From an uncultured Bacteroidota bacterium (GTDB lineage Bacteria > Bacteroidota > Bacteroidia > 2-12-FULL-35-15): a stretch of DNA of 63,966 nucleotides. How positions within the stretch are numbered: position 1 is the first letter of the stretch; each line of letters begins with the position of its first letter. The stretch covers positions 1-63,966 of the forward strand of contig CAIYIS010000062.1 in the NCBI GenBank assembly GCA_903926385.1, given 5' to 3'. Made by a program: the position numbers and the translations under genes. The notes beneath the pieces are model-generated. The model searched no databases. It saw only the letters and a program-made list of their open reading frames with translations, and had not been told where the DNA came from. Positions 1 through 63,966 of this stretch are shown in pieces.

Positions 1-1
1 G

Positions 2-74
2 TGATCCCGCTGGGATTCGAACCCAGGACCCCTACATTAAAAGTGTAATGCTCTACCAGCTGAGCTACGGAATC
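2..74 (-). tRNA. tRNA-Lys (anticodon UUU)
   Basis: Read on the minus strand, the sequence folds into a complete 73-nt cloverleaf. It has a 7-bp acceptor stem (GATTCCG with CGGGATC), a D arm GCTC/GAGC, an anticodon stem TTACA/TGTAG with loop CTTTTAA, a five-base variable loop and a T arm CTGGG-TTCGAAT-CCCAG. The anticodon TTT decodes lysine. The discriminator base is A. The window begins one base after the 3' end, so whether CCA is encoded cannot be judged. Confidence 0.96.
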
Positions 75-287
75 AAATCTACACATTTTTGTAGTCACCT
101 ACCCCTTTTTTTGGGAGCGCAAAGGTATAATCAATATTCTATTCTGCAAAGATTTTTTATTAAAAAACGCATTTATTTTTAAATATCTTTCTTTTTCCTT
201 ATTTAATAGGTGTTTTGGGGTGTTTTGGGGAGTGGTAAACAAGAGTTATTAACATTATTTATTTCTTTTTACTCTGTATAAAAGTAG

Positions 288-295
288 TAATTTTG
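288..295 (+). promoter_or_regulatory. Bacteroidota -7 box TAATTTTG
   Basis: TAATTTTG matches the Bacteroidota TAnnTTTG -7 consensus and lies about 30 bases before the TTG start of the small orphan gene that precedes aroK. A good -33 TTG was not obvious. It probably drives the orphan and aroK together. Confidence 0.55.
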
Positions 296-324
296 CCTCC
301 AACTCATAAAAACGAACTATCACA

Positions 325-738
325 TTGGAAATAAAACCTGCAACCGGAATCGATTCATTAGTATTTGGAATGACAATGAATGATGCCCAAAAACTCTTTG
401 GAAAACCCGAAGAGGAAGTAAAACTTGACGATATAGAAGATTTTCAGGCTACCGTATGGCATTATTGGCAAAACGGGGTTTCTCTTTTTTTTGATGAAAA
501 CGATAACCAACATTTCTTTTCAGTGGAAATAGACAATTTAGATACTGAATTGTGGGGGCATAAAATATTTACTTTAAAAGAAAAACAAATAATCGAATTG
601 TTCAAAATAAAAGGTTTTGAACAATCAGATGCAGAAATGCACGAATGGGGCGAAAAAAGAGTTACTTTTGATGCATTAAACATTGATTTTTATTTCGAAA
701 AAAATAATCTGGTTTCCATTAATTTTGGAAAAATATAA
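325..738 (+). CDS. Small orphan protein upstream of aroK
   Basis: This encodes a 137-residue soluble, acidic protein with no signal peptide or membrane segment. I do not recognise the family. The N-terminal stretch with GMTMNDAQKLFGKPEE resembles the short 'G.t...a..lfGkP' motif found in several unnamed small bacterial proteins, followed by aromatic-rich beta strands (VWHYW, VSLFF, IDFYF). The start is a TTG; no in-frame ATG precedes the conserved-looking N-terminus, and an ATG inside (GMTM) would remove it. It sits 26 bases before aroK under one promoter, so the two are probably cotranscribed. Function is unknown. Confidence 0.75.
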   Translation: MEIKPATGIDSLVFGMTMNDAQKLFGKPEEEVKLDDIEDFQATVWHYWQNGVSLFFDENDNQHFFSVEIDNLDTELWGHKIFTLKEKQIIELFKIKGFEQSDAEMHEWGEKRVTFDALNIDFYFEKNNLVSINFGKI

Positions 739-764
739 TTAAACAAGTACTAAAACTTAATAAA

Positions 765-1283
765 ATGGCAAAATTCTTTCTTACAGGCTATATGGGTAGC
801 GGAAAAACTACTGCAGGCAAAAAACTATCAGCAAAACTAGGTTACGAATTTATTGACCTGGATAAATACATTGAAGAGGAGTATCAAATGTCGATTCCTC
901 AAATATTCTCTACTAAGGGCGAGAACGAATTCAGAGCAATGGAGCACAACGCTCTGAAAAAACTAGTGGAGAAAGATAATATAGTAATTGCTTGCGGTGG
1001 CGGCACTCCTTGTTATTATAATAATATGGAGTTGATGAACAACCACGGTAATACTGTATATCTTAAAATGAGTGCTGATTCTCTTGTTTCAAGATTACTT
1101 GCTGCAAAAGACGTTCGTCCAATTATTGCCAATAAATCCGAAAAAGAACTTCATGATTTTGTTGCACGTCAACTCGAAAAACGTGAAGACTTTTATCACC
1201 AGGCACAATATGTGGTAAAAGGAAAAGACTTAAATGTGGACGAATTGGTTTCGTTTGTTAAAGAAAAAGTAGGAGTTAATTAA
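765..1283 (+). CDS. aroK: Shikimate kinase
   Basis: Shikimate kinase phosphorylates shikimate to shikimate 3-phosphate with ATP in the chorismate pathway, in the cytoplasm. The 172-residue protein has the normal length. Visible motifs are the Walker A loop GYMGSGKTT (residues 8-16), the shikimate-binding DLDKY (31-35), an FR pair near residue 56-57, and the CGGGTP loop (77-82). RPI near residue 117 fits the lid region. It is the second gene of a two-gene operon behind the orphan at 325 and converges with the phosphoribosyltransferase gene, whose stop codon lies only a few bases away. Confidence 0.96.
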   Translation: MAKFFLTGYMGSGKTTAGKKLSAKLGYEFIDLDKYIEEEYQMSIPQIFSTKGENEFRAMEHNALKKLVEKDNIVIACGGGTPCYYNNMELMNNHGNTVYLKMSADSLVSRLLAAKDVRPIIANKSEKELHDFVARQLEKREDFYHQAQYVVKGKDLNVDELVSFVKEKVGVN

Positions 1284-1286
1284 TAA

Positions 1287-1790
1287 CTAACTCAAGAAAA
1301 CGTTTTCTTTTCCCTTTTTATTTAGTTCAACTGTTATGTGCTCCTGCAATGTGGTGGAGAGCGAAAGACCTACTATGTCTGCTTTTATAGGATAACGGTT
1401 ATGTCCTCTGTCCACTAAAACGGCTGTGGTGAGTCGTTTTACAGGTGTTGCCAAAAATGGTTTTGCTCCGAATATCATTGTTTTTCCGGAGTTCAGAACA
1501 TCATCAACCAATACAATTACTTTTTCCGACAAATCTTTATTGCTCAAATTAATTTTAATTTCTTGAGCCATCGGATTTTTTTTGTCAATAGCTATTTCAA
1601 TCAGTTTTATTTTCAAAGGCGCTATTTCCTGCATCACATCTGTAATTCGTTTGGCCAGTATATAACCGTTACCGCCAATACCGGCCAGTATAATTTCTTT
1701 TTCACCATAATTGTTTTCATAAATCTGATAAGCTATACGGTTTATTTTTTGTTCTATTTGTTTGCTGTTTAGAATTAAAGTCTTTTTCAT
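1287..1790 (-). CDS. Phosphoribosyltransferase, PyrR/Hpt-like
   Basis: The protein is 167 residues with the type I phosphoribosyltransferase fold. The PRPP-binding signature VDDVLNSGKT lies at residues 95-104, and the N-terminal GIGGNGYILAKRI (38-50) matches the pyrophosphate loop region of PyrR-like enzymes. Family members either transfer phosphoribosyl groups to uracil or purines or act as pyrimidine regulators. There is no neighbouring pyr operon, so PyrR regulation is not supported. The gene converges with aroK. I would call it a PRTase and leave the substrate open. Confidence 0.85.
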   Translation of the reverse strand: MKKTLILNSKQIEQKINRIAYQIYENNYGEKEIILAGIGGNGYILAKRITDVMQEIAPLKIKLIEIAIDKKNPMAQEIKINLSNKDLSEKVIVLVDDVLNSGKTMIFGAKPFLATPVKRLTTAVLVDRGHNRYPIKADIVGLSLSTTLQEHITVELNKKGKENVFLS

Positions 1791-1838
1791 TTTATAACAA
1801 TTATGTTTTATAAATCTGCACTGTAAATTTGTCTAGTC

Positions 1839-2357
1839 TTATTCCTGTATTCGGCCTCCTTTGAAGAAATATTTCTTGTAATAGTCTTCATCCATATCGC
1901 TAATTACTACACCGGCATTAACCGATGCGTGTGCAAATTTATTATTTCCCAAATAAACTCCCACATGAGATATCTGTCCTCTTCTTATTTTAAAAAACAA
2001 AATATCGCCTTCCTGCAACTCTTCTTTCTCCACCGGCTTTACCAAATTCCATATCGATCCCGAACCTCCCGAAAGGTGAATACAATAAATCTCTTTATAC
2101 ATTTCGGTAACAAATCCCGAACAATCTATTCCCTTTTTCGATTTGCCTGCATACTGATAGCGTGTGCCTGCCCAGTCGTACACTTTGTAGTATAAATAAG
2201 GGTTGCAGGCCGAGTCGGGACGGAGGCTGTAATCCGAATAAAATTGTTCTATCGTTTTTCTGTTTTTCGGCACACTCTGCTTTTGCCTGCCACGCTTAGG
2301 CTGTGCGGCAATCACAAAAGGAAAAATGAGAAGTAAACAGATAAAATATTTTTTCAT
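1839..2357 (-). CDS. NlpC/P60 (C40) cell-wall peptidase
   Basis: This is a secreted 172-residue NlpC/P60 cysteine peptidase, which cleaves peptidoglycan stem peptides, typically the D-Glu to diaminopimelate bond. A signal peptide covers residues 1-18 (hydrophobic core FICLLLIFPFVIA), followed by a basic linker. The catalytic triad is visible: Cys79 in GIDCSGF, His131 in SHVGVYLG and a third polar His at 143 in FAHAS. The length is short, with only the catalytic domain after the linker and no SH3 domains. A TACCTTTG box sits seven bases before the ATG, which implies a nearly leaderless mRNA. Confidence 0.92.
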   Translation of the reverse strand: MKKYFICLLLIFPFVIAAQPKRGRQKQSVPKNRKTIEQFYSDYSLRPDSACNPYLYYKVYDWAGTRYQYAGKSKKGIDCSGFVTEMYKEIYCIHLSGGSGSIWNLVKPVEKEELQEGDILFFKIRRGQISHVGVYLGNNKFAHASVNAGVVISDMDEDYYKKYFFKGGRIQE

Positions 2358-2364
2358 TGTATGG

Positions 2365-2372
2365 CAAAGGTA
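2365..2372 (-). promoter_or_regulatory. -7 box TACCTTTG, near-leaderless
   Basis: On the minus strand TACCTTTG fits TAnnTTTG. Only seven bases separate its last G from the ATG of the NlpC/P60 gene, so transcription would begin at or just before the start codon. Confidence 0.55.
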
Positions 2373-2386
2373 AAAAAAATCGAAAC

Positions 2387-3097
2387 TTATTCGTCCACTT
2401 TATGGTGCAAAGATTCTTCGGCAGCTTTAATTATTACTTTGTGCGATTCTTCATCACCCAGATATTTCTCAATGAGGTTATGTCCCACATAAATTAGGGG
2501 AGTTAGCGCCACAGCAATAATTAACTTAAACGTATAGCCCGTTACCGACATATTAATAAACGTAGCCGTATCCACCTTTCCGGGCAACCAAAACCCTATA
2601 CCGCCCACTATAAACGTATCGATTATCTGAGAAATTACAGTAGAACCAGTACTTCTGAGCCATATCATTTTGCCCCCTGTTTTGTCGCGCAGGAGCCAGA
2701 AAATAGACACATCCACAAACTGAGAAAAAAGAAACGCCACTATACTCCCTACTATTATCCACATACTTTGGCCAAACACAGCAGTAAATTGTTCGTCTGT
2801 AACCTGGGAAATGCCCTTAGCTGCCGGAATAGTGATAGCAAAGAACAAAATAATAAAAGCATATGAAATTAAACCGGCTGTTATTAACGACAGTTTACGC
2901 ACTCCCGTTCGCCCGTAGTATTCATTAATTAAATCGGTAGTGATAAATACCACCGGCCAGGGTATAATACCTATACTCATTATAAATGGGCCTATGTGAA
3001 TGAGTTTACTCCCTATAAGCTCCGCCACCACAGCATTGGTAATAAATATACCTGCCATGATGATGTAAACAAAATTTCGTTTTGATGAAAATATCAT
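2387..3097 (-). CDS. yhhQ: Queuosine precursor transporter (VUT/YhhQ family)
   Basis: This is an integral membrane protein of the YhhQ/VUT family (DUF165), which imports queuosine precursors such as preQ0/preQ1 for tRNA modification. The sequence shows about six hydrophobic segments, beginning FVYIIMAGIFITNAVVAELIG, then IPWPVVFITTDLINEYYGR, a family hallmark, and DVSIFWLLRDKT. I chose the ATG at 3097 (236 residues). A longer frame reaches 3166, but those 23 residues are polar, encoded by a repetitive TTGG-rich stretch, and not part of the family. The C-terminus is charged and cytoplasmic. Confidence 0.9.
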   Translation of the reverse strand: MIFSSKRNFVYIIMAGIFITNAVVAELIGSKLIHIGPFIMSIGIIPWPVVFITTDLINEYYGRTGVRKLSLITAGLISYAFIILFFAITIPAAKGISQVTDEQFTAVFGQSMWIIVGSIVAFLFSQFVDVSIFWLLRDKTGGKMIWLRSTGSTVISQIIDTFIVGGIGFWLPGKVDTATFINMSVTGYTFKLIIAVALTPLIYVGHNLIEKYLGDEESHKVIIKAAEESLHHKVDE

Positions 3098-3594
3098 GCG
3101 TTGATTGGTTGGTTGGTTTTTAAAATTCGTTGTAAAGCTATTGCAAAAATGCTTTCTGAAATTCAAAATAAATTATAATTCAGATTTGGGAGGGCAGTTT
3201 ACGGCTTCCTTCGTTTTAGTTAAATAGTCAATAAACAATAATCAATCGCCATTCGTTCATTTGCCTACTGCCTAATTGCAAAATTGCTTAATTATTTTTT
3301 GGGCGATTCCCTTTACTTCTTCGTTTGTACCTGTCCTCCCGCTTTCCCTTCCAATCTTTTTCTTTGCCCGAAAAGGTCAAAGAAAAAGGATTTCCAGTAC
3401 AATCGGGCGCAGTTAGTCAGCGCATAGTTTCTAATAACCTTTAATTATGCACGAAAAAAAACTCCGAACATTTCTGCCCGAAGCTTTCTTTTCGCCCCAG
3501 TTGGTTTTCCATTTTTTTCTCTTTAAAATTTCCAGAATCAATGCCTTTGCAGTTATTTTTTCCACCTGCAAACCGTACCCGCTTAAATTCTCTC

Positions 3595-3696
3595 ACAAAT
3601 ATACATATATTATATATGTATTAAATAAAATCTTGCCCCAACCTTCACCTTCTGGCCCCCCTCTCCTTTTTCAAGGAGAGGAGCCGGGGGTGAGGT
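3595..3696. repeat. Dispersed module 1, copy 1 (AT palindrome plus CTCTCC hairpin)
   Basis: It starts with CACAAATATACATATAT, a perfect inverted repeat of ATACATATAT around one base (3601-3621). It continues through TTGCCCCAACCTTCACCTT to the hairpin CCTCTCCTT/AAGGAGAGG (about 3660-3681) and ends GGGGGTGAGGT. The same order occurs at 48132-48262, so this is a composite dispersed element. Short forms of the CTCTCC hairpin recur at 21139-21190 and 22368-22410. Confidence 0.75.
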
Positions 3697-3909
3697 AAAA
3701 ATAATCCCCCCCCTTTCAGAGCAGGATTTTCCCTTCATTCGTAAATTCCTCCCATCACCCCGAGCCTGTCCAAGGGCTTTTTTTATAAAAATTTTCATTC
3801 TACAATTCTAAAAATCTAAAATTCTATATTCATTCGTAAATTCAGGGCAGAAGTTCAATGGACTTATGAGCCAGGTTGTGCGTGGTCGTATTTCGTAAAA
3901 ATTCTCGTT

Positions 3910-4203
3910 CAAGTCCATCTTTTCACATTCCATGTCCGTTTTTTCTAATAGCATGTCCGACTTTTTCAATAGCATGTCTGGTTTTTATCATTCCATGTCC
4001 GACTTTTAACATTCCATGTCCGACTTTTTCAATAGCATGTCCGGTTTTTAACATTTCATGTCCGACTTTTCACTTTCCATGTCCGACTTTTTTAATTCCG
4101 TGTCCGGTTTTAACATTTCCATGTCATGTTTTTTTAATAGCATGTCATGTTTTTCAAATAGCATGTCATGTTTTTTCAAAAGCATGTCATGTTTTTCATC
4201 ACC
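3910..4203. repeat. Array A: 14 tandem units of exactly 21 bp
   Basis: Fourteen consecutive units begin every 21 bases (3910, 3931, 3952 ... 4183) with no insertion or deletion. The consensus is CATGTCCG followed by a pyrimidine-rich T tract and a variable six-base end (CAATAG, ACATTC and so on). The last four units have changed to CATGTCATG. Substitutions are frequent, so the units are old, yet the register is perfect. The period makes several frames open, which yields spurious heptapeptide proteins. No hairpin of note is present within a unit. Confidence 0.93.
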
Positions 4204-4220
4204 CCACCCCCCTTCCCCCT

Positions 4221-4433
4221 CGTTTGTAACGTGGGCGGTTGAGAATTGCGTTTGTAACGCAACATCTGAGTAGTAAAAAATCATAGTTCGTAATGCTCCT
4301 GATGGTAATATCCTAATAGCAATAAACACTCAAACATCTGTAAAGCCCCATAGGGGCGATATTTACTATTTCCTACAAACCCTGACAGAGGTTAGAGATA
4401 AGAAAAACCAAAAGCCAACCAAGCACGATGCGC
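4221..4433 (+). repeat. 213-bp dispersed repeat (module 2), copy 1
   Basis: This noncoding repeat runs from CGTTTGTAACGTGGGCGGTT to AAGCACGATGCGC. A second copy of identical length is at 49494-49706 in the same orientation, differing by scattered substitutions, and a mosaic inverted copy is at 47221-47423. Inside are a GCCCC-AT-AGGGGC hairpin and AACCCTGACAGAGGTT. No transposase, terminal repeats or target duplications were recognised. It lies just after array A. Confidence 0.88.
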
Positions 4434-4591
4434 TCACTAACTGCACCCTTATGATTGTTGATTGACGATTGTTGATTGATTATTGTTGATTGCCTACTTT
4501 CCAATTGCCCAATTGATGAATTGCCCAATTGCCCAATTGAACTTTACACCCGAAACCTGAAACTTTCTAACTTTGAACTTTAAACTGAAAC

Positions 4592-5836
4592 TTAGTGAAC
4601 AATCATTCCGGAAGTTTCTTTTTTGTGGTAGTCTTTAATAAGTAAGCTGTACCAAAACACCCCGAGGAGGTACATGGCAGCGGTAATCCAAAAAATATTG
4701 ACATACTCCACATCGAGATGGCGGAGAATACCAAAGCCAATAGCACTAAAATAAGCCGAACCCGACCAGATGGCAGAGGTGAGTCCGCTAACCATTTCGC
4801 GGTTGCGCTCGCCAACATATTTCATGGTTATTTCGGAAGTCATGGGTACAGCGGCATTCATGAGGGGCTGGCGCAAGAGATAAAACAGAGCGGCTATAAA
4901 AACAGAGAAGCTGTACATATTATAATATTGTGTGGTGGCCATAATAATGAGGCAGAAAATGGCCATAAGTTGGGTGCGGGTTACAGCTTTTTGATATCCG
5001 AAACGGTTTTTTATTTTGGGAATATAAATGGCTACAATGGTTACCACTACTGCTGTGGTGAAATTAAGAAAAGAGAAAACAGAGGTGCTCATTTTATGTA
5101 CGTTCGAAAAGAAGAGACTCATAAACGGTATGGTAAACCCTGCTCCAATGGCAATGATGCTGGTAGGTACAAGGGCTTTGGTAATTATTTTCCAGTCGTA
5201 TTCTTTGAGGTTGCTTCGTTTTTCGCTGATGAGGGGCACCTGTTCTTTTTTGTTGATGCGCATTACAAAATAAACCCCTGTGAAGCCCATGAGGCTGATA
5301 GCAAAGAGTAAGTTCTGTTCGCTAAACACAGTTTGGTTGATGCCATTAAACACAGCAATAACCAAACTGCCCACAATGCTGGCAATGCTCCAGGTGGCAA
5401 AGTTGAGTGTTATGGCCAGTGTTTGCTGATGTTTGGGCGCATTGCGAATAATGTAAGGCAATATCGGAATTTGAATAAACGTGTAAGCTGTGCCCCACAA
5501 AAGATGGGAAATAAGCAGCAGTCCGGTGGAATGAAAATGTACTCCAATTAATATTAAAAAGCTGAACAGCGGAACACCAATGGCAGCAATGTAAAACATG
5601 GGCAATATTTTTCGGCCTTTGATATACATGCCCAGAAACAAAGCGAGAGCAAGCATGCCGAGGTAACGGTAAGAAGTAAAATGAGCATACTGCGCATCGC
5701 TGAAATGCTCGGCTTTCATGTACAACGGAAGAACAGTAATGAATGTAACATTAATTATCTGCACAAATAATTCGACAATAACCAGATTGTGAAACGAGCG
5801 GTCAAGCTCCAGATAATCTCTTACGGTTCTTAACAT
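4592..5836 (-). CDS. MFS transporter
   Basis: This is a 414-residue major facilitator superfamily protein with about twelve hydrophobic segments in two halves, separated by a charged loop near residues 195-215 (KKEQVPLISEKRSN). Glycine-rich segments such as FRYLGMLALALFLGMYIKGRK in the first half and SGSAYFSAIGFGIL near the end fit MFS packing motifs. Substrate cannot be deduced. It is followed after three bases by miaA upstream on the same strand (miaA stop at 5840), so miaA and this gene are probably one transcript with this gene last. Confidence 0.85.
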   Translation of the reverse strand: MLRTVRDYLELDRSFHNLVIVELFVQIINVTFITVLPLYMKAEHFSDAQYAHFTSYRYLGMLALALFLGMYIKGRKILPMFYIAAIGVPLFSFLILIGVHFHSTGLLLISHLLWGTAYTFIQIPILPYIIRNAPKHQQTLAITLNFATWSIASIVGSLVIAVFNGINQTVFSEQNLLFAISLMGFTGVYFVMRINKKEQVPLISEKRSNLKEYDWKIITKALVPTSIIAIGAGFTIPFMSLFFSNVHKMSTSVFSFLNFTTAVVVTIVAIYIPKIKNRFGYQKAVTRTQLMAIFCLIIMATTQYYNMYSFSVFIAALFYLLRQPLMNAAVPMTSEITMKYVGERNREMVSGLTSAIWSGSAYFSAIGFGILRHLDVEYVNIFWITAAMYLLGVFWYSLLIKDYHKKETSGMIVH

Positions 5837-5839
5837 GTT

Positions 5840-6745
5840 TTAAATTCCGTGTTGTTTTAAAAAGTCTGCAATACGAGTAACCTCATGCGGCTCGAACCAG
5901 GTAAAGTCGGTATATCTTCTGAACCAGGTTAACTGACGTTTGGCATATCGTCTGGTGTTTTGTTTTATCAATTCCACAGCGGTATTCAAATCTGTTTTAC
6001 TGTCCAGATAATCGAAGAGTTCTTTATAACCCACTGTTTGCAGTGAGTTCAAGTGTCGGAAGTTGATGAGTTGTTTTACTTCGTCCATAAAACCATCTTT
6101 CATCATTAGGTCAACTCTAGTGTTGATGCGGCTGTAGAGCTTATCTCTGTCGGTGTTGAGGGCTATTTTAATGATGTTAAAATTACGTTGCTTGGTTAAT
6201 CCTGCTCTTAGTTCGGAATACGGTTTCCCGCTTACCATACAAACCTCGAGTGCACGCATCACCCGGTGGGGGTTTTGCAAATCTACCTGATGATAATAGG
6301 CCTCATCTTTTTGTTTGAGCAATGATGCCAAGCCTTCCATACCTTCGGTTTGATAAATTTGCTTTAATAAATAGCGAGTGTTTTCATCTGCCTCCGGCAA
6401 ACTATCGAACCCTTTGCAAATAGCATCAATGTATAATCCCGAACCGCCTACCAATACAGCCACATCATCATTCAGAAATAGTTTATCGAGCAAAAGAATA
6501 GCATCGGTTTCGTATTTGCCCACATTATAATCATCGGTAATGGAATGCGAATGGATGAAATAATGCGGCACACCGTTCATTTCTTCAGCAGTTGGTACAG
6601 CTGTACCTATGCTCATCTCTTTATAGAATTGCCGCGAATCGGCCGATAACACAGCACAATTCAATTGTCGGGCAAGTAAAATGCTTAAAGAAGTTTTCCC
6701 TATGGCAGTGGGGCCTGCAATTACAATAAGGGTTTTGGGAGGCAT
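5840..6745 (-). CDS. miaA: tRNA dimethylallyltransferase
   Basis: MiaA transfers a dimethylallyl group to the N6 of A37 in tRNAs that read codons starting with U. The 301-residue length is typical. The P-loop GPTAIGKTS lies at residues 11-19, followed by SADSRQFYKEMSIGTA, the substrate-binding signature of the family, and VGGSGLYIDAI near residue 100. The C-terminal QTVGYKELFDYL and the RRYAKRQLTWFRR motif are also characteristic. The gene is directly upstream of the MFS gene and probably cotranscribed with it. Confidence 0.96.
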   Translation of the reverse strand: MPPKTLIVIAGPTAIGKTSLSILLARQLNCAVLSADSRQFYKEMSIGTAVPTAEEMNGVPHYFIHSHSITDDYNVGKYETDAILLLDKLFLNDDVAVLVGGSGLYIDAICKGFDSLPEADENTRYLLKQIYQTEGMEGLASLLKQKDEAYYHQVDLQNPHRVMRALEVCMVSGKPYSELRAGLTKQRNFNIIKIALNTDRDKLYSRINTRVDLMMKDGFMDEVKQLINFRHLNSLQTVGYKELFDYLDSKTDLNTAVELIKQNTRRYAKRQLTWFRRYTDFTWFEPHEVTRIADFLKQHGI

Positions 6746-6841
6746 GGTTCGATTTGCCTTACCCGTTGTTTAATAAAACAGGTAAGGCAATTATTAGTTT
6801 AGTTTAAAAGGTTTGCAGATAGAATAGTATTCACAGTAAGA

Positions 6842-7498
6842 TTAATCTTCGTCTCCTCCCTCGCCATATTCGTTTTCATAATCTTCGGCTTCTAGTTCAT
6901 CGGCATCTTCGTCCATTTCCGGTTCGCCTTCTTCGCCTTCGAGCTCTGCCAGGTCATCATCATCATTGGCCAGATACGCATCGTTTTCATCCGGTTCGGG
7001 TTCTTCTTCGTCAAAATCATCATCATCTTCAAAGGCAACAGCAGGTATAACAGGTGCTACCATTTTGTATTGAGGAGGAGCATCGTCCACGCTTTTGGCA
7101 ATTCGGGGATACTGAATGGAAGCATCGTCAGGCAAAATTCTGATGAGTTCTACCATAAATGTCCACAAAGCGGTTTGATCGTACATGTAAACAAACTTTT
7201 GATGAGGATCGTCCATCAGGGAAGCCATTTTGCAGTTCTTCATCAGTTTTTTCGGAACTTCATCATCTCTTCTTTTTTTCTTAGAGGAAGGTTCCGGTTC
7301 CGGGTTCAGAAGTATTTCTTCTCCTTTGCGCCAGTAATCATCGCTAACAAAGAATGAAGCATTGTGAATGGAATCGAATTTTACCGACTTCAAAATAATA
7401 TGATGGAAATCTTCAAACGTTTGATTGGATTTAATTTCGACTTCTCTGTAAATTTCATCGTAATCTTCAAACGTAACTTTAAATCTATATACCGACAT
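6842..7498 (-). CDS. pRiA4b ORF-3/IS1096-TnpR-like protein with acidic tail
   Basis: The 218-residue protein begins with the module MSVYRFKVTFEDYDEIYREVEI, followed by TFEDFHHIILKSV, which is the pattern of the plasmid pRiA4b ORF-3 family. This domain is common in chromosomes and its biochemical role is unknown; the transposon-derived name is historical. Residues 10-145 form the domain. From about residue 165 the chain is almost entirely Asp, Glu and a few small residues, a disordered polyacidic tail. A TATTTTTG box lies about 60 bases upstream. There are no transposase neighbours, so mobility is not supported. Confidence 0.75.
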   Translation of the reverse strand: MSVYRFKVTFEDYDEIYREVEIKSNQTFEDFHHIILKSVKFDSIHNASFFVSDDYWRKGEEILLNPEPEPSSKKKRRDDEVPKKLMKNCKMASLMDDPHQKFVYMYDQTALWTFMVELIRILPDDASIQYPRIAKSVDDAPPQYKMVAPVIPAVAFEDDDDFDEEEPEPDENDAYLANDDDDLAELEGEEGEPEMDEDADELEAEDYENEYGEGGDED

Positions 7499-7555
7499 GG
7501 TTATTGAAATTTTGTATTATCAAATGTGTAAAAGTGAAAGCTATTTTATTGCGAA

Positions 7556-7563
7556 CAAAAATA
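7556..7563 (-). promoter_or_regulatory. -7 box TATTTTTG
   Basis: TATTTTTG on the minus strand matches TAnnTTTG and lies 57 bases before the ATG of the pRiA4b ORF-3-like gene. It is separated from the cca gene end by about 40 bases. Confidence 0.4.
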
Positions 7564-7603
7564 AGAATTAAGTTTTGATTTTATTATTCTTTATTTCGAA
7601 TTC

Positions 7604-9010
7604 TTAATCAGCACTCAGCCCGAGTTCTTTGGCTTTATTCAGCATAAATTCGTAAGCCTGCTGGTAATCGTTGGCAATAATTCCGTCAAGAATAGCTTCG
7701 CGAATGGCATTTTTGAGTACACCCACTTCTCTGCTTGCAGGAATGTTAAATGTTTTCATGATGTCTTCGCCAGAGATAGGAGGTTGCCAGTTTCTGATAT
7801 TATCTTTTGCTTCCACCTCTTTTAGTTTCTCTCTTACCAGCTCAAAATTCTTAAGGTATTTCTCCACTTTGTATTCGTTTTTGGAGGTAATATCGGCTTC
7901 GCAAAGTTTCATGAGGTCGTCTACATCGTCCCCTGCTTCAAATAGCAATCTCCGGATGGCGCTGTCGGTTACTTCGCTTTTGGCAAGCACTATGGGGCGC
8001 AGGTGCAGGCGAACCAGTTTCTCTACGTATTTCATCTTTTCGTTAAGCGGAAGTTTTAGTTCAGCAAAAATTTTACTTACCATTCTTGCTCCTCTTTCTT
8101 CATGCCCGTGAAAAGTCCACCCGTGTTCCTTTTCGAAACGTTTGGTTTGAGGTTTAGCTATGTCGTGCAGTATGGCAGCCCATCTCAGCCATAAATCGTC
8201 AGTAGTTCGACAAATGTTGTCGAGTACTTCGAGGGTGTGATAAAAATTATCTTTATGTCCTTTTCCGTTTATCTTTTCTACCCCCTGCAGCAACACCATT
8301 TGAGGAAAAATATAATGCAACAGTCCTGTATCGAATAAGAGTTTGAAACCTATGGAAGGCTTTTTTGCCAAAATAATTTTGTTCAGCTCATCAGCTATTC
8401 GCTCTTTCGAAATAATTTTAATTCTTTCTTTATTCCGATTGATACTCTCCAGCGATTCGTCAACTATTACATAATCCAGTTGGGTTGCAAACCGAATGGC
8501 ACGCATCATGCGCAAGGGGTCGTCACTATAGGTTATATCGGGGTCGAGGGGAGTACGAATTATCTGGTCTTCCATGTCCTTATATCCTCCAAAGGGGTCG
8601 AGGAGCTCCCCGAATTTATCGGAATTCAGCCCTATGGCCAGTGCATTAATAGTAAAATCTCTTCTGTTCTGGTCGTCTTCGAGGGTTCCGTTTTCTACAA
8701 TTGGTTTGCGGCTTTCTTGTCTGTACGATTCTTTGCGGGCACCAACAAATTCAATATCCATATCTCCATAAACAATCTGTGCTGTCCCGAAGTTTTTAAA
8801 TACTGCCACATGATATCCATCGCCTAAACTTTTAGCTACTCTCTGAGCCAGTTCTATTCCACTACCAATAGCTACCACATCTATATCTTTACACTCTCGA
8901 TGCAAAATCATATCTCTAACCCAGCCACCTATTACATAAGCGTCCACACCCATTTCGTCAGCACATTGGCCTATGATTTTAAATACAGGTTCTTTTAATT
9001 TCGTTTTCAT
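7604..9010 (-). CDS. cca: CCA tRNA nucleotidyltransferase with HD domain
   Basis: This enzyme adds or repairs the 3' CCA end of tRNAs. The nucleotidyltransferase head shows GGWVRD and the metal-binding KDIDVV near residues 30-45, then [12 protein letters not shown] and [15 protein letters not shown], all class II signatures. An HD domain follows in the middle ([11 protein letters not shown], with HGHEERG), as in many bacterial enzymes, giving possible phosphohydrolase activity. I chose the ATG at 9010 rather than the TTG at 9019. A perfect TATCTTTG box ends six bases before this ATG, so the TTG would not be transcribed. Confidence 0.93.
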
Positions 9011-9016
9011 TGCGGG

Positions 9017-9024
9017 CAAAGATA
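9017..9024 (-). promoter_or_regulatory. -7 box TATCTTTG, near-leaderless cca promoter
   Basis: TATCTTTG matches the consensus exactly, and six bases (CCCGCA) separate it from the cca ATG. The transcript should have almost no leader. The box overlaps the alternative TTG codon, which decides the start. Confidence 0.65.
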
Positions 9025-9070
9025 ATTCTATTACGCTTTAGTTTTTGGACTAATCCGTGTGGATGAGGTA

Positions 9071-9102
9071 AAAAAAAATCCCGAGTGATTCGGGATTTTT
9101 TT
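9071..9102 (-). terminator. Intrinsic terminator of the 9.1-11.0 kb operon
   Basis: An AATCCCGA/TCGGGATT stem with loop GTGAT is flanked by A and T runs. It lies between the stop of the 9122 gene and the cca promoter on the same strand, so it insulates the two units. Confidence 0.85.
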
Positions 9103-9121
9103 ATTTGGTTTAGTATTGTAT

Positions 9122-9604
9122 TTATTCCTGAGGTTCGGTGTATCCTACCATTAATACCACACAACCTTTTTTTACTTTACCGTCTTTAGAAACCGGAATT
9201 TCGTATTCTATAAAGTAATTTCCCGATTTTTGAGGTTCGAACGACCAGAAATCGCTGTCTATTCCATTCGAGCTATCCCATAATTTATGACGGTTGTTTT
9301 TTATTTTATTGCTTTTGTCGTAAATATTCATGGTTACTGCTTCGTCAAAACCGGAAGAACAAAATACCAGTTTATATTTCTGTCCCTGAAACGCAGTAAA
9401 TTGAACTTCTACTTCTTTTGGTTTATTGTCAAATGTAAATTCATTAATGGCATAACTGTCATATTTGAAAGGCTTTTTGATGTTAGCTTTACATCCTCCA
9501 ACAATATGTTTCGCTTTACATGCTTGAGCCATACCAATAGTATTGGAAAGAAAGAAAAGGCTGCATGACAATGCCAGTGATACAATTCGTATTGTTTTTT
9601 TCAT
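9122..9604 (-). CDS. Secreted orphan protein, GCVVxMVGY family (paralogue 1)
   Basis: This is a 160-residue exported protein with a signal peptide over residues 1-27 (core SLALSCSLFFLSNTIGMAQA). The mature part is beta-rich and contains VQFTAFQGQKYKLVFCSSGF, then IYDKSNK, and ends KGCVVLMVGYTEPQE. Three or four cysteines could form disulfides. The neighbouring 9611 gene encodes a clear paralogue with the same layout (F.GekYr.vF, VYTKSKD and GCVVFMVGY). It is last of a three-gene operon, six bases after the previous gene. The family is not one I can name; the fold may be a jelly-roll-like carbohydrate or peptidase C-terminal type domain, but this is a guess. Confidence 0.8.
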   Translation of the reverse strand: MKKTIRIVSLALSCSLFFLSNTIGMAQACKAKHIVGGCKANIKKPFKYDSYAINEFTFDNKPKEVEVQFTAFQGQKYKLVFCSSGFDEAVTMNIYDKSNKIKNNRHKLWDSSNGIDSDFWSFEPQKSGNYFIEYEIPVSKDGKVKKGCVVLMVGYTEPQE

Positions 9605-9610
9605 ATAATT

Positions 9611-10075
9611 TTATTTATAACCAACCATAAATACTACACAACCTGACAATTTCGGATTAGATGCATATGTAGGCACATCGTAATCTACATACATATTACG
9701 AACGTGAGGTGCATCAAAAACATAAACCTTTGTTCCTTCGGCTTCATTTTTTGTAGTATAAATTGCTTCGCGCTTCTTAGAGTCTTTGCTTTTAGTATAA
9801 ACCGAAATAACAATTCCTTTAGGAAGATATGAAGTATTAAAAATCATTCGGTATTTCTCTCCAATAAATACAGGAACTTCAATTTCTAATTTCTGATCAT
9901 GATCCAGATAATTGATTTTTGAATATTTCTGACTATCGTATTTAAAATCGTCCAGTTTCTTTTTGCAATTTTCGGTTAACGCTCGTTTGTCGCAACCGTC
10001 CATTAATTGCACTGTAGTAAATCCCGCAGAAATTACGGTCACTGCAATTAAACTAAGTAAAACTATTTTTTTCAT
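9611..10075 (-). CDS. Secreted orphan protein, GCVVxMVGY family (paralogue 2)
   Basis: The 154-residue protein has an N-terminal signal peptide or anchor (VLLSLIAVTVISAGF) and a beta-rich mature region. It shares with the 9122 product the spacing of an early Cys pair region, FKYDSQKY versus FKYDSYAI, FIGEKYRMIFNTS versus FQGQKYKLVFCSS, and the C-terminal GCVVFMVGY. The two evidently arose by duplication. It sits between its paralogue and a lipoprotein gene in one operon. Function unknown; probably periplasmic or surface. Confidence 0.8.
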   Translation of the reverse strand: MKKIVLLSLIAVTVISAGFTTVQLMDGCDKRALTENCKKKLDDFKYDSQKYSKINYLDHDQKLEIEVPVFIGEKYRMIFNTSYLPKGIVISVYTKSKDSKKREAIYTTKNEAEGTKVYVFDAPHVRNMYVDYDVPTYASNPKLSGCVVFMVGYK

Positions 10076-10102
10076 AATTATAAATTTGAATAATTGTTTT
10101 TA

Positions 10103-10987
10103 TTACAAACCATTAATGAATTTTGCTCGTAGTTCGTCTATTTTCTTTGTTAATGTAACAACTTCTTCATCTGTAAAACTCATTGGTTTGTCGCTGTTAG
10201 CTGCATCCGGATTGTTTTTGATGGAAGGAAGATCGTCATAAATATCTTTTACAGATTTCATATCAGCAACTAAAGTACTGATAGCAGCATCTTTTTTCTC
10301 AACTGCTTTCAATGCGTTGATAATGCTTCCCAAAATATTCATTTGTTCAGCAAGTTTTGCATTTAGTTTCTTTTCTTTTCCTTTTTCGTACACCTTAGAA
10401 CCAATGTACATACTTTCAGTCCAAGCACCAGCAAAAACGATAGAAGTTATTTGTTGTTGATCGTTTTCGTCAAGATACATATCTGTTACCATTTGCAATT
10501 CAGCAATGATGTAGGCTAATGAATCTTCGTTACCTAAATTCTTTTCAAAACGTTTAGAAAGGTTCGACTCGTCAAAAACAGAACCCATGCCTAAGTTATC
10601 AGCTAAAGAGCGGCAAAGTTTCATAAAACGCATTGCTTCCTGGCTTTGTTTGTTCAAAACGCAATACGATAAATCTGCGCTATAAACCCCAAGGTTGATT
10701 GACTTGTTAAGATTGGTTGTATACTTTGCAGGGTCTTTTACCGGACTGGTTAAACCATCTTTAAAGCTTAAACCTGACTTTTTAAAGATAGACGCAATCT
10801 GCAATGGAGAAGGCAAAGAATAAGAGGTTTGAGGAACCTCGTTTGCTGATGTTGTGTCTTTAACTACTGCTGCAGGTGTTGAAGCATCAGTTTTAGGAGC
10901 TTCACCATGACCGCAGCTTGCAAAGAACAACGCTGAAGCTATGAGTAATGAAGTATTTACGATCAATAAATTTTTCTTTGAAAACAT
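10103..10987 (-). CDS. Lipoprotein of unknown function, first gene of operon
   Basis: This is a 294-residue lipoprotein. The lipobox is ALFFASCGHG with Cys at about residue 25, followed by a low-complexity acidic, Thr- and Pro-rich linker (EAPKTDASTP). No Lys-Asp/Asp-rich export signal directly follows the Cys. The mature domain is alpha-helical, with NLGVYSADLSYCVLNKQ and TDMYLDENDQQQITSIVFAGAWTESMYIGSKVYE. This resembles unnamed helical lipoproteins that are frequent in Bacteroidota. The two downstream secreted paralogues follow after 28 bases, suggesting a joint envelope role. Confidence 0.8.
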   Translation of the reverse strand: MFSKKNLLIVNTSLLIASALFFASCGHGEAPKTDASTPAAVVKDTTSANEVPQTSYSLPSPLQIASIFKKSGLSFKDGLTSPVKDPAKYTTNLNKSINLGVYSADLSYCVLNKQSQEAMRFMKLCRSLADNLGMGSVFDESNLSKRFEKNLGNEDSLAYIIAELQMVTDMYLDENDQQQITSIVFAGAWTESMYIGSKVYEKGKEKKLNAKLAEQMNILGSIINALKAVEKKDAAISTLVADMKSVKDIYDDLPSIKNNPDAANSDKPMSFTDEEVVTLTKKIDELRAKFINGL

Positions 10988-11090
10988 ATTTTTGTGTTTA
11001 AAAGTGATTTATAATAATAATGTTAAAAATTAATTGCGCTAAACTACAAAAAAATAATTACTCCGCAATGCGACTTCAGTTAGTTTTATT

Positions 11091-12362
11091 CTAATTCTTA
11101 TTAATATTCCATTGTTTGTTATTTATTATTCCCATAACTTTCCCTGTGAATTTAGTGTTGAGAAAAGGGGTGTTAGTCGACTTGGAAGAAATATGTGTCT
11201 TGGTAAAAGTCCAATCTGCTTTTGGATTGAAGAGGGTAAGATTAGCTTGTGCTCCTTCTGTAATCTTAACTTCTTTTAGTTTTAATATTTCTCTCGGGCG
11301 AGCGGTTATTGCCTCTATTAGTCTTTCCAGTTTTATTTTTCCTTTATTGGTATTCATCAAGCCGAAAAAGGTTTCGAGGCCTATCATGCCGTTAGAAGCA
11401 TTGTCAAACTCTACATCTTTTGATTCGATATCCTGAGGTCGGTGGTCGGAAGTAATGCAATCGATGGTGGCATCGGCAACACCTTTTTGAAGAGCGTCTA
11501 TGTCGGCTTTGGTGCGGAGAGGAGGATTTAACTTATAATTGCTGTCGAAGCCCATTAAAAGAGAATCGTCTAAAACCAAATTGTAGGCATTTACAGAAGC
11601 TGTTATTTTAAGTCCTTTTGCTTTGGCTTGTTTTACCAATTCAACAGACTTTTGAGTAGAGATGTTGGACAAATGAATGGAAGCATTAGTGTATTCTGCC
11701 AAAAAGATGTTTCTGTTTACCATTATTTCTTCGGCTAAAGCCGGAATTCCTTTTAATCCAAGTTTGGTAGAAATGATGCCTTCGTTCATTTTACCATCAT
11801 TAGAAATGGCTTTTTCATCGCAATGCGTCATGATTAATCCATCAAAATTCTGAGCATATAATAAGGCACGCATAATTAATCCGGCATTGGCTCCCGATTT
11901 TTTATCATCCGAAAAGGCTACTGCACCGGCTTGCTGCATATCATACATCTCAGAAAGGTCGTGGCCCTCTTGCTTGAAAGATAAAGTACCAACCGGATAA
12001 ACATCTACAATGGCACCTGCTGTTTTATTCTTTATATATTGTACTTCCGATTTGGAATGAATGGGAGGATTGGTAGAAGGCATAACTGCAACCCCGGTAA
12101 ATCCTCCGGCTTTAGCCGCATTTATTCCCGATTCTAAATCTTCTTTATGTTCAAATCCGGGGTCGCAAAAGTTAACTTGCATATCTAACCAACCTGCCGA
12201 AACATGAAGATTATCGGATTCTATAACTTTTACATTTTTTTCGGGAAGTATTTTAGATTTGATGGAAGTGATTATCCCATTTTCAATAAGAATATCCATT
12301 GTTTTTCCATTGAAGGGAGATGCGGAATCAACGATTTGAGCAGATTTGATTAAAATGTTCAT
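11091..12362 (-). CDS. Dihydroorotase-like amidohydrolase, metal ligands missing
   Basis: The 423-residue chain aligns by eye with the dihydroorotase (multifunctional-complex type) family throughout, for example VMPSTNPPIHSKSEV, LIMTHCDEKAI and LNPPLRTKADIDAL. However, the canonical DxHxH metal motif reads DMQVN (residues 60-64). The later HxxH-like site reads IHLSN, and the DHxPH motif reads DHRPQD. At least three metal-binding histidines are therefore replaced. Known inactive PyrC homologues (PyrC' of Pseudomonas) stabilise aspartate carbamoyltransferase, so a structural role is plausible. It stands alone between the orphan operon and the BatA gene. I avoid the symbol pyrC because activity is doubtful. 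Confidence 0.85.
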   Translation of the reverse strand: MNILIKSAQIVDSASPFNGKTMDILIENGIITSIKSKILPEKNVKVIESDNLHVSAGWLDMQVNFCDPGFEHKEDLESGINAAKAGGFTGVAVMPSTNPPIHSKSEVQYIKNKTAGAIVDVYPVGTLSFKQEGHDLSEMYDMQQAGAVAFSDDKKSGANAGLIMRALLYAQNFDGLIMTHCDEKAISNDGKMNEGIISTKLGLKGIPALAEEIMVNRNIFLAEYTNASIHLSNISTQKSVELVKQAKAKGLKITASVNAYNLVLDDSLLMGFDSNYKLNPPLRTKADIDALQKGVADATIDCITSDHRPQDIESKDVEFDNASNGMIGLETFFGLMNTNKGKIKLERLIEAITARPREILKLKEVKITEGAQANLTLFNPKADWTFTKTHISSKSTNTPFLNTKFTGKVMGIINNKQWNINKN

Positions 12363-12484
12363 TCTATTAGTTTTTATGTTTATTAGTTCATTTGTTCACC
12401 GGTTGGTTAGTTCAATAGCTTGTTAAAACGCGCTTGTTCTGTTTTTATAATTCACAATCTATAATTCATAATTTATAATTCCTG

Positions 12485-14545
12485 TTAGCCTTTCATAAAT
12501 CGTAAGAGCGCTATTTCGACAGCGAGGAAAAGCAAGACCATAATGATGCAAAGTTTCCAAAGCTTTTTGCCCTGATCGGTTTCGGTTAAGGTTTGTGTTA
12601 AACTTTTGGCCGATGTTTCTATTACTTGTATGTTCTGTATGTTTTTGTCGGAGATTTGTTTTTTCAATTCGTCAGCGTTGTAACAAGTAAGGTCGGATTC
12701 TTTGCGATTAAAATTAAAAGAAAGGCCGGTTACCAGGTCTTTGTCGGCATACAACAGATAATTGCCGGCATCGGTTATTTGATTATGAATAAAGATTTCG
12801 GTTTTCGAATCTTGAACTTTATGCTCGGGGATAACATCAAAAGTGGAGTTGACACCTTTTATATGAAACACACTTTCGCCTGTAAGCACATTGGCCGACT
12901 CGATGGAAGAATTGCTACCAATGGTATAAAACAAAGGAGATGAACTCTGGCTAAACATTCCTATTTTATATAAAGTAGGAACAAAGACAGAATGCTTGGC
13001 AAAGTTGGAGAAATCGGCACCGAGCGATACGGCAGAAGTATAGAGCTTGCCTTTGCCTACATCGTATTTGCATAAAAAATTATCTCCGTTTTGCATTTTT
13101 AATAAATATTCTTCGTTGCTCTGAACAGCTTTTGAAAGCACAAAATGCGAATTTACTTTAGGCAAATCGAGATTGGTGGCAGTAAAGGTTTTTTTGTCGA
13201 ATACATCTTTATAAATGGGATTATCGAGATTGATTTTGTCGATGCGGGTATTGGCGGTGTCGAGCTTTTCGAAATAATTTGCTTTAACGGAAACAAAAAA
13301 GTCTTTATACGAAGGCATGTCGGCTTGAGCATTTGGGAAAACCACCACACTGCCGCCTGCTACCATAAAGCGATTGAGCTCCTGAGCCAGTCCGGAAGAA
13401 ATGGATTTAAGTTCGTTCAGAATAATAAGTTTGTTTTGTGATAGCTGAGAATAATCTAACTTGTTTTCCCAGCTATTTTTCAAAATAAAAAGAGAATCGG
13501 CTCCAAATAGCTTATTAATATAAGGACTTTCTGAATTGGCCAGGGAGCTATTGATGCACAATACAGGAATGTTTTTGGCTACTGTGAAGGTAAAGTAGAA
13601 TTTATCGTCAAACGTAACCGGAAAATCGTTGAGCTCCACCCTGCATTGCTGCAAGCCCGACTCTTTAGAAGCAAACGAAAGCACTACTTCGGTTTCGGCA
13701 TTCTTATCTACAGTATAGCTTGCGGGTGTTTTTTGAATGTTATTGATAAATAATTTAACCGAATTGTTTTCGATGGCTTTGTCGGAAACATTTTTAATTC
13801 GAATGTGGAGCTTTTCGGCTTGGTTGAGCTGACGAACGGGTGTTTCGAACCAGCAGGTGTCGATGTAAATATTGTTTTTTTCGGTGGCGGTGAGGGGAAC
13901 AAAATGAATGCTCACATTGGTATCGTTCTTTATATTATCAATGTTGACAAGGCTTTTCTGAAAGTCGGAGATGATATAAGATGCTTTGCTACGGGTGTTG
14001 GCTTGTTGCAAAACATCCATTTGACGGGAAATAATTTCGGACAGACTGCGTGTGGAAGGGCTTATTTTAACCTCATCGAGCAATTCGGCAAACTCTTCTT
14101 TGTTAACCAGGCGCTGGTGTTTGCCTTCAAAATCGTTGGTAAGCAATTGTATTTTGTCGGTAGGTTTGTAGGCAGCTATAATTTCTAATGCGCGTTTCTT
14201 AGCTTCGCCAAGCAGAGTGCCGCTTTTGTTAACGGCATCCATACTAAACGAGTTGTCGATAAAAATGCTGATGGTTTTGTCGCCTACTGTGGTTTTTTTG
14301 TTTTCGGAAGGTATGTAGGGCTGAGCAAAGGCAAATACCAGAAAGCAAATGGCCAGAATGCGGGCCAGCAAAACAAGCAGGTTTTTGAGTTTGGATTTGG
14401 CTTTGGTTTCTTCTTTAACTTCTTTTAAAAAACGAACGTTGCTAAAATAAACGGTTTTGAACTTTCGGAAGTTAAATAAATGAATAATGATGGGTATAGC
14501 TACTGCTAAAAGTGCAAAAAGAAATGCTGGATAGGTAAAGTTCAT
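12485..14545 (-). CDS. BatA-domain vWA membrane protein
   Basis: The 686-residue protein begins with the BatA N-terminal double-transmembrane domain (YPAFLFALLAVAIPIIIHLF, then VLLARILAICFLVFAFAQPYI). A von Willebrand A domain follows, with an intact MIDAS start DNSFSMD near residues 93-99. A long beta-rich middle leads to a C-terminal membrane segment (LCIIMVLLFLAVEIALL). Such proteins belong to the Bat/aerotolerance-like systems or stand alone in Bacteroidota; no moxR or other bat genes are adjacent. The ATG at 14545 is chosen over the TTG at 14548 because a TACTTTTG box ends seven bases upstream. Confidence 0.85.
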   Translation of the reverse strand: MNFTYPAFLFALLAVAIPIIIHLFNFRKFKTVYFSNVRFLKEVKEETKAKSKLKNLLVLLARILAICFLVFAFAQPYIPSENKKTTVGDKTISIFIDNSFSMDAVNKSGTLLGEAKKRALEIIAAYKPTDKIQLLTNDFEGKHQRLVNKEEFAELLDEVKISPSTRSLSEIISRQMDVLQQANTRSKASYIISDFQKSLVNIDNIKNDTNVSIHFVPLTATEKNNIYIDTCWFETPVRQLNQAEKLHIRIKNVSDKAIENNSVKLFINNIQKTPASYTVDKNAETEVVLSFASKESGLQQCRVELNDFPVTFDDKFYFTFTVAKNIPVLCINSSLANSESPYINKLFGADSLFILKNSWENKLDYSQLSQNKLIILNELKSISSGLAQELNRFMVAGGSVVVFPNAQADMPSYKDFFVSVKANYFEKLDTANTRIDKINLDNPIYKDVFDKKTFTATNLDLPKVNSHFVLSKAVQSNEEYLLKMQNGDNFLCKYDVGKGKLYTSAVSLGADFSNFAKHSVFVPTLYKIGMFSQSSSPLFYTIGSNSSIESANVLTGESVFHIKGVNSTFDVIPEHKVQDSKTEIFIHNQITDAGNYLLYADKDLVTGLSFNFNRKESDLTCYNADELKKQISDKNIQNIQVIETSAKSLTQTLTETDQGKKLWKLCIIMVLLFLAVEIALLRFMKG

Positions 14546-14552
14546 CAAAGCC

Positions 14553-14560
14553 CAAAAGTA
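14553..14560 (-). promoter_or_regulatory. -7 box TACTTTTG, near-leaderless
   Basis: TACTTTTG lies seven bases before the ATG of the BatA gene on the minus strand, a third case of a -7 box almost touching the start codon. Confidence 0.45.
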
Positions 14561-14926
14561 ATACTTTTTTTGGTTGGTGAGGGGGATTTTAAATTTTAGA
14601 ATTTTGGATTTGTAGATTTTTAAGAATTAATGAGAGGATGTAAGCGACCTATTAAAAACACAAAGTCTTACTAACCCATTTTGTTTTCTTTTGGCCAATT
14701 TCCTATTGGCATATCCTATTACCCATAGGAGTTATATCTTAATAGTAAAATCATTAATGTGAATTTATAAACTCCATTGGAATAATATTTTTAATTGCTT
14801 AAACAAAATCATATTCCTCAATAGCCATACTTTTCATACCTTCCTTTTTTTGAGGAAGAATAAAATAGAAGTTAAAATGTGACTATTCGAAAACAAGAGA
14901 ATTGTACTTTTCGTGGAGCTGCCTGC

Positions 14927-15290
14927 GAGAACTCTCGGGCAAGCTCCACATGTGGTGGAACGAGGTGTGTCAACTCTCGGGACGTTCCACCAATTGGTGA
15001 GATTACGTTGGAGAACTCTTAGGACGTTGCACAAATCGTGGAAGAGACTTAGAGAACTCTTAGGGCGTTCCACCAAATGGTGGGATAACGTTAGAGAACT
15101 CTATGGCAGTCCCACGATTTGTGGAAGAGCCTTAGAGAACTCTCAGGACATTCCACCAATTGGTGAGATAACCTTAGAGAACTCTTAGGACGTTCCACGA
15201 AAGGTGGAATAGTATTAGAGAACTCTCAGGACGTTCCACCAATTGGTGAGATAACCACAGAGAACTCGCACGACATTCCACCTGTCGGAA
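14927..15290. repeat. Array B: about nine units of 41-42 bp with a central dyad
   Basis: The phrase GAGAACTCT recurs with starts of AACTCT at 14930, 14972, 15014, 15055, 15097, 15138, 15180, 15221 and 15263, so spacings are 42, 42, 41, 42, 41, 42, 41 and 42. Each unit carries a dyad near its centre: CCACATGTGG, CACCAATTGGTG, CCACCAAATGGTGG, CCACGATTTGTGG or CCACGAAAGGTGG. The loop changes while the CCAC/GTGG arms persist. The one-base drift excludes coding. The rest of the 14549-15552 spacer shows only an AT-rich phrase near 14590-14625 and, at 15334-15380, a degenerate CTCTCC...GGGGGAG element. Confidence 0.9.
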
Positions 15291-15512
15291 GCATAGCATT
15301 TTGAAACTTGCAGGCTCATAAAACCAATTTTAACCTATCTCCTTAATCCACTCTCCACAATTAAGGGGGAGCAATGTGACAGTTGGGAGTAACGTTTTTT
15401 TAATTTCTCTTGCCTTTTGCCCGTTAGTTGTTCACAATGCCCTTCCCTATTGGCTTTTGCTGCTTTGTTTTTTTTATTTTCGATGAAGTATTTTTTATAT
15501 TAGAGTTATTGC

Positions 15513-15520
15513 TAAATTTG
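15513..15520 (+). promoter_or_regulatory. -7 box TAAATTTG of the etfBA operon
   Basis: TAAATTTG fits TAnnTTTG and lies 32 bases before the etfB ATG, in the correct position to drive etfB, etfA and probably the downstream genes. Confidence 0.55.
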
Positions 15521-15552
15521 CGTTCGCAAAAAAAAACAATAAAATAAAATAT

Positions 15553-16293
15553 ATGAAAATATTAGTCTGTATAAGCAACGTACCCGACACAACAACGAAA
15601 ATTAGTTTTACAAACGACAATACCACTTTTAATGCAGCGGGAGTTCAGTTTGTGATTAATCCATTTGATGAATATTATGCACTGGTGCGGGGGCTGGAAT
15701 TAAAAGAAACGTTGGGCGGAAATGTAACTATTCTGCATGTGGGCGGAGGCGAAAGCGAACCTACTATTCGTAAGGGGTTGGCTATAGGAGCTGATGATGC
15801 GGTAAGAATAGATGGAGAACCAAATGATGCTTTTGCGGTGGCAGAGCAAATAGCTACTTATGCTAAAGACAAGGGTTACGATTTGATAATGGTGGGTAAA
15901 GAAACCATTAATTACAATGGAGCATTGGTAGGGGCTATGATAGCCGAATTGATGAATCTTCCGTTTGTGTCGCTGGCTACTAAACTAGATGTGGCAGGCA
16001 ATGTGGCAACGATAGAACACGATATAGACGGAGGTACGGAGGTGTTGGAATGTAATTTACCACTTGTATTGTCGGCAAACAAAGGTATGGCCGAAGCACG
16101 AATTCCAAACATGAGAGGTATTATGGCTGCTCGTACCAAACCTTTGGTTCAGGTGCCTGCGGCTAATGCTGATAAGTTGACTTCTGTAATATCTTACGAA
16201 CTGGCAAAAGGCAGAACGGAATGTAAATTTGTGGATGCTGCTACTCCTGAAAAGTTAATTGAACTTTTACACTCGGAGGCAAAAGCAATATAA
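15553..16293 (+). CDS. etfB: Electron transfer flavoprotein beta subunit
   Basis: EtfB pairs with EtfA to accept electrons from acyl-CoA dehydrogenases and pass them to the quinone pool. The 246-residue length is normal. The N-terminus ILVCISNVPDTTTKISF and NPFDEYYALVRGLELKE are family features, as is DLIMVGKETINYNGALVGAMIAELMNLPFVS near residue 120. The end RMIMAARTKP-like segment (RGIMAARTKPL) is the EtfB recognition-loop area. It is the first gene of the operon, with a -7 box 32 bases upstream, and etfA follows after a 48-bp AT-rich spacer. Confidence 0.95.
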   Translation: MKILVCISNVPDTTTKISFTNDNTTFNAAGVQFVINPFDEYYALVRGLELKETLGGNVTILHVGGGESEPTIRKGLAIGADDAVRIDGEPNDAFAVAEQIATYAKDKGYDLIMVGKETINYNGALVGAMIAELMNLPFVSLATKLDVAGNVATIEHDIDGGTEVLECNLPLVLSANKGMAEARIPNMRGIMAARTKPLVQVPAANADKLTSVISYELAKGRTECKFVDAATPEKLIELLHSEAKAI

Positions 16294-16295
16294 TT

Positions 16296-16336
16296 TTCAT
16301 TCTAAAAATCTAAAATTCTACAAATCTAAAATTCAA
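16296..16336. repeat. AT-rich dispersed phrase inside the etf operon
   Basis: The spacer between etfB and etfA consists of the phrase TTTCATTCTAAAAATCTAAA and ATTCTACAAATCTAAAATTC. Near-identical phrases occur at about 3790-3830 and, inverted, at about 14585-14630. Here it sits between two cotranscribed genes and immediately precedes the etfA start. Confidence 0.55.
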
Positions 16337-16341
16337 AAAAT

Positions 16342-17310
16342 ATGTCAATTTTAATATATACGGAAGTTTCAAAAGGTAAAGTAAAAAAATCATCGTTAGA
16401 AGCGGTTAACTATGGAAGCAGAATAGCTGCTCAGCTTAACACTACTGCGGTGGCTGTGATAGTGGGCGATGCCGATACCAGCGATTTGGGAAAAGCAGGT
16501 GCTGCCAAAGTGCTTAAATTGAAAAATGATAAATTAGCGGTTCACGATGGTCAGTATATTACTGCTGCCATAGAACAAGCCATAACAGCCGAAAATGCTA
16601 CGGTAATTATATTCTCTCATGATTTTACGGGCAAAGAAGTGGCTCCACGATTGGCAGCAAAACTTAAAGCAGGAATAGTGGCCGGAGCTATTGATAATCC
16701 TGTTATTTCGGGAAGTTCGTTTTCGGTAAAAAAGAATGCGTTTTCGGGAAAAGCAATAGCTAATTATGCTATTCATTCGGACAAAAAAATAATTACTCTA
16801 CTTCCTAACTCGTTTGCAGTAGAACTTAACGGAGCATCTGTGGATGCCGTTGATTTTGCAGTAAATCTGGACAACATTACATCGGCTATCAAAATAAAAG
16901 AAATTAAGAAAGATTCGTCTGCGCTTAATTTAACCGATGCAGAATTGGTGGTTTCGGCTGGAAGAGGAATGAAAGGGCCAGAAAACTGGGGAATAATAGA
17001 AGAACTAGCTAAAGAAATGGGTGCAGCCACTGCCTGTTCTCGTCCGGTATCGGATATGGACTGGCGTCCGCACCACGAACATGTTGGTCAAACAGGTATT
17101 GCTATTCGTCCTAACTTATATATTGCCATCGGAATTTCGGGAGCTATTCAGCACCTTGCCGGTGTAAACGGAAGTAAAACCATAGTGGTAATTAACTCAG
17201 ATAAAGAAGCGCCTTTCTTTAAATCGGCCGACTACGGAATAGTGGGTGATGCTTTTGAAATAGTACCTAAACTTATTGCGGCAGTAAAAACATTTAAAGC
17301 TAATCAGTAA
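16342..17310 (+). CDS. etfA: Electron transfer flavoprotein alpha subunit
   Basis: EtfA carries the FAD of the heterodimeric electron transfer flavoprotein. The 322-residue protein shows the C-terminal FAD domain: SAGRGMKGPENW near residue 210, SRPVSDMDWRPHHEHVGQTG around 233-252, and GISGAIQHLAGV near 268-279. The N-terminal half follows the ETF alpha/beta nucleotide-binding fold. It follows etfB in the same operon. Confidence 0.96.
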   Translation: MSILIYTEVSKGKVKKSSLEAVNYGSRIAAQLNTTAVAVIVGDADTSDLGKAGAAKVLKLKNDKLAVHDGQYITAAIEQAITAENATVIIFSHDFTGKEVAPRLAAKLKAGIVAGAIDNPVISGSSFSVKKNAFSGKAIANYAIHSDKKIITLLPNSFAVELNGASVDAVDFAVNLDNITSAIKIKEIKKDSSALNLTDAELVVSAGRGMKGPENWGIIEELAKEMGAATACSRPVSDMDWRPHHEHVGQTGIAIRPNLYIAIGISGAIQHLAGVNGSKTIVVINSDKEAPFFKSADYGIVGDAFEIVPKLIAAVKTFKANQ

Positions 17311-17355
17311 TTATCATCATTCAGACTGCATATTTCTGATTAAAAGAAAGAGGAC

Positions 17356-17955
17356 GTGAAAAAAGTAACACTTGAAATAGTAAATTTAACTTCGAGTCAG
17401 GCTCAAACAGGAGCTTATGTTCTTGTTTTGGGCGAAACCACCGGAGCCAAACGAAGACTACCTATTGTTATTGGAGCTTTCGAAGCACAGGCAATAGCCA
17501 TTCAATTGGAAAATATGAAGCCGAGTCGTCCGCTTACGCATGATTTATTTAAGAATTTTGCAAATGCTTTTAATATTAATGTTATCGAAGTATGCATTTT
17601 TAGTTTGATGGAGGGTATTTTTTATGCTAAAATAATTTGTTCGGACGATATTAAAGAAGCTGGTATAGATGCCCGAACTTCGGATGCCATAGCTTTGGCA
17701 GTTCGTTTCGGATGTCCTATTACTACCTACGAATCTATTTTGGACAAAGCCGGCATTCTGCTGGATGAGCATGCGCTTACCGAAGAAACTTCGAAAAAGG
17801 ACGATGATGAAGAGGAAGACGAATCGGATGAGTTAAGTCTGCTTCGCAAATCGACAGAAGAATTAACAATGCTACTTGATAAAGCATTGAATGACGAAGA
17901 TTATGAAAAGGCTTCAAAAATTCGTGACGAGTTAAACAATCGCAAAAAATCGTAA
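17356..17955 (+). CDS. Bifunctional nuclease family protein (DUF151) with UVR motif
   Basis: This 199-residue protein has an N-terminal BFN/DUF151 domain (residues 1-140), with LVLGETTGAKRRLPIVIGAFEAQAIAIQLE and DARTSDAIALAVRFGCPI patterns. A short acidic linker (DDDEEEDESDE) leads to a C-terminal UVR motif (LDKALNDEDYEKASKIRDEL, about 175-195), as found in UvrB. Family members have been reported as nucleases or as stress proteins; the precise role here is not evident. The start is a GTG preceded by AGAGGA. It follows etfA after 45 bases and precedes nupC after 16 bases, so it is likely in the same operon. Confidence 0.85.
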   Translation: MKKVTLEIVNLTSSQAQTGAYVLVLGETTGAKRRLPIVIGAFEAQAIAIQLENMKPSRPLTHDLFKNFANAFNINVIEVCIFSLMEGIFYAKIICSDDIKEAGIDARTSDAIALAVRFGCPITTYESILDKAGILLDEHALTEETSKKDDDEEEDESDELSLLRKSTEELTMLLDKALNDEDYEKASKIRDELNNRKKS

Positions 17956-17971
17956 TAACACCTTAAACTTT

Positions 17972-19213
17972 ATGGAAAGATTTGTTGGCCTTATTGGCGT
18001 TGTATTAATTTTCGGAATAGCCTTTCTGTTTTCGAACAACCGTAAAGCGATTAATTACCGCCTGGTGATAAGCGGTGTGTTGCTTCAAGTGTTTATAGCT
18101 GTTCTGGTTTTAAAAGTTCCACCCGTAACTCGTTTCTTTCAGTTCTTAGGTAAAGGTATGCAGAAAATCGAGCAGTTTGCTAAAGAAGGAGCCAACTTTG
18201 TGTATGGCGGTATTGTTTCGCAAAACTTCAAAGGCGAAAATGTAAATTACTCCTCCCCCGATATTTTTGTTTTTGCATTTAATATTACAGCTACTATTAT
18301 ATTAGTATGTGTGCTGGTTGCTATTTTTTATCATGCAGGCATCATGCAACGCATCGTTTCGGTTATTGCCAAAGCAATGAATTACATTATGCGAGTGAGC
18401 GGTGCTGAGGCTTTGAGTAATGTTGCGAGTGCATTTGTTGGTCAGGTAGAAGCTCAGGTAATGATTCGTCCTTATTTGCCCACTATGACTAAAAGTGAGT
18501 TGCTGGCTTCTATGAGCGGAAGTTTGGCTTGTATTGCCGGAGGTATATTAATAGTATATACCACTATGGGAGCTAAAGCCGAATATCTGATAGCTGCAAG
18601 TTTAATGGCGGCTCCGGGTGCATTAGTTATATCTAAAATCGTTTTTCCGGAAACAGAAGAATCGCAAACAATGGGTAATGTAAAACTGGAAGTAAAAAGT
18701 CAGTACAGCAATTTGATTGATGCCATTTCTCATGGCGCTGCCGATGGATTCAAGATTTCAATGAATGTAATAGCTATGCTTATTGGTTTTATTTCGCTGA
18801 TAGCTCTTGTAAACTGGATTCTTGGTCACTTTTATATTTATGATGTAAAACTATCTCTCGATTATATTTTCGGAAAACTGTTTTACCCATTTGCATGGAG
18901 TATGGGTGTGCCTGCTCAGGATGTAAACAATGCAGCGACATTGCTCGGACAAAAAATTACCGTAAACGAATTTGTAGCGTTTAAAAATTTAACCAGTCAT
19001 GCTGTACCTATTCTAACCGAAAAAGGAACATTAATAATAAGTGTTGCCATTTGCGGATTCGCTAACTTCAGCAGTGTAGGAATGCAAATAGGAGGTATTG
19101 GCGCTTTGGTTCCCGAGCGCAGAGACGACCTTGCCAAATTAGGTATGCGTGCTTTGCTTTGCGGAACATTGGCTTCTTATCTTTCGGCTACCATTGCAGG
19201 GATATTGATGTAG
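17972..19213 (+). CDS. nupC: Concentrative nucleoside transporter (NupC/CNT)
   Basis: This is a 413-residue inner-membrane CNT transporter, which imports nucleosides with H+ or Na+. The family motifs GQVEAQVMIRPYLPTMTKSEL (about 152-172) and NFSSVGMQIGGIGALVPERRDDLAKLGMRALL near the C-terminus are unmistakable. Roughly eight to ten hydrophobic segments are visible. It lies 16 bases after the bifunctional nuclease gene and 75 bases before thyA, which fits a nucleotide-supply neighbourhood. A CGACC-ATTA-GGTCG hairpin lies in the spacer before thyA. Confidence 0.93.
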   Translation: MERFVGLIGVVLIFGIAFLFSNNRKAINYRLVISGVLLQVFIAVLVLKVPPVTRFFQFLGKGMQKIEQFAKEGANFVYGGIVSQNFKGENVNYSSPDIFVFAFNITATIILVCVLVAIFYHAGIMQRIVSVIAKAMNYIMRVSGAEALSNVASAFVGQVEAQVMIRPYLPTMTKSELLASMSGSLACIAGGILIVYTTMGAKAEYLIAASLMAAPGALVISKIVFPETEESQTMGNVKLEVKSQYSNLIDAISHGAADGFKISMNVIAMLIGFISLIALVNWILGHFYIYDVKLSLDYIFGKLFYPFAWSMGVPAQDVNNAATLLGQKITVNEFVAFKNLTSHAVPILTEKGTLIISVAICGFANFSSVGMQIGGIGALVPERRDDLAKLGMRALLCGTLASYLSATIAGILM

Positions 19214-19288
19214 GAAACAATTACCACCACCTTCAACTTGTGGAATAAATATAATCCCTCGACCATTAGGTCGCGGCAATTTTGAAAA

Positions 19289-20083
19289 ATGAAACAATAC
19301 CACGATTTAATGCGCCACGTTTTACAAAATGGCGCTACCAAAACCGACAGAACAGGAACAGGCACTGTAAGTGTGTTCGGCTACCAAATGCGTTTTGATT
19401 TGCAAGAGGGTTTCCCGATGCTTACTACCAAAAAACTTCACCTCAAATCTATACTTCACGAATTGTTATGGTTTTTAAAAGGCGATACCAATATTCAATA
19501 CCTGAAAGAAAACGGAGTGAAAATATGGGACGAATGGGCTGACGAAAACGGAAACCTTGGACCTGTGTATGGTTCTCAATGGAGAAGTTGGCAAGCTGCC
19601 GATGGCCGCACCATCGACCAGATAACTCAGGTAGTGAATCAAATTAAAACCAATCCCGACAGTCGGAGAATGATAGTGAGTGCCTGGAATGTGGGCGAAA
19701 TAGATAAAATGAAGTTACCTCCCTGCCATGCATTTTTTCAATTTTATGTGGCCAATGGTAAGTTAAGTTGTCAGTTGTATCAGCGCAGTGCCGATATCTT
19801 TTTAGGCGTGCCATTCAATATTGCTTCCTACGCCATACTAACATTAATGATTGCACAGGTTTGCAATTTGCAGCCCGGAGAGTTTATTCATACCCTTGGC
19901 GATGCGCATTTGTATTCCAATCATATTGAACAAGCCAATTTACAACTCACACGCGAGTTCAGACCTTTACCCGTTTTAAAAATCAATCCTGATATTAAAG
20001 ATGTTTTCGCATTCAAGTTCGAAGACTTTTCTTTAGAAGGATACGACCCGCATCCTCATATCAAAGCTGAAGTAGCGGTATAA
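19289..20083 (+). CDS. thyA: Thymidylate synthase
   Basis: ThyA methylates dUMP to dTMP using methylene-tetrahydrofolate. The 264 residues match the canonical length. The active-site Cys lies in [12 protein letters not shown] near residue 147, [10 protein letters not shown] supplies the phosphate-binding Arg region, and the N-terminal [18 protein letters not shown] and C-terminal FEGYDPHP-like ([16 protein letters not shown]) ends are complete. folA follows after 59 bases, completing the folate cycle for dTMP. Confidence 0.98.
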
Positions 20084-20142
20084 TTAATTTTAGGTTGTAA
20101 GTTATTTAATTAACATGTTAACCTGAAACCTGAAATAACAAA

Positions 20143-20640
20143 ATGATAAGTATAATAGTAGCCGCAGCACAAAACAACGTTATCGGAAAAGATAATCAGC
20201 TTATCTGGCATTTGCCGTTGGATATGAAATATTTTATGGAGAAAACCACCGGTCATTGTATAATCACTGGCCGAAAAAATTACGAATCCATACCGCTTAA
20301 ATTTCGTCCTCTTAAAAACAGAACCAATATAGTAATTACTCGTCAGAGCGATTACTCCGCTCCCGGAGCCATTGTTACAGCCTCACTCCAAAAAGCCATC
20401 GAAACCGCTCAAAGCATTTCGGATTCGGAAATATTTATTATCGGAGGAGCCGATATTTACCGTCAGTCACTGTCCTTGTGCCAGCGAATTTACCTTACCC
20501 GCATTCATCAACCCTTCGAAGGAGATGTGTTTTTCCCCGAACTTAACATGGAAGAATGGACAGAAACCTCCCGCACAAAAGGTATTAAAGATGAAAAAAA
20601 CAATTACGATTACGATTTCATCACCTATCAGCGAAAGTAA
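20143..20640 (+). CDS. folA: Dihydrofolate reductase
   Basis: FolA regenerates tetrahydrofolate consumed by ThyA. The 165-residue protein begins ISIIVAAAQNNVIGKDNQLIWHLPLDM, with the acidic active-site position in LDM, and continues CIITGRKNYESIP and FIIGGADIYRQSL, both NADPH-binding features. It pairs with thyA upstream. The spacer between them contains the phrase TTAACCTGAAACCTGAAAT, which recurs in other spacers here (4536-4563 and 49716-49740). Confidence 0.97.
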   Translation: MISIIVAAAQNNVIGKDNQLIWHLPLDMKYFMEKTTGHCIITGRKNYESIPLKFRPLKNRTNIVITRQSDYSAPGAIVTASLQKAIETAQSISDSEIFIIGGADIYRQSLSLCQRIYLTRIHQPFEGDVFFPELNMEEWTETSRTKGIKDEKNNYDYDFITYQRK

Positions 20641-20723
20641 ATAAGTAAGTAACAACCTTTGCTCAAAAGTGTTTTTCTCCCATTCTCTAATTGAAAAGGG
20701 CAGGGGAGAGGTGTTTTTTGTCT

Positions 20724-21101
20724 CAGCAGATGTCCTTCGGGAGCCAGCAGATGTCCTTCGGGAGTCAGCAGATGTTCTTCGGGAGCCAGCAGATGTCCTT
20801 CGGGAGTCAGCAGATGTCCTTCGGGAGTCAGCAGATGTCCTTCGGGAGTCAGCAGATGTCCTTCGGGAGCCAGCAGATGTCCTTCGGGAGCCAGCAGATG
20901 TCCTTCGGAAGCCATCAAATGTCCTTCGGGAGTCAGCAGATGTCCTTCGGAAGCCATCAAATGTCCTTCGGAAGCCAGCAGATGTCCTTCGGAAGTCAGC
21001 AGATATCCTTCGGGAGTCAGCAGATGTCCTTCGGGAGTCAGCAGATATCCTTCGGAAGCCAGCAGATGTCCTTCGGAAACCTCCAGATGTGTATCTTCCC
21101 G
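20724..21101. repeat. Array C: 18 tandem units of exactly 21 bp
   Basis: Units start at 20724 and every 21 bases to 21081 without any indel. The consensus is CAGCAGATGTCCTTCGG plus GAGC or AAGC or GAGT. Variation is limited to a few positions, making this the youngest-looking array; the last unit is degenerate. Each unit contains TCC-TTCG-GGA, which as RNA would form a small UUCG-type hairpin. It is GC-rich compared with its surroundings. It lies between the convergent ends of folA and the btuG-like gene, flanked on both sides by GGGGAGAGGTG elements (20699-20711 and 21180-21190). Confidence 0.95.
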
Positions 21102-21138
21102 AGTTAACAAATCATGTTAAAATAGGAACATTTAATAA

Positions 21139-21190
21139 CCCTTCCCTTCCCTCCCCCTCTCTTGCGGAGAAGGGAGAAAGGGGAGAGGTG
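21139..21190. repeat. CTCTCC...GGGGAGAGGTG palindromic element
   Basis: CCCCCTCTCTTGCGGAGAAG is followed by GGAGAAAGGGGAGAGGTG, an imperfect hairpin of the same class as in module 1. It abuts the stop codon of the btuG-like gene and could also serve as its 3' hairpin. Confidence 0.6.
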
Positions 21191-21191
21191 A

Positions 21192-22268
21192 TTAATGAAA
21201 GCAAAAGTTCCCCGGAATAATTCCTCCCGCAAAACTATCGACAACAGTACCCGAAGTTTGATAACGCAACACTTTACCATTGCTCATATAATCCACCGGG
21301 TCAGAAGCAAAAATAGAATGGCTCACCGGGTCGAATCCCAAACTATAAAACCCACGGTTGATAACAGCTGATGCGCTCAACACAGATGAGGTGATTGCAT
21401 GGGCATAAACACCTCCGTTATATATATAATAAAGTGTAGTTAAATTCTGGTCAATTATTAAATGCGATGGGGCAGCAGTTGTAGAAGCAAAAGGAAGAGA
21501 AAGGGTAATCGTATTGTTCGATGGATTGATGCGTACCAAACTTCCGGTTTTTACCAAAGCCGTATATCCCGAATTCCATTGTCCTCCGCAAAGCACCCAT
21601 AGCTGACCAGTAGCATCGGTTTTCAAACTTGCCGGATTCGCTCCCACATTAATATTAGTCACCACTGCATTGGTAGTAGCATCAATTACCGTCACCACAC
21701 TGTCGTTTACATATCCACCACTGCAAGCCACATACACATAGTTGCCTATTTTTACCATTTGTTCAGCACCATTGCCTGTGTTTATAGTTCCGGTAACAGT
21801 GTTGGTGGCAAGATTAATAATTTTCACTTCTCCCGTTGCTCCCGCTCCCCATTGAGAGAGGTAACCTTTGGTATTATCTATTCCTATAAAATAACGAGGG
21901 TTGATTAAATTAGAAATAGTTCCGGCAGTAGCAAACGAAGTAGCATCCACCACTTCAGCTTTGCTACCATTGTTTACAATAATGTAACCTTTGTTATTAA
22001 ATATTTCCATGCTTTGCACCACATTACCCAGCGGGAAACCATTTTTCGAATTAAAAATATCAGCACTTACCGAGCCTGTACTTCGGCTGTAAAAACTAAC
22101 TGTTCCTGTTCCGCTTCCATAAGGCCCTTCGTTGGTAATAAACACTCCGTTTGTATAACCCGAAGCAGGAGTAGTGGTGGCGGTTGCAATAGGGTCGTCT
22201 TTTTTACATCCCGAAATAGTAATGCCTAAAGCAATAATGCTTGCATAAATTAGTTGTGTTTTTCTCAT
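21192..22268 (-). CDS. btuG: BtuG-like surface beta-propeller lipoprotein
   Basis: The 358-residue lipoprotein has lipobox ISGC at about residues 18-21, followed by KKDDP, which matches the Lys-Asp-Asp lipoprotein export signal that sends proteins to the Bacteroidota cell surface. The mature part is a YncE/DUF5074-like beta-propeller with repeated motifs such as VVDATSFATAGTI, IINLATNTVTGTINTG and VIDATTNAVVTNINVGANP. It lies directly downstream of a BtuB-like receptor under a cobalamin riboswitch. In Bacteroides, BtuG is a surface propeller that captures B12 and docks on BtuB, so this is the likely role. The symbol is by context plus fold; sequence orthology was not tested. Confidence 0.82.
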   Translation of the reverse strand: MRKTQLIYASIIALGITISGCKKDDPIATATTTPASGYTNGVFITNEGPYGSGTGTVSFYSRSTGSVSADIFNSKNGFPLGNVVQSMEIFNNKGYIIVNNGSKAEVVDATSFATAGTISNLINPRYFIGIDNTKGYLSQWGAGATGEVKIINLATNTVTGTINTGNGAEQMVKIGNYVYVACSGGYVNDSVVTVIDATTNAVVTNINVGANPASLKTDATGQLWVLCGGQWNSGYTALVKTGSLVRINPSNNTITLSLPFASTTAAPSHLIIDQNLTTLYYIYNGGVYAHAITSSVLSASAVINRGFYSLGFDPVSHSIFASDPVDYMSNGKVLRYQTSGTVVDSFAGGIIPGNFCFH

Positions 22269-22367
22269 TTTTGTAAATATTAATTGTTGTTATATTATTT
22301 TTAAACTTTATGTATTTCCCTCAAAAGAAGGAGAAATCGAAAATAAAGATTGCTCTCTCTTTTCACG

Positions 22368-22410
22368 TCCCTCCCCCTCTCTTGCGGAGAGGGGATAAAG
22401 GGGAGAGGTC
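22368..22410. repeat. CTCTCC hairpin element between btuB and btuG
   Basis: CCCCCTCTCTTGCGGAGAGG continues GGATAAAGGGGAGAGGT, a strong hairpin immediately after the btuB-like stop codon. It may attenuate transcription into the btuG-like gene. Confidence 0.6.
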
Positions 22411-22411
22411 A

Positions 22412-24319
22412 TCAAATCCCCAGCGTTATTCCCACCTGATAACTCATCAGAGGCATGGCCCTGTAAGCTATCACCTGATATTTTTCCTTCCAAACATTAT
22501 TTAACTGAACAAACAGTCTCAGATAAGACGATTTTAAATTAAATGTTTGAGCTATGTGAAGATTGCCTACTGAATAAGGTTTCAGAAACTCCGTATTATC
22601 CGAGCTTGTAAACCGATATCCCGTGTATGCATGATTATAGCTAACCGAAGTACCTTTATAAGCAATCGTAAAACTTCCCTGAGCATTTTGAATCGGAACA
22701 TAAATCAGTTGTTTGTTCAGCGAAGCATCATTTCCTGTTGTTGTTTTCTCTACGGATGATAACACATAATTATACAATCCCGATAACGATACTTTCCATT
22801 TGTTTACCGTGCACGATACATTCAGTTTGTATTCCACTCCCCTCGACCACACCTTCATCACATTGGCCGGAGACCACAATCCCGAGCTTCCCGGCAACCA
22901 GATAATCCAGTTGTCTATATTCCGATTGAATACCGTTGCACCCAGTTCCCATCCAAAAGCTTTGTAGCGGAGTTTGTGCATTACACTTACTTCTTCGCTC
23001 CATCCGCTTTCGGGCTTCAGGTTGGGGTTTCCGCCCTGACTCCAGTACATATCGTTAAATGTTGGCAAATGATAATGCTCCGATGCGTTGACTTTTAGTG
23101 TAAAATATTTCAGTAGTTTTCCTTCAATCCCTGCCGATGGAGTAAAAGGAATAGTGGTGTTCTTCATAAATTCCTGCCGCCCGCTAATCACTGCTTTCCA
23201 GTTATTATTTTTTGTATGAATCTTGTAACTTGCAAACAAAGCAAATCTGTTTTGTGCCGGAGCCAGTATATAATCGGCCGTATCTATAGCTTCGCTGTAG
23301 GTATTGTTAATGCCAATGTTTATTACGTCATATTTAAAAATACTAAATCGGGTTTCGCCTTCGGCAATGGTAACTTTGGTTCGGCTCATCGCATCCAAAT
23401 GAATCAGCGAGTCGGAGTAACGCAAACGTTCATCAAAATAAGCCACCCTTGCCAGCAGGGTAAGTTTATCTCCTGTTCGTTGCCATTCCGAAGTGGCTCT
23501 ATACAGCTCATCTTTTTGGTTCGCTGCATTCACTTGCTGAGTCATCGATGGAGGAATATTTCTATCATTATTCTGATACCAGAACCGGGTATTTATTTTC
23601 TGATGTTTATTAATCTGAAAATAATTTTCCTCTAACACCCCGTATTCCTTCAGTTCTGCATTGTTTTGTTTCTGTTCGGGATGATTAAATTGAGCTGTGT
23701 TTGCATATTCAAAGTCGTTTTTAGCATCATGATTAAAAAGTTTAACAGACGATACCAATCGCTTACGACTAATGGTTACTTCAGTTTGCTGTCTTCTGTC
23801 CGAAAAACTGCCATACGAAGTTGTAACCGCTGCCGACACACCTTTATTAAATGGAATAGAATTGTTCAGTAAAATGGTCCCGCCAACAGCACCGCTTCCC
23901 CACAACGCCCCAGAACCACCGTACTGCAAGTGCACATCATTAGAAAAGCCCGAAGGAATAAGCGATAAGTCGATGAGTCCGTTCATAGGACTTTGCAGGT
24001 TAAACCCGTTCCACAAAATAGTGGTATGCTCAGCACCCGCTCCCCTAAATGAGCTTGTGGCCATGCTTCCCAATCCATACGATTTAATAAACACCTGACT
24101 TTCGCTGGTAAGTAAATCAGCCACCGAACTACCCGAATATTGGTTCAGCAAGGCACTGTCCAGATGTTCTGATTTATTGCCAATGGCAAAGTTCTCGGAG
24201 CGCAACACCGAAACTTCAACTTCTTTTAGGGAATGAATAGAATCTATAGTAGTTTGTGCCTTGCCGCATAAAGCCAGCAAAACCGCACCAACAAAAACTA
24301 TTTTTTTAAACAAATTCAT
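22412..24319 (-). CDS. btuB: TonB-dependent cobalamin receptor, BtuB-like
   Basis: This is a 635-residue outer-membrane receptor that imports B12 with TonB energy. It has a signal peptide over residues 1-21 (FVGAVLLALCGKA), a TonB-box-like LKEVEVSVLRSE, and a plug domain with LLTSESQVFIKSYGLGSMATSSFRG and the TILWNG motif. A 22-strand barrel follows and ends with an aromatic or hydrophobic C-terminus. Length is close to E. coli BtuB. No CarboxypepD-like SusC extension is present. The cobalamin riboswitch 120 bases upstream fixes the substrate class. The btuG-like gene follows after 143 bases. Confidence 0.9.
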   Translation of the reverse strand: MNLFKKIVFVGAVLLALCGKAQTTIDSIHSLKEVEVSVLRSENFAIGNKSEHLDSALLNQYSGSSVADLLTSESQVFIKSYGLGSMATSSFRGAGAEHTTILWNGFNLQSPMNGLIDLSLIPSGFSNDVHLQYGGSGALWGSGAVGGTILLNNSIPFNKGVSAAVTTSYGSFSDRRQQTEVTISRKRLVSSVKLFNHDAKNDFEYANTAQFNHPEQKQNNAELKEYGVLEENYFQINKHQKINTRFWYQNNDRNIPPSMTQQVNAANQKDELYRATSEWQRTGDKLTLLARVAYFDERLRYSDSLIHLDAMSRTKVTIAEGETRFSIFKYDVINIGINNTYSEAIDTADYILAPAQNRFALFASYKIHTKNNNWKAVISGRQEFMKNTTIPFTPSAGIEGKLLKYFTLKVNASEHYHLPTFNDMYWSQGGNPNLKPESGWSEEVSVMHKLRYKAFGWELGATVFNRNIDNWIIWLPGSSGLWSPANVMKVWSRGVEYKLNVSCTVNKWKVSLSGLYNYVLSSVEKTTTGNDASLNKQLIYVPIQNAQGSFTIAYKGTSVSYNHAYTGYRFTSSDNTEFLKPYSVGNLHIAQTFNLKSSYLRLFVQLNNVWKEKYQVIAYRAMPLMSYQVGITLGI

Positions 24320-24440
24320 TACAAACGATTAAAGCATTAGCTAATCATTAATAACAAACGGTAAATTTAGTAAGGATAGAAAAAAGAAAAATTGTTTATC
24401 TATTCTTAGCCTTTTCTCCGAAAGCTATAAAATGGTATTC

Positions 24441-24702
24441 GCATATTGGCAGGTCTTCTGACTTGTTCTTTATTTTAAACGCCTTCCCGTCTTATTTTAG
24501 TTTCCAGTTGAAAAACAACTCCTAAAAAGACAGTGGCAAAGAATGTTAAAATATTATCAGTAACAATTAGTGAAACAGAATAAGGCAATAAAGCCTGAAA
24601 TGTTAAACGTGTAACTGATAAAAGAACTTACAGCATCGGGAAATGTCCAGGTTTTACACCTGATTCCCTTTTAAACCTTCTATTTAAGGAAGGTACCATA
24701 TT
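24441..24702 (-). promoter_or_regulatory. Cobalamin riboswitch
   Basis: Read on the minus strand, the leader shows the conserved core elements: GGTACCTT, AAAAGGGAATCAGGTG followed by AAAACCTGGACA, CCCGATGCTGTAAG, the B12 box GCCACTG (24531-24537), and the closing GTCAGAAGACCTGCC. The order and spacing match the B12 aptamer. In this class cobalamin binding represses expression of uptake genes. It precedes the btuB-like gene by about 120 bases. Confidence 0.95.
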
Positions 24703-24825
24703 GGGATGCAAATGTAGTATTATTTCAATATCTCCAAATACTATGTTTGTAATTTGTTCATTTGTTTTTCTTCTCATGTAATCATTACTTTTCCAATCTT
24801 TGCACTTTAATAATGTAACCCAATT

Positions 24826-25344
24826 ATGATAATCATAGCCTATCACAAACCAGCTGGAATAATATGTACTACTGAAAAGGTCGAAGGAAATATTATAGAT
24901 GCCATCCGTTATCCGGATAAGTTGTATCCCATTGGCCGTTTAGATAAAGATTCAAAAGGATTGATATTACTTACCACCGAGGGGAGCATCATCAACAAAA
25001 TCATCCATCCCGACTTTGAACATGAAAAAGAATACCTGGTAACGTTAAATCTTCCGTTACGTAATCAGTTTCTGAAACAAATGGCCGATGGAGTAAATAT
25101 AGGAGATGCTATTACCATGCCATGCAAAATAAAAGCCGAACCGGGAACAAAGCGAGTATTCAGAATTATTTTAAAACAAGGCTTGAACCGTCAAATCAGA
25201 AGAATGTGCAGTACTTTGGATTATCAAGTCATCGAACTGAAAAGATTGCGAATAATGAATATTGAGTTGGGCAAACTCAAAGAAGGGGAATGGAGAGTAC
25301 TAACAGAAAGTGAAAAGCAGGAACTATTGAAGCAATTAGCATAA
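24826..25344 (+). CDS. Pseudouridine synthase, RluF/RsuA family, no S4 domain
   Basis: The 172-residue protein is the catalytic half of the RsuA/RluB/RluE/RluF family, which makes pseudouridine in rRNA. It begins at the KPAGIICTTE motif and has the catalytic Asp in IGRLDKDSKGLILLT near residue 46. It then shows EKEYLVTL and the family end GLNRQIRRMCSTLDYQVIELKRLRI. Most relatives carry an N-terminal S4 domain; here none precedes the ATG, so this is a short RluE-like form. An AATCTTTG box lies about 25 bases upstream. A strong bidirectional terminator follows the stop. Confidence 0.9.
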   Translation: MIIIAYHKPAGIICTTEKVEGNIIDAIRYPDKLYPIGRLDKDSKGLILLTTEGSIINKIIHPDFEHEKEYLVTLNLPLRNQFLKQMADGVNIGDAITMPCKIKAEPGTKRVFRIILKQGLNRQIRRMCSTLDYQVIELKRLRIMNIELGKLKEGEWRVLTESEKQELLKQLA

Positions 25345-25376
25345 AAAAAGCCTCCCGATTTTCGGGAGGCTTTTTT
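25344..25376. terminator. Bidirectional intrinsic terminator
   Basis: A 15-bp stem AAAAAAGCCTCCCGA/TCGGGAGGCTTTTTT with a TTT loop lies between two convergent genes and has A and T tracts suitable for termination in both directions. Confidence 0.93.
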
Positions 25377-25399
25377 GTAATTCTTAACTTAGTTTATTC

Positions 25400-26353
25400 C
25401 TAGAAGTGGAAAGTAACTTTTAATGAAGCTGAACCAGTGTTAGATCCTTTGAAACCAAACATATTACCTTGGTTCATGTCAGTATCAATACCTAATTTAG
25501 ATTTTCCTTCAGTTTTTACATCTTCAACAGCAACTTGATTAGGTGATCCACCTTGTCTTTCAGTTGAAGTCGTTCCTTTTCCAGTTGTTTGGAAACCTAA
25601 TCCCCAACCATACTCAGCACCAATTGCGATTTTTGGGAAGATAAAGTACTCAGCACCGATAAAACCACGGATACCAACTCCGATAGTCATACCTGATTTT
25701 TGTTGAGTAACACGTGCACTAGCTGGAACAGCTCCGGTTACAGCACCAAAAGTTAAACTTTGAGGATCGTTGTCAAAAGTTGTAGTTAGTGGTGTTGTAG
25801 TTTGATGAGAACCTGAAGAAGGAACAGCAGTCATGGTATTACCATAAGTGTATTTGTCTTTTGAGCTGGTCATCCATAACATTACATCTGCACCATAAAA
25901 ACCTTGTAAACGAGTTTTTCCTCTTCTCCACTCTTTACCAGCACCGATAGCGATGTTAGTTGTAGTGTGTTTGTACTTGTCAACAACCAAAGCAGGTAAT
26001 GTTGGGAAAAGTACCGTTGCTAAATCTTGGTCATCAGCTTGAACTGAGTTTTTGAATGTTTGACTTGTGAAGCCCAAACGAACTAATACTCTGTAAGCTG
26101 TTTTTTCATCAATAAATTTTTTACCGATGATAGTTTGGTTACCATTAAGCCAATTAACTGCAGGAGCAGAATTTTTGCCTGTGTAACCGCTAAATGCATT
26201 ACCAACGAATTCGAAAATCGGGTCAGCATTCATGCTGATAGCCCAATCATTTGCCTCCGGCAACATTGGTTCTCCTTTTTTAGAAGTTAAGTCTTGTGCA
26301 AAAGCACTGGATACTCCAAGCGCTAAAGCAACTACTAGTACTGATTTTTTCAT
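25400..26353 (-). CDS. Outer-membrane beta-barrel protein of unknown function
   Basis: The 317-residue protein has a clear signal peptide (VLVVALALGVSSAFAQ) and a mature part of alternating beta strands. Motifs such as AYRVLVRLGFTSQTF, TRLQGFYGADVMLW and IGVGIRGFIGAEYFIFPKIAIGAEYGWG fit an eight- to twelve-strand barrel, and the chain ends SLKVTFHF with the terminal Phe typical of barrels. No specific family recognised. A TATCTTTG box gives an 80-base leader. Codons look more biased than in neighbours, which would fit an abundant protein, but I did not compute this. Confidence 0.82.
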   Translation of the reverse strand: MKKSVLVVALALGVSSAFAQDLTSKKGEPMLPEANDWAISMNADPIFEFVGNAFSGYTGKNSAPAVNWLNGNQTIIGKKFIDEKTAYRVLVRLGFTSQTFKNSVQADDQDLATVLFPTLPALVVDKYKHTTTNIAIGAGKEWRRGKTRLQGFYGADVMLWMTSSKDKYTYGNTMTAVPSSGSHQTTTPLTTTFDNDPQSLTFGAVTGAVPASARVTQQKSGMTIGVGIRGFIGAEYFIFPKIAIGAEYGWGLGFQTTGKGTTSTERQGGSPNQVAVEDVKTEGKSKLGIDTDMNQGNMFGFKGSNTGSASLKVTFHF

Positions 26354-26438
26354 GATTTTTTTTTGTTTAGTTTAACTGTTTTTGTTTTTGTTTAATTTAA
26401 TTTGGTTTGTTTAAAACTACTTTAAAATTTTAATGGCG

Positions 26439-26446
26439 CAAAGATA
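26439..26446 (-). promoter_or_regulatory. -7 box TATCTTTG of the outer-membrane protein gene
   Basis: A perfect TATCTTTG lies 86 bases before the ATG, leaving a T-rich leader of about 80 bases. Confidence 0.6.
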
Positions 26447-26527
26447 TATATTTTTTTAAAACCAAGAACTTATTCACATTTGAGTTGTTATTAACATAGG
26501 CTTGTTGATAATCTCTATTGGGTTCTG

Positions 26528-29413
26528 TTATTTAATAACTATTTCATCCGTAAAAATAAATGCATCTCCACCTGCACCTTGATGCCACTGAGGTAGTTTG
26601 CCATAATTATAAGCTACTATTTTTATATATCTGGTTGTAACAGGATGATCAATACCGAATCCAAAATCGAGTTTTTGCACTTCATAATCTTCCGGTTTTA
26701 TTTGGTTGTTGGTTAATGATGTGATCAATTCGAAGTTTTTATTGTCATTAGAAGAATAATATTCAATTTTGGAAGGCATTAGAATCCAGGAGCGGCTATC
26801 TTGAAGAAAACCGGCACTCAATAAATGAACGGTTTGAGGTGTCATCATGTCTACTATGGCTTCGAAATTTTGTCCCTGATATCCTTGCCATTCTCCCTTA
26901 CGCCAATCAATATCGCCTCTGATGCCATCTATCAAACCTTCATCTCCACCAGCAGTGTACTGAGGATTGTACTTTGACAATATGTTTACTTTCCAGTTAT
27001 GAGGCATCTTGTAAAACGTGCCGGTTGAAAAGAAGCTCTGTTTGCCTTCGCGGGTTACATTCACAGCATTGACGGTTGTTGTAATGGTTAGGTCTATCGG
27101 AGAAGTATAACGAAGGGATGCTGAAGTGGGCTTACTTCCATCTGTACTATAATATATAGTAGCATCGGGATAGGTAGATTTTAATTCAACCTGCATTTTA
27201 TCTCTGAATACCTTAGATGGAGCCTGAATAGTGGGCACTACAACCAAAGGAGTAGTTACTGGCGAACTTGCAGGAGGCGATAATTGAGATTTAGCACTAG
27301 CACTTGCCACCATTTCGAAGCCTAAAGTGGTTCCCTTCAATATATCAGCATACGAAATGAAAGCATTTTTATATTCTTTTGCATCCAAGGTTGCAGATTG
27401 TATGTAAAAATTCTGATCAGAAACTTGTTTGGCCAAAATGGTAAAGGTTTTGCCGTTTTCGAGATGTACTTTTGCTTCTTTAAAAAGAGGTGTCCCGAAC
27501 ATATAAGAGTCCGTTCCGGGTGTAACCTGATAAATTCCCAATGCGCTGAGTACATACCAAGCACTCATTTGTCCGCAATCTTCGTTTCCAATCAGCCCAT
27601 CTGGAGCAGGTTTGTAAAAATCGGACATGATTTGATGAATTCGAGCCTGAGTTTTGGAAGGATTTTGAACATAGTCATACAAGTAAGCCATGTGATGGCT
27701 GGGTTCGTTGCCATGAGCATATTGCCCAATTAAACCGGAAATGTCGGCTTGTTCTCGCCCGGTGGTTTTAGAAGAGGTGGTAAAAAGCTCGTCCAGTTTC
27801 TTTTCAAACTTGTCTTTTCCGCCCATCTTTTTTATTAATCCATCAATATCCTGAGGTACAAAAAAGGTGTATTGCCATGCATTACCTTCGGTGAAATTAT
27901 TGTTTACTTCCCTTGGCTCGAAAGGGGTAAGCCAGCCTCCGTTCTTTTTAGGACGCATAAAACCGGTTTGAGTGTCAAACACATTTTTCCATGATTGAGA
28001 GCGTTTGCTATATTTTTCTTCATCCTCCTTTTTGTTCAAGAGATGCGCCATTTGAGCTATGCACCAGTCGTCATAGGCATATTCAAGCGTTTTTGACACA
28101 CATTCCGACTCATCATCCATCGAAAGGTATCCGTGGTCGATGTAAGCCGGTAATCCCAAGTGATTCCATGTAGCTGATTTTTTCATGGCTTCGAGGGCCA
28201 GATTGGTATCAAAATTAGTAATACCCTTGCCTGCTGCATCGGCTATAACGCTCACCGAATGGTAACCAATCATACAGTCGGTTTCGTTGCTGGCCAGTTC
28301 CCACACAGGCAAACGGCCTCCTTCTTTATATTGAGCTAAAAAAGTTTGAATAAAATCGGATGTCCGCTTGCGGTCGATAATGGTATAAAGCGGATGGGCA
28401 GCACGAAATGTGTCCCAAAGCGAGAACACTGAGTAATAGGTAAAGTCTTTTGCTTTATGAATTTTATTGTCGCGACCGCGATAACTGCTATCAACATCCA
28501 TAGCCACATTGGGCTGAATCATGGTGTGGTAAAGGGCGGTGTAAAATGTTTGAAGTTTTTTGTTGTCGGAACTTGTAACTTCTATTTTGCCAAGTTCTTT
28601 GTTCCAACTGCTGTCGGCAGCTTTTTTTACAGCATCAAAATCCCATTCGGGTAGTTCGGCTTGCATATTTAGTTTAGCGCCTTGTGTGCTTACATTCGAA
28701 ATGGCAACTTTAACAAATACCTGTTCTTTGTTTTTTACATCAAAAGTAAATGCCGCTTTATCTCCGGAGGTAGTTTTAGTGGTTTTTACAGGTTTCGAAA
28801 ATTCGATACGGGCATAGATATACTGGTCTTTGGCCCAAGCCTCGCTTCTGCGAAATACTTCTATGGTTTTATCATCTACCACGTTTATATTTCCTTCTAA
28901 AAGTTTATCACGATGCGTCAAATCCAAAATAACACTGGCCTCACCAATGTGATTAAACGTGTATTTATGAAACCCAACGCGAGTGGTAGCCGTAAGTTCT
29001 ACCTCAATATTATCCTTATCCAATTTAACTTTATAAAAACAGGGAGCAGCTGTTTCGTTGGCATGAGAAAAATGAGAGGAATATGCTTTATTGTCGAAAA
29101 CTGGCTGACCTTTAACGGGCATCAGCATAATATCGCCATAATCGGAGCAACCGGTACCCGAAAGATGGGTATGAGAAAAGCCGTAAATAACCGAATCGGA
29201 ATAATGATAACCGCTGCAACCATCCCAACTACCATCAATGCGGGTATCGGGCGATAGCTGAACCATACCAAATGGCACTGTGGCTCCCGGAAATGTGTGC
29301 CCATGGCCGCCAGTGCCTATCATCGGATTAACATAAGTGGTCGGTGGTGTTGTTTCGGTAAACATCAGATAACCGATAACTAACAGGATGGGAATGAAGA
29401 TTACGTTTTTCAT
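26528..29413 (-). CDS. GH92 alpha-mannosidase with CHB_HEX_C and F5/8-like C-terminal domains
   Basis: Glycoside hydrolase family 92 enzymes are calcium-dependent exo-alpha-mannosidases that trim N-glycans or mannans. The 961-residue protein has a signal anchor (VIFIPILLVIGYLMF), then the GH92 start YVNPMIGTGGHGHTFPGATVPFGMVQLSPDT. The catalytic-domain signature NEDCGQMSAWYVLSALGIY appears near residue 630. After a Ser/Pro/Thr linker at about 705 comes a chitobiase C-terminal-like domain (ATIYYSTDGSKPT, 720-790), and then a galactose-binding/F5-8 type domain to the end. No T9SS sorting domain or lipobox is visible, so it is probably periplasmic. Confidence 0.95.
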   Translation of the reverse strand: MKNVIFIPILLVIGYLMFTETTPPTTYVNPMIGTGGHGHTFPGATVPFGMVQLSPDTRIDGSWDGCSGYHYSDSVIYGFSHTHLSGTGCSDYGDIMLMPVKGQPVFDNKAYSSHFSHANETAAPCFYKVKLDKDNIEVELTATTRVGFHKYTFNHIGEASVILDLTHRDKLLEGNINVVDDKTIEVFRRSEAWAKDQYIYARIEFSKPVKTTKTTSGDKAAFTFDVKNKEQVFVKVAISNVSTQGAKLNMQAELPEWDFDAVKKAADSSWNKELGKIEVTSSDNKKLQTFYTALYHTMIQPNVAMDVDSSYRGRDNKIHKAKDFTYYSVFSLWDTFRAAHPLYTIIDRKRTSDFIQTFLAQYKEGGRLPVWELASNETDCMIGYHSVSVIADAAGKGITNFDTNLALEAMKKSATWNHLGLPAYIDHGYLSMDDESECVSKTLEYAYDDWCIAQMAHLLNKKEDEEKYSKRSQSWKNVFDTQTGFMRPKKNGGWLTPFEPREVNNNFTEGNAWQYTFFVPQDIDGLIKKMGGKDKFEKKLDELFTTSSKTTGREQADISGLIGQYAHGNEPSHHMAYLYDYVQNPSKTQARIHQIMSDFYKPAPDGLIGNEDCGQMSAWYVLSALGIYQVTPGTDSYMFGTPLFKEAKVHLENGKTFTILAKQVSDQNFYIQSATLDAKEYKNAFISYADILKGTTLGFEMVASASAKSQLSPPASSPVTTPLVVVPTIQAPSKVFRDKMQVELKSTYPDATIYYSTDGSKPTSASLRYTSPIDLTITTTVNAVNVTREGKQSFFSTGTFYKMPHNWKVNILSKYNPQYTAGGDEGLIDGIRGDIDWRKGEWQGYQGQNFEAIVDMMTPQTVHLLSAGFLQDSRSWILMPSKIEYYSSNDNKNFELITSLTNNQIKPEDYEVQKLDFGFGIDHPVTTRYIKIVAYNYGKLPQWHQGAGGDAFIFTDEIVIK

Positions 29414-29441
29414 TTTTTTCGTTTTTACCGTTAATAGATTA

Positions 29442-29449
29442 CAAATATA
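29442..29449 (-). promoter_or_regulatory. -7 box TATATTTG of the GH92 gene
   Basis: TATATTTG on the minus strand lies 29 bases upstream of the GH92 ATG. Array D begins some 65 bases beyond it. Confidence 0.55.
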
Positions 29450-29512
29450 GTAAATTATTTTTGATGGAAATGAAATTCGAAGGTTCTGGTCTTCGGAGCA
29501 AATTTTAATGAT

Positions 29513-29970
29513 TTAGAAATAAAGCATCACTTTGTAGTAAGTAAGGTTCGTTATCTTTTAAGAAAGCTTCACTTTTTACTAATAAAGGTTCACTTTTTCC
29601 GGAATTGGAACATTACCTTTTAAAGTATGTTCACTATTTATTAAAAAAGGTTAACTGTTTAGTAAGAAAGGAACACAATTCGGAAAAGGGTAACACTATT
29701 TGGAAATAGGAAACACTATTTAGTAAGAAAGCAACCCTTTTTGGAAATAGTGATAAGAATTTACTAAAGAGTGTTACCGTTTACTAAAGAGTGTTCCCTT
29801 TTTACTAAAGAGTGTTCAAGATTAACTAAAGAGTGAACACTATTTGGAAATAGTGATAAGAGTTTACTAAGGAGTGTTCACTTCTTGCTAAAAAGGGAAC
29901 ACTTCTTACTAAAGAGTGTTGCTTTCTTACTAAAAAGGGATCCTTTCTTACTAAAAAGTGTTCCCATTAG
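29513..29970. repeat. Array D: about 22 degenerate units of 20-22 bp
   Basis: Phrases of the type TACTAAAGAGTGTTCACTTT and TGGAAATAGTGATAAGAATT alternate irregularly across 458 bases. Parsed unit lengths are mostly 20 or 21 with one or two of 22. Two sub-types are visible: ACTAAAGAGTGTTC units and GGAAATAG units, where CTATTT-GG-AAATAG forms a dyad with the preceding unit's end. Stops in all frames and the drift exclude coding. It fills the spacer between the divergent GH92 and LolA-like genes. The remaining 29971-30179 is AT-rich with no recognised feature. Confidence 0.85.
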
Positions 29971-30179
29971 CATAAACTGTCAATATCAGTAAGTTAAAAA
30001 GGGAATTGGAATTTTAGTCAAAATATCTCCCTTCATTCCCTTTTCCAAAATAAATGAGAAGCAACCCATCGGTTGGAAAAATTAGTAACTGTTTACACCT
30101 AAAAATAACCGTTCATACTTTTTTTCTAAAATATTGTGGGGTAATTAATATATTTGAAAAAAATTTAAAACCTGAACCT

Positions 30180-30899
30180 ATGAAAAACTTAAAAAATGTA
30201 CTTGCCTTATTAATTATTTCGGTTTGCTCTTTAGCAGCCACAGCACAAACTTCGGAAGAAATTGTAGCCAACCACATAAAGGCTATTGGAGGAAAAGAAA
30301 ATTGGGAAAAATTAAAAAGTATAAAGATGGAAGGCACTATTAAAGCTCAGGGTGCCGAAATAAAAATAGCCTCATATCAGGTAGATAAAAAAGCCATGCG
30401 CGAAAACATTACGGTAATGGGCATGAACGGTTATTCGATAGTAACCACCACCGAAGGCTGGTCGTATATGCCATTTGGGGGACAAACCAAACCCGAACCA
30501 ATGACAGCAGACGATTTGAAAAATGCTCAGGAAGATTTGTATCTGGCCGATGCGTTTATTACCTATGTAGAACTTGGTAAAAAGTTGGAGTATTTGGGCA
30601 AAGACGATTTTGACGGTACAGATTGTTTTAAATTTAAAATGACAGACAAAAATGCCAAAGAAACCACTTATTATATTGATGCATCTAATTACTACATATT
30701 AAAACAAACCAATAAAATTAAGGCAAACGGACAGGAAATGGAAAATGCAGTTGTTTATTCTGATTATAAAAAACTGGACGAAGGCATTGTTTATCCTATG
30801 AGTGTGGCCAGTGGTTACGGGCAAATGCAGGTATCTAAACTGGAAGTGAATGTGGCGATAGACGATGCTACTTTTCAGTTGCCCAAAGACGGCAAATAA
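30180..30899 (+). CDS. LolA-like/outer-membrane lipoprotein-sorting-type secreted protein
   Basis: A 239-residue exported protein with signal peptide LALLIISVCSLAATAQ. The pattern EEIVANHIKAIGGKENWEKLKSIKMEGTIKAQGAEIKI, followed by a YYIDASNYYILKQTNK strand and GIVYPMSVASGY, resembles the unnamed LolA/LolB-like antiparallel-sheet proteins common in Bacteroidota. No lipobox. I chose the ATG at 30180 because it begins the signal peptide; the frame extends upstream but that part is not signal-like. The BNR propeller gene follows after about 120 bases, so the pair may be cotranscribed. Confidence 0.82.
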   Translation: MKNLKNVLALLIISVCSLAATAQTSEEIVANHIKAIGGKENWEKLKSIKMEGTIKAQGAEIKIASYQVDKKAMRENITVMGMNGYSIVTTTEGWSYMPFGGQTKPEPMTADDLKNAQEDLYLADAFITYVELGKKLEYLGKDDFDGTDCFKFKMTDKNAKETTYYIDASNYYILKQTNKIKANGQEMENAVVYSDYKKLDEGIVYPMSVASGYGQMQVSKLEVNVAIDDATFQLPKDGK

Positions 30900-31022
30900 C
30901 AAAACCTTAAGTTGGGGTTTGTACGAGCATTAAAAATACAAGACTCTTCTTTCTTTTGGCCAATGCCAAAGGAGGAGAATGATGTGAAGCGTAAAAAAAA
31001 TAGTATCCTAAACAATATATTC

Positions 31023-34000
31023 ATGAAAAAAATTTGTGTACTGGCATTAACCATTGCTTCGGTGGCAATGAATGCGCAATCCAATATTAGTTCGGCTATG
31101 TTCGGAACCATGGAAGCTCGTCAGCTGGGGCCCGGCACCATGAGCGGACGAATTACAGCCATTGATGGTTCGGTAAAAGACGAAGGAAAGACCATATACA
31201 TAGGCACAGCAGGCGGAGGTGTTTGGAAATCGACCAATGCAGGTGCTTCGTTCAAATCGGTGTTTGATAAATATTGTCAGTCGATAGGAGCGGTGGCCAT
31301 TAATCAAAAAAATCCGGCTGTAGTGTATGCCGGCACAGGCGAGAGCAATATGCGTAACTCGGTATCGTATGGCAATGGATTGTACAAATCTACTGACGGT
31401 GGAGATAATTGGAAGAAAATAGGTTTGGATAGTTCGGAACACATTTCGAAAATAATCATCTCTGCCGAAAATCCGGATATAGTGTATGTGGCTGTTCCCG
31501 GAGCATTGTGGAGCGACAGTAAAAACAGAGGTTTGTACAAATCAACAAACGGAGGTGATACATGGGAAAAAATTCTTTATGTGGATGAAAAAACAGGATG
31601 TGCTGATATAGTTATTGACCCCACTAATGCTAATGTTTTGTTTGCATCCATGTGGCAATTCAGACGTATGCCTTACAGTTTTGATTCGGGAGGAAAAGGA
31701 AGCGGGCTTTACAAAAGCACAGATGGAGGAAAAACATGGAAAGAAATTAAAAATGGTTTACCCTCCAAACCTTTTGGAAGAATAGCATTGGCGCTGGCTC
31801 CAAGCGACCCCAAACAAATGATTGCAATTGTGGAAAGCACCAACACTGGCTTGTACATATCGTCTGATGCCGGTGAAACTTGGAAAAGTCAGAGTGCTAC
31901 CATGAATGTTACTGCACGTCCGTTTTATTTTTCAACCATTGCTATCGACCCGAAAGACCCGAAACGAGTGTATCGTCCGGCATTTAATTTTTCGTACAGC
32001 AGCGATGGAGGATATTCGTTTACCGATGCAAGCTATGATGCCACTTGGGTTCACAGCGATATGCATGCTATCTGGATAAACCCGGCAAACACCAATATAA
32101 TGTATGTGGGCACAGATGGAGGGTTGTATGTAAGTTTGGACAGAGGGGTAAACTGGCAGTTTAATCAGGGGCTTCCGGTGGGTCAGTTTTATCATGTGGC
32201 TTACGATATGAAAGACCCTTATAATGTTTACGGAGGATTGCAGGACAACGGAAGTTGGATGGCACCAAGTTCTGCTCCCGGAGGAATAGGCAATGGCAAC
32301 TGGGATAGAGTGGGCGGAGGTGATGGATTCTGGACTATTCCGGATGCCGATGGCAAAACTGTTTACTCCGAATATCAGGGAGGAAATATGTTCAGAACTA
32401 ATTTGACAAACATGAAGTCGGAGTTTATTCAACCTCAAAAAACCTCTCAGGAACAAACCGACAAACTTCGTTTGAACTGGAACACACCACTGATAACAGG
32501 AGCGAACAATCCAAAAAACCTTTATGTTGGTTGTCAGTTTATGTATAAATCGACTGACCAAGGTAGAAACTGGAAACGCATTTCGCCCGACCTTACTACA
32601 AATGATAAGAACAAACAAAAACAAGAAGACAGCGGAGGATTGAGCGAAGACAATACCTCTGCCGAAAACCACTGCACTATTTTTACCATTGCCGAATCTC
32701 CGCTTGACGAAAACATGATATGGTGCGGTACGGATGACGGAAATCTTCAGTATACAATTGATGCAGGAGAAGACTGGACGAATGTTTCGACTAATTTAGC
32801 CAAAGCCGGCATTGCTGCTCAGGCATGGGTGAGCAGTATTCAGCCATCTAAATTTGATAAAAACACTGTGTATGTAACACTCGAAAACCACATGTACGGA
32901 GACTTTCAAACCTATCTTGCTAAAAGTACAGATATGGGAAAAACTTGGAAACGCATCAACAGTAAAGAATTTACAGGCTTTGCTCACAAAATAAAAGAAG
33001 ACCTCGTAAACAAAGATTTATTATTTCTGGGAACAGAAATGGGATTGTTTCAAACCTTAGATGGAGGAGAAAACTGGTTCAGGATGAAAAACAATATTCC
33101 TGAATATGCAATGGTTCGCGATATTCAGATACATCCGGTAACACATGATTTAATTATTGCCAGTCATGGAAGAGGAATTTTTATTCTGGATGATATCAGA
33201 GCCATGCGAAACATGACCAAAGATATATTGGATAAAGATGTGTATTTATTCCCAACACCAGACCTTGTGCTGAATAACGGGAAATTTGGCTGGGGTGGGC
33301 CTGAGGTTTCGGGAGGCTGGTCTGCCGGAAATCCTCCTTCTACTCCTTCCATAGATTATTATCTGAAACAACGATTGAGTTCAGGAAAAATTACCATCGA
33401 AATTTATGATGATAAAAACAAACTCTTGCAAACTATTCCCGGAACTGTGAGAAAAGGAATAAATAGAGTGTACTGGAATTTGCGAGGAACTCCACCACGT
33501 GTAGCTGCCGGAAGTTTAAAAATGGATGGGGCAGGTTTCACTTCTCCTATGGTATTGCCCGGAAAATACACCGTAAAATTAATTGTAAAAGATCAGGAAT
33601 TTAAAGGAGAACTGAACTGTGTACACGATGCGCAAAATAAAGAGATGAGTTTGGACGACCGCAAATTGGTTTATCAAAAAGCTATGCAGTTGCAGGAACT
33701 TTACAACGATGTTAACAATACCATCGACAGCATTTCTCTTTATCAGTCGGGATTAAAAACTGACACTGTTGCCTTTTCGAAAAACAAAAATGCAAAAGCT
33801 TTTTATGAGGATTTGCAGAAAGTGAAATCGGAAATAGTAGCTTCGAAGAAAAAATCCATGTTTGCGGATGAAGAACGAATCCGCGAAAAAGTATCTGCAC
33901 TTTACGGAACGTTCTGTGGTATGGAAGCAAAACCAAATTCCATGCAGATGGATGCAATCGAAGTTTTGCAAAAAGATTTTACGGTACAAAAAGATGCGTT

Positions 34001-34064
34001 AAAGAAAGTGATTCAGAAAAATCTTCCCAAGAATCCTCAACTTAAATTGCCAAAAGGGTTTTAA
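31023..34064 (+). CDS. Large secreted BNR/VPS10-sortilin-like beta-propeller protein
   Basis: The 1013-residue protein starts with a signal peptide (MKKICVLALTIASVAMNAQ). It then carries many Asp-box/BNR repeats of the type S-T-D-G-G-x-T-W (GLYKSTDGGDNWKKI, GLYKSTNGGDTWEKI, GLYISSDAGETWKSQ) that build one or two propellers over residues 30-720. The C-terminal 300 residues contain an Ig-like segment and a helical coiled-coil-like tail (KSEIVASKKKSMFADEERIREK). Such proteins are annotated as glycosyl hydrolase or sortilin-like but usually lack proven activity. The ATG at 31023 is chosen because the upstream frame is not signal-like. Confidence 0.88.
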   Translation: MKKICVLALTIASVAMNAQSNISSAMFGTMEARQLGPGTMSGRITAIDGSVKDEGKTIYIGTAGGGVWKSTNAGASFKSVFDKYCQSIGAVAINQKNPAVVYAGTGESNMRNSVSYGNGLYKSTDGGDNWKKIGLDSSEHISKIIISAENPDIVYVAVPGALWSDSKNRGLYKSTNGGDTWEKILYVDEKTGCADIVIDPTNANVLFASMWQFRRMPYSFDSGGKGSGLYKSTDGGKTWKEIKNGLPSKPFGRIALALAPSDPKQMIAIVESTNTGLYISSDAGETWKSQSATMNVTARPFYFSTIAIDPKDPKRVYRPAFNFSYSSDGGYSFTDASYDATWVHSDMHAIWINPANTNIMYVGTDGGLYVSLDRGVNWQFNQGLPVGQFYHVAYDMKDPYNVYGGLQDNGSWMAPSSAPGGIGNGNWDRVGGGDGFWTIPDADGKTVYSEYQGGNMFRTNLTNMKSEFIQPQKTSQEQTDKLRLNWNTPLITGANNPKNLYVGCQFMYKSTDQGRNWKRISPDLTTNDKNKQKQEDSGGLSEDNTSAENHCTIFTIAESPLDENMIWCGTDDGNLQYTIDAGEDWTNVSTNLAKAGIAAQAWVSSIQPSKFDKNTVYVTLENHMYGDFQTYLAKSTDMGKTWKRINSKEFTGFAHKIKEDLVNKDLLFLGTEMGLFQTLDGGENWFRMKNNIPEYAMVRDIQIHPVTHDLIIASHGRGIFILDDIRAMRNMTKDILDKDVYLFPTPDLVLNNGKFGWGGPEVSGGWSAGNPPSTPSIDYYLKQRLSSGKITIEIYDDKNKLLQTIPGTVRKGINRVYWNLRGTPPRVAAGSLKMDGAGFTSPMVLPGKYTVKLIVKDQEFKGELNCVHDAQNKEMSLDDRKLVYQKAMQLQELYNDVNNTIDSISLYQSGLKTDTVAFSKNKNAKAFYEDLQKVKSEIVASKKKSMFADEERIREKVSALYGTFCGMEAKPNSMQMDAIEVLQKDFTVQKDALKKVIQKNLPKNPQLKLPKGF

Positions 34065-34166
34065 TTTTTCTTGGTTTGTTCAGAGCATCTTTTAACAGAA
34101 ACTAGAATTGAGACGAGGGTATAAAAATAAATTTTGATTCAACATGGATTTTGAAATTAAAATTAA

Positions 34167-36323
34167 TTACATTCTCACTCCTATCACACAGATGTCGTCA
34201 ACTTGCTGTTGTTCGCCTTTCCATGTTTCGAAATGATTTTCCATTTCTTTTAGTTGTTGGTCGCTACTCATCGAAGCGATTTGCAACAGAAATTTGTTAA
34301 AGTTTGCTTTCATTAGCTTTTTGCCCCTTTCTCCACCAAACTGGTCGGCATATCCATCGGAGAACAGATACATCATCGAACCCTTTTCAAGTGTCATACT
34401 GTGGGTGGTGAAAGGTTTTGAATTTTCATATAAACCTACAGGTTGTTTGTCGGGTTTTATTTCTACCATTTCAGAAGAATTATTTTTTACTACAATTAAC
34501 GAATTGTTAGCACCAGCCCAAAGCAGTTCTCCTGAAGTAAGGTTAATCGAAGCCAGCGAAATATCCATACCATCGCTTACTTCACCTTCTGAAAGAACTC
34601 GTGCATTTTCGTTTTGTACAAACGTTTCGATAACAAAATTACTAACGGTGTCTAGTATCTTTCCCGGTTCCTGTATTCCCATTTCTTTCACCGCTCTGTT
34701 CAGAGCATTGGCACAAACCACACTCACCATAGCTCCCGGAACTCCATGTCCGGTGCAGTCGGCAGCAGCAATTAGAATAATAGTTTCACCATTTGATTTC
34801 TTAATAGGATATAACCAGTAAAAATCACCTGCCACGATATCCTTTGGACGAAAGAAAATAAATGAATCGGCAATAAACTCCTTAACCAATTTATTATTGG
34901 GTAGAATGGCGTTTTGCAAACGTTTTGCATACTGAATAGAATCTAAAATTTCTTTGTTCTTTTCCTCTACTTTCTGTTTCTGCTTCTGCACAAGGTCTTT
35001 TTGCTTTTCAATAATATTTTTTTGTCTTTGGGTAACTTTATACCTGTTCCAAAGAAAAACCGAAGCAATAAGTACGATGAACAAAATGGAAATAAAAAAG
35101 TAAGTAATCGTTTGTTGACGTTTTTTTTCGGCATCTGCCACCGCAGCTTGTTTATCTTGTTCGGCTTTAGCTTTGGCTTTCAGTTCCGATTCTTTTTGTT
35201 GTACAGCGAAATTTGTTTTTAAATCACTCATTTGTTTAGCATTCTCAATATTATAAATGCTATCAGTAAGAGATTTAAACTGAATTGCAAATGTAAAGGC
35301 ATTCTTATAATCACCTAAATCTTCATAACAGTTTGCTAAAACTCCGTATCCGAGTCTGATATTATCTAAATCATTAATTTTTTTTGCTATTTCAATACCA
35401 ATTGAAGAATATTTTATTGCTTCCTGATAATTTTTCATATTCTCATTCAGGCTGCCAATATTTACGTAACATGCAGCTAAACCTGTATCATCGCCTATTT
35501 CCTCTTTTATCTTGATGGCATTTTTATAATATTGAATAGCTAACGGAAAATCTTTTAGATGTGAATAAATAACAGCAATGTTTGAATAGCAAGAACCGAT
35601 TTCGAGTTTCATTTCCGTTTTTTCGTAGACTTTCAAAGCTTTAAGAATATATTCAAACGCTCTGGGGAAATCTTTCTTGTCAATATAGATTAGGCCGATA
35701 TTATTATAGTTTTTTGCAATTCCAGCCTCATCTTTTAATGTATCGCAAATTGCCAAAGCCTTTTCAAAATATTCAAGGGACTTCGGATAATTATACTGAA
35801 CATAATTAATATTGCCAATGTCAGAATAACAACGGGCAATCAAAGGTTGATTTTTTAATTCTACAAATATTTTCAACGCATCTAACCTGTATTGAAGCGA
35901 ACGAGTATAATTTGCTTGATTATAATAAATAAGTCCAATATTGTAAAGACATTTGCCTGTACCACCTTTGTCACCAGCTGCATCAAAATATTTAATACCC
36001 TTCGAGAAATTATCAATTGCTTTGTCATATTCCTTAGTTTTCATGTAAGTGTTACCAAGTTTTTTAAAACTAGTAGCAATTCCTCTTTTAAAATTCACTT
36101 TGAACGAAAGGTGAAGCGCACGGTTGGAGATGGAAAATACGCTATCAAAATCGGTTTGTCCATCGGCCATTTGCAGTAAAAGATTAACCTTACCTGTATC
36201 TGTTTTGCAGGAAAGGTATTGTTGTTGCAAGTCAATTGGAGAAGTGATTTGAGCAAACAAACTGAAAGTAAATACTAGAATAAATAAAACGGAAACAAAC
36301 AAAGGGCTATTGAAGACTTTCAT
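34167..36323 (-). CDS. TPR sensor with SpoIIE (PP2C-type) phosphatase domain
   Basis: The 718-residue membrane protein has a signal peptide, then about seven TPR repeats (residues 40-370), for example AIDNFSKGIKYFDAAGDKGG and SLEYFEKALAICDTLKDEAG. A membrane segment (YFFISILFIVLIASVFLW, about 408-425) leads to a basic coiled coil (IIEKQKDLVQKQKQKVEEKN). A SpoIIE phosphatase domain (490-718) ends the protein. The motifs GDFYWLYP and AADCTGHGVPGAMVS supply metal-binding aspartates, and LFSDGYADQFGG the C-terminal one. It probably dephosphorylates an anti-sigma-factor antagonist in a partner-switching system; no partner gene is adjacent. Confidence 0.92.
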   Translation of the reverse strand: MKVFNSPLFVSVLFILVFTFSLFAQITSPIDLQQQYLSCKTDTGKVNLLLQMADGQTDFDSVFSISNRALHLSFKVNFKRGIATSFKKLGNTYMKTKEYDKAIDNFSKGIKYFDAAGDKGGTGKCLYNIGLIYYNQANYTRSLQYRLDALKIFVELKNQPLIARCYSDIGNINYVQYNYPKSLEYFEKALAICDTLKDEAGIAKNYNNIGLIYIDKKDFPRAFEYILKALKVYEKTEMKLEIGSCYSNIAVIYSHLKDFPLAIQYYKNAIKIKEEIGDDTGLAACYVNIGSLNENMKNYQEAIKYSSIGIEIAKKINDLDNIRLGYGVLANCYEDLGDYKNAFTFAIQFKSLTDSIYNIENAKQMSDLKTNFAVQQKESELKAKAKAEQDKQAAVADAEKKRQQTITYFFISILFIVLIASVFLWNRYKVTQRQKNIIEKQKDLVQKQKQKVEEKNKEILDSIQYAKRLQNAILPNNKLVKEFIADSFIFFRPKDIVAGDFYWLYPIKKSNGETIILIAAADCTGHGVPGAMVSVVCANALNRAVKEMGIQEPGKILDTVSNFVIETFVQNENARVLSEGEVSDGMDISLASINLTSGELLWAGANNSLIVVKNNSSEMVEIKPDKQPVGLYENSKPFTTHSMTLEKGSMMYLFSDGYADQFGGERGKKLMKANFNKFLLQIASMSSDQQLKEMENHFETWKGEQQQVDDICVIGVRM

Positions 36324-36346
36324 AATCGAAATGTTTTTTTACGAAA

Positions 36347-36354
36347 CAAAGTTA
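36347..36354 (-). promoter_or_regulatory. -7 box TAACTTTG of the TPR/SpoIIE gene
   Basis: TAACTTTG on the minus strand lies 23 bases before the ATG. Confidence 0.5.
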
Positions 36355-36455
36355 TAAAAATATAAAAGCAAAAGTGAATTTGTTTAATTCCAAATTCATC
36401 ATCTAAACATGAGTGATTGACTGATTTTTTCTAAAAGTGAAGAGATAGTTTCGTA

Positions 36456-37037
36456 TTAGAAAAGTAACAGATGTTCGTAAAGTTCTTTAACCGGAAGTCC
36501 CATTACATTGAAGTATGAACCTTCTATTTTTTCGACTGCAATATATCCAATCCATTCCTGTGCTCCGTATGCTCCTGCTTTGTCGTATGGATGAAAGTTG
36601 GAGATATAATATTCTATTTCATAATCGGACAGGTGTTTGAAGTGGACATTGGTGACTGTATAAAAAGAAACGGTTTTGTGCGCTGCCTTCAAACAAACTC
36701 CGGTATATACCTTATGCATTTTTCCTGATAAGGTTTGTAGCATACGAACAGCATCGTTATAATTTTCGGGTTTGTTGAGCACATGATTATCAATCCAGAC
36801 TATAGTGTCGGCAGTGATGACAATGGAATTTGAATTGAGGTCGTGGTCGAATGCATCTGCTTTCTTCTGACATAAATATAGTGGAATTTGTTCGGCTTGT
36901 AAACTAAGTGGAAAACTTTCGTCTACATCTTTGGTCACCACCTGAAAATCCAAACCGAGGTCTTTAAGTAAAAATTGCCTGCGAGGAGACTTAGATGCAA
37001 GAATAAACTGATACTTTTTGAGGTCTTCGAATTGCAC
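36456..37037 (-). CDS. maf: Maf-like nucleotide pyrophosphatase
   Basis: Maf proteins hydrolyse non-canonical or specific nucleoside triphosphates such as dTTP, UTP or modified pyrimidines. The 193-residue length is typical. The N-terminal ILASKSPRRQFLLKDLGLDF and the VITADTIVWIDNHVLNKPEN segment carry the phosphate-binding and catalytic Asp residues, and GAYGAQEWIGYIAVEKIEGSYFNVMGLPV is the family C-terminal signature. It ends a tightly packed run with the UbiA gene (8-base gap). Confidence 0.95.
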   Translation of the reverse strand: MQFEDLKKYQFILASKSPRRQFLLKDLGLDFQVVTKDVDESFPLSLQAEQIPLYLCQKKADAFDHDLNSNSIVITADTIVWIDNHVLNKPENYNDAVRMLQTLSGKMHKVYTGVCLKAAHKTVSFYTVTNVHFKHLSDYEIEYYISNFHPYDKAGAYGAQEWIGYIAVEKIEGSYFNVMGLPVKELYEHLLLF

Positions 37038-37045
37038 GGAAGTAA

Positions 37046-37996
37046 TTATTGAAATAAAAAATAGTTAAAGACAATTAAGTAACATACTCCAGTGAGCATT
37101 ATAAATTTTGCGGTATTACCTGCAAAATGAAACTGATCTTTGGTTTGGGCTTTTATAATTTTGAAAATGAGAAAAGCAAAAGGAAGCTGAATGGCAATGG
37201 TAAAATAAATCAAGCCAACCCAATCTTTGAGTTGATACTGAAGCAACTGCAAATAACCCAGACAGCACATTGTAGCGAATGCAATAATAATAGCAACAGC
37301 TTTCGAAGGTTTTATTCCAATTACAATTGGCATAGTATTGCACCCAAATTCCTGGTCGCCTTCTTTATCCTCAATATCTTTTAGAATTTCGCGAAGCAGA
37401 GTAATAATAAAAGCGAAAAAAGAAATGCCCAGTACCCATTTCCAGATAATTAGAAAACTCAAATTTTCTTCAACCGGAAGGTAAGTATGATAAACAGGTA
37501 AAAGCTCAAATATGCCAACCACGAGTGGCACAATAGCGGTGAATGCAGCTATAACAATATTCCCAACAATAAACTGACGTTTGAATGTTGTGGAATAAAA
37601 CCATAAACCAGAAGCACAAATAAAATGAATGAGAGCTAGTTTCCAGTGTCCGATAGACCATGAAACATAGAGTGCAATAGCCATTGCAAAAATGCTGATA
37701 ACTGTATGAGCCATCATTGCCACTCGTCTTTTAACGCCTTTGTCTATCACAAGACGGTCGGGTTTGTTTACTTTATCAATTTTAATGTCGAAATAATCAT
37801 TTATTATATAGCCTCCGGCAGCAATCATGACAGTGGAAAGAACAAGCAAAAAGAAATTAAAATTGCTTAACTGTAAAGTATAAAAAGTGCTTTGAGCTTT
37901 AAGCAGCGGTGCAACAAGGCACCATCGAACTAAGCATTGGGTGAAAGCAATGATGAGGAGATTAGGAAGACGAATTAGTTTTAAAAAAGAAATCAT
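37046..37996 (-). CDS. UbiA-family prenyltransferase
   Basis: A 316-residue integral membrane prenyltransferase with about eight to nine hydrophobic segments. The first Asp-rich motif is NDYFDIKIDKVNKPDR (residues 67-82) and the second is KDIEDKEGDQEFGCNTMPI near 208-226. The second motif with EGD resembles geranylgeranylglycerol-phosphate geranylgeranyltransferase-like members, which are widespread in Bacteroidota without a settled role. It is not next to menaquinone or heme O genes, although ccm genes lie just upstream. Substrate is undetermined. Confidence 0.88.
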   Translation of the reverse strand: MISFLKLIRLPNLLIIAFTQCLVRWCLVAPLLKAQSTFYTLQLSNFNFFLLVLSTVMIAAGGYIINDYFDIKIDKVNKPDRLVIDKGVKRRVAMMAHTVISIFAMAIALYVSWSIGHWKLALIHFICASGLWFYSTTFKRQFIVGNIVIAAFTAIVPLVVGIFELLPVYHTYLPVEENLSFLIIWKWVLGISFFAFIITLLREILKDIEDKEGDQEFGCNTMPIVIGIKPSKAVAIIIAFATMCCLGYLQLLQYQLKDWVGLIYFTIAIQLPFAFLIFKIIKAQTKDQFHFAGNTAKFIMLTGVCYLIVFNYFLFQ

Positions 37997-38023
37997 AATT
38001 GTTTATTCATTGCGGGAGCGAAA

Positions 38024-38815
38024 TTACTTATTATTAGTGATAGTTGAGTGAATTATACTTTGACTTAACAATTTGTAAATCTCCTGATAATCTTTGTGTC
38101 CCTCGAGTAGTTTTATATGAGCAAGCATAGTATCGTGATCACCACGGGTAGCTGGCCCTGTTTGCATTTTTTCGGGTATATTTTCGTTTACTTTGCGAGC
38201 TGTTTCAGTAATTAAAGGTCGCAAAATATCAAGTGAACTATTGTTTTCAGATAATAACGCATGAGCAATAGAATACATGTGATTGGTGAAATTATTGACA
38301 AATACGGCTGCAAGGTGAATCGTTTTTCGCTTATTAGAATCTATCTCATATAGGTTATTGCTCAATGGGCGGGCAAAATGCTTTAACATAGTTAATGCAG
38401 TAACTGAGTTGGCTTCAAGACAAAGCGGAATATTTTTGAAGTCAACATTTATATCTCGTGTAAATGTTTGAACAGGATAAAGCACACCTATTCTGCTGGA
38501 TGCCGGGCGCAATACTTTCATATCAACAGTTCCGGAAGTATGCACAACCATTTTATTACCCAGTGAAAGATCTCTGGCAACTTTAGCAATAGAAGCATCA
38601 TTGGTTGCAATTATGTATATATCGGCATCCTGTTCTATGTCCTTAACAGAACCATAGGATGTATAGGGTAGTTTTTGAGCTATTAGTTTTGCAGATGTTT
38701 CGTTTTGTGAGCAAATCTGCACCAAATCATGTTTCGAACGATTGAGTGCTTTTGCCAATTGGGTACCTAAATTGCCAGCTCCAATAAGTACAACTTTCTT
38801 TTTTGGCTCAACCAT
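38024..38815 (-). CDS. Rossmann-fold DUF2520 oxidoreductase
   Basis: The 263-residue protein starts with a Rossmann nucleotide-binding motif KKVVLIGAGNLGTQLAKALN (residues 5-24) and carries the DUF2520 C-terminal domain (LAAVFVNNFTNHMYSIAHALL). It resembles F420-dependent or pyrroline-5-carboxylate reductase-like enzymes and ketopantoate-type folds, but its substrate is unknown. It begins two bases after the ccmF stop, and is followed by the UbiA gene after 27 bases, so it is probably part of the ccm transcript. Confidence 0.88.
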   Translation of the reverse strand: MVEPKKKVVLIGAGNLGTQLAKALNRSKHDLVQICSQNETSAKLIAQKLPYTSYGSVKDIEQDADIYIIATNDASIAKVARDLSLGNKMVVHTSGTVDMKVLRPASSRIGVLYPVQTFTRDINVDFKNIPLCLEANSVTALTMLKHFARPLSNNLYEIDSNKRKTIHLAAVFVNNFTNHMYSIAHALLSENNSSLDILRPLITETARKVNENIPEKMQTGPATRGDHDTMLAHIKLLEGHKDYQEIYKLLSQSIIHSTITNNK

Positions 38816-38817
38816 AT

Positions 38818-41229
38818 CTATTTTCTTATCCGTTCAACAATAGCCAGAAAAGTTCCCAATGCCATAATAATGGCACCAATCCAGAGGATATTAATGTACG
38901 GGAATATCATGGCTTGCATTACAATAAAATCTTTTGTATTCGACTTCTTTTCTTGCAAAGATATTTCAATTTCTCCATTTGATGGATTAATTTTTCGAAA
39001 AGTAAAGAGCAAACCGAGTGGTTCGAGTTCAAAAGGAATAGGCAAAACCATATTAGAATGAATAACGTAAATAGGAGTGGCGTCATATTTCTTGCTTACA
39101 GCTATGGCTCGTAAATGAGCAACTATAGCAATGTCATTTTCTTCAATTTTGTTTTTTTGTCTATCTACATTGGTAGAAATGGAATCGAAAATAATGATGG
39201 CGTTTGAAGAGAAAATAGTATCCCCTCTTTTCAACGACTTAATTTTTTCAACATCATATTCGTCTTTGTTTTCATTTTTCTCTTCTTTAATTTTCTCAAG
39301 GTCGGCATACGTAACATGAGTGTAAACATCAAACGTAGGAAAGTGGCGTGTGTCGGGTTCGGCTACATTACCCATACGCGGATTAGTTTGTACTAAAGGT
39401 GACAGAGTAAATTCCTTTTTAAGATTTCCGGAAGCATCTCTCAAAAAATAATCAACATCAAATTTGATATTGATCCCTTCAGCACGTTTGCCGGTATACG
39501 TCACCATATATTTCCCCATTGGCAACGTGTCGCCTTTTGTGAGCAGAATATTATCATCATCCGAAAATTTTTCGCCTAATGCAGATACACTTTTTGTGGA
39601 AGTATTGCGAGAGATAACATCCTTCTTGGAAGTAGAAAGCAACACACCAAGCATGACAAGAGCAAAACCGACATGGGCCACAGAGGCTCCAGCTTTTTTT
39701 ATTTTGCCTTTTAATACCATCACCATATAGTTGGCATTAGATATGGCTGCAAAAATGGAAGAGAACAATAAAATAGAATAATACTGTTTATCAAAATTCA
39801 ACATGTAAATTACCCAAATGGTAAGTGCGAAAGATAGAATAAAGGAGATGGCTATCTTTTTTAGGAATTCAACTAAACCAGTATGTTTATACTTTAAGTA
39901 TTGTCCAACTGCTATCAGAAGTGTTGTTATAAATGCAAAAGGCAATTGCCAGTTGTTATAGAATGCTATTACATCTTTGGCAGGGGCTTTATGCAAATCA
40001 AAGAGTTTGTTCCAAACTGGCATTGATGTGTAAAACATAATTTGAAAAGAAGAAACCAGTAAAACTACTGCACCAACAAACATCCAGAATTCCCTGCTCC
40101 AGATGCCTTCTTCTTGCGATTGACGAGGAAAATATTTCCAGTTTTTGATAATTAAATAAACACCCAATATAAGGAAAAAGAACAAATAAATAAGTAATTG
40201 TCCCGACATACCCAAATCAGTAAAAGCGTGTACGGATGATTCTCCTAAAATGCCACTTCGAGTTAGGAATGTAGAATAAAGAATGAGAACAAAAGTAAGC
40301 ACAGCAAGAAAGAATGCAGCCAATAACGATTGTCCGTTGTTTTTATTAATAATCATTAAGTGTGCAGTTCCTACTAAGGTTAGCCATGGCACAAGAGATG
40401 CATTTTCTACCGGATCCCATGCCCAGAAACCTCCAAAACTTAACGCTTCATAGGCCCATGCACCACCCATCAATATTCCAATACCCAAAATAGCAACACC
40501 CAGAAAGGCCCAAGGTAAAGCTGGTTTAATCCATTCGTTGTATTGCTTTTTCCACAATCCGGCAATGGCGTATGCAAAAGGCACAACAGTCAATGCAAAC
40601 CCTAAGAAAAGAGTGGGAGGATGAATGGTCATCCAGTAATTCTGAAGTAAAGGATTTAGTCCTCGGCCATCTAATTTGTCAAGATAATGCGGGTTTTGAA
40701 ATAAAGGAATATTTGCAAAGTCAGGTTGGTTGCGCAACAAAACGGTAAAAGGGTTGCTACCTATACGGTGTTCGAATACAAAAATACCAAGAAGCATAGA
40801 AGCAAGAAATGCCTGAACCAGCGAAATGGTAGCCATAACAGGTGCTTCAAATGTTTTGGCAGTTCTTTGCAATATTAATCCAATAACAACATGCCAGAAG
40901 GTCCACAATAAAAAACTGCCTTCTTGTCCTTCCCAGAAACAAGACAGAATGTATCGCATAGGCATATCTTTACTGCTGTGATGCCATACATATTCGTATT
41001 CGAAATAATGGGAATACAACATCACAAATAAAGTTCCTACAATTCCGGCAACAGAAAGACCATGTATACGAAAAGAAATTCGTGCTATTCGTTTCCATGA
41101 TGCCGCCTCTTCGTTGTCTCGGGAAGCTAAAAAGTAACTGATACTTGCTACAAGTGCAAATACAAAGGAAAGGATAACAAATAAATTACCTGCTTTACCT
41201 ATTCCTAAATGTTCATTGATATAGTTCAT
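38818..41229 (-). CDS. ccmF: Cytochrome c-type biogenesis protein CcmF
   Basis: CcmF is the membrane heme-handling subunit that attaches heme to apocytochrome c. The 803-residue protein has about fourteen membrane segments. The WWD-type domain appears as YEALSFGGFWAWDPVENASLVPWLTLVGTAHLM near residue 270, preceded by MTIHPPTLFLGF and with conserved His residues in HRIGSNPF and the HPPT motif. A large periplasmic domain spans about 560-765. It is the last ccm gene in the order B-C-D-E-F and is followed directly by the DUF2520 gene. Confidence 0.95.
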   Translation of the reverse strand: MNYINEHLGIGKAGNLFVILSFVFALVASISYFLASRDNEEAASWKRIARISFRIHGLSVAGIVGTLFVMLYSHYFEYEYVWHHSSKDMPMRYILSCFWEGQEGSFLLWTFWHVVIGLILQRTAKTFEAPVMATISLVQAFLASMLLGIFVFEHRIGSNPFTVLLRNQPDFANIPLFQNPHYLDKLDGRGLNPLLQNYWMTIHPPTLFLGFALTVVPFAYAIAGLWKKQYNEWIKPALPWAFLGVAILGIGILMGGAWAYEALSFGGFWAWDPVENASLVPWLTLVGTAHLMIINKNNGQSLLAAFFLAVLTFVLILYSTFLTRSGILGESSVHAFTDLGMSGQLLIYLFFFLILGVYLIIKNWKYFPRQSQEEGIWSREFWMFVGAVVLLVSSFQIMFYTSMPVWNKLFDLHKAPAKDVIAFYNNWQLPFAFITTLLIAVGQYLKYKHTGLVEFLKKIAISFILSFALTIWVIYMLNFDKQYYSILLFSSIFAAISNANYMVMVLKGKIKKAGASVAHVGFALVMLGVLLSTSKKDVISRNTSTKSVSALGEKFSDDDNILLTKGDTLPMGKYMVTYTGKRAEGINIKFDVDYFLRDASGNLKKEFTLSPLVQTNPRMGNVAEPDTRHFPTFDVYTHVTYADLEKIKEEKNENKDEYDVEKIKSLKRGDTIFSSNAIIIFDSISTNVDRQKNKIEENDIAIVAHLRAIAVSKKYDATPIYVIHSNMVLPIPFELEPLGLLFTFRKINPSNGEIEISLQEKKSNTKDFIVMQAMIFPYINILWIGAIIMALGTFLAIVERIRK

Positions 41230-41307
41230 TTTTATTTTTGTAGCATGAGTGAAATGAAGAAAAGAGAGTTATGAAATTTAGAATTCTCCGCCTTTATCAA
41301 TCACTAA

Positions 41308-41703
41308 TTATTTACTTGCCTGAGGTTTTCCGTCATTGTATTTAGAAGGACATTTCATCAAAATATCTGACGCTTGAAATTCTTTTTCGGGCATCTTCAT
41401 TTTTCCGATTAATACAATTTGTTCTGAATGTTCAAAATCCTGAGGTTTGTTTTTATGCAAAACTACTTTGCATTCTACCCCGTTGTTATCGGTCATGTAG
41501 AAGGAAAATAAATTCGCATCAACTTCAGGATTGTACACCATTTCTTTGTCTTTGTCTCGTTTCCCTACAACATGAAATTCGTTTCCGGGTTCTTTTGCTG
41601 CTTCTCCGAAATCAGCGTAGGTGCTGGTATTATTAAGTGTTGTAAATATTGCGCCTATAGCAACAGCAATAATGATGATAATGATAATATGTACTTTTTT
41701 CAT
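41308..41703 (-). CDS. ccmE: Heme chaperone CcmE, CxxxY type
   Basis: CcmE carries heme covalently from CcmABCD to CcmF in the periplasm. The 131-residue protein has an N-terminal membrane anchor (VHIIIIIIIAVAIGAIF) and an OB-fold domain with FHVVGKRDKDK and VLIGKMKMPEKEFQASDILMKCPSKY. The heme-binding site is CPSKY (residues 118-122), that is CxxxY, instead of the classical HxxxY. This variant is known from archaea and Desulfovibrio. It lies between ccmD and ccmF. Confidence 0.94.
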   Translation of the reverse strand: MKKVHIIIIIIIAVAIGAIFTTLNNTSTYADFGEAAKEPGNEFHVVGKRDKDKEMVYNPEVDANLFSFYMTDNNGVECKVVLHKNKPQDFEHSEQIVLIGKMKMPEKEFQASDILMKCPSKYNDGKPQASK

Positions 41704-41724
41704 TTGGTTGGTTGGTAATATTGG

Positions 41725-41955
41725 TTATTTATTATTGAGTTCTTTTTCCATTTTTATAATCTTTCTATCTAACAGAATGAGATAAGTAAGAATACCTGCA
41801 AAAATGACACCTAACACAACCACCACTACATATATCTTTCCCGACTGATAAAGTCCGCTGGCCATTTCAGGCGATTGAGTGTCCTGAGCAAATGCACTGG
41901 CTGAGCTAAATAGCACAACAAGTAATAGAAGTGTTTTTTTTATTTTGTTAATCAT
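41725..41955 (-). CDS. ccmD: Small membrane protein CcmD
   Basis: A 76-residue protein with a signal-like N-terminus (KKTLLLLVVLFSSASAFAQD), a membrane helix (KIYVVVVVLGVIFAGILTYLILL) and a charged coiled C-terminal tail. CcmD in other bacteria stabilises CcmABC and releases holo-CcmE. Its ORF overlaps the end of ccmC by eight bases, which supports translational coupling. Length is at the upper end for CcmD. Confidence 0.85.
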   Translation of the reverse strand: MINKIKKTLLLLVVLFSSASAFAQDTQSPEMASGLYQSGKIYVVVVVLGVIFAGILTYLILLDRKIIKMEKELNNK

Positions 41956-42613
41956 TGTATAATAGTTTTCGTTTTATTTTTTCTAATCGAACTTTCAAAG
42001 TAAAAATCCAAACCATAAGCAGAATCCATCCGATTACTGCAGGATAAAACACCATGCGCATGTTGCTGTCTAAATCGTATTTATTAAATCCGGGATTCCC
42101 ACCGTTGCCGGGATGAAGCGAGTCGTTCATTCGAGGCAAAATCATCAGAAAAACAATAAGCATCACAAACGCAAAGATATTGTAAACAGCCGCAATTCTT
42201 GCTCGTTTTTGTTCTTCGTCAATAGATCCCCGCAAAACAAAATATGCAAGATAAATAAGTAGAGTAATGGCCGCTCCGTTTAGTTTTGTATCGCTTACCC
42301 ACCATGCACCCCAGGTGAATTTAGCCCAGATGGAACCGGTAATGATTCCGAGTAATCCGGCAAGCATACCTGTTTGAGCAGCCTGTGTGGCCAATATATC
42401 ATTTTCAATGGTGGATTTATTGAGATATTTTACACTGTACCAAACCGAGACAAACAAAATTGTCATCATCGCAAACCACATGGGCACGTGAAAATATAAA
42501 TTACGAATGGTTTCGTGAAGAATGGGCTGAGCGGGTACTTTAATAAGAAATCCTGCAATGATTGTGTAAAATATAAATAGCACTGCTATAACCTTCCACC
42601 AGTTTTTTTTCAT
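41948..42613 (-). CDS. ccmC: Heme transporter/handling protein CcmC
   Basis: The 221-residue six-helix membrane protein loads heme onto CcmE. It shows the tryptophan-rich WWD-like motif SIWAKFTWGAWWVSDTKL near residues 100-117, plus the His-containing segments HETIRNLYFHVPMWF and RMNDSLHPGNGG. It overlaps ccmD and follows ccmB after 51 bases. Confidence 0.93.
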   Translation of the reverse strand: MKKNWWKVIAVLFIFYTIIAGFLIKVPAQPILHETIRNLYFHVPMWFAMMTILFVSVWYSVKYLNKSTIENDILATQAAQTGMLAGLLGIITGSIWAKFTWGAWWVSDTKLNGAAITLLIYLAYFVLRGSIDEEQKRARIAAVYNIFAFVMLIVFLMILPRMNDSLHPGNGGNPGFNKYDLDSNMRMVFYPAVIGWILLMVWIFTLKVRLEKIKRKLLYND

Positions 42614-42664
42614 TTTTTATTTATGTACCCAGCAAATAAGCGGTATTCAATGTGATTGGTTAAT

Positions 42665-43321
42665 TTATTCGCGCCAAAGGTAGCGAAATAATACAAATGA
42701 TAAAGCGATTATAATAACATTAATGAACACCAGCACCATCAGGAAATTCATGTCCCAATGCTCCAAACCATCAATGGCATTTTTCGAAAGTTTGATTAAC
42801 ACCATCAACAATGGAATCATGATTGGAAAACTCAGAATAGCCATTAATGTAAAGTTATTGTTCGATTTAGAAGCTATAGCCGAAACCATTGTTAATAATG
42901 AAGAAAAACCGAAACTGCCCAGCAAAAGAGTGATGCAAAACAAAACATAATCCTGAATCAAATTTCCTATGAACACACTATAAACTAATAAACACAAGCC
43001 CGACAGAAAGGTTAGCAAAATACAATTGTAAATTATTTTTGATAGAATAACTGCTTGCGGACTTGTAAGCGTGTAGAGATACAACAACCTGCCTTTTGTT
43101 TCGCTGATAAAGCTTTTGGCAATAGCATTGATGGATGCAAAAAGAAGAATAATCCAGAATAAAGCATTCCACACAGAAGGAGTAACAATACTTTTAAAGG
43201 ACAGATAACTTACAAAAATGGTAGAAACCACATACAGCAGAATGCCTCCCAAGGCATACTTGTTGCGCATTTCCAGCTTTATTTCTTTTGCAATAAGATA
43301 TTTAATTTGCGTAAACAGCAC
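42665..43321 (-). CDS. ccmB: Heme exporter membrane subunit CcmB
   Basis: This 218-residue protein has about six hydrophobic helices and the family start IKYLIAKEIKLEMRNKYALGGILLYVVSTIFVSYLSF. CcmB is the permease partner of the ATPase CcmA. The ccmA gene is not next to it here; the upstream neighbour is the beta-CASP gene. It leads the ccmBCDEF run. Confidence 0.9.
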   Translation of the reverse strand: MLFTQIKYLIAKEIKLEMRNKYALGGILLYVVSTIFVSYLSFKSIVTPSVWNALFWIILLFASINAIAKSFISETKGRLLYLYTLTSPQAVILSKIIYNCILLTFLSGLCLLVYSVFIGNLIQDYVLFCITLLLGSFGFSSLLTMVSAIASKSNNNFTLMAILSFPIMIPLLMVLIKLSKNAIDGLEHWDMNFLMVLVFINVIIIALSFVLFRYLWRE

Positions 43322-43377
43322 TTTTGTATTGGTTAGATGTATTCAGTTATTGTTATGGTTTAAATTTATAACCAAGG

Positions 43378-44781
43378 TTATATTAACTCCGCTATTTCGT
43401 CCTGTACCGGAATCGAAATGTATTTAAATCCTGCATTCAGCAATTTTTCTTTATAGTTCAGCTGTACTTCATATTCACCATGAACCAGGAAAATTTGTTT
43501 AATTTTTTTCTTATCCTGACAACTCAGATAGTTAATCATTTCTTTATAATCCCCGTGAGCACTATACGAATCGATGATGATTACTTCTGCATTTACCTGA
43601 TGTTCCATTCCGAATATTTTAACAGTTTTATTTCCTGCTCGTAGTTTTCCTCCCAGCGAATTCGGTTCGGCATAACCTACCATTAGTATTGTGTTTTTAG
43701 CGTCTTCAATACAATTAGCGATGTGGTGTTTTATTCGTCCGGCATCTGCCATTCCCGATGCCGAAATGATAATACAAGGGTCGGTAAGTTCGTTCAAACT
43801 TTTCGATTCTACTACATCCTGCACATAAATTAAATTATCAAATCCAAACGGATTAGCGTCTACTTTCATGTAGTCAATGATGTCCTCATTAAAACATTCC
43901 GGGTGGTTGCGCATAATATTAGTGGCATTAACCGAAAGCGGACTGTCAACATAAACATTTATTCTTGGGAGCATTTTTTTATGTTCCATTTGGTCGAGGG
44001 CATACACCAGTTCTTGTGTACGGCCCAAACTAAATGCCGGTATTACAAGCTTTCCTTTTTTTACAATACATGTGTTGTAAACCACATCAAACAATTGTTG
44101 TTCTGTATATGTTTTGTCACTGTGCAATCTGTCTCCATAAGTAGATTCGGTAATGATATAATCGGCTTGAGGAAATGGTTGTGGGTCTTTCAAAATAGAA
44201 CCATCATATCGCCCGATATCTCCAGAGAAGAAAATCTTTTTCACCTCTCCGTTTTCTGTCAACTGCAAATTAACCCCTGCACTGCCCAGTATATGGCCCG
44301 AATCGGTGAACATTACTTTCAGGTTTTCATATACCATATACTCTTTGTTGTAGGGAACAGTAACAAACAATGGCAAACAAGCTTCCACATCTTTAATAGA
44401 ATAAATGGGTTTGAGGGGTTCCTCATGTTTTTTCATTCTGCGTTTGTTGATAAATCTCACATCGCTTTCCTGAATATGTGCACTGTCCGTAAGCATTACT
44501 TTGCATAATTCTGCAGTGGCAGGAGTACAAATAATAGGCCCTCTGAATCCGTTTTTTACCAAATTGGGAATATTACCCGAATGATCAATATGTGCATGCG
44601 ACAAAATGAGGTAATCTATTTTAGCGGGGTCAAAATTAAATTCCCTGTTCAGGCCATCGGTTTCGGCTCCTCTGCCCTGAAAAAAACCGCAGTCCAGCAA
44701 TATTCTTTTCCCGTCATCGGGCATTAATATATGTTTACTTCCTGTTACTGTTCGGGCTGCTCCGCAAAATTGAATTTTCAT
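43378..44781 (-). CDS. Metallo-beta-lactamase/beta-CASP RNase-like protein
   Basis: The 467-residue protein has the metallo-beta-lactamase signature HAHIDHSG near residues 62-69, preceded by AARTVTGSKHIL and LLDCGFFQG. The beta-CASP domain is followed by an RNA-metabolising C-terminal motif, including GYAEPNSLGGKLRAG and the final IDSYSAHGDYKEMINY. Relatives are RNases or exonucleases of the YsxC/CPSF type. A TATCTTTG box lies 22 bases upstream. The ccmB gene follows after 56 bases, so readthrough is possible. Confidence 0.93.
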   Translation of the reverse strand: MKIQFCGAARTVTGSKHILMPDDGKRILLDCGFFQGRGAETDGLNREFNFDPAKIDYLILSHAHIDHSGNIPNLVKNGFRGPIICTPATAELCKVMLTDSAHIQESDVRFINKRRMKKHEEPLKPIYSIKDVEACLPLFVTVPYNKEYMVYENLKVMFTDSGHILGSAGVNLQLTENGEVKKIFFSGDIGRYDGSILKDPQPFPQADYIITESTYGDRLHSDKTYTEQQLFDVVYNTCIVKKGKLVIPAFSLGRTQELVYALDQMEHKKMLPRINVYVDSPLSVNATNIMRNHPECFNEDIIDYMKVDANPFGFDNLIYVQDVVESKSLNELTDPCIIISASGMADAGRIKHHIANCIEDAKNTILMVGYAEPNSLGGKLRAGNKTVKIFGMEHQVNAEVIIIDSYSAHGDYKEMINYLSCQDKKKIKQIFLVHGEYEVQLNYKEKLLNAGFKYISIPVQDEIAELI

Positions 44782-44803
44782 TGGTTTTTTCTCTTATTTG
44801 GCA

Positions 44804-44811
44804 CAAAGATA
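44804..44811 (-). promoter_or_regulatory. -7 box TATCTTTG of the beta-CASP gene
   Basis: A perfect TATCTTTG on the minus strand is 22 bases upstream of the ATG. Confidence 0.6.
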
Positions 44812-44927
44812 GGGTTAGATTAAACACGATTTTTGTAATTGTGAATAAACTTGTGTACAAATGAATCACATTTCAATTTCTATATTTTTAATAATACCTA
44901 ACTTCGCATTATATTTATAAATCTGCT

Positions 44928-46994
44928 TTGAAAAAATTCATTTCATTTATTCGCCATAGCCATCCCGAAATTTACAAAGGGATAACGCTTCTGCTTGCCA
45001 TAGCGACTATCGTTTATATTTTCCCGAAAGAAGGAAAATTTAAATATGAATTTCAAAATCTGAAAGGAAAACCTTGGTATCATGACGATTTAATTGCTCC
45101 TTTTGATTTTGCCATTGGTAAAACCAAAGAAGAAATGACTGCAGAAAAAGCAGAGATAATAAAATCTGCCAAACCTTATTTTAAAGTTAACAACAACATC
45201 GTTAAGACCAAAAAGGCTGATTTTAAAAGAGATTTTGAAACCAAGTGGGACAACAAAAAAAATAAAGAATTAAAAGAACGTACACGAGCTTTGGCACAAG
45301 CCATTCTCGACACCGTTTACAGCAAAGGTGTAATAGAACCGGCTGATGTTATTGATAACAAACCTCCCGATTTTTCGATAGAGGTTTTAAATAATAATGT
45401 GGCCGAAGACCACGAACTCCGTTATTTTTTCACCATTCCATCTGCTTACGAATACGGGCAGCAAATGCTAAAAGCCAATGCCAACAGAGTGGATGTTAAA
45501 TTTGCTTCTTTAGTGCTCGAAAATGCCATAGACCACAGCATTGCTTACGACAAACTAACAACTGATAAAATTCTTCAGCAAGCCATAGCTGATATCATTC
45601 CATCTCGCGACATCATTCTGAAAGATCAGGCCATCATTAAAAGAGGTGAGTTCCTCGACTCTAAAAAATATCAGATTCTTACTTCCCTGAAAGCCGAATA
45701 CGATGGACAATCGGTAGATGCCAGCAGTTATCTCATTATTCTGTTTGGGCAAATTCTAATCGTGGCCATTTGTTTATCGGTGTTGGTGGTGTTTCTGGCC
45801 TTTTTCCGTAAAGAAATATTTCGGAACAATAGTAAAGTTACCTTTATTCTCTTTCTCATCGTTCTGCAGGTATTGATGGCCAAACTGGCTGTAAATTCAA
45901 TGGCTTTCAGCATTTACATTTTACCTTTCTGTATTTTGCCGGTTATCATTCGTTCTTTTTTCGATACTCGTGTAGCTCTTTTTGTTCATCTCGTTTCTGT
46001 TCTCATCATTTCGTTTATGGCTCCCAGCCGATTCGATTTTGCCTTTATTCAATTGCTCGGAGGAATGGTAGCCATTTTCAGCATAGTCAATCTTCGCAAC
46101 CGAGCTCAAATTTTTATTTCTTCTGTTATTATTTTTCTAACGTATAGCATATCGTTTGTGGCACTCACCATTATTCAGGAAGGCGGAAACGACATTATTT
46201 CTATTTACGATTTTGCCTGGTTCGGAATCAGCGCCACACTTACTTTGTTTTCGTTTCCTCTTATTTTTGTTTTCGAAAAAATGTTCGGACTTACCTCCGA
46301 TGTATCTCTGCTCGAACTTTCCGACACCAACAGGAAATTACTGCGTGAGTTGGCTTCGCGGGCTCCCGGCACATTTCAGCATTCGCTTCAGGTGGCCAAT
46401 CTGGCCGAAGAAGCCATTTATAATATTGGCGGAAACACCCTACTGGTGCGCACCGGAGCCTTGTATCACGATATCGGGAAAATGGAAATGCCCATGTACT
46501 TTATCGAAAATCAGGCAAACGGCATCAATCCTCACGATGAACTTAGCTTTGACGAATCGGCTTCCATTATCATTGGCCATGTTATCAAAGGCATTGAGAT
46601 TGCTAAAAAACACAAGCTGCCCGAACAAATTATTGATTTTATCCGCACCCACCACGGAACCAGCATTACCACTTATTTCTATCGTTCGTTTCAAAATGCT
46701 TTTCCGGGCGAAGACATTGACGAAACCAAGTTTCACTATCCCGGCCCCATTCCGTTTTCGAAAGAAACCGCTGTGCTGATGATGGCCGATTCGGTAGAAG
46801 CTGCCTCTCGCAGTCTTAAAAAATACGATGCCGAAACCATTGACGACCTTGTAGACCGCATTATCAACACACAGATAGAACAAAACCAGTTTGCCAATGC
46901 CGACATTACTTTTAAAGACATCAACACACTCAAAAAAATATTTAAGAAAAAACTCATTAATGTATATCATGTCAGGATGGAGTACCCTCGGTAG
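44928..46994 (+). CDS. 7TM-HD phosphodiesterase, PgpH-like
   Basis: The 688-residue protein has an N-terminal membrane anchor, an extracytoplasmic 7TMR-HDED region (about 60-260), seven hydrophobic segments (265-460) and a cytoplasmic HD domain with HDIGKMEMP near residue 514 and HHGTSITTYF near 585. PgpH enzymes hydrolyse cyclic di-AMP to pApA. The start is a TTG; no ATG lies near the N-terminal KKFISFIRHSHPEIYKG. It is transcribed divergently from the beta-CASP gene. A diadenylate cyclase gene is not in the window, so the c-di-AMP link is by family only. Confidence 0.92.
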   Translation: MKKFISFIRHSHPEIYKGITLLLAIATIVYIFPKEGKFKYEFQNLKGKPWYHDDLIAPFDFAIGKTKEEMTAEKAEIIKSAKPYFKVNNNIVKTKKADFKRDFETKWDNKKNKELKERTRALAQAILDTVYSKGVIEPADVIDNKPPDFSIEVLNNNVAEDHELRYFFTIPSAYEYGQQMLKANANRVDVKFASLVLENAIDHSIAYDKLTTDKILQQAIADIIPSRDIILKDQAIIKRGEFLDSKKYQILTSLKAEYDGQSVDASSYLIILFGQILIVAICLSVLVVFLAFFRKEIFRNNSKVTFILFLIVLQVLMAKLAVNSMAFSIYILPFCILPVIIRSFFDTRVALFVHLVSVLIISFMAPSRFDFAFIQLLGGMVAIFSIVNLRNRAQIFISSVIIFLTYSISFVALTIIQEGGNDIISIYDFAWFGISATLTLFSFPLIFVFEKMFGLTSDVSLLELSDTNRKLLRELASRAPGTFQHSLQVANLAEEAIYNIGGNTLLVRTGALYHDIGKMEMPMYFIENQANGINPHDELSFDESASIIIGHVIKGIEIAKKHKLPEQIIDFIRTHHGTSITTYFYRSFQNAFPGEDIDETKFHYPGPIPFSKETAVLMMADSVEAASRSLKKYDAETIDDLVDRIINTQIEQNQFANADITFKDINTLKKIFKKKLINVYHVRMEYPR

Positions 46995-47147
46995 TTAATC
47001 GTTTTTTTTGTTCAGTTTTTCAATCTCACATCTCAATCTCACATCTCAATCACCAATCATTTGGGCACCATCCTTATCTCCCTTCGTAGTCCTCTCTCCC
47101 GCCCTCGCGCGGTATCTTTTTTTTCTATCTCCATTAGCCCCCTCGTC

Positions 47148-47170
47148 ACCCTGAGCCTGTCGAAGGGCCA
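47148..47170. repeat. Dispersed CCCTGAGCCTGTCGAAGGGC element
   Basis: CCCTGAGCCTGTCGAAGGGC is a short element met in very many bacterial genomes. A variant (CCCCGAGCCTGTCCAAGGGC) lies near 3756-3777. Together with 46995-47440 it forms a gene-free spacer that also has a short direct repeat CAATCTCACATCT (about 47029-47055). Confidence 0.6.
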
Positions 47171-47220
47171 TTAACCTCATCTCCTAATGAACAAAAAAAA
47201 GGATACTTCGCACGGGTCGG

Positions 47221-47423
47221 GTGCAGTTAGTCAGCGCATCTCTCTTTGTTAGCTTTTGGTTTTCCTCAACTCTAACCCCTGTCAGGGTTTAGAACCCTGA
47301 CAGGGGTAATCTTTAAAACAAAAAAACCTCCGAACATTGCTGCCCGGAGGTTTAAAATTATTTTTGTTTTAATATAATAGTGTTGTTGCGTTACAAACGC
47401 TGTTCTCAACCGCCCTCGTTACA
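47221..47423 (-). repeat. 213-bp repeat, inverted mosaic copy 3
   Basis: The left part (47221-47290, GCAGTTAGTCAGCGCATC through CTGTCAGGGTTT) and the right part (about 47383-47423, GTTGCGTTACAAACG through CCGCCCTCGTTACA) match the inverted complement of copies 1 and 2, including flanking bases of copy 1. The central portion is replaced. At 47275-47307 there is a perfect 15-bp hairpin ACCCCTGTCAGGGTT/AACCCTGACAGGGGT with loop TAG, as if the repeat end had been duplicated head to head. Confidence 0.75.
47324..47353. terminator. Terminator-like hairpin within the spacer
   Basis: AAACCTCCG pairs with CGGAGGTTT around AACATTGCTGCC, with an A run on one side and an AT-rich tail on the other. A similar sequence (ACTCCGAACATTTCTGCCCG) occurs near 3463-3482 without a perfect stem, so it may be part of the dispersed material rather than a gene-specific terminator. 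Confidence 0.5.
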
Positions 47424-47440
47424 AAAGTGGGTGAGGGGGA

Positions 47441-48028
47441 TTATTCTTTATTGCTTCGTTTTCCATTAACATAAGTATAAGTATTTCTTGTCTTCCCATC
47501 CTTTTCATAATAAATTCCGTCACCGTTAAGTATACCATTTTTATAATTTACTTTTGAAGATACTTCCCCTGTAGTATAATATTCTGTTGCCTCGCCTTCT
47601 AGTTTGCTATTTTCCCAATTTCTAATTGATTTTAATTGTCCGGTTTCATAGTATGTCGTGTCGTGTCCACAAATAAGGCCGTTCCTCTCATAATAGATAG
47701 CTTTTAGTTTACCATTCTTGTAATGCCAAGTCTGTGCCCCATCTAAAACACCATACTTGTTTTCTGTTGTCCATTCTAAATTTCCGTTTTTATAATATCC
47801 AATTCCTTTTCCAGAACAGATCCCATTCACAAATGGAATTAATGTCTTCTTTCTTCCATTTCTATAAGCTGTATAAGCATAGCCAGTGAAAGCATTATAT
47901 TTCCCATTTTCAAGTTTAGTTCTAATGCATGCATCCTTAATAGATAGTTTACTTTCAGGTATGGTATCTTGAGCCAAAGTTGATAAAATAGGAAACAAAC
48001 AAATAATCAAATACAATATTCGTTTCAT
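47441..48028 (-). CDS. Secreted MORN-repeat/YwqK-like protein
   Basis: The 195-residue protein begins with a signal peptide (ILYLIICLFPILSTLAQ) and carries about six MORN-type repeats of the form Y-x-N-G-x-L (YYKNGNLEWTTENKYG, HYKNGKLKAIYYERNG, YYETGQLKSIRNWENS, YYTTGEVSSKVNYKNG). Database names call such proteins YwqK-family antitoxins, but no toxin gene is adjacent and the protein is exported, so I do not support that role. Start at 48028 is preferred to one at 48058 because it starts the signal peptide. It lies in an island of repeats and may be accessory. Confidence 0.82.
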   Translation of the reverse strand: MKRILYLIICLFPILSTLAQDTIPESKLSIKDACIRTKLENGKYNAFTGYAYTAYRNGRKKTLIPFVNGICSGKGIGYYKNGNLEWTTENKYGVLDGAQTWHYKNGKLKAIYYERNGLICGHDTTYYETGQLKSIRNWENSKLEGEATEYYTTGEVSSKVNYKNGILNGDGIYYEKDGKTRNTYTYVNGKRSNKE

Positions 48029-48131
48029 AGGTTGTAGTTCTATTGAGTGTGTTCTCATATTTTTCCGCCCTTATTGGCGTTTCATTTTTAAGCTTCAAAT
48101 TTTGCAGAATCCCCCCTTTAATCCCCCCCCC

Positions 48132-48262
48132 CACAAATATAATACATATATATATATGTATACTTAAAACTTACCCCAACCGTCACGTTTCTCCTCCTCT
48201 CCTTCGGAGAGGGGATTAAGGGGTGAGGTGTTTTTGCGGAGAGGGGCAGGGGAGAGGTGATA
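48132..48262. repeat. Dispersed module 1, copy 2
   Basis: CACAAATATAATACATATAT is followed by a palindromic TATATGTAT, then TTACCCCAACCGTCACGTTT, the hairpin CCTCTCC-TTCG-GAGAGG, GGATTAAGGGGTGAGGTG, and a second GCGGAGAGGGGCAGGGGAG with GAGGTGAT. The order matches 3595-3696. Array E follows some 150 bases later; the interval 48263-48408 shows no feature. Confidence 0.72.
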
Positions 48263-48408
48263 ATTTTCTCAAAAAATCGCTTTAAAACGCATTTTGCCCC
48301 AAAACCTCAAAAACACGCAACCTTAAAAATCCTTCGTTTAAACGCATATAATAACTTGGGCTATGGGTAAAACGGAGTTTAAGTGTACATCGCGCGTGCC
48401 GGTTTGTT

Positions 48409-48744
48409 AACTGGAGTACTCGACTTGATAAATGAAGTACTTCCCTTCCTAAATGAAGTACTTCCCTTCCTAAATGGAGTACTTCCCTTCCTAAATGGAG
48501 TACTTCCCTTCCTAAATGAAGTACTTCCCTTCCTAAATGGAGTACTTCCTTTCCTAAATGAAGTACTTCCCTTCCTAAATGGAGTACTTCCTTTCCTAAA
48601 TGAAGTACTTCCCTTCCTAAATGAAGTACTCCATCTGTTAAATGAAGTACTTCCCTTCCTAAATGAAGTACTTCCTTTCCTAAATGAAGTACTTCCCTTC
48701 CTGAATGAAGTACTTCCCTTCCTAAATATAGCACAATCCTGCCC
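48409..48744. repeat. Array E: 16 tandem units of exactly 21 bp
   Basis: Units start at 48409 and every 21 bases to 48724. The consensus is AAATGAAGTACTTCC followed by CTTCCT, in which GAAGTACTTC is a perfect palindrome. Several units have GGAGTACTTC, one has a replaced end (CCATCTGTT), yet no indel occurs. The last unit is degenerate and merges into an intrinsic terminator hairpin. The register is coding-compatible, but reading frames exist on both strands only as heptapeptide repeats and lack gene signals. The array lies between divergent genes. Confidence 0.94.
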
Positions 48745-48760
48745 AGCGCAGGATTTTTTT
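48735..48760 (+). terminator. Intrinsic terminator at the end of array E
   Basis: AATCCTGC pairs with GCAGGATT around CCAGC and is followed by at least five T. It overlaps the final array unit and points along the plus strand. No plus-strand gene ends here, so it would terminate a transcript that had passed through the array. Confidence 0.8.
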
Positions 48761-48779
48761 GTTGGGTATGTTTTGTTGG

Positions 48780-48787
48780 TATATTTG
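48780..48787 (+). promoter_or_regulatory. -7 box TATATTTG with upstream TTTG
   Basis: TATATTTG fits TAnnTTTG, and a TTTG at 48758-48761 lies at a spacing of 18 bases, as expected for the -33 element. The ATG follows 21 bases later. The -33 element overlaps the T tract of the array E terminator. Confidence 0.65.
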
Positions 48788-48808
48788 TGAGGTAAAAAAC
48801 AAATAATA

Positions 48809-49474
48809 ATGAGATTATTTTTTATCATAATTATATCTGTACTTCTTGCATCCTGCGAAGGAATTGTGGAAGGAAAAGGAAAAATAATCTCGTCAACAGA
48901 CCACAAACCAATCGACAGCGTTTTTGTGTATTGGACGAATTACTTTGAAACAACTTCGTATTCGGACAGCATTGGAAATTTTAAAATTGGTTCTTTTTGT
49001 GGTTGCGTTCCAGAATGTCCAGAACTTGAAGTGATTTTTTATAAAAAGGGCTACACAACAAAATATGTAAATTTGACGAAAGAATATAACTCAACTAATT
49101 TGGCTGACATTACAATTCAATTGACACCAAGCAATGTGCCCTCAGAGCAAATTAAAGAAAAGTCTTTTGGAAATTTTTTACAATATTTTAATACAGTAAT
49201 TTCATTATTTAACATATTTACTTTAATAATGATTTTCAGAGTGAAACTTAAAAAGAAAGTTCTTTGGATACTGTCATTAATTTTTCTTTCGATTACAATA
49301 AGATACAACTACTTTACTGGAGATTTCAAATTTCAACCATTTTCATTTTTCTTACAATATAGATTTTTAGTTATTTATTATATTGGTTGGTATGTATACT
49401 TTATACCGACTGTAGCAATAATATTTTGGAGTTGTTTTTTTTATAAAAAAAGACAAGGCCAAAAGCTATTTTAG
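48809..49474 (+). CDS. Lipoprotein-anchored orphan with C-terminal membrane segments
   Basis: The 221-residue protein starts with a lipobox (SVLLASC, Cys at about 16), followed by an EGIVEGKGKIISSTDHKPIDSVFVYW segment that looks like a carboxypeptidase-regulatory-like beta-sandwich with four cysteines (FCGCVPEC). After residue 115 come three to four hydrophobic segments, the last WYVYFIPTVAIIFWSCFF. The combination is unusual, since a lipidated N-terminus and a multi-pass C-terminus would both hold it in the inner membrane. The gene is more AT-rich than its neighbours and lies in the repeat island, suggesting acquisition. Function unknown. Confidence 0.75.
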   Translation: MRLFFIIIISVLLASCEGIVEGKGKIISSTDHKPIDSVFVYWTNYFETTSYSDSIGNFKIGSFCGCVPECPELEVIFYKKGYTTKYVNLTKEYNSTNLADITIQLTPSNVPSEQIKEKSFGNFLQYFNTVISLFNIFTLIMIFRVKLKKKVLWILSLIFLSITIRYNYFTGDFKFQPFSFFLQYRFLVIYYIGWYVYFIPTVAIIFWSCFFYKKRQGQKLF

Positions 49475-49493
49475 CAGTCCCCCCCCTCGTCCT

Positions 49494-49706
49494 CGTTTGT
49501 AACGAGTGCGGTTTAGAATTGCGTTTGTAACGCAACATCTGGGTAGTAAAAAAACTTAGTTCGTAATGCTCCGGAGGAGCAATATCCTAATAGCAATAAA
49601 CTCTCAAGTATCTGTAAAGCCCCATAAGGGCGATATTTACTATTTCCTACAAACCCTGACAGAGGTTGGGTTGAGAAAAACCAAAAGCTAACCAAGCACG
49701 ATGCGC
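49494..49706 (+). repeat. 213-bp dispersed repeat (module 2), copy 2
   Basis: This copy has the same length and orientation as 4221-4433 and the same start (CGTTTGTAACG) and end (AAGCACGATGCGC). Differences are scattered substitutions such as GCTCCGGAGGAGC in place of GCTCCTGATGGTA. It fills most of the 310-base spacer before the 49785 gene; the rest is an AAACCTGAAACTTG phrase. Confidence 0.88.
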
Positions 49707-49784
49707 CAACCAGAAACTTTAAACCCGAAACCTGAAACTTGAAACTCCCCCCAACTTCCCCAACCGAAAATAAAACCCTATTTC

Positions 49785-50300
49785 TTAAAAATAATCCTCC
49801 TCCAGTTTAAAATTAGACACTACTATATATGGTATCTTATTATAGGTATATATATAATAATAGATATGGTCTTTTGTCAAAACCAACACTTCGGTACCAA
49901 ATTTCTTACTCTTAAACGGTTTCTCATTATTAAAAAACTTAATCATTTGGTCGTACACCTCGTTATAGTTTTTAGTAAAATCATTTTTCGAACCACTCAC
50001 AAAAGCAATCTCTGTTATTTTTTTCGAATCATTAATTTGAGACAACACCGCAATTTCTCCTTTCGTAAGGTCTCTGTCTTTATTGTTCGAATAATAAGTA
50101 GCACCTTCCAATAATTTGTTAGCAGCATCCTTTTTTTGTCGTTCGGCCACCATAAATTGTTTCTTCGTTAGCTCATCGGTCACAGTGGTGCGGCCGTAGC
50201 TCATGCAGTTTTTTACAAACCCAAATGTCATTTGCTGTGCCATTGCCGAAGTGAACATAAACGCTACAGCAGCAAGCATTACAAGTGTTTTATTTTTCAT
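49785..50300 (-). CDS. Secreted orphan protein
   Basis: The 171-residue protein has a signal peptide (LVMLAAVAFMFTSAMAQ) and a mature part beginning MTFGFVKNCMSYGRTTVTDELTKKQFMV, ending in aromatic-rich strands KDHIYYYIYTYNKIPYIVVSNF. One or two cysteines are visible. I do not recognise the family. It is transcribed divergently from the ribonucleotide reductase gene with 240 bases between them. Confidence 0.78.
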   Translation of the reverse strand: MKNKTLVMLAAVAFMFTSAMAQQMTFGFVKNCMSYGRTTVTDELTKKQFMVAERQKKDAANKLLEGATYYSNNKDRDLTKGEIAVLSQINDSKKITEIAFVSGSKNDFTKNYNEVYDQMIKFFNNEKPFKSKKFGTEVLVLTKDHIYYYIYTYNKIPYIVVSNFKLEEDYF

Positions 50301-50540
50301 ATACTCTGTTTTTTTAAGGTGATAATTAAATTAGATTTTACAAATATGCAAGAATATTTTGAAATCTTATAATAACTTTTTTCAACCCGAAAAGTTATTT
50401 ACCCCAACTTTGTCCTCCCAAAATCTTCGAATGTTCATAAAATAAAGTGAATGTTAAAAACTGTCGAATTTGGGAGTATTTTCTATTTCTACCTTGCACT
50501 CGATTTTAAAGCGCAATTAATTTTTTAAATATATAATAAC

Positions 50541-53120
50541 ATGACATTACTTCAAACCCCAGTAAAAAAGGACTATTCCAACCAAGTTTCGTATACTTAT
50601 GCAGAAGTATTCGAAAAGTGTAAAGTTTATTTTGATGGTGATGAGCTGGCAGCTTCCACCTGGATAAATAAATATGCAATGGTTAATAAAGAAGGCAAAT
50701 ATCTGGAATTAACTCCGGACGATATGCACAAACGTATGGCCAAAGAATTTGCTCGCAAAGAAAGCGAAGTGAAATCGAGAACCAACCTCAACGGTAGTTT
50801 TAAACTATTGTCGAAATACGGACAGGAGCGCGAGTTTTTGAGCGAAGAAAAAATTATGTATTACTTCAAAAACTTCAAATACATCATTCCTCAGGGAAGC
50901 GTTATGTCGGCTTTGGGTAATCCACATATTATTGCTTCTCTCTCTAACTGTATCGTTTTGCCCGAAATTTACGATTCGTATGGTGGTATATTTTATACCG
51001 ACCAGCAAATGGCTCAATTATTCAAAAGACGTTGTGGAGTAGGAGTAGACATTTCTACACTTCGCCCATCGGGTATGCATGTGTCTAACGCTGCCGGAAC
51101 CACCACAGGTGCCATATCGTTTATGGAACGTTTTTCTAACACCACTCGCGAGGTAGCTCAAAACGGCAGACGCGGTGCGTTAATGATTACCATTGATGTG
51201 GCTCACCCCGATATTGACGCTTTTATTACCGTTAAACAAGATTTGTCTAAAATTACAGGTGCTAATATTTCCGTTCGTTTATCTGACGAATTTATGACCG
51301 CTGTAAAAGATGATACCGATTATTTATTACGTTTCCCTATCGATTCCGAAACTCCTAAATATTCAAAAACAGTTAAAGCAAGAGATTTGTGGAATACAAT
51401 TATTAAATGTGCTCACAACACAGCCGAGCCGGGATTAATTTTCTGGGATCGTCAACACCATTATTCTACATCTTCAGTTTATCCCGGATTTAAAAACGTT
51501 TCTACCAATCCTTGTTCCGAAATAGCCATGCAGGGCGGAGATAGCTGTCGTTTGATAGCCCTAAATCTGTTTAACTTTATCGACCATCCGTTTACCCCGG
51601 AAGCTAAATTCGACTACGTTAAGTTTTACCAAACTACTTACGAAGCACAACGATTAATGGACGACTTGGTTGACCTTGAATTGGAGCACATCGACCGTAT
51701 CATGGCAAAAATTAATGCAGACCCTGAACCGGATGCTATTAAACAAGTGGAAGTGGATACATGGAAACTTTTGCAAAATGCAGGTAAGAGAGGAAGAAGA
51801 ACAGGTCTTGGTTTTACAGCTTTGGCTGATACCATGGCAGGTTTAGGTTTCGGTTTCGATTCGCAGGAAGCATTGGATGAAGTGGAGAAAATGATGAAAA
51901 CCAAATGCGAAGCCGAATTCAATAGCTCTATCGATATGGCTATCGAACGCGGTAAGTTCGAAGATTTTGATCCGGAAATAGAAAAAACTTCTGAATTTGT
52001 TCAGATGTTGAAAAAAGAATTACCCGAAGTGTACAACCGTATGATGAAACAAGGACGCAGAAATATCTCATTGAGTACAGTTGCTCCTACAGGTACATTA
52101 AGTATGCTTGCTCAGTCCTCATCAGGTATTGAACCGGTGTTCATGCTTTCTTATAAGAGAAGAAAAAAAATCAACCCGCTTGATTCAAACGTTCGCGTTG
52201 ACTTTACAGATGCAAGCGGAGATAACTGGCAAGAATTTGTGGTGTATCACCAAAAGTTGAAACAATGGATGGAGGTAACAGGCGAAACAGATTTAACTAA
52301 GAGTCCGTACACCGGCTCTACTGCTCCTGAAATAGATTGGTTAAAACGTATCGAACTTCAGGCTATTGTTCAAAAATATACAACTCACTCCATCAGTTCA
52401 ACCATTAACTTACCAAACAATGTAAGTGTTGAAACAGTGGGCGAAATCTATTTACAGGCATGGCAACAGGGATTAAAAGGAATCACCGTTTATCGTGATG
52501 GTTCTCGTTCTGGAGTTTTGGTATCGAACGATAAAAAGCAAGACAAGAAAGTAGATGAAATTATTGAGTCGGTAGCTCCTAAACGTCCTAAAAAAATGGC
52601 GACAGATGTTATCCGTTTTATGAATCATGACGAAAAATGGATTGCATTTGTTGGAGTTCTTAATGGAAAACCATACGAAATTTTCACCGGTAAATCAGAA
52701 GATGCTTTTGTAATTCCTTCGTGGGTAGAAAGAGGATGGGTTATTAAAAATACCGTGAAAGCCACTCAGCAGAAACGTTACGATTTCCAGTATTTGGATA
52801 AAGAAGGTTACAAAATTACTATCGAAGGACTTTCTCGTTCATTCGACAAAGAGTTCTGGAATTATGCAAAATTAATCTCTGGAGTATTACGTCACGGAAT
52901 GCCTATTACCAATGTGGTTGATTTAATTGAAAACTTAAATCTATACAACGATAGTATCAACAACTGGAAAAATGGAGTAGGTCGTTCGTTGAAAAAATTT
53001 ATTCCTAACGGAACAATGGCGAAAGACAAACAGTGCGGAAACTGTGGTGATAAAGACGGATTGATTTACGAAGAAGGATGTTTGAAATGCAAGAGCTGCG
53101 GACATTCTAAATGCGGATAG
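50541..53120 (+). CDS. nrdJ: Adenosylcobalamin-dependent (class II) ribonucleotide reductase
   Basis: NrdJ reduces ribonucleotides to deoxyribonucleotides with B12 radical chemistry, independent of oxygen. The 859-residue protein shows the N-terminal redox Cys region CGVGVDISTLRPSG (about residue 165), the active-site motif NPCSEIAMQGGDSCRL near 323-338, and PTGTLSMLAQSSSGIEPVF near 510-530. The C-terminus is a cysteine-rich zinc-ribbon-like tail (CGNCGDKDGL, CLKCKSCGHSKCG), which can supply the reducing thiols. No ATP-cone is evident. The spacer upstream shows no NrdR box or riboswitch; a weak TACCTTGC box lies near 50490. A terminator follows. Confidence 0.95.
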   Translation: MTLLQTPVKKDYSNQVSYTYAEVFEKCKVYFDGDELAASTWINKYAMVNKEGKYLELTPDDMHKRMAKEFARKESEVKSRTNLNGSFKLLSKYGQEREFLSEEKIMYYFKNFKYIIPQGSVMSALGNPHIIASLSNCIVLPEIYDSYGGIFYTDQQMAQLFKRRCGVGVDISTLRPSGMHVSNAAGTTTGAISFMERFSNTTREVAQNGRRGALMITIDVAHPDIDAFITVKQDLSKITGANISVRLSDEFMTAVKDDTDYLLRFPIDSETPKYSKTVKARDLWNTIIKCAHNTAEPGLIFWDRQHHYSTSSVYPGFKNVSTNPCSEIAMQGGDSCRLIALNLFNFIDHPFTPEAKFDYVKFYQTTYEAQRLMDDLVDLELEHIDRIMAKINADPEPDAIKQVEVDTWKLLQNAGKRGRRTGLGFTALADTMAGLGFGFDSQEALDEVEKMMKTKCEAEFNSSIDMAIERGKFEDFDPEIEKTSEFVQMLKKELPEVYNRMMKQGRRNISLSTVAPTGTLSMLAQSSSGIEPVFMLSYKRRKKINPLDSNVRVDFTDASGDNWQEFVVYHQKLKQWMEVTGETDLTKSPYTGSTAPEIDWLKRIELQAIVQKYTTHSISSTINLPNNVSVETVGEIYLQAWQQGLKGITVYRDGSRSGVLVSNDKKQDKKVDEIIESVAPKRPKKMATDVIRFMNHDEKWIAFVGVLNGKPYEIFTGKSEDAFVIPSWVERGWVIKNTVKATQQKRYDFQYLDKEGYKITIEGLSRSFDKEFWNYAKLISGVLRHGMPITNVVDLIENLNLYNDSINNWKNGVGRSLKKFIPNGTMAKDKQCGNCGDKDGLIYEEGCLKCKSCGHSKCG

Positions 53121-53148
53121 ACCACCGTTAATATATACCTTAAAAAGC

Positions 53149-53180
53149 AAGATGCCACAACCCGAAAGTTGTGGCATCTT
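53149..53180 (+). terminator. Intrinsic terminator after nrdJ
   Basis: A 13-bp stem AAGATGCCACAAC/GTTGTGGCATCTT around CCGAAA lies 28 bases beyond the nrdJ stop. The following T tract is short (TTTATTTAT). It also faces the end of the convergent porP-type gene. Confidence 0.8.
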
Positions 53181-53215
53181 TATTTATATAAGTATTAGTA
53201 CAACGTAAGTTGTCG

Positions 53216-54241
53216 CTATTTCTGTTGCCACTTAGCTCCTCTCGAAATAAGATACTTTAGCGATATTTCTGCACCACCATTGTATCTGCTCACAGAAGAG
53301 TAAGAAGACATATTTAAATCGTAAGAAACCCCAATGGAGAAATTAACAATTTCGAAATTAACCTGAGGAATAAAAGCGTCCTTAAAACGATAATGAGCAC
53401 CAATAGATATCCCGGATTCGGAAATAAAACCGGTAACCTTAGTTGAGTTTTTTAATCGGTAACGAACCAATGCTCCTATATTATATTCCCTCGAAGGCCC
53501 CTGTAAAAACGCAACAAATGAAGGGACAATGGAAACACTGGTACCCGAAATATCAAAAAAGCCATTGATGTTGAGTACATATTTTCCATACAATTTTTCA
53601 GTAAGCGAAAAGTACTGTTGTTCCGGACGGTTCATATGAAAGTAAGCAACCCCAATGGCCAAACGTTTTTGTTCGTTTCTATCCATGGCGTTTTTTCCAT
53701 TGTAATATTCGTAGTTCACTCCTGCACTCAAATCGGTATAAAACGAAGAAGGTTGGGCAAAAGGTTCATTCGAATTGATGGTAGCATCAAAGCCGGTACC
53801 GTTGTATTGGTCGCCCCAGCGCAATGCGGCATAATTGGCTTTGTTTTGTGCACCACCCACCGAAATGCCAAGAGAGAAAGATGATTCCCGATTTACAGGC
53901 AATATGCCCGACATGGAAACAGCAACTACAGTTAATCCCACTTTAGCATCACCTGCCTTGTCATTAAAAAAATTAAGTCCTAGTCCCAAATGAGCTTTGT
54001 TTGCTTTCTTGCCAACAATAGGTGCATCAAATGACGCAGCCATGGTATTGAATGCGTTTCCCATAGATTGCCATTGATTTTTGTAATTGATAATAGCCCT
54101 TAATGCTCCATCATACATTCCTGTTGAGCCAGGATTTATTAATTGAGGCGTTTCATTATACTGTGAAAAATGTAAATCCTGTGCGTGCAAAGCAACACAA
54201 GAAGCAAAAAAGAAACCAAAAATAGAGTAGCGTTTTTTCAT
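53216..54241 (-). CDS. PorP/SprF family T9SS membrane protein
   Basis: The 341-residue outer-membrane protein has a signal peptide (FGFFFASCVALHAQ) and the family opening DLHFSQYNETPQLINPGSTGMYDGALRAIINYKNQW. It is followed by a beta barrel with the GLGLNFFNDKAGDAKVG motif. SprF-type proteins are needed for secretion of adhesins with type B C-terminal domains through the type IX system. The gene starts 14 bases after the CotH gene, which ends in such a domain, so the two are probably a cognate pair. Confidence 0.92.
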   Translation of the reverse strand: MKKRYSIFGFFFASCVALHAQDLHFSQYNETPQLINPGSTGMYDGALRAIINYKNQWQSMGNAFNTMAASFDAPIVGKKANKAHLGLGLNFFNDKAGDAKVGLTVVAVSMSGILPVNRESSFSLGISVGGAQNKANYAALRWGDQYNGTGFDATINSNEPFAQPSSFYTDLSAGVNYEYYNGKNAMDRNEQKRLAIGVAYFHMNRPEQQYFSLTEKLYGKYVLNINGFFDISGTSVSIVPSFVAFLQGPSREYNIGALVRYRLKNSTKVTGFISESGISIGAHYRFKDAFIPQVNFEIVNFSIGVSYDLNMSSYSSVSRYNGGAEISLKYLISRGAKWQQK

Positions 54242-54255
54242 ACTAAGTAGCTATT

Positions 54256-56748
54256 TTATCTAACCAATGTAATGTTTCCTTTTAATGCACGTGTTTCACC
54301 GGTTGCCATCGTTCCGGTTAGTTTATAGGCAAAAACCCCTGGGTTAACAGGTTTTCCGTTAAATGTTCCATCCCATCCGATAGAACGGTCGGTGGTATGA
54401 AATACAGATTGCCCCCAACGATTAAACACTTCGAAATCTAGATTCTGAACACTTCCCAATACGAATAATACATCATTTACATTATCACCGTTTGGTGAAA
54501 AGGCAGACGGAACACCCACTTCGCTACCACCAATAGGCTCAGTTAATAATCTAAAAACTGCAATGAAGTTGTCATTAGCCACCAACGTTATTCCCACCGA
54601 ATCAGATTGAGCTGATGGCAAAGGTGTGTGAGCACTCATTTCCCAATGATCGAATACATAGCCCGGCATTGCAGTAGCTTTTAATATTGTTTCAATATTT
54701 CCGAAGTAAGTACCGCTCCAAGGGTAAGAGGAGGGTGTAATGGAATTAATTTTTGCAATTCCTGAACCTGCAGGTTGAACATCCAATGTTATATTAAATG
54801 GCCCCGTTAAATCATAGCAACTAACCATGCCGGCAGTAATCTGAGTACAACGGTCTGTAATAAACTGTCGCATTGTTTGAACGTTTTGCTGCCATGTAGC
54901 CATCGTACCTCCCCATTTAGCTATATGACCGGGCATTTCGGGAGTGATAACAGAAATCATACTGTCGAGTAGGGGTACCGCATAGTCGCAACTAAAGGTT
55001 GAGTTTAATAAATCAATATAGCGCGAAACATACATTTGTTTAAATATCGGGCTTTTTATTAGTGAATCAAGAATAACTGTGTGTCCTTGTCCTCCCGGAT
55101 CGGGTAATGTTTCGGGAGCGCAGGGGTCCGCACTTGGCAGTTGGCTTGGAATACCAGTATAATTAATATAATGGCCAAAAGTAGCATCATTGTCCCATAG
55201 TGTATATCTCCATTTATGTTCATTACCGTCAGTTGCCAGGCCTCTCCACCAGGCAGTGTTCCAGTTGAGCCAGTCAGAAGTGACTGCCCACGAATTGAGC
55301 AGGAAATAATCTATCAGACTTTTGCAATTTAATAAACTATCCACATGATTATAATTAGCGGTAACAGCCATGCTGTTTGTTGCCATATAATTTTTAAGGT
55401 TATCCCAATCTGTTTGGGCCTGAGTTCCTCCGTACTTACTCCATGTGCTTCCCCATGTCATAAGGTATTGCAGACTGTCTTTATTACCTTGATTATAGTA
55501 GTATCCCGTAAAATCGTTGTCATCTACTTTTTCACGTATGTCGTAAACTCCCCAATATTGACCGTTAGCATACATCACGCAGGGCGACCAAGTACGTTCG
55601 TCCAAATGTAAATTGCCACGCTGAGATAATGTATGAACATACGAATCTCGAATATGTGCCCCTCCATTTTCGAAAGGGTAATTGTCATTGGCAGCAGCTT
55701 TCAATATTATACGAGTAAATTCCTGACGAGATTTGTTTACAAATAACTTTGTCCTTACCGCAAAGTTATAGCCTAACTCATCATCACACACAAAGTCGAT
55801 TCCCCTTTGATTATAAGCCCATGAATCATTTCCGTGTTTATTAGTATTTCCTTCTGATTCGGCTTTTAATTGTTTGTTTGTATCAAAATACTGAATGCCG
55901 GTTGGTGGATCGCTTTGCGCTCCTCCAAGCAGTGTGGCCAATCCATCTCCATAAACAGAAACAACAGCTGTGGTATGTGTAACTCCAATAAAATAAGTAT
56001 TGCTTCTTATAAAACTTGGCGGAACAAGAGGATTGGTGCTGAACGCGCGTGCTCGAATCACTGTGGTGGTAGAAATAGAAATAGGAGTAGTATAAAGAGT
56101 GGAAGTTTGATTAGGAGTTGAACCATCCAAAGTGTAATAAATAGATACGTTCATATCAGGAGTGGTGATGGAAACCGTTTGGGCTGAAGCGTAGAATCCA
56201 GGAGGAATACTTGTAGCCGGACGAGTGGCGTATTCTAGTTTTGCTCCTGTATTCGATACACCAGGTGTAGGAGTGGTGAAAACACCCCATACACTTCCTC
56301 CATCAATCGCCCTTCCTCTCGAGTGGTCAGTCAATGTTGGTTTTAGTGTAAGCGAATCTGCAATGATTCCTGACGGGAGTGAGAATACGATCGCTTCGGG
56401 TTTGGTTTGTGTTAAAGAAAAATTGGTGTGTACATCCCCCCCTGTAACCACATTGGCACTCGAGGCCCATACTCTTAAAAAACCATTGGCCGGAATACTA
56501 ACACCGGCAGGGAATGTGTATTTTGTGGGGTTAGAAATTTTATCACTCAGATGATACCCAGTTAGACTAACCGAGGTACTGCCTGCATTGAACAATTCTA
56601 TCCAATCAGAGCTATTGCCAAAATTATCATTAAATGTTTTGTTGGCACATGAATACTCATTTATCATCACTTGACTGTTTGCCTTGAAAACAAAGCACAC
56701 CAAGACAAAGGTAAAATTCACAAATCGGTAAAAAGTGTTTGGTTTCAT
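54256..56748 (-). CDS. CotH-like secreted protein with lamin-tail and T9SS type B sorting domain
   Basis: The 830-residue protein has a signal peptide, then a lamin-tail-like domain (MINEYSCANKTFNDNFG with SDWIELFNAG, about 25-140) and a chitobiase C-terminal-like segment (ISIYYTLDGSTP type, about 190-245). A CotH-kinase-like core follows (about 260-640) with RGIDFVCDDELGYNFAVRTKLFVNKSRQEF and LWDNDATFGHYINYTGI. It ends in the gliding-motility type B sorting domain, with FSPNGDNVNDVLFVLGSVQNLDFEVFNRWGQSVF. CotH proteins are atypical protein kinases in spore coats; activity here is untested. Confidence 0.9.
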   Translation of the reverse strand: MKPNTFYRFVNFTFVLVCFVFKANSQVMINEYSCANKTFNDNFGNSSDWIELFNAGSTSVSLTGYHLSDKISNPTKYTFPAGVSIPANGFLRVWASSANVVTGGDVHTNFSLTQTKPEAIVFSLPSGIIADSLTLKPTLTDHSRGRAIDGGSVWGVFTTPTPGVSNTGAKLEYATRPATSIPPGFYASAQTVSITTPDMNVSIYYTLDGSTPNQTSTLYTTPISISTTTVIRARAFSTNPLVPPSFIRSNTYFIGVTHTTAVVSVYGDGLATLLGGAQSDPPTGIQYFDTNKQLKAESEGNTNKHGNDSWAYNQRGIDFVCDDELGYNFAVRTKLFVNKSRQEFTRIILKAAANDNYPFENGGAHIRDSYVHTLSQRGNLHLDERTWSPCVMYANGQYWGVYDIREKVDDNDFTGYYYNQGNKDSLQYLMTWGSTWSKYGGTQAQTDWDNLKNYMATNSMAVTANYNHVDSLLNCKSLIDYFLLNSWAVTSDWLNWNTAWWRGLATDGNEHKWRYTLWDNDATFGHYINYTGIPSQLPSADPCAPETLPDPGGQGHTVILDSLIKSPIFKQMYVSRYIDLLNSTFSCDYAVPLLDSMISVITPEMPGHIAKWGGTMATWQQNVQTMRQFITDRCTQITAGMVSCYDLTGPFNITLDVQPAGSGIAKINSITPSSYPWSGTYFGNIETILKATAMPGYVFDHWEMSAHTPLPSAQSDSVGITLVANDNFIAVFRLLTEPIGGSEVGVPSAFSPNGDNVNDVLFVLGSVQNLDFEVFNRWGQSVFHTTDRSIGWDGTFNGKPVNPGVFAYKLTGTMATGETRALKGNITLVR

Positions 56749-56867
56749 TTAAAAGAGATTGAGTATTTTAAATTACCCGATAAAAGTAGAAGTATTATTT
56801 CAATTTGCAAAATAAAGTCAGCAGAAGTTATTTATTTCAATTCAACTCTTTGTTATTGCTATCCTGT

Positions 56868-56875
56868 TATCTTTG
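56868..56875 (+). promoter_or_regulatory. -7 box TATCTTTG of ribBA
   Basis: TATCTTTG matches the consensus and lies 16 bases upstream of the ribBA ATG, giving a very short leader. No FMN riboswitch was seen. Confidence 0.6.
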
Positions 56876-56891
56876 CACAAATTTTTGAAAA

Positions 56892-58106
56892 ATGAGTAGT
56901 GTGTTAAATACAATTGAAGAAGCTTTAGAAGATTTAAGAAACGGAAAACTAATAATAGTGGTGGATGATGAAGATCGCGAAAACGAAGGCGATTTTATCT
57001 GTACTGCCAATAAGGTAACCCCCGAAATAATCAATTTTATGGCCACTCATGGCCGCGGTTTGATTTGTGCTGCTATTACAGAAGAGCGTTGCAACGAACT
57101 AGGGCTGGAAATGATGGTAACCCACAATACAGCCGAACACAGCACCGCATTTACCGTGTCGGTAGATTTACTTGGGAATGGATGTACCACAGGTATTTCG
57201 GCCAGCGATCGTTCTAAAACCATTCAGGCATTAATTAATCCGAAAACGCGTCCGGATGAATTTGGAAAACCCGGACATATATTTCCGTTGAAAGCGAAAA
57301 AAGGAGGAGTGCTTCGCAGAGCTGGACATACCGAAGCAACTATCGATTTAGCACGCATGGCTGGTTTTGAGCCTGCCGGAGCTTTGGTAGAAATAATGAA
57401 CGAAGACGGTACAATGGCTCGTTTGCCTCAGTTGCTCGAAATTGCAAAAAAACATCAGCTTAAAATAATTTCTATTGAAGATTTAATAGCTTACCGTATA
57501 AAAAATGAAACCATTATAGAGAAAGATGTCCAGGTAAAAATGCCAACTCAGTGGGGAGAATTTGATTTGGTGGCTTACCATCTTACCACCACTGAACAGG
57601 AACATTTGGCCCTTATTAAAGGTACATGGGAAAAAGATGAACCCATTTTGGTTCGTGTGCATTCCTCGTGCCTAACAGGAGATATTTTTGGTTCTTGCCG
57701 TTGCGATTGCGGAGCACAACTTCATAAATCGATGGAGATGATTGAAAAAGCAGGAAAAGGGGTGATTGTTTATATGAACCAAGAGGGAAGGGGAATAGGT
57801 TTGATGAATAAACTGAAAGCTTACAAACTACAAGAAGAAGGTAAAGATACCGTTGAGGCTAATGAGGCGCTCGGATTTAAAATGGATGAACGCGACTATG
57901 GAGTAGGGGCACAGATTTTAAGAGATTTGAACATTTCCAAAATAAAATTGATGAGCAATAATCCTAAAAAACGTGCCGGACTTATTGGTTACGGACTGGA
58001 GATTGTCGAAAACATTGCCATTGAAATTGAACCAAACGAACACAATAAATTTTATCTGCAAACCAAACGCGATAAAATGGGGCATACTCTTAAATTCGGG
58101 AAATAG
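56892..58106 (+). CDS. ribBA: Bifunctional DHBP synthase/GTP cyclohydrolase II
   Basis: RibBA starts both branches of riboflavin synthesis. The N-terminal DHBP synthase half (1-200) shows [17 protein letters not shown] and [12 protein letters not shown], and the C-terminal GTP cyclohydrolase II half (205-404) has the zinc ligands in [33 protein letters not shown] also matches. Both halves keep their key acidic and cysteine residues, so both activities are likely. The 404-residue length is typical. Confidence 0.97.
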
Positions 58107-58190
58107 CGAATTGGTGTATTAGTTATTACCTCATCAGTTCATTCGTTTTTACTAAAAAATCAATATAAACCTTACGATTATTTGCTGTAA

Positions 58191-58442
58191 ATAGTATATT
58201 CCAAAATTTTAGAATATATGTTGAACAAGTTTAGGGCTTATTCCTGAAAATGGGAATATGTGTTGAATAAGTTTAGGGCTTATTATTGAAAATGGAAATA
58301 TGTGTTGAATGAGTTTAAGGCTTATTCCTGAAAATAGGAATATGTGTTGAATTAGTTTATGGCCTATTCCTGAAGATGGGAAACGGTGTTGAATGAGCTC
58401 AGTGCTTTTTCCTGAAAATAGGAATTGGCAACTATCAAAATA
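58191..58442. repeat. Array F: alternating 21-bp units, 42-bp period
   Basis: Two alternating 21-base units, GAATATGTGTTGAATAAG plus TTT and AGGGCTTATTCCTGAAAA plus TGG, start at 58212, 58233, 58254 and so on to 58401, ten intact units, with degenerate units at each end. No indels. Alternating hairpins form across units: GAATAAG with CTTATTC, and ATTCCT with AGGAAT. Stop codons occur in the units, so it does not code. The 58107-58612 spacer holds nothing else recognised beyond a TACTTTGC near 58583 that could be a weak -7 box. Confidence 0.93.
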
Positions 58443-58612
58443 TAAATTTGAATCAAAAATTGGGAGTTAAACTTGAGTTTGAAAAATATGAACCCCTAAT
58501 AATTGACCATCCATTTATTTGTTTTAAATGTGAAGAGAAAAAAAGTAACACCAAAATTATTAGTTTTCATAAAATTATGATTTACTTTGCAGGTAATTAT
58601 AATTTTCATTGA

Positions 58613-60694
58613 ATGAAAAAGATTTTATTTGTTTTTAGCTTCGTACTTATCCAGTATGTTCTGAATGCCTCCACTAACCGCACAGTAGCTATTCTCGATT
58701 TGACAGCACGAAATGCAGAGGCTAATGATGGAGAATTGTATTCAACCAAACATGTGCTCAAAGTTGCAGGTTTGCCTTTTGTGGTTACCACGGATGTTAA
58801 TGTTGCGAAACAATATGGAGTTATCATTGCCAGTTCAAAGGTGACGAGTTCCACTTTTCTAATAGCAGAAAAAGATACACTTATTGCTTATGTAAACCGT
58901 GGCGGAACACTTGTGGTTCCTAATTTAACTGACACTTATTTTTATAATTTGTTTGGTGTTTCGGCCTACTCACAACTCGATACGTTGCATCGCATCACTT
59001 TTGATGTTTCCTTATCCGACCCTACTATGCGATGGCTAAACGATACGCTTGAACAAACCATATCCATTGGTAAATGGGCAACCGACACCACTTATGCCGC
59101 CCGAAGTTATACCACCACTACTTCCACGGTTTTGGCGCATTACAATAATGGAACCAATGCTATAGTAAAAAATATTCATGGTTTGGGTCATACTTATTTA
59201 ATGGGATATTCTTTCAGATACATGATTTTATTTCCGCAACTCAACAAAGATGTTGAAGCGCAACGTACCTATTCCAATGGGTTTGAGCCAACCTCAGATG
59301 TGTGGATATTATTTATGAAAGGCATCTGCATTACCCAAATTTCTAATTCAGTGTGGTTGCATACAAGTCCATACGAAAGCAAGGCTACTTTTATAATCAC
59401 TCATGATGTGGATGCTAAAACATCGTATGATACCATGCGCTATTATGCCGATTACGAGCATTCTCTTGGAATTTCGGCCACTTATTTCTGCACTACTCAT
59501 TATCTAAGAGACACCATGATGACCAATTATTACAATCCTTCGAAAATTCAATATATATTGAGTAAGGGGCAAAAAGTAGGGAGTCATAGTGTAGGCCATT
59601 TTTGGGATTTTGATGTAACTGCCACCTTTCCCTATGGAAGTTTTGGAAACGACACTTCTAATTACCGCCCGTATTGCGGTGGAGTGGGAGTATCTACTAT
59701 TGGCGGAACAGTTTTGGGAGAAACAGAAGTATCTCGAAATTTACTTCAAAATGATGTGGGAATAAACTGCCGTTCGTTTCGTGCTGGCTTTTTGTGTTAT
59801 CCCAAGAAATTGGTAAATGCATTAGATACCCTTAATTATCTTTTTAATTCTACCTATTCTGCAAATGATGTGTTAACTAATTTTCCTTATCTCAACCATA
59901 AAGACAGAACAAGTACAGGCTTAATATCGAGAGTGTGGGAAATACCGATGACTATTTCAGATGATTTTTTATCCTCCACTCCTTTTTCTCCGTCTAATTA
60001 TGCACAAAAAGAAGCTATCTGGTTCGATGTGCTAAAACGAAATGCGGCTAACTATGCGCCAACGGTTCTGTTAATTCATCCTACACGAATGTATAAAATG
60101 CTTGCCGAACAAATGATGATAGACTCCTTGCCTGCCGGAATAGCTATATATGATTTGGAAACATACGGAGATTACTGGATAGCCCGCAATGCGGTCGATT
60201 TTAGTTCGGTGCTCAGCAATGATTCACTAACTATTACTATCCCTCAAACATTACTTCCATTGGATGATAAAATAAGTTTTGTGGTGGATAGCGGGCAGAG
60301 TTTGCAAAATATAAAAGCTCAAGATGATTTTGGTAATCCTATTATTGTTATTCAATCGAACTGGGATAATAATGGCGTTATTCTTCACTTTGGAGGTATG
60401 CCTCATGTGGGCATTCATTCAGTAGATGCTCAACAAGCCTTTTCTGTTAATATATTCCCAAATCCATTTAGTAATTCCAGCACTATAGAAGTAAGTCAGA
60501 AGGAAACAGGATTATTAAACATTACTATATATAATATGTATGGGCAATTGGTAAAGACCATCGTCAACGAAAAGCGAAATGCTGGAGTCTACCATGAAGT
60601 AATAGATGCAGTAGGTATTTCTGCAGGTACCTATTTTTGTAAAATCACTTCAGGAAATAGCTCAATTGTAAAAAGGATAGTGATTACACAATAA
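58613..60694 (+). CDS. T9SS-exported polysaccharide deacetylase-like protein, paralogue 1
   Basis: The 693-residue protein has a signal peptide, an N-terminal domain (20-225) resembling a glutamine-amidotransferase-like/ThuA-type Rossmann fold (RTVAILDLTARNA, LIAYVNRGGTLVVPNLTD), then a NodB-type deacetylase domain (255-540). Its motifs are intact: the Asp pair in ITHDVDA (near 261), HSVGH in GSHSVGH (near 322), FRAGF (near 388) and LLIHPTR (near 486). A type A T9SS C-terminal domain (611-693) ends the chain, with the NPFSN and LVKTIVNEKR patterns. It is duplicated directly downstream. Confidence 0.9.
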   Translation: MKKILFVFSFVLIQYVLNASTNRTVAILDLTARNAEANDGELYSTKHVLKVAGLPFVVTTDVNVAKQYGVIIASSKVTSSTFLIAEKDTLIAYVNRGGTLVVPNLTDTYFYNLFGVSAYSQLDTLHRITFDVSLSDPTMRWLNDTLEQTISIGKWATDTTYAARSYTTTTSTVLAHYNNGTNAIVKNIHGLGHTYLMGYSFRYMILFPQLNKDVEAQRTYSNGFEPTSDVWILFMKGICITQISNSVWLHTSPYESKATFIITHDVDAKTSYDTMRYYADYEHSLGISATYFCTTHYLRDTMMTNYYNPSKIQYILSKGQKVGSHSVGHFWDFDVTATFPYGSFGNDTSNYRPYCGGVGVSTIGGTVLGETEVSRNLLQNDVGINCRSFRAGFLCYPKKLVNALDTLNYLFNSTYSANDVLTNFPYLNHKDRTSTGLISRVWEIPMTISDDFLSSTPFSPSNYAQKEAIWFDVLKRNAANYAPTVLLIHPTRMYKMLAEQMMIDSLPAGIAIYDLETYGDYWIARNAVDFSSVLSNDSLTITIPQTLLPLDDKISFVVDSGQSLQNIKAQDDFGNPIIVIQSNWDNNGVILHFGGMPHVGIHSVDAQQAFSVNIFPNPFSNSSTIEVSQKETGLLNITIYNMYGQLVKTIVNEKRNAGVYHEVIDAVGISAGTYFCKITSGNSSIVKRIVITQ

Positions 60695-60746
60695 CACCAG
60701 CAATTTACAATAAGATTAAACTACTTTCCTTTTTTTATTTTATTTA

Positions 60747-60754
60747 TATATTTG
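60747..60754 (+). promoter_or_regulatory. -7 box TATATTTG of the second deacetylase
   Basis: TATATTTG matches the consensus and lies 19 bases before the ATG of the second paralogue, so the duplicated gene has its own promoter. Confidence 0.55.
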
Positions 60755-60773
60755 TGCTCTAAAACCAACAGTA

Positions 60774-62867
60774 ATGAAAAAATTATTAGTATTAACCTTT
60801 GGCTTGTTACTAAGCCTTCAAGTGCTTTCAGATAATGGAAGAACCGTTGCCATATTCGATTGCACCACCCGAAATAATGAAACCAGCGATGCAGAATTAT
60901 ATGCAGTAAAACATGTGTTAAAAGTTTCTGGAATACCTTTTATTGTAACCTCAGATGTAAATGTTGCCATTCAATACCCGGTCATCCTGTCATCATCAAA
61001 AATTCAAGGGAGCACACTTACTACTCCTGAGGCAGATTCATTAATTAGTTTTGTAAATGCAGGAGGAACATTGGTGGTGCCTAATGTCACCGATTCTTAT
61101 TTGTATCCTTTATTTGGCATTTCAGGGCAGTTGCAGTTACCCACAAGACATCGATTAACCTTTAATACATCTTTGGGCGATCCATCCATGCGTTGGTTGA
61201 ATGATACACTCGAACAAACCATTAGTTTAGGATCGTTAACGATTGATACAGTTATTGCATCCAGAGCATTCACGGTAACCACTGCCAATGTTTTTGCAAC
61301 TTTTGATGATGGAACCCCAGCGATTACACGCAATCTATATGGTTTAGGAAAAGCTTATGCATTGGGAGTTTCTTACAAATTTATGATTGAATACCCTCAG
61401 TTGAATTTAGATTTCGAGGCTCAACGTACCTATTCAAATGGCTTTGAACCTACATCTGATGCTTGGATATTATTTGTAAAAGGAATTTGCATTAGTAAAA
61501 TTCCGAATTCAGTTTGGTTGCATACCAGTCCTTACGATAGTAAGTCCTCCTTATTAATTACACATGATATAGATGCTCAAACTTCCTATGATACCATGCA
61601 CTATTATGCCGATTACGAACATTCCATAGGAACATCAGCATTCTATTTCTGCACTACTCATTATCTAAGTGATGGATGTATGTCTGCTTACTTTAATCCT
61701 GCAGATGTTTTGAAAATTCAATACGTAATGGGTCAGGGACATAAAATAGGAAGCCATTCGGTTGGCCATTTTCCAGATTTTGATGATGGTACTGTGGCTC
61801 CAATGGGTGTTTTGGGAAATACAACAACTAACTATTTACCCTATAATGCCGGTGGCGGAGTTGCTACTGTTGGTTCCACAGCTTTAGGAGAAACAGAACT
61901 TTCTAAAAGTTTGTTGGAATCTAACTTAGGAATTTCTGTACGTTCTTTTCGTGCCGGATATTTATGCTTCAATCCCTATTTGGTTCGGGCGTTAGATTCG
62001 GTTGGGTATTCTTACAACTCCACTAATGCGGCAAATGATTTACTTACCAACTTCCCGTTTGTAAATCATAAATATAAGCATAGTTATTCTCCTTTAGGGA
62101 ATGTTTGGGAACTACCAATGACCCTCTCAGACGTATTTCACGATGACCCAATAACAGCTTCCAACTATATGCAAAAAGAAGCAATATGGCTGGATGTGGT
62201 TACCAGAAATACCCAGAACTATGCACCTACAGTTTTGTTAATTCATCCTACAAGATACTATAAGTTATTTGCCGAACAGCAATTGGTAAATCAGTTGCCA
62301 CCTAAAGTAGCTTTGGTAAATTTTGAAACCTTTGCTGATTATTGGGTAGCACGAAATAATGTTAGTTTTACCACATCCCTGTTGAACGACACTCTTACGA
62401 TAATAGTTCCAAATTCATTACTTCCATTAAATGATCAAATAAGTTTTGTGGTGGACGATGGGCAAAGCTTGTTATTGATAAAAGTTCAGGACGATTTAGG
62501 CAATTCTATTGCATCAATTCAGTCGAATTGGGATAATAATGGTATTTTGGTTCATTTTGGTTACGCGAATACCGGCATTAATGAAAATAATGGTGCAGGT
62601 GAGAATGATATTACCGCATCATGTTTTCCAAACCCCTTCAGTAATACTACCACAGTTGAAGTATGGCAAAAAGAGAACTGTAATTTGAACGTTACACTCT
62701 ATAATATATATGGACAAGTAGTAAAAACATTGGTTAACGAAAAGCGAACCCCGGGTATTTACAGAGATCAACTTGATGCCTCAGATATTTCGGGAGGTAT
62801 TTATTTTTGTAAGATAATATCCGGTAATAAATCCGTTGTAAAAAAATTGCTGATTATTAATAAATAA
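60774..62867 (+). CDS. T9SS-exported polysaccharide deacetylase-like protein, paralogue 2
   Basis: The 697-residue protein is collinear with the preceding gene product over its full length, with most positions identical or similar. The amidotransferase-like N-terminal domain, the deacetylase motifs LITHDIDA (near 259), GSHSVGH (near 326), FRAGY (near 392) and LLIHPTR (near 487), and the type A sorting domain (NPFSNTTTVEVWQKEN) are all present. Divergence is spread evenly rather than confined to one domain, so the duplication is not very recent. Confidence 0.9.
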   Translation: MKKLLVLTFGLLLSLQVLSDNGRTVAIFDCTTRNNETSDAELYAVKHVLKVSGIPFIVTSDVNVAIQYPVILSSSKIQGSTLTTPEADSLISFVNAGGTLVVPNVTDSYLYPLFGISGQLQLPTRHRLTFNTSLGDPSMRWLNDTLEQTISLGSLTIDTVIASRAFTVTTANVFATFDDGTPAITRNLYGLGKAYALGVSYKFMIEYPQLNLDFEAQRTYSNGFEPTSDAWILFVKGICISKIPNSVWLHTSPYDSKSSLLITHDIDAQTSYDTMHYYADYEHSIGTSAFYFCTTHYLSDGCMSAYFNPADVLKIQYVMGQGHKIGSHSVGHFPDFDDGTVAPMGVLGNTTTNYLPYNAGGGVATVGSTALGETELSKSLLESNLGISVRSFRAGYLCFNPYLVRALDSVGYSYNSTNAANDLLTNFPFVNHKYKHSYSPLGNVWELPMTLSDVFHDDPITASNYMQKEAIWLDVVTRNTQNYAPTVLLIHPTRYYKLFAEQQLVNQLPPKVALVNFETFADYWVARNNVSFTTSLLNDTLTIIVPNSLLPLNDQISFVVDDGQSLLLIKVQDDLGNSIASIQSNWDNNGILVHFGYANTGINENNGAGENDITASCFPNPFSNTTTVEVWQKENCNLNVTLYNIYGQVVKTLVNEKRTPGIYRDQLDASDISGGIYFCKIISGNKSVVKKLLIINK

Positions 62868-62918
62868 AAAGCGAACCATCTTTAATCACAAGTTTAAATA
62901 TTGTAAATAAAAAAATAT

Positions 62919-62926
62919 TATTTTTG
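62919..62926 (+). promoter_or_regulatory. -7 box TATTTTTG of the last secreted protein gene
   Basis: TATTTTTG lies 47 bases before the ATG of the 62974 gene. The spacing leaves an AT-rich leader of about 40 bases. Confidence 0.4.
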
Positions 62927-62973
62927 GCTTCACTTTTGTATTACAAAACCAAACCATAAAAATTAAATTAAAA

Positions 62974-63786
62974 ATGAAAAAAATTATTATTGCTGTATCG
63001 GTTGCATTAACTATGTTCACATCAACCCAGGCACAAAACAAAACCTATGCTAAGCTTGCATACACCGTAGCTCCAGTAGAATCTGAAGGACTTACCATTT
63101 CAGGCTCCGATGCTGTTTCTACGGAAAAGGAAACTAAATTCAAATTGAAAATTAAAAACAACAGCGCTGATTACATAATTTTCAAGCCTGAAGAAAGTAA
63201 ATTTATTATAAATGGCAAAGAAATGAAGCCATCCGAAAAATGGGTAGTAATTGCTCCAAACGAAGATGACTGGAAGGTTATTAATTTAAAAGGTGCCGGT
63301 TTCAATTCGGTAACGAGTTATTCGTATGTGTTAGAAGGTTTGTATAAAGTATCTTCAAATACAAAAGGAATAGAAACACCTGATTTCAGACTGCCGGTAA
63401 ATAAAAATGATTTTAAAACCGGAAACTTTAACGTTTCATTAAATAAAGTAAGCAAAGAAACAGAGGCTACTGCATTAAAAATGGATGTAACTTATAATGG
63501 AGATAAAATTGGTTTTGTATTTCCTGATAAAGCAGGTGTGAAAATGCCTGATGGAAATGAGTACGCCACTGTTAAATCGAGAAAATCTGCCGCCATTATG
63601 CTTACTAAAGGAAAGTCAGATAGCTTTACTTTGAATTGGGATAGAATGCAAGCCAAAGGAAAGACAATGGATATGCAGTTTGCCGAAATGCTTGTAAAAT
63701 GGAATGATGCATTTGCAGAGGTAGCTCCGGAACAGATGAAGCCAGTTATTTTGCAAATGGTAATTAACGAAGCCATTTCGAAGTAA
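62974..63786 (+). CDS. Secreted orphan protein, beta-rich
   Basis: The 270-residue protein has a signal peptide (IIIAVSVALTMFTSTQAQ) and a beta-sandwich-like mature part with LKIKNNSADYIIFKPEESKFIINGKEMKP. Further motifs are DFRLPVNKNDFKTGNFNVSLNKV and SFTLNWDRM. The pattern looks like an Ig-like or DUF4352-type accessory sheet, but I cannot assign a family. No lipobox or T9SS domain. It ends with an intrinsic terminator 25 bases beyond the stop. Confidence 0.8.
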   Translation: MKKIIIAVSVALTMFTSTQAQNKTYAKLAYTVAPVESEGLTISGSDAVSTEKETKFKLKIKNNSADYIIFKPEESKFIINGKEMKPSEKWVVIAPNEDDWKVINLKGAGFNSVTSYSYVLEGLYKVSSNTKGIETPDFRLPVNKNDFKTGNFNVSLNKVSKETEATALKMDVTYNGDKIGFVFPDKAGVKMPDGNEYATVKSRKSAAIMLTKGKSDSFTLNWDRMQAKGKTMDMQFAEMLVKWNDAFAEVAPEQMKPVILQMVINEAISK

Positions 63787-63811
63787 TTATTCCTTAAATA
63801 ATTTATTTAAG

Positions 63812-63843
63812 AAAGTCGTTTGGTTATTCCAAACGACTTTTTT
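63812..63843 (+). terminator. Intrinsic terminator of the secreted orphan
   Basis: AAAGTCGTTTGG pairs with CCAAACGACTTT around TTATT, followed by a T run. Confidence 0.92.
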
Positions 63844-63913
63844 TGTTTTTGTAAATTGAGGAATTGAGATAAAAAATACCGAGGAGAAACGGATGAAACC
63901 TTTTATAAACAAG

Positions 63914-63940
63914 AAAACCCTCACCATTGGTGAGGGTTTT
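63914..63940. terminator. Bidirectional terminator-like hairpin near the window end
   Basis: AAAACCCTCACC pairs with GGTGAGGGTTTT around ATT. A and T tracts suit termination either way; a gene on the minus strand may end just beyond the window. Confidence 0.8.
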
Positions 63941-63966
63941 TCCTTTATTAAGCGGAGAAAGAGGGA

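Follow-up and report, generated by a model that had tools for sequence, protein, structure and literature searches.

The DNA analysed here, referred to as the window, is a stretch of 63,966 nucleotides from an uncultured Bacteroidota bacterium. Array B is a non-coding intergenic stretch of the window lying between two divergent genes. The left neighbor, an open reading frame of 687 amino acids on the minus strand (12485-14548), is putatively of the Bat/von Willebrand A type; the right neighbor, on the plus strand (15553-16293), is presumably etfB, electron transfer flavoprotein beta, and had a match in 29 of the 31 genomes searched. Upstream of each gene there is a promoter-like box, TAAATTTG for etfB (15513-15520, plus strand) and TACTTTTG for the divergent gene (14553-14560, minus strand), both assigned on the basis of the promoter consensus TAnnTTTG. 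The two boxes point outward from array B, which ends about 200 bp upstream of the etfB box; this box is visible in several relatives too. Including its decayed end units, array B spans 14902-15316 (outer limits judged by eye) and comprises some 18-20 modules, each 20-21 bp long and turned the opposite way to the one before it. Near its ends an inverted pair is found, GCCTGCGAG at 14921-14929 and CTTGCAGGC at 15307-15315, which are at most candidate transposon ends. A dispersed hairpin-like repeat of the GGAGAGGGGATTAAGGGG type, present at 15330-15400, at 48200-48260 and in the flanks of several other arrays, seemingly recurs beside arrays.

The original prediction described a tandem array at this place with a spacing that alternates between 42 and 41 bp, and both statements were borne out. 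The well-conserved core was called by TRF at 14972-15282 with a period of 41, 42 or 83 (core period 41.5 bp), and a repeat search recovered a 24-nt family with start-to-start spacings of 42, 41, 42, 41, 42, 41 and 42. This alternation implies two unit types, a 42-bp and a 41-bp unit that together make the 83-bp higher-order repeat, and the mean module step is 20.75 bp, not 21.0. The further claim that every unit has CCAC...GTGG arms was overstated, as CCAC followed by 4-6 nt and GTGG occurs in four of nine units (W1, W4, W5 and W7). Units W2, W6 and W8 carry the palindrome CACC-AATT-GGTG, shifted by one base and followed by A, W3 has GCAC and W9 lacks the right arm. Most units do have a dyad near the middle, exemplified by CCACCAATTGGTG at 15152-15168, which is the dyad that had been noticed and marks where two modules meet by their CCACCAA ends. 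A second dyad that had been missed, AGAGAACTCT, lies midway and joins two modules by their CTCT ends (example at 15051-15060; in other units it starts at 14926, 14968 (TGTCAACTCT), 15010, 15093, 15134, 15176, 15217 and 15259). It is the better kept of the two (majority fraction 0.89 vs 0.83), and at one mismatch or fewer eight of its ten matches in the window fall in array B, against 2.75 expected in the whole window.

The symmetry of array B results from one 21-bp module alternating in orientation. When 17 units, from array B and from a second copy in the same genome (see below), were cut at the dyad centers, the 34 resulting pieces of 20-21 bp proved to be one module, WCTCTNAGGNNNTTCCACCAA, alternately inverted. 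Left pieces and inverted right pieces have a mean identity of 0.54, vs 0.31 when compared directly and 0.34 in a column-permutation control (sd 0.04, highest of 200 being 0.45). Each tested singly, all 34 pieces resemble the others more closely when oriented as assigned than when turned round, including W9R, the last piece of the window, where the fit is weak (0.40 vs 0.31). In the window copy a variant module starting with TGACACACC is inverted, whereas the second copy has it in direct orientation; hence modules seem able to turn round. Array B is, then, built from one 21-bp module that alternates in orientation, and the dyads are no signals of their own: each is a junction of opposed modules, the two dyads being the two kinds of junction. 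Their axes are about equally spaced (~21 bp in one unit type, ~20.5 bp in the other). The 83-bp consensus has a self-reverse-complement identity of 0.65 vs 0.43 in shuffles (p 0.001), under a null that takes no account of the 21-bp sub-structure and is lenient when units are long. Taken alone, even the strongest local dyad of this consensus falls short of significance (p 0.06 and 0.07, with 0.56 and 0.57 for the second copy).

The second copy, 80% identical over 311 bp, is located at contig 79, 24388-24698, of this genome. It is also placed between divergent genes, which we read as apbE- and secA-like. Both copies have the decayed end units in common, and weak similarity continues for about 30-40 bp into each flank (14862-14901 on the left and 15317-15347 on the right of array B). 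A right-end probe had two matches in the genome, namely the two copies; a left-end probe matched both without mismatch and, at three mismatches, 12 further places, six of them within the two arrays. No third copy was found by the probes in this genome, a count that may be wrong since the assemblies are drafts (85 contigs here, 7 to 1290 in the relatives). Array B DNA had no match in 40 relatives nor in 35 other genomes of the genus (overlapping sets), and the left neighbor was found at none of 20 etfB loci of relatives, within 1.5-3 kb on each side. Two relatives carry repeats of a different module upstream of etfB: a 21-bp x2.8 array at ~190 bp (G004) and a 21-bp x2 duplication at ~60 bp (G014).

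Array B is one of many intergenic arrays, mostly unrelated in sequence, that share a 21-bp quantum; the class is present in this and two related species. TRF was applied to 370 kb and then to 770 kb of this genome (score at least 100), with genes predicted by a codon-usage script. In the 770 kb, 40 of 48 intergenic tandem arrays have a period within 1 bp of a multiple of 21 (21n): eight of 21, 18 of 42, five of 63 and the rest of 41, 83, 84, 125-127 and 168. Within genes, only two of 15 arrays are near 21n (Fisher p 1.5e-6 vs intergenic). At the same score the proportion is 13 of 14 intergenic arrays in G014 and 9 of 11 in G042, or 8 of 10 once an array split by a stretch boundary is counted once. 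The period is an exact multiple of 21 in 60 of the 65 class arrays, a set that includes the split G042 array as two (L229 1 and L230 19802), the G014 array L177 172, which the script placed inside a gene, and the coding-looking array L217 4395. In a second scan for simple duplications of these three genomes, 54 of 63 intergenic cases are near 21n, and 19 of 27 few-copy duplications have a period of 20-22, 41-43 or 62-64. Periods near 52-53 are missing and there is one weak array near 31-32 (period 32). By extrapolation, this array-rich genome would hold about 220 such arrays in total. Within the window, a further member, located between convergent genes at 20724-21090, is a 21-bp x17.5 direct array in which no dyad is significant; the long open reading frames on both of its strands arise from the repeat.

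The distribution of the class is uneven. No 21n arrays were detected in the samples of six other genomes of the genus (100 kb each of G002, G008, G009, G010 and G018, and 60 kb of G015), which contained four intergenic arrays in all, with periods of 39, 95, 101 and 199. From 42 kb of G004 and 20 kb of G013, both small samples, one 21n array each was recovered, and in addition one array of period 18 and one of 19; no intergenic arrays were found in 6-20 kb each of G003, G005, G006 and G012. Four genomes of other families (300 kb) gave one array each of period 63, 82 and 15. In 80 etfB loci of named Bacteroidota (500 kb), two of which are those of G014 and G015 themselves, six intergenic arrays were recorded at a score of at least 80 (periods 3, 7, 16, 19, 21 and 84). 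Among the matches listed by a search of open-licence PubMed Central, none was found to describe intergenic arrays of Bacteroidota with a 21-bp quantum; intergenic tandem repeats are reported in lake Planctomycetota, in the part of that source consulted (PMC9426551).

In the class, modules run head-to-tail (period 21) or alternate (period 42). Among 28 arrays with a 42-letter consensus, eight consist of two similar 21-mers in direct order (identity at least 0.71) and 14 combine low direct 21-bp similarity (0.05-0.33) with significant self-reverse-complement symmetry; two are borderline (p 0.06 and 0.07) and four are neither direct nor alternating. Eight of the 14 clear alternating arrays make up one family with ACCTC...GAGGT arms, two of these being the halves of the split G042 array. 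With the 21-bp sub-structure kept in the null, whole-unit symmetry reaches p<0.05 in 25 of 56 testable arrays, those of the 65 with a consensus length that is an exact multiple of 21 (array B was tested separately), and 31 show no significant symmetry. After removal of relatives by a hand-made list of 14 arrays (12 among the 56), which left weaker homologous pairs in place, 13 to 15 of 44 remain symmetric in two random runs; a stricter removal leaves 11 of 35 (binomial p 7e-7). Whole-unit symmetry proved a better measure than local dyads, which were rejected as a general class property (7 of 30, then 18 of 65 arrays; array B itself at p 0.06 and 0.07). Selection for curvature was not supported for the class either, with a mean rank of 0.49 among unit shuffles (array B, 0.08), computed from wedge angles. 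The window also contains at 58212-58425 a 42-bp x5 array with GAATAAG...CTTATTC, whose whole unit is neither direct nor alternating.

The ACCTC family was found in this genome, G013, G014 and G042 (5 of 31 genomes matched, G002 with one weak match). Over eight array consensuses its arms carry compensated changes (score 0.276 vs 0.130, with 0 of 500 shuffles as high), amounting to 11 double-change cells vs 5.1 in shuffles and six pairs vs 3.6 (18 of 500 shuffles as high), although the structure was drawn from the same sequences on which it was tested. These changes fit selection and also hairpin-templated correction: template switching in hairpins is known from quasi-palindrome mutation and would mimic selection on arms. 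Two ACCTC-family arrays adjoin similar 318-aa open reading frames without Pfam match (L046 13428-14384 and L049 2408-3364), and frame and array seem to have been duplicated together.

Inside the arrays, sequence seems to change rapidly and length hardly at all. Neighboring units have 0.022 gaps per substitution vs 0.090 in paralogous flanks (p 7e-10), a baseline that is rough, as gene sequence lies in some of the flanks and several pairs are of the same family, and the shortage of indels may in part be ascertainment because TRF disfavors gaps. At 48429-48727 the window carries a 21-bp x14 array with GAAGTACTTC, whose left flank matches a flank of another array (L203 16747-17151) at 97% identity over 204 bp, whereas the arrays themselves are only ~70-75% alike, both keeping the 21-bp frame and a GTAC core. 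Such a flank beside arrays so different points to fast internal turnover with fixed length. About 104-115 bp of the same flank are also found at L214 1898, beside a 42-bp array of different sequence.

The reading of array B that we favor, with about even confidence, is that of a helically phased intergenic minisatellite, similar to the bacterial interspersed mosaic elements (BIMEs) and amplified at the DNA level. The arrays would grow and homogenise by slippage or unequal exchange, and foldback template switching would make and repair the inverted junctions. The length of 21 bp may be kept because it corresponds to two turns of B-DNA at 10.5 bp per turn: multiples of 21 would be the sole whole-base periods to hold rotational phase over many copies, so that every module end and dyad axis would face about the same side of the helix. 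This would explain the missing ~52-53 and nearly missing ~31-32 periods. The arrays would mainly be self-perpetuating repeats with no gene-specific task; as with BIMEs, abundant nucleoid proteins may use them as phased docking sites. The compensated arm changes of the ACCTC family are not predicted by a purely mutational origin alone.

According to the parts of the sources consulted, BIMEs are formed by REP sequences in alternating orientation (PMC2817692) and REPs are small palindromes (PMC3733652), which are tied to Y1-type transposases. Like array B, BIMEs are intergenic, with regularly spaced units in alternating orientation and dyads throughout. Unlike a REP, the module WCTCTNAGGNNNTTCCACCAA is not palindromic, and at the level of the class most arrays have their own module and Y1-type (RAYT) genes do not track arrays: matches to the Y1 transposase family (PF01797) number two in this array-rich genome (one over the cut-off), two in G014 and five in G042, and in the array-poor genomes five in G002, 11 in G015, three in G018, one each in G008 and G009 and none in G010.

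The original prediction had suggested selection for dyad symmetry, as for a dimeric DNA-binding protein or an RNA hairpin. Part of this stands: the symmetry is real, and arm columns are more conserved than other columns (+0.15, permutation p 0.0017), as are the second-dyad arms alone (p 0.015), both over 17 units that are not independent. However, the covariation check that it proposed, made across the units of array B, found none in the arms (score 0.033 vs 0.050 in shuffles, 382 of 500 of which score as high), and the alternation of modules already yields the symmetry. In the protein version, a dimeric or polymerising protein would occupy a dyad every two turns on one face of the helix, selection keeping arms and spacing; we consider such a phased operator array possible, though rather unlikely. 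Besides the conserved arms, it would account for the nearly equal spacing of the dyad axes, the scarcity of indels within arrays and the compensated arm changes of the 42-bp ACCTC family in this genome, G013, G014 and G042. The placement of the arrays speaks for it or against it depending on the measure. Both copies of array B lie between divergent genes and, counted per gap, so do more arrays of this genome than expected: the gaps holding arrays are 14 divergent, 19 same-direction and 5 convergent, vs 7.1, 25.8 and 5.1 expected by gap number. By intergenic length the expectation is 11.3, 22.1 and 4.6, that is, per intergenic base the arrays favor no orientation of the neighboring genes and are not clearly aimed at promoters or terminators (in the same order, the counts are 5, 4 and 3 in G014 and 1, 5 and 0 in G042, too few to tell). 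Moreover, most arrays are unrelated in sequence, thus one specific protein cannot read them all; over half of the testable arrays are without significant symmetry, the array B arms do not covary and the 35 other genomes of the genus gave no match to array B.

A bolder proposal, which we regard as speculative and rather unlikely, is that in several related Bacteroidota a dedicated, sequence-indifferent process makes or maintains arrays of 21-bp modules, direct or alternating, at about 35-50 intergenic sites per Mb; the agent would be either an enzyme that copies DNA 21 bp at a time or a DNA-binding protein that polymerises and selects phase. No mechanism or factor that counts 21 bp was found in the course of this analysis. 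Intergenic tandem arrays are usually treated as accidents of sequence. Here the sequence is free, whereas the length is nearly constant and equals the smallest whole number of bases that preserves rotational phase; this holds in some species of the genus and apparently not in others. The pattern points to an unknown factor in the array-rich species, and comparing these with array-poor species offers a clean way to decide if mutation or selection imposes the helical phase. The TAACTGA direct repeats of Beggiatoaceae and some Bacteroidetes resemble the class in being abundant, intergenic, sporadically distributed and of unsettled purpose, but, as far as described in the part of the source consulted, they consist of one fixed 7-bp sequence, whereas in the class the sequence varies and the 21-bp length is nearly fixed (PMC4679880).

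Apart from the favored BIME-like minisatellite, array B might be the interior of a miniature element (MITE) mobilised by a transposase in trans, a reading that we judge unlikely. Its models are BrickBuilt (23-nt repeats) and MITE464/PgRS (41-nt repeats) of Porphyromonas gingivalis (PMC4596501), which, in the portion of the report consulted, share with array B the Bacteroidota host, the intergenic and species-restricted occurrence and the tandem repeats between end segments. Two dispersed copies with common decayed ends and short flanks, the inverted pair GCCTG.../...CAGGC at the array ends and the flanks of ~50-250 bp that some other array families share between loci would agree with this origin. 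On the other hand, no target-site duplication was seen by eye in either copy beside the inverted pair, which marks putative ends at most, similarity between the copies continues past this pair on both sides, and the probes found only two copies. The Y1 family, the insertion-sequence type that was surveyed, does not track arrays. BrickBuilt is described in the same portion of the report as one sequence, present in 19 copies and bounded by IS5-like terminal inverted repeats, against two copies and a candidate inverted pair for array B, and the genome-wide 21-bp quantum over mostly unrelated sequences also sets the class apart from it (PMC4596501).

The RNA version of the original prediction, in which array B would be transcribed and fold into one long stem, is very unlikely, because the array is upstream of outward-facing promoter-like boxes on both sides. 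The predicted folding energy is far below that of dinucleotide shuffles (z -9.2; second copy, -6.8), but such folding is inevitable in an array of alternating modules. Among ACCTC-family units, a change on one side of a pair gives G-U more often than A-C, read on the strand shown (for example at pair 5-16, T-G 17 and C-A 2 of 52 units, which are not independent), which would suit an RNA stem; at array B there is no Rfam match at the gathering threshold. Predicted strong RNA folding and a modular build are also features of the BOX elements of Streptococcus pneumoniae, in which end modules surround a variable number of tandem boxB units; these differ from the array B class in being one sequence family of high copy number, and no alternating 21-bp module is described for them in the part of the source consulted (PMC3049150). 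Rfam matches elsewhere in the window are a Flavo-1 RNA (RF01705; 3331-3418, minus strand), near an array at 3913-4196, and a Cobalamin riboswitch (RF00174; 24431-24715, minus strand).

A coding repeat or its relic, in which seven codons of a heptad protein repeat would give the 21 bp, has next to no credibility for array B, where the 41/42 alternation shifts every frame so that none persists, and for the class the multiples of three (21, 42 and 63) and the excess of open frames (120 vs 103, sd 5, in shuffles) are countered by the absence of codon phase in substitutions (p<0.05 in 3 of 39 arrays, combined p 0.92) and by frames that, outside the arrays, end about as soon as by chance (medians 11 and 13 codons vs 12 in the background; means 17.5 and 25.7 vs 17.2, one 838-codon case included), G014 L177 172 excepted. 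The class looks largely non-coding, and, given the excess of open frames, some of its arrays may be coding. The L217 4395 array reads by eye as a heptad protein repeat, and the 21-bp x11 repeat at G014 L177 172-411, contained in a long open frame, probably encodes a 7-residue repeat.
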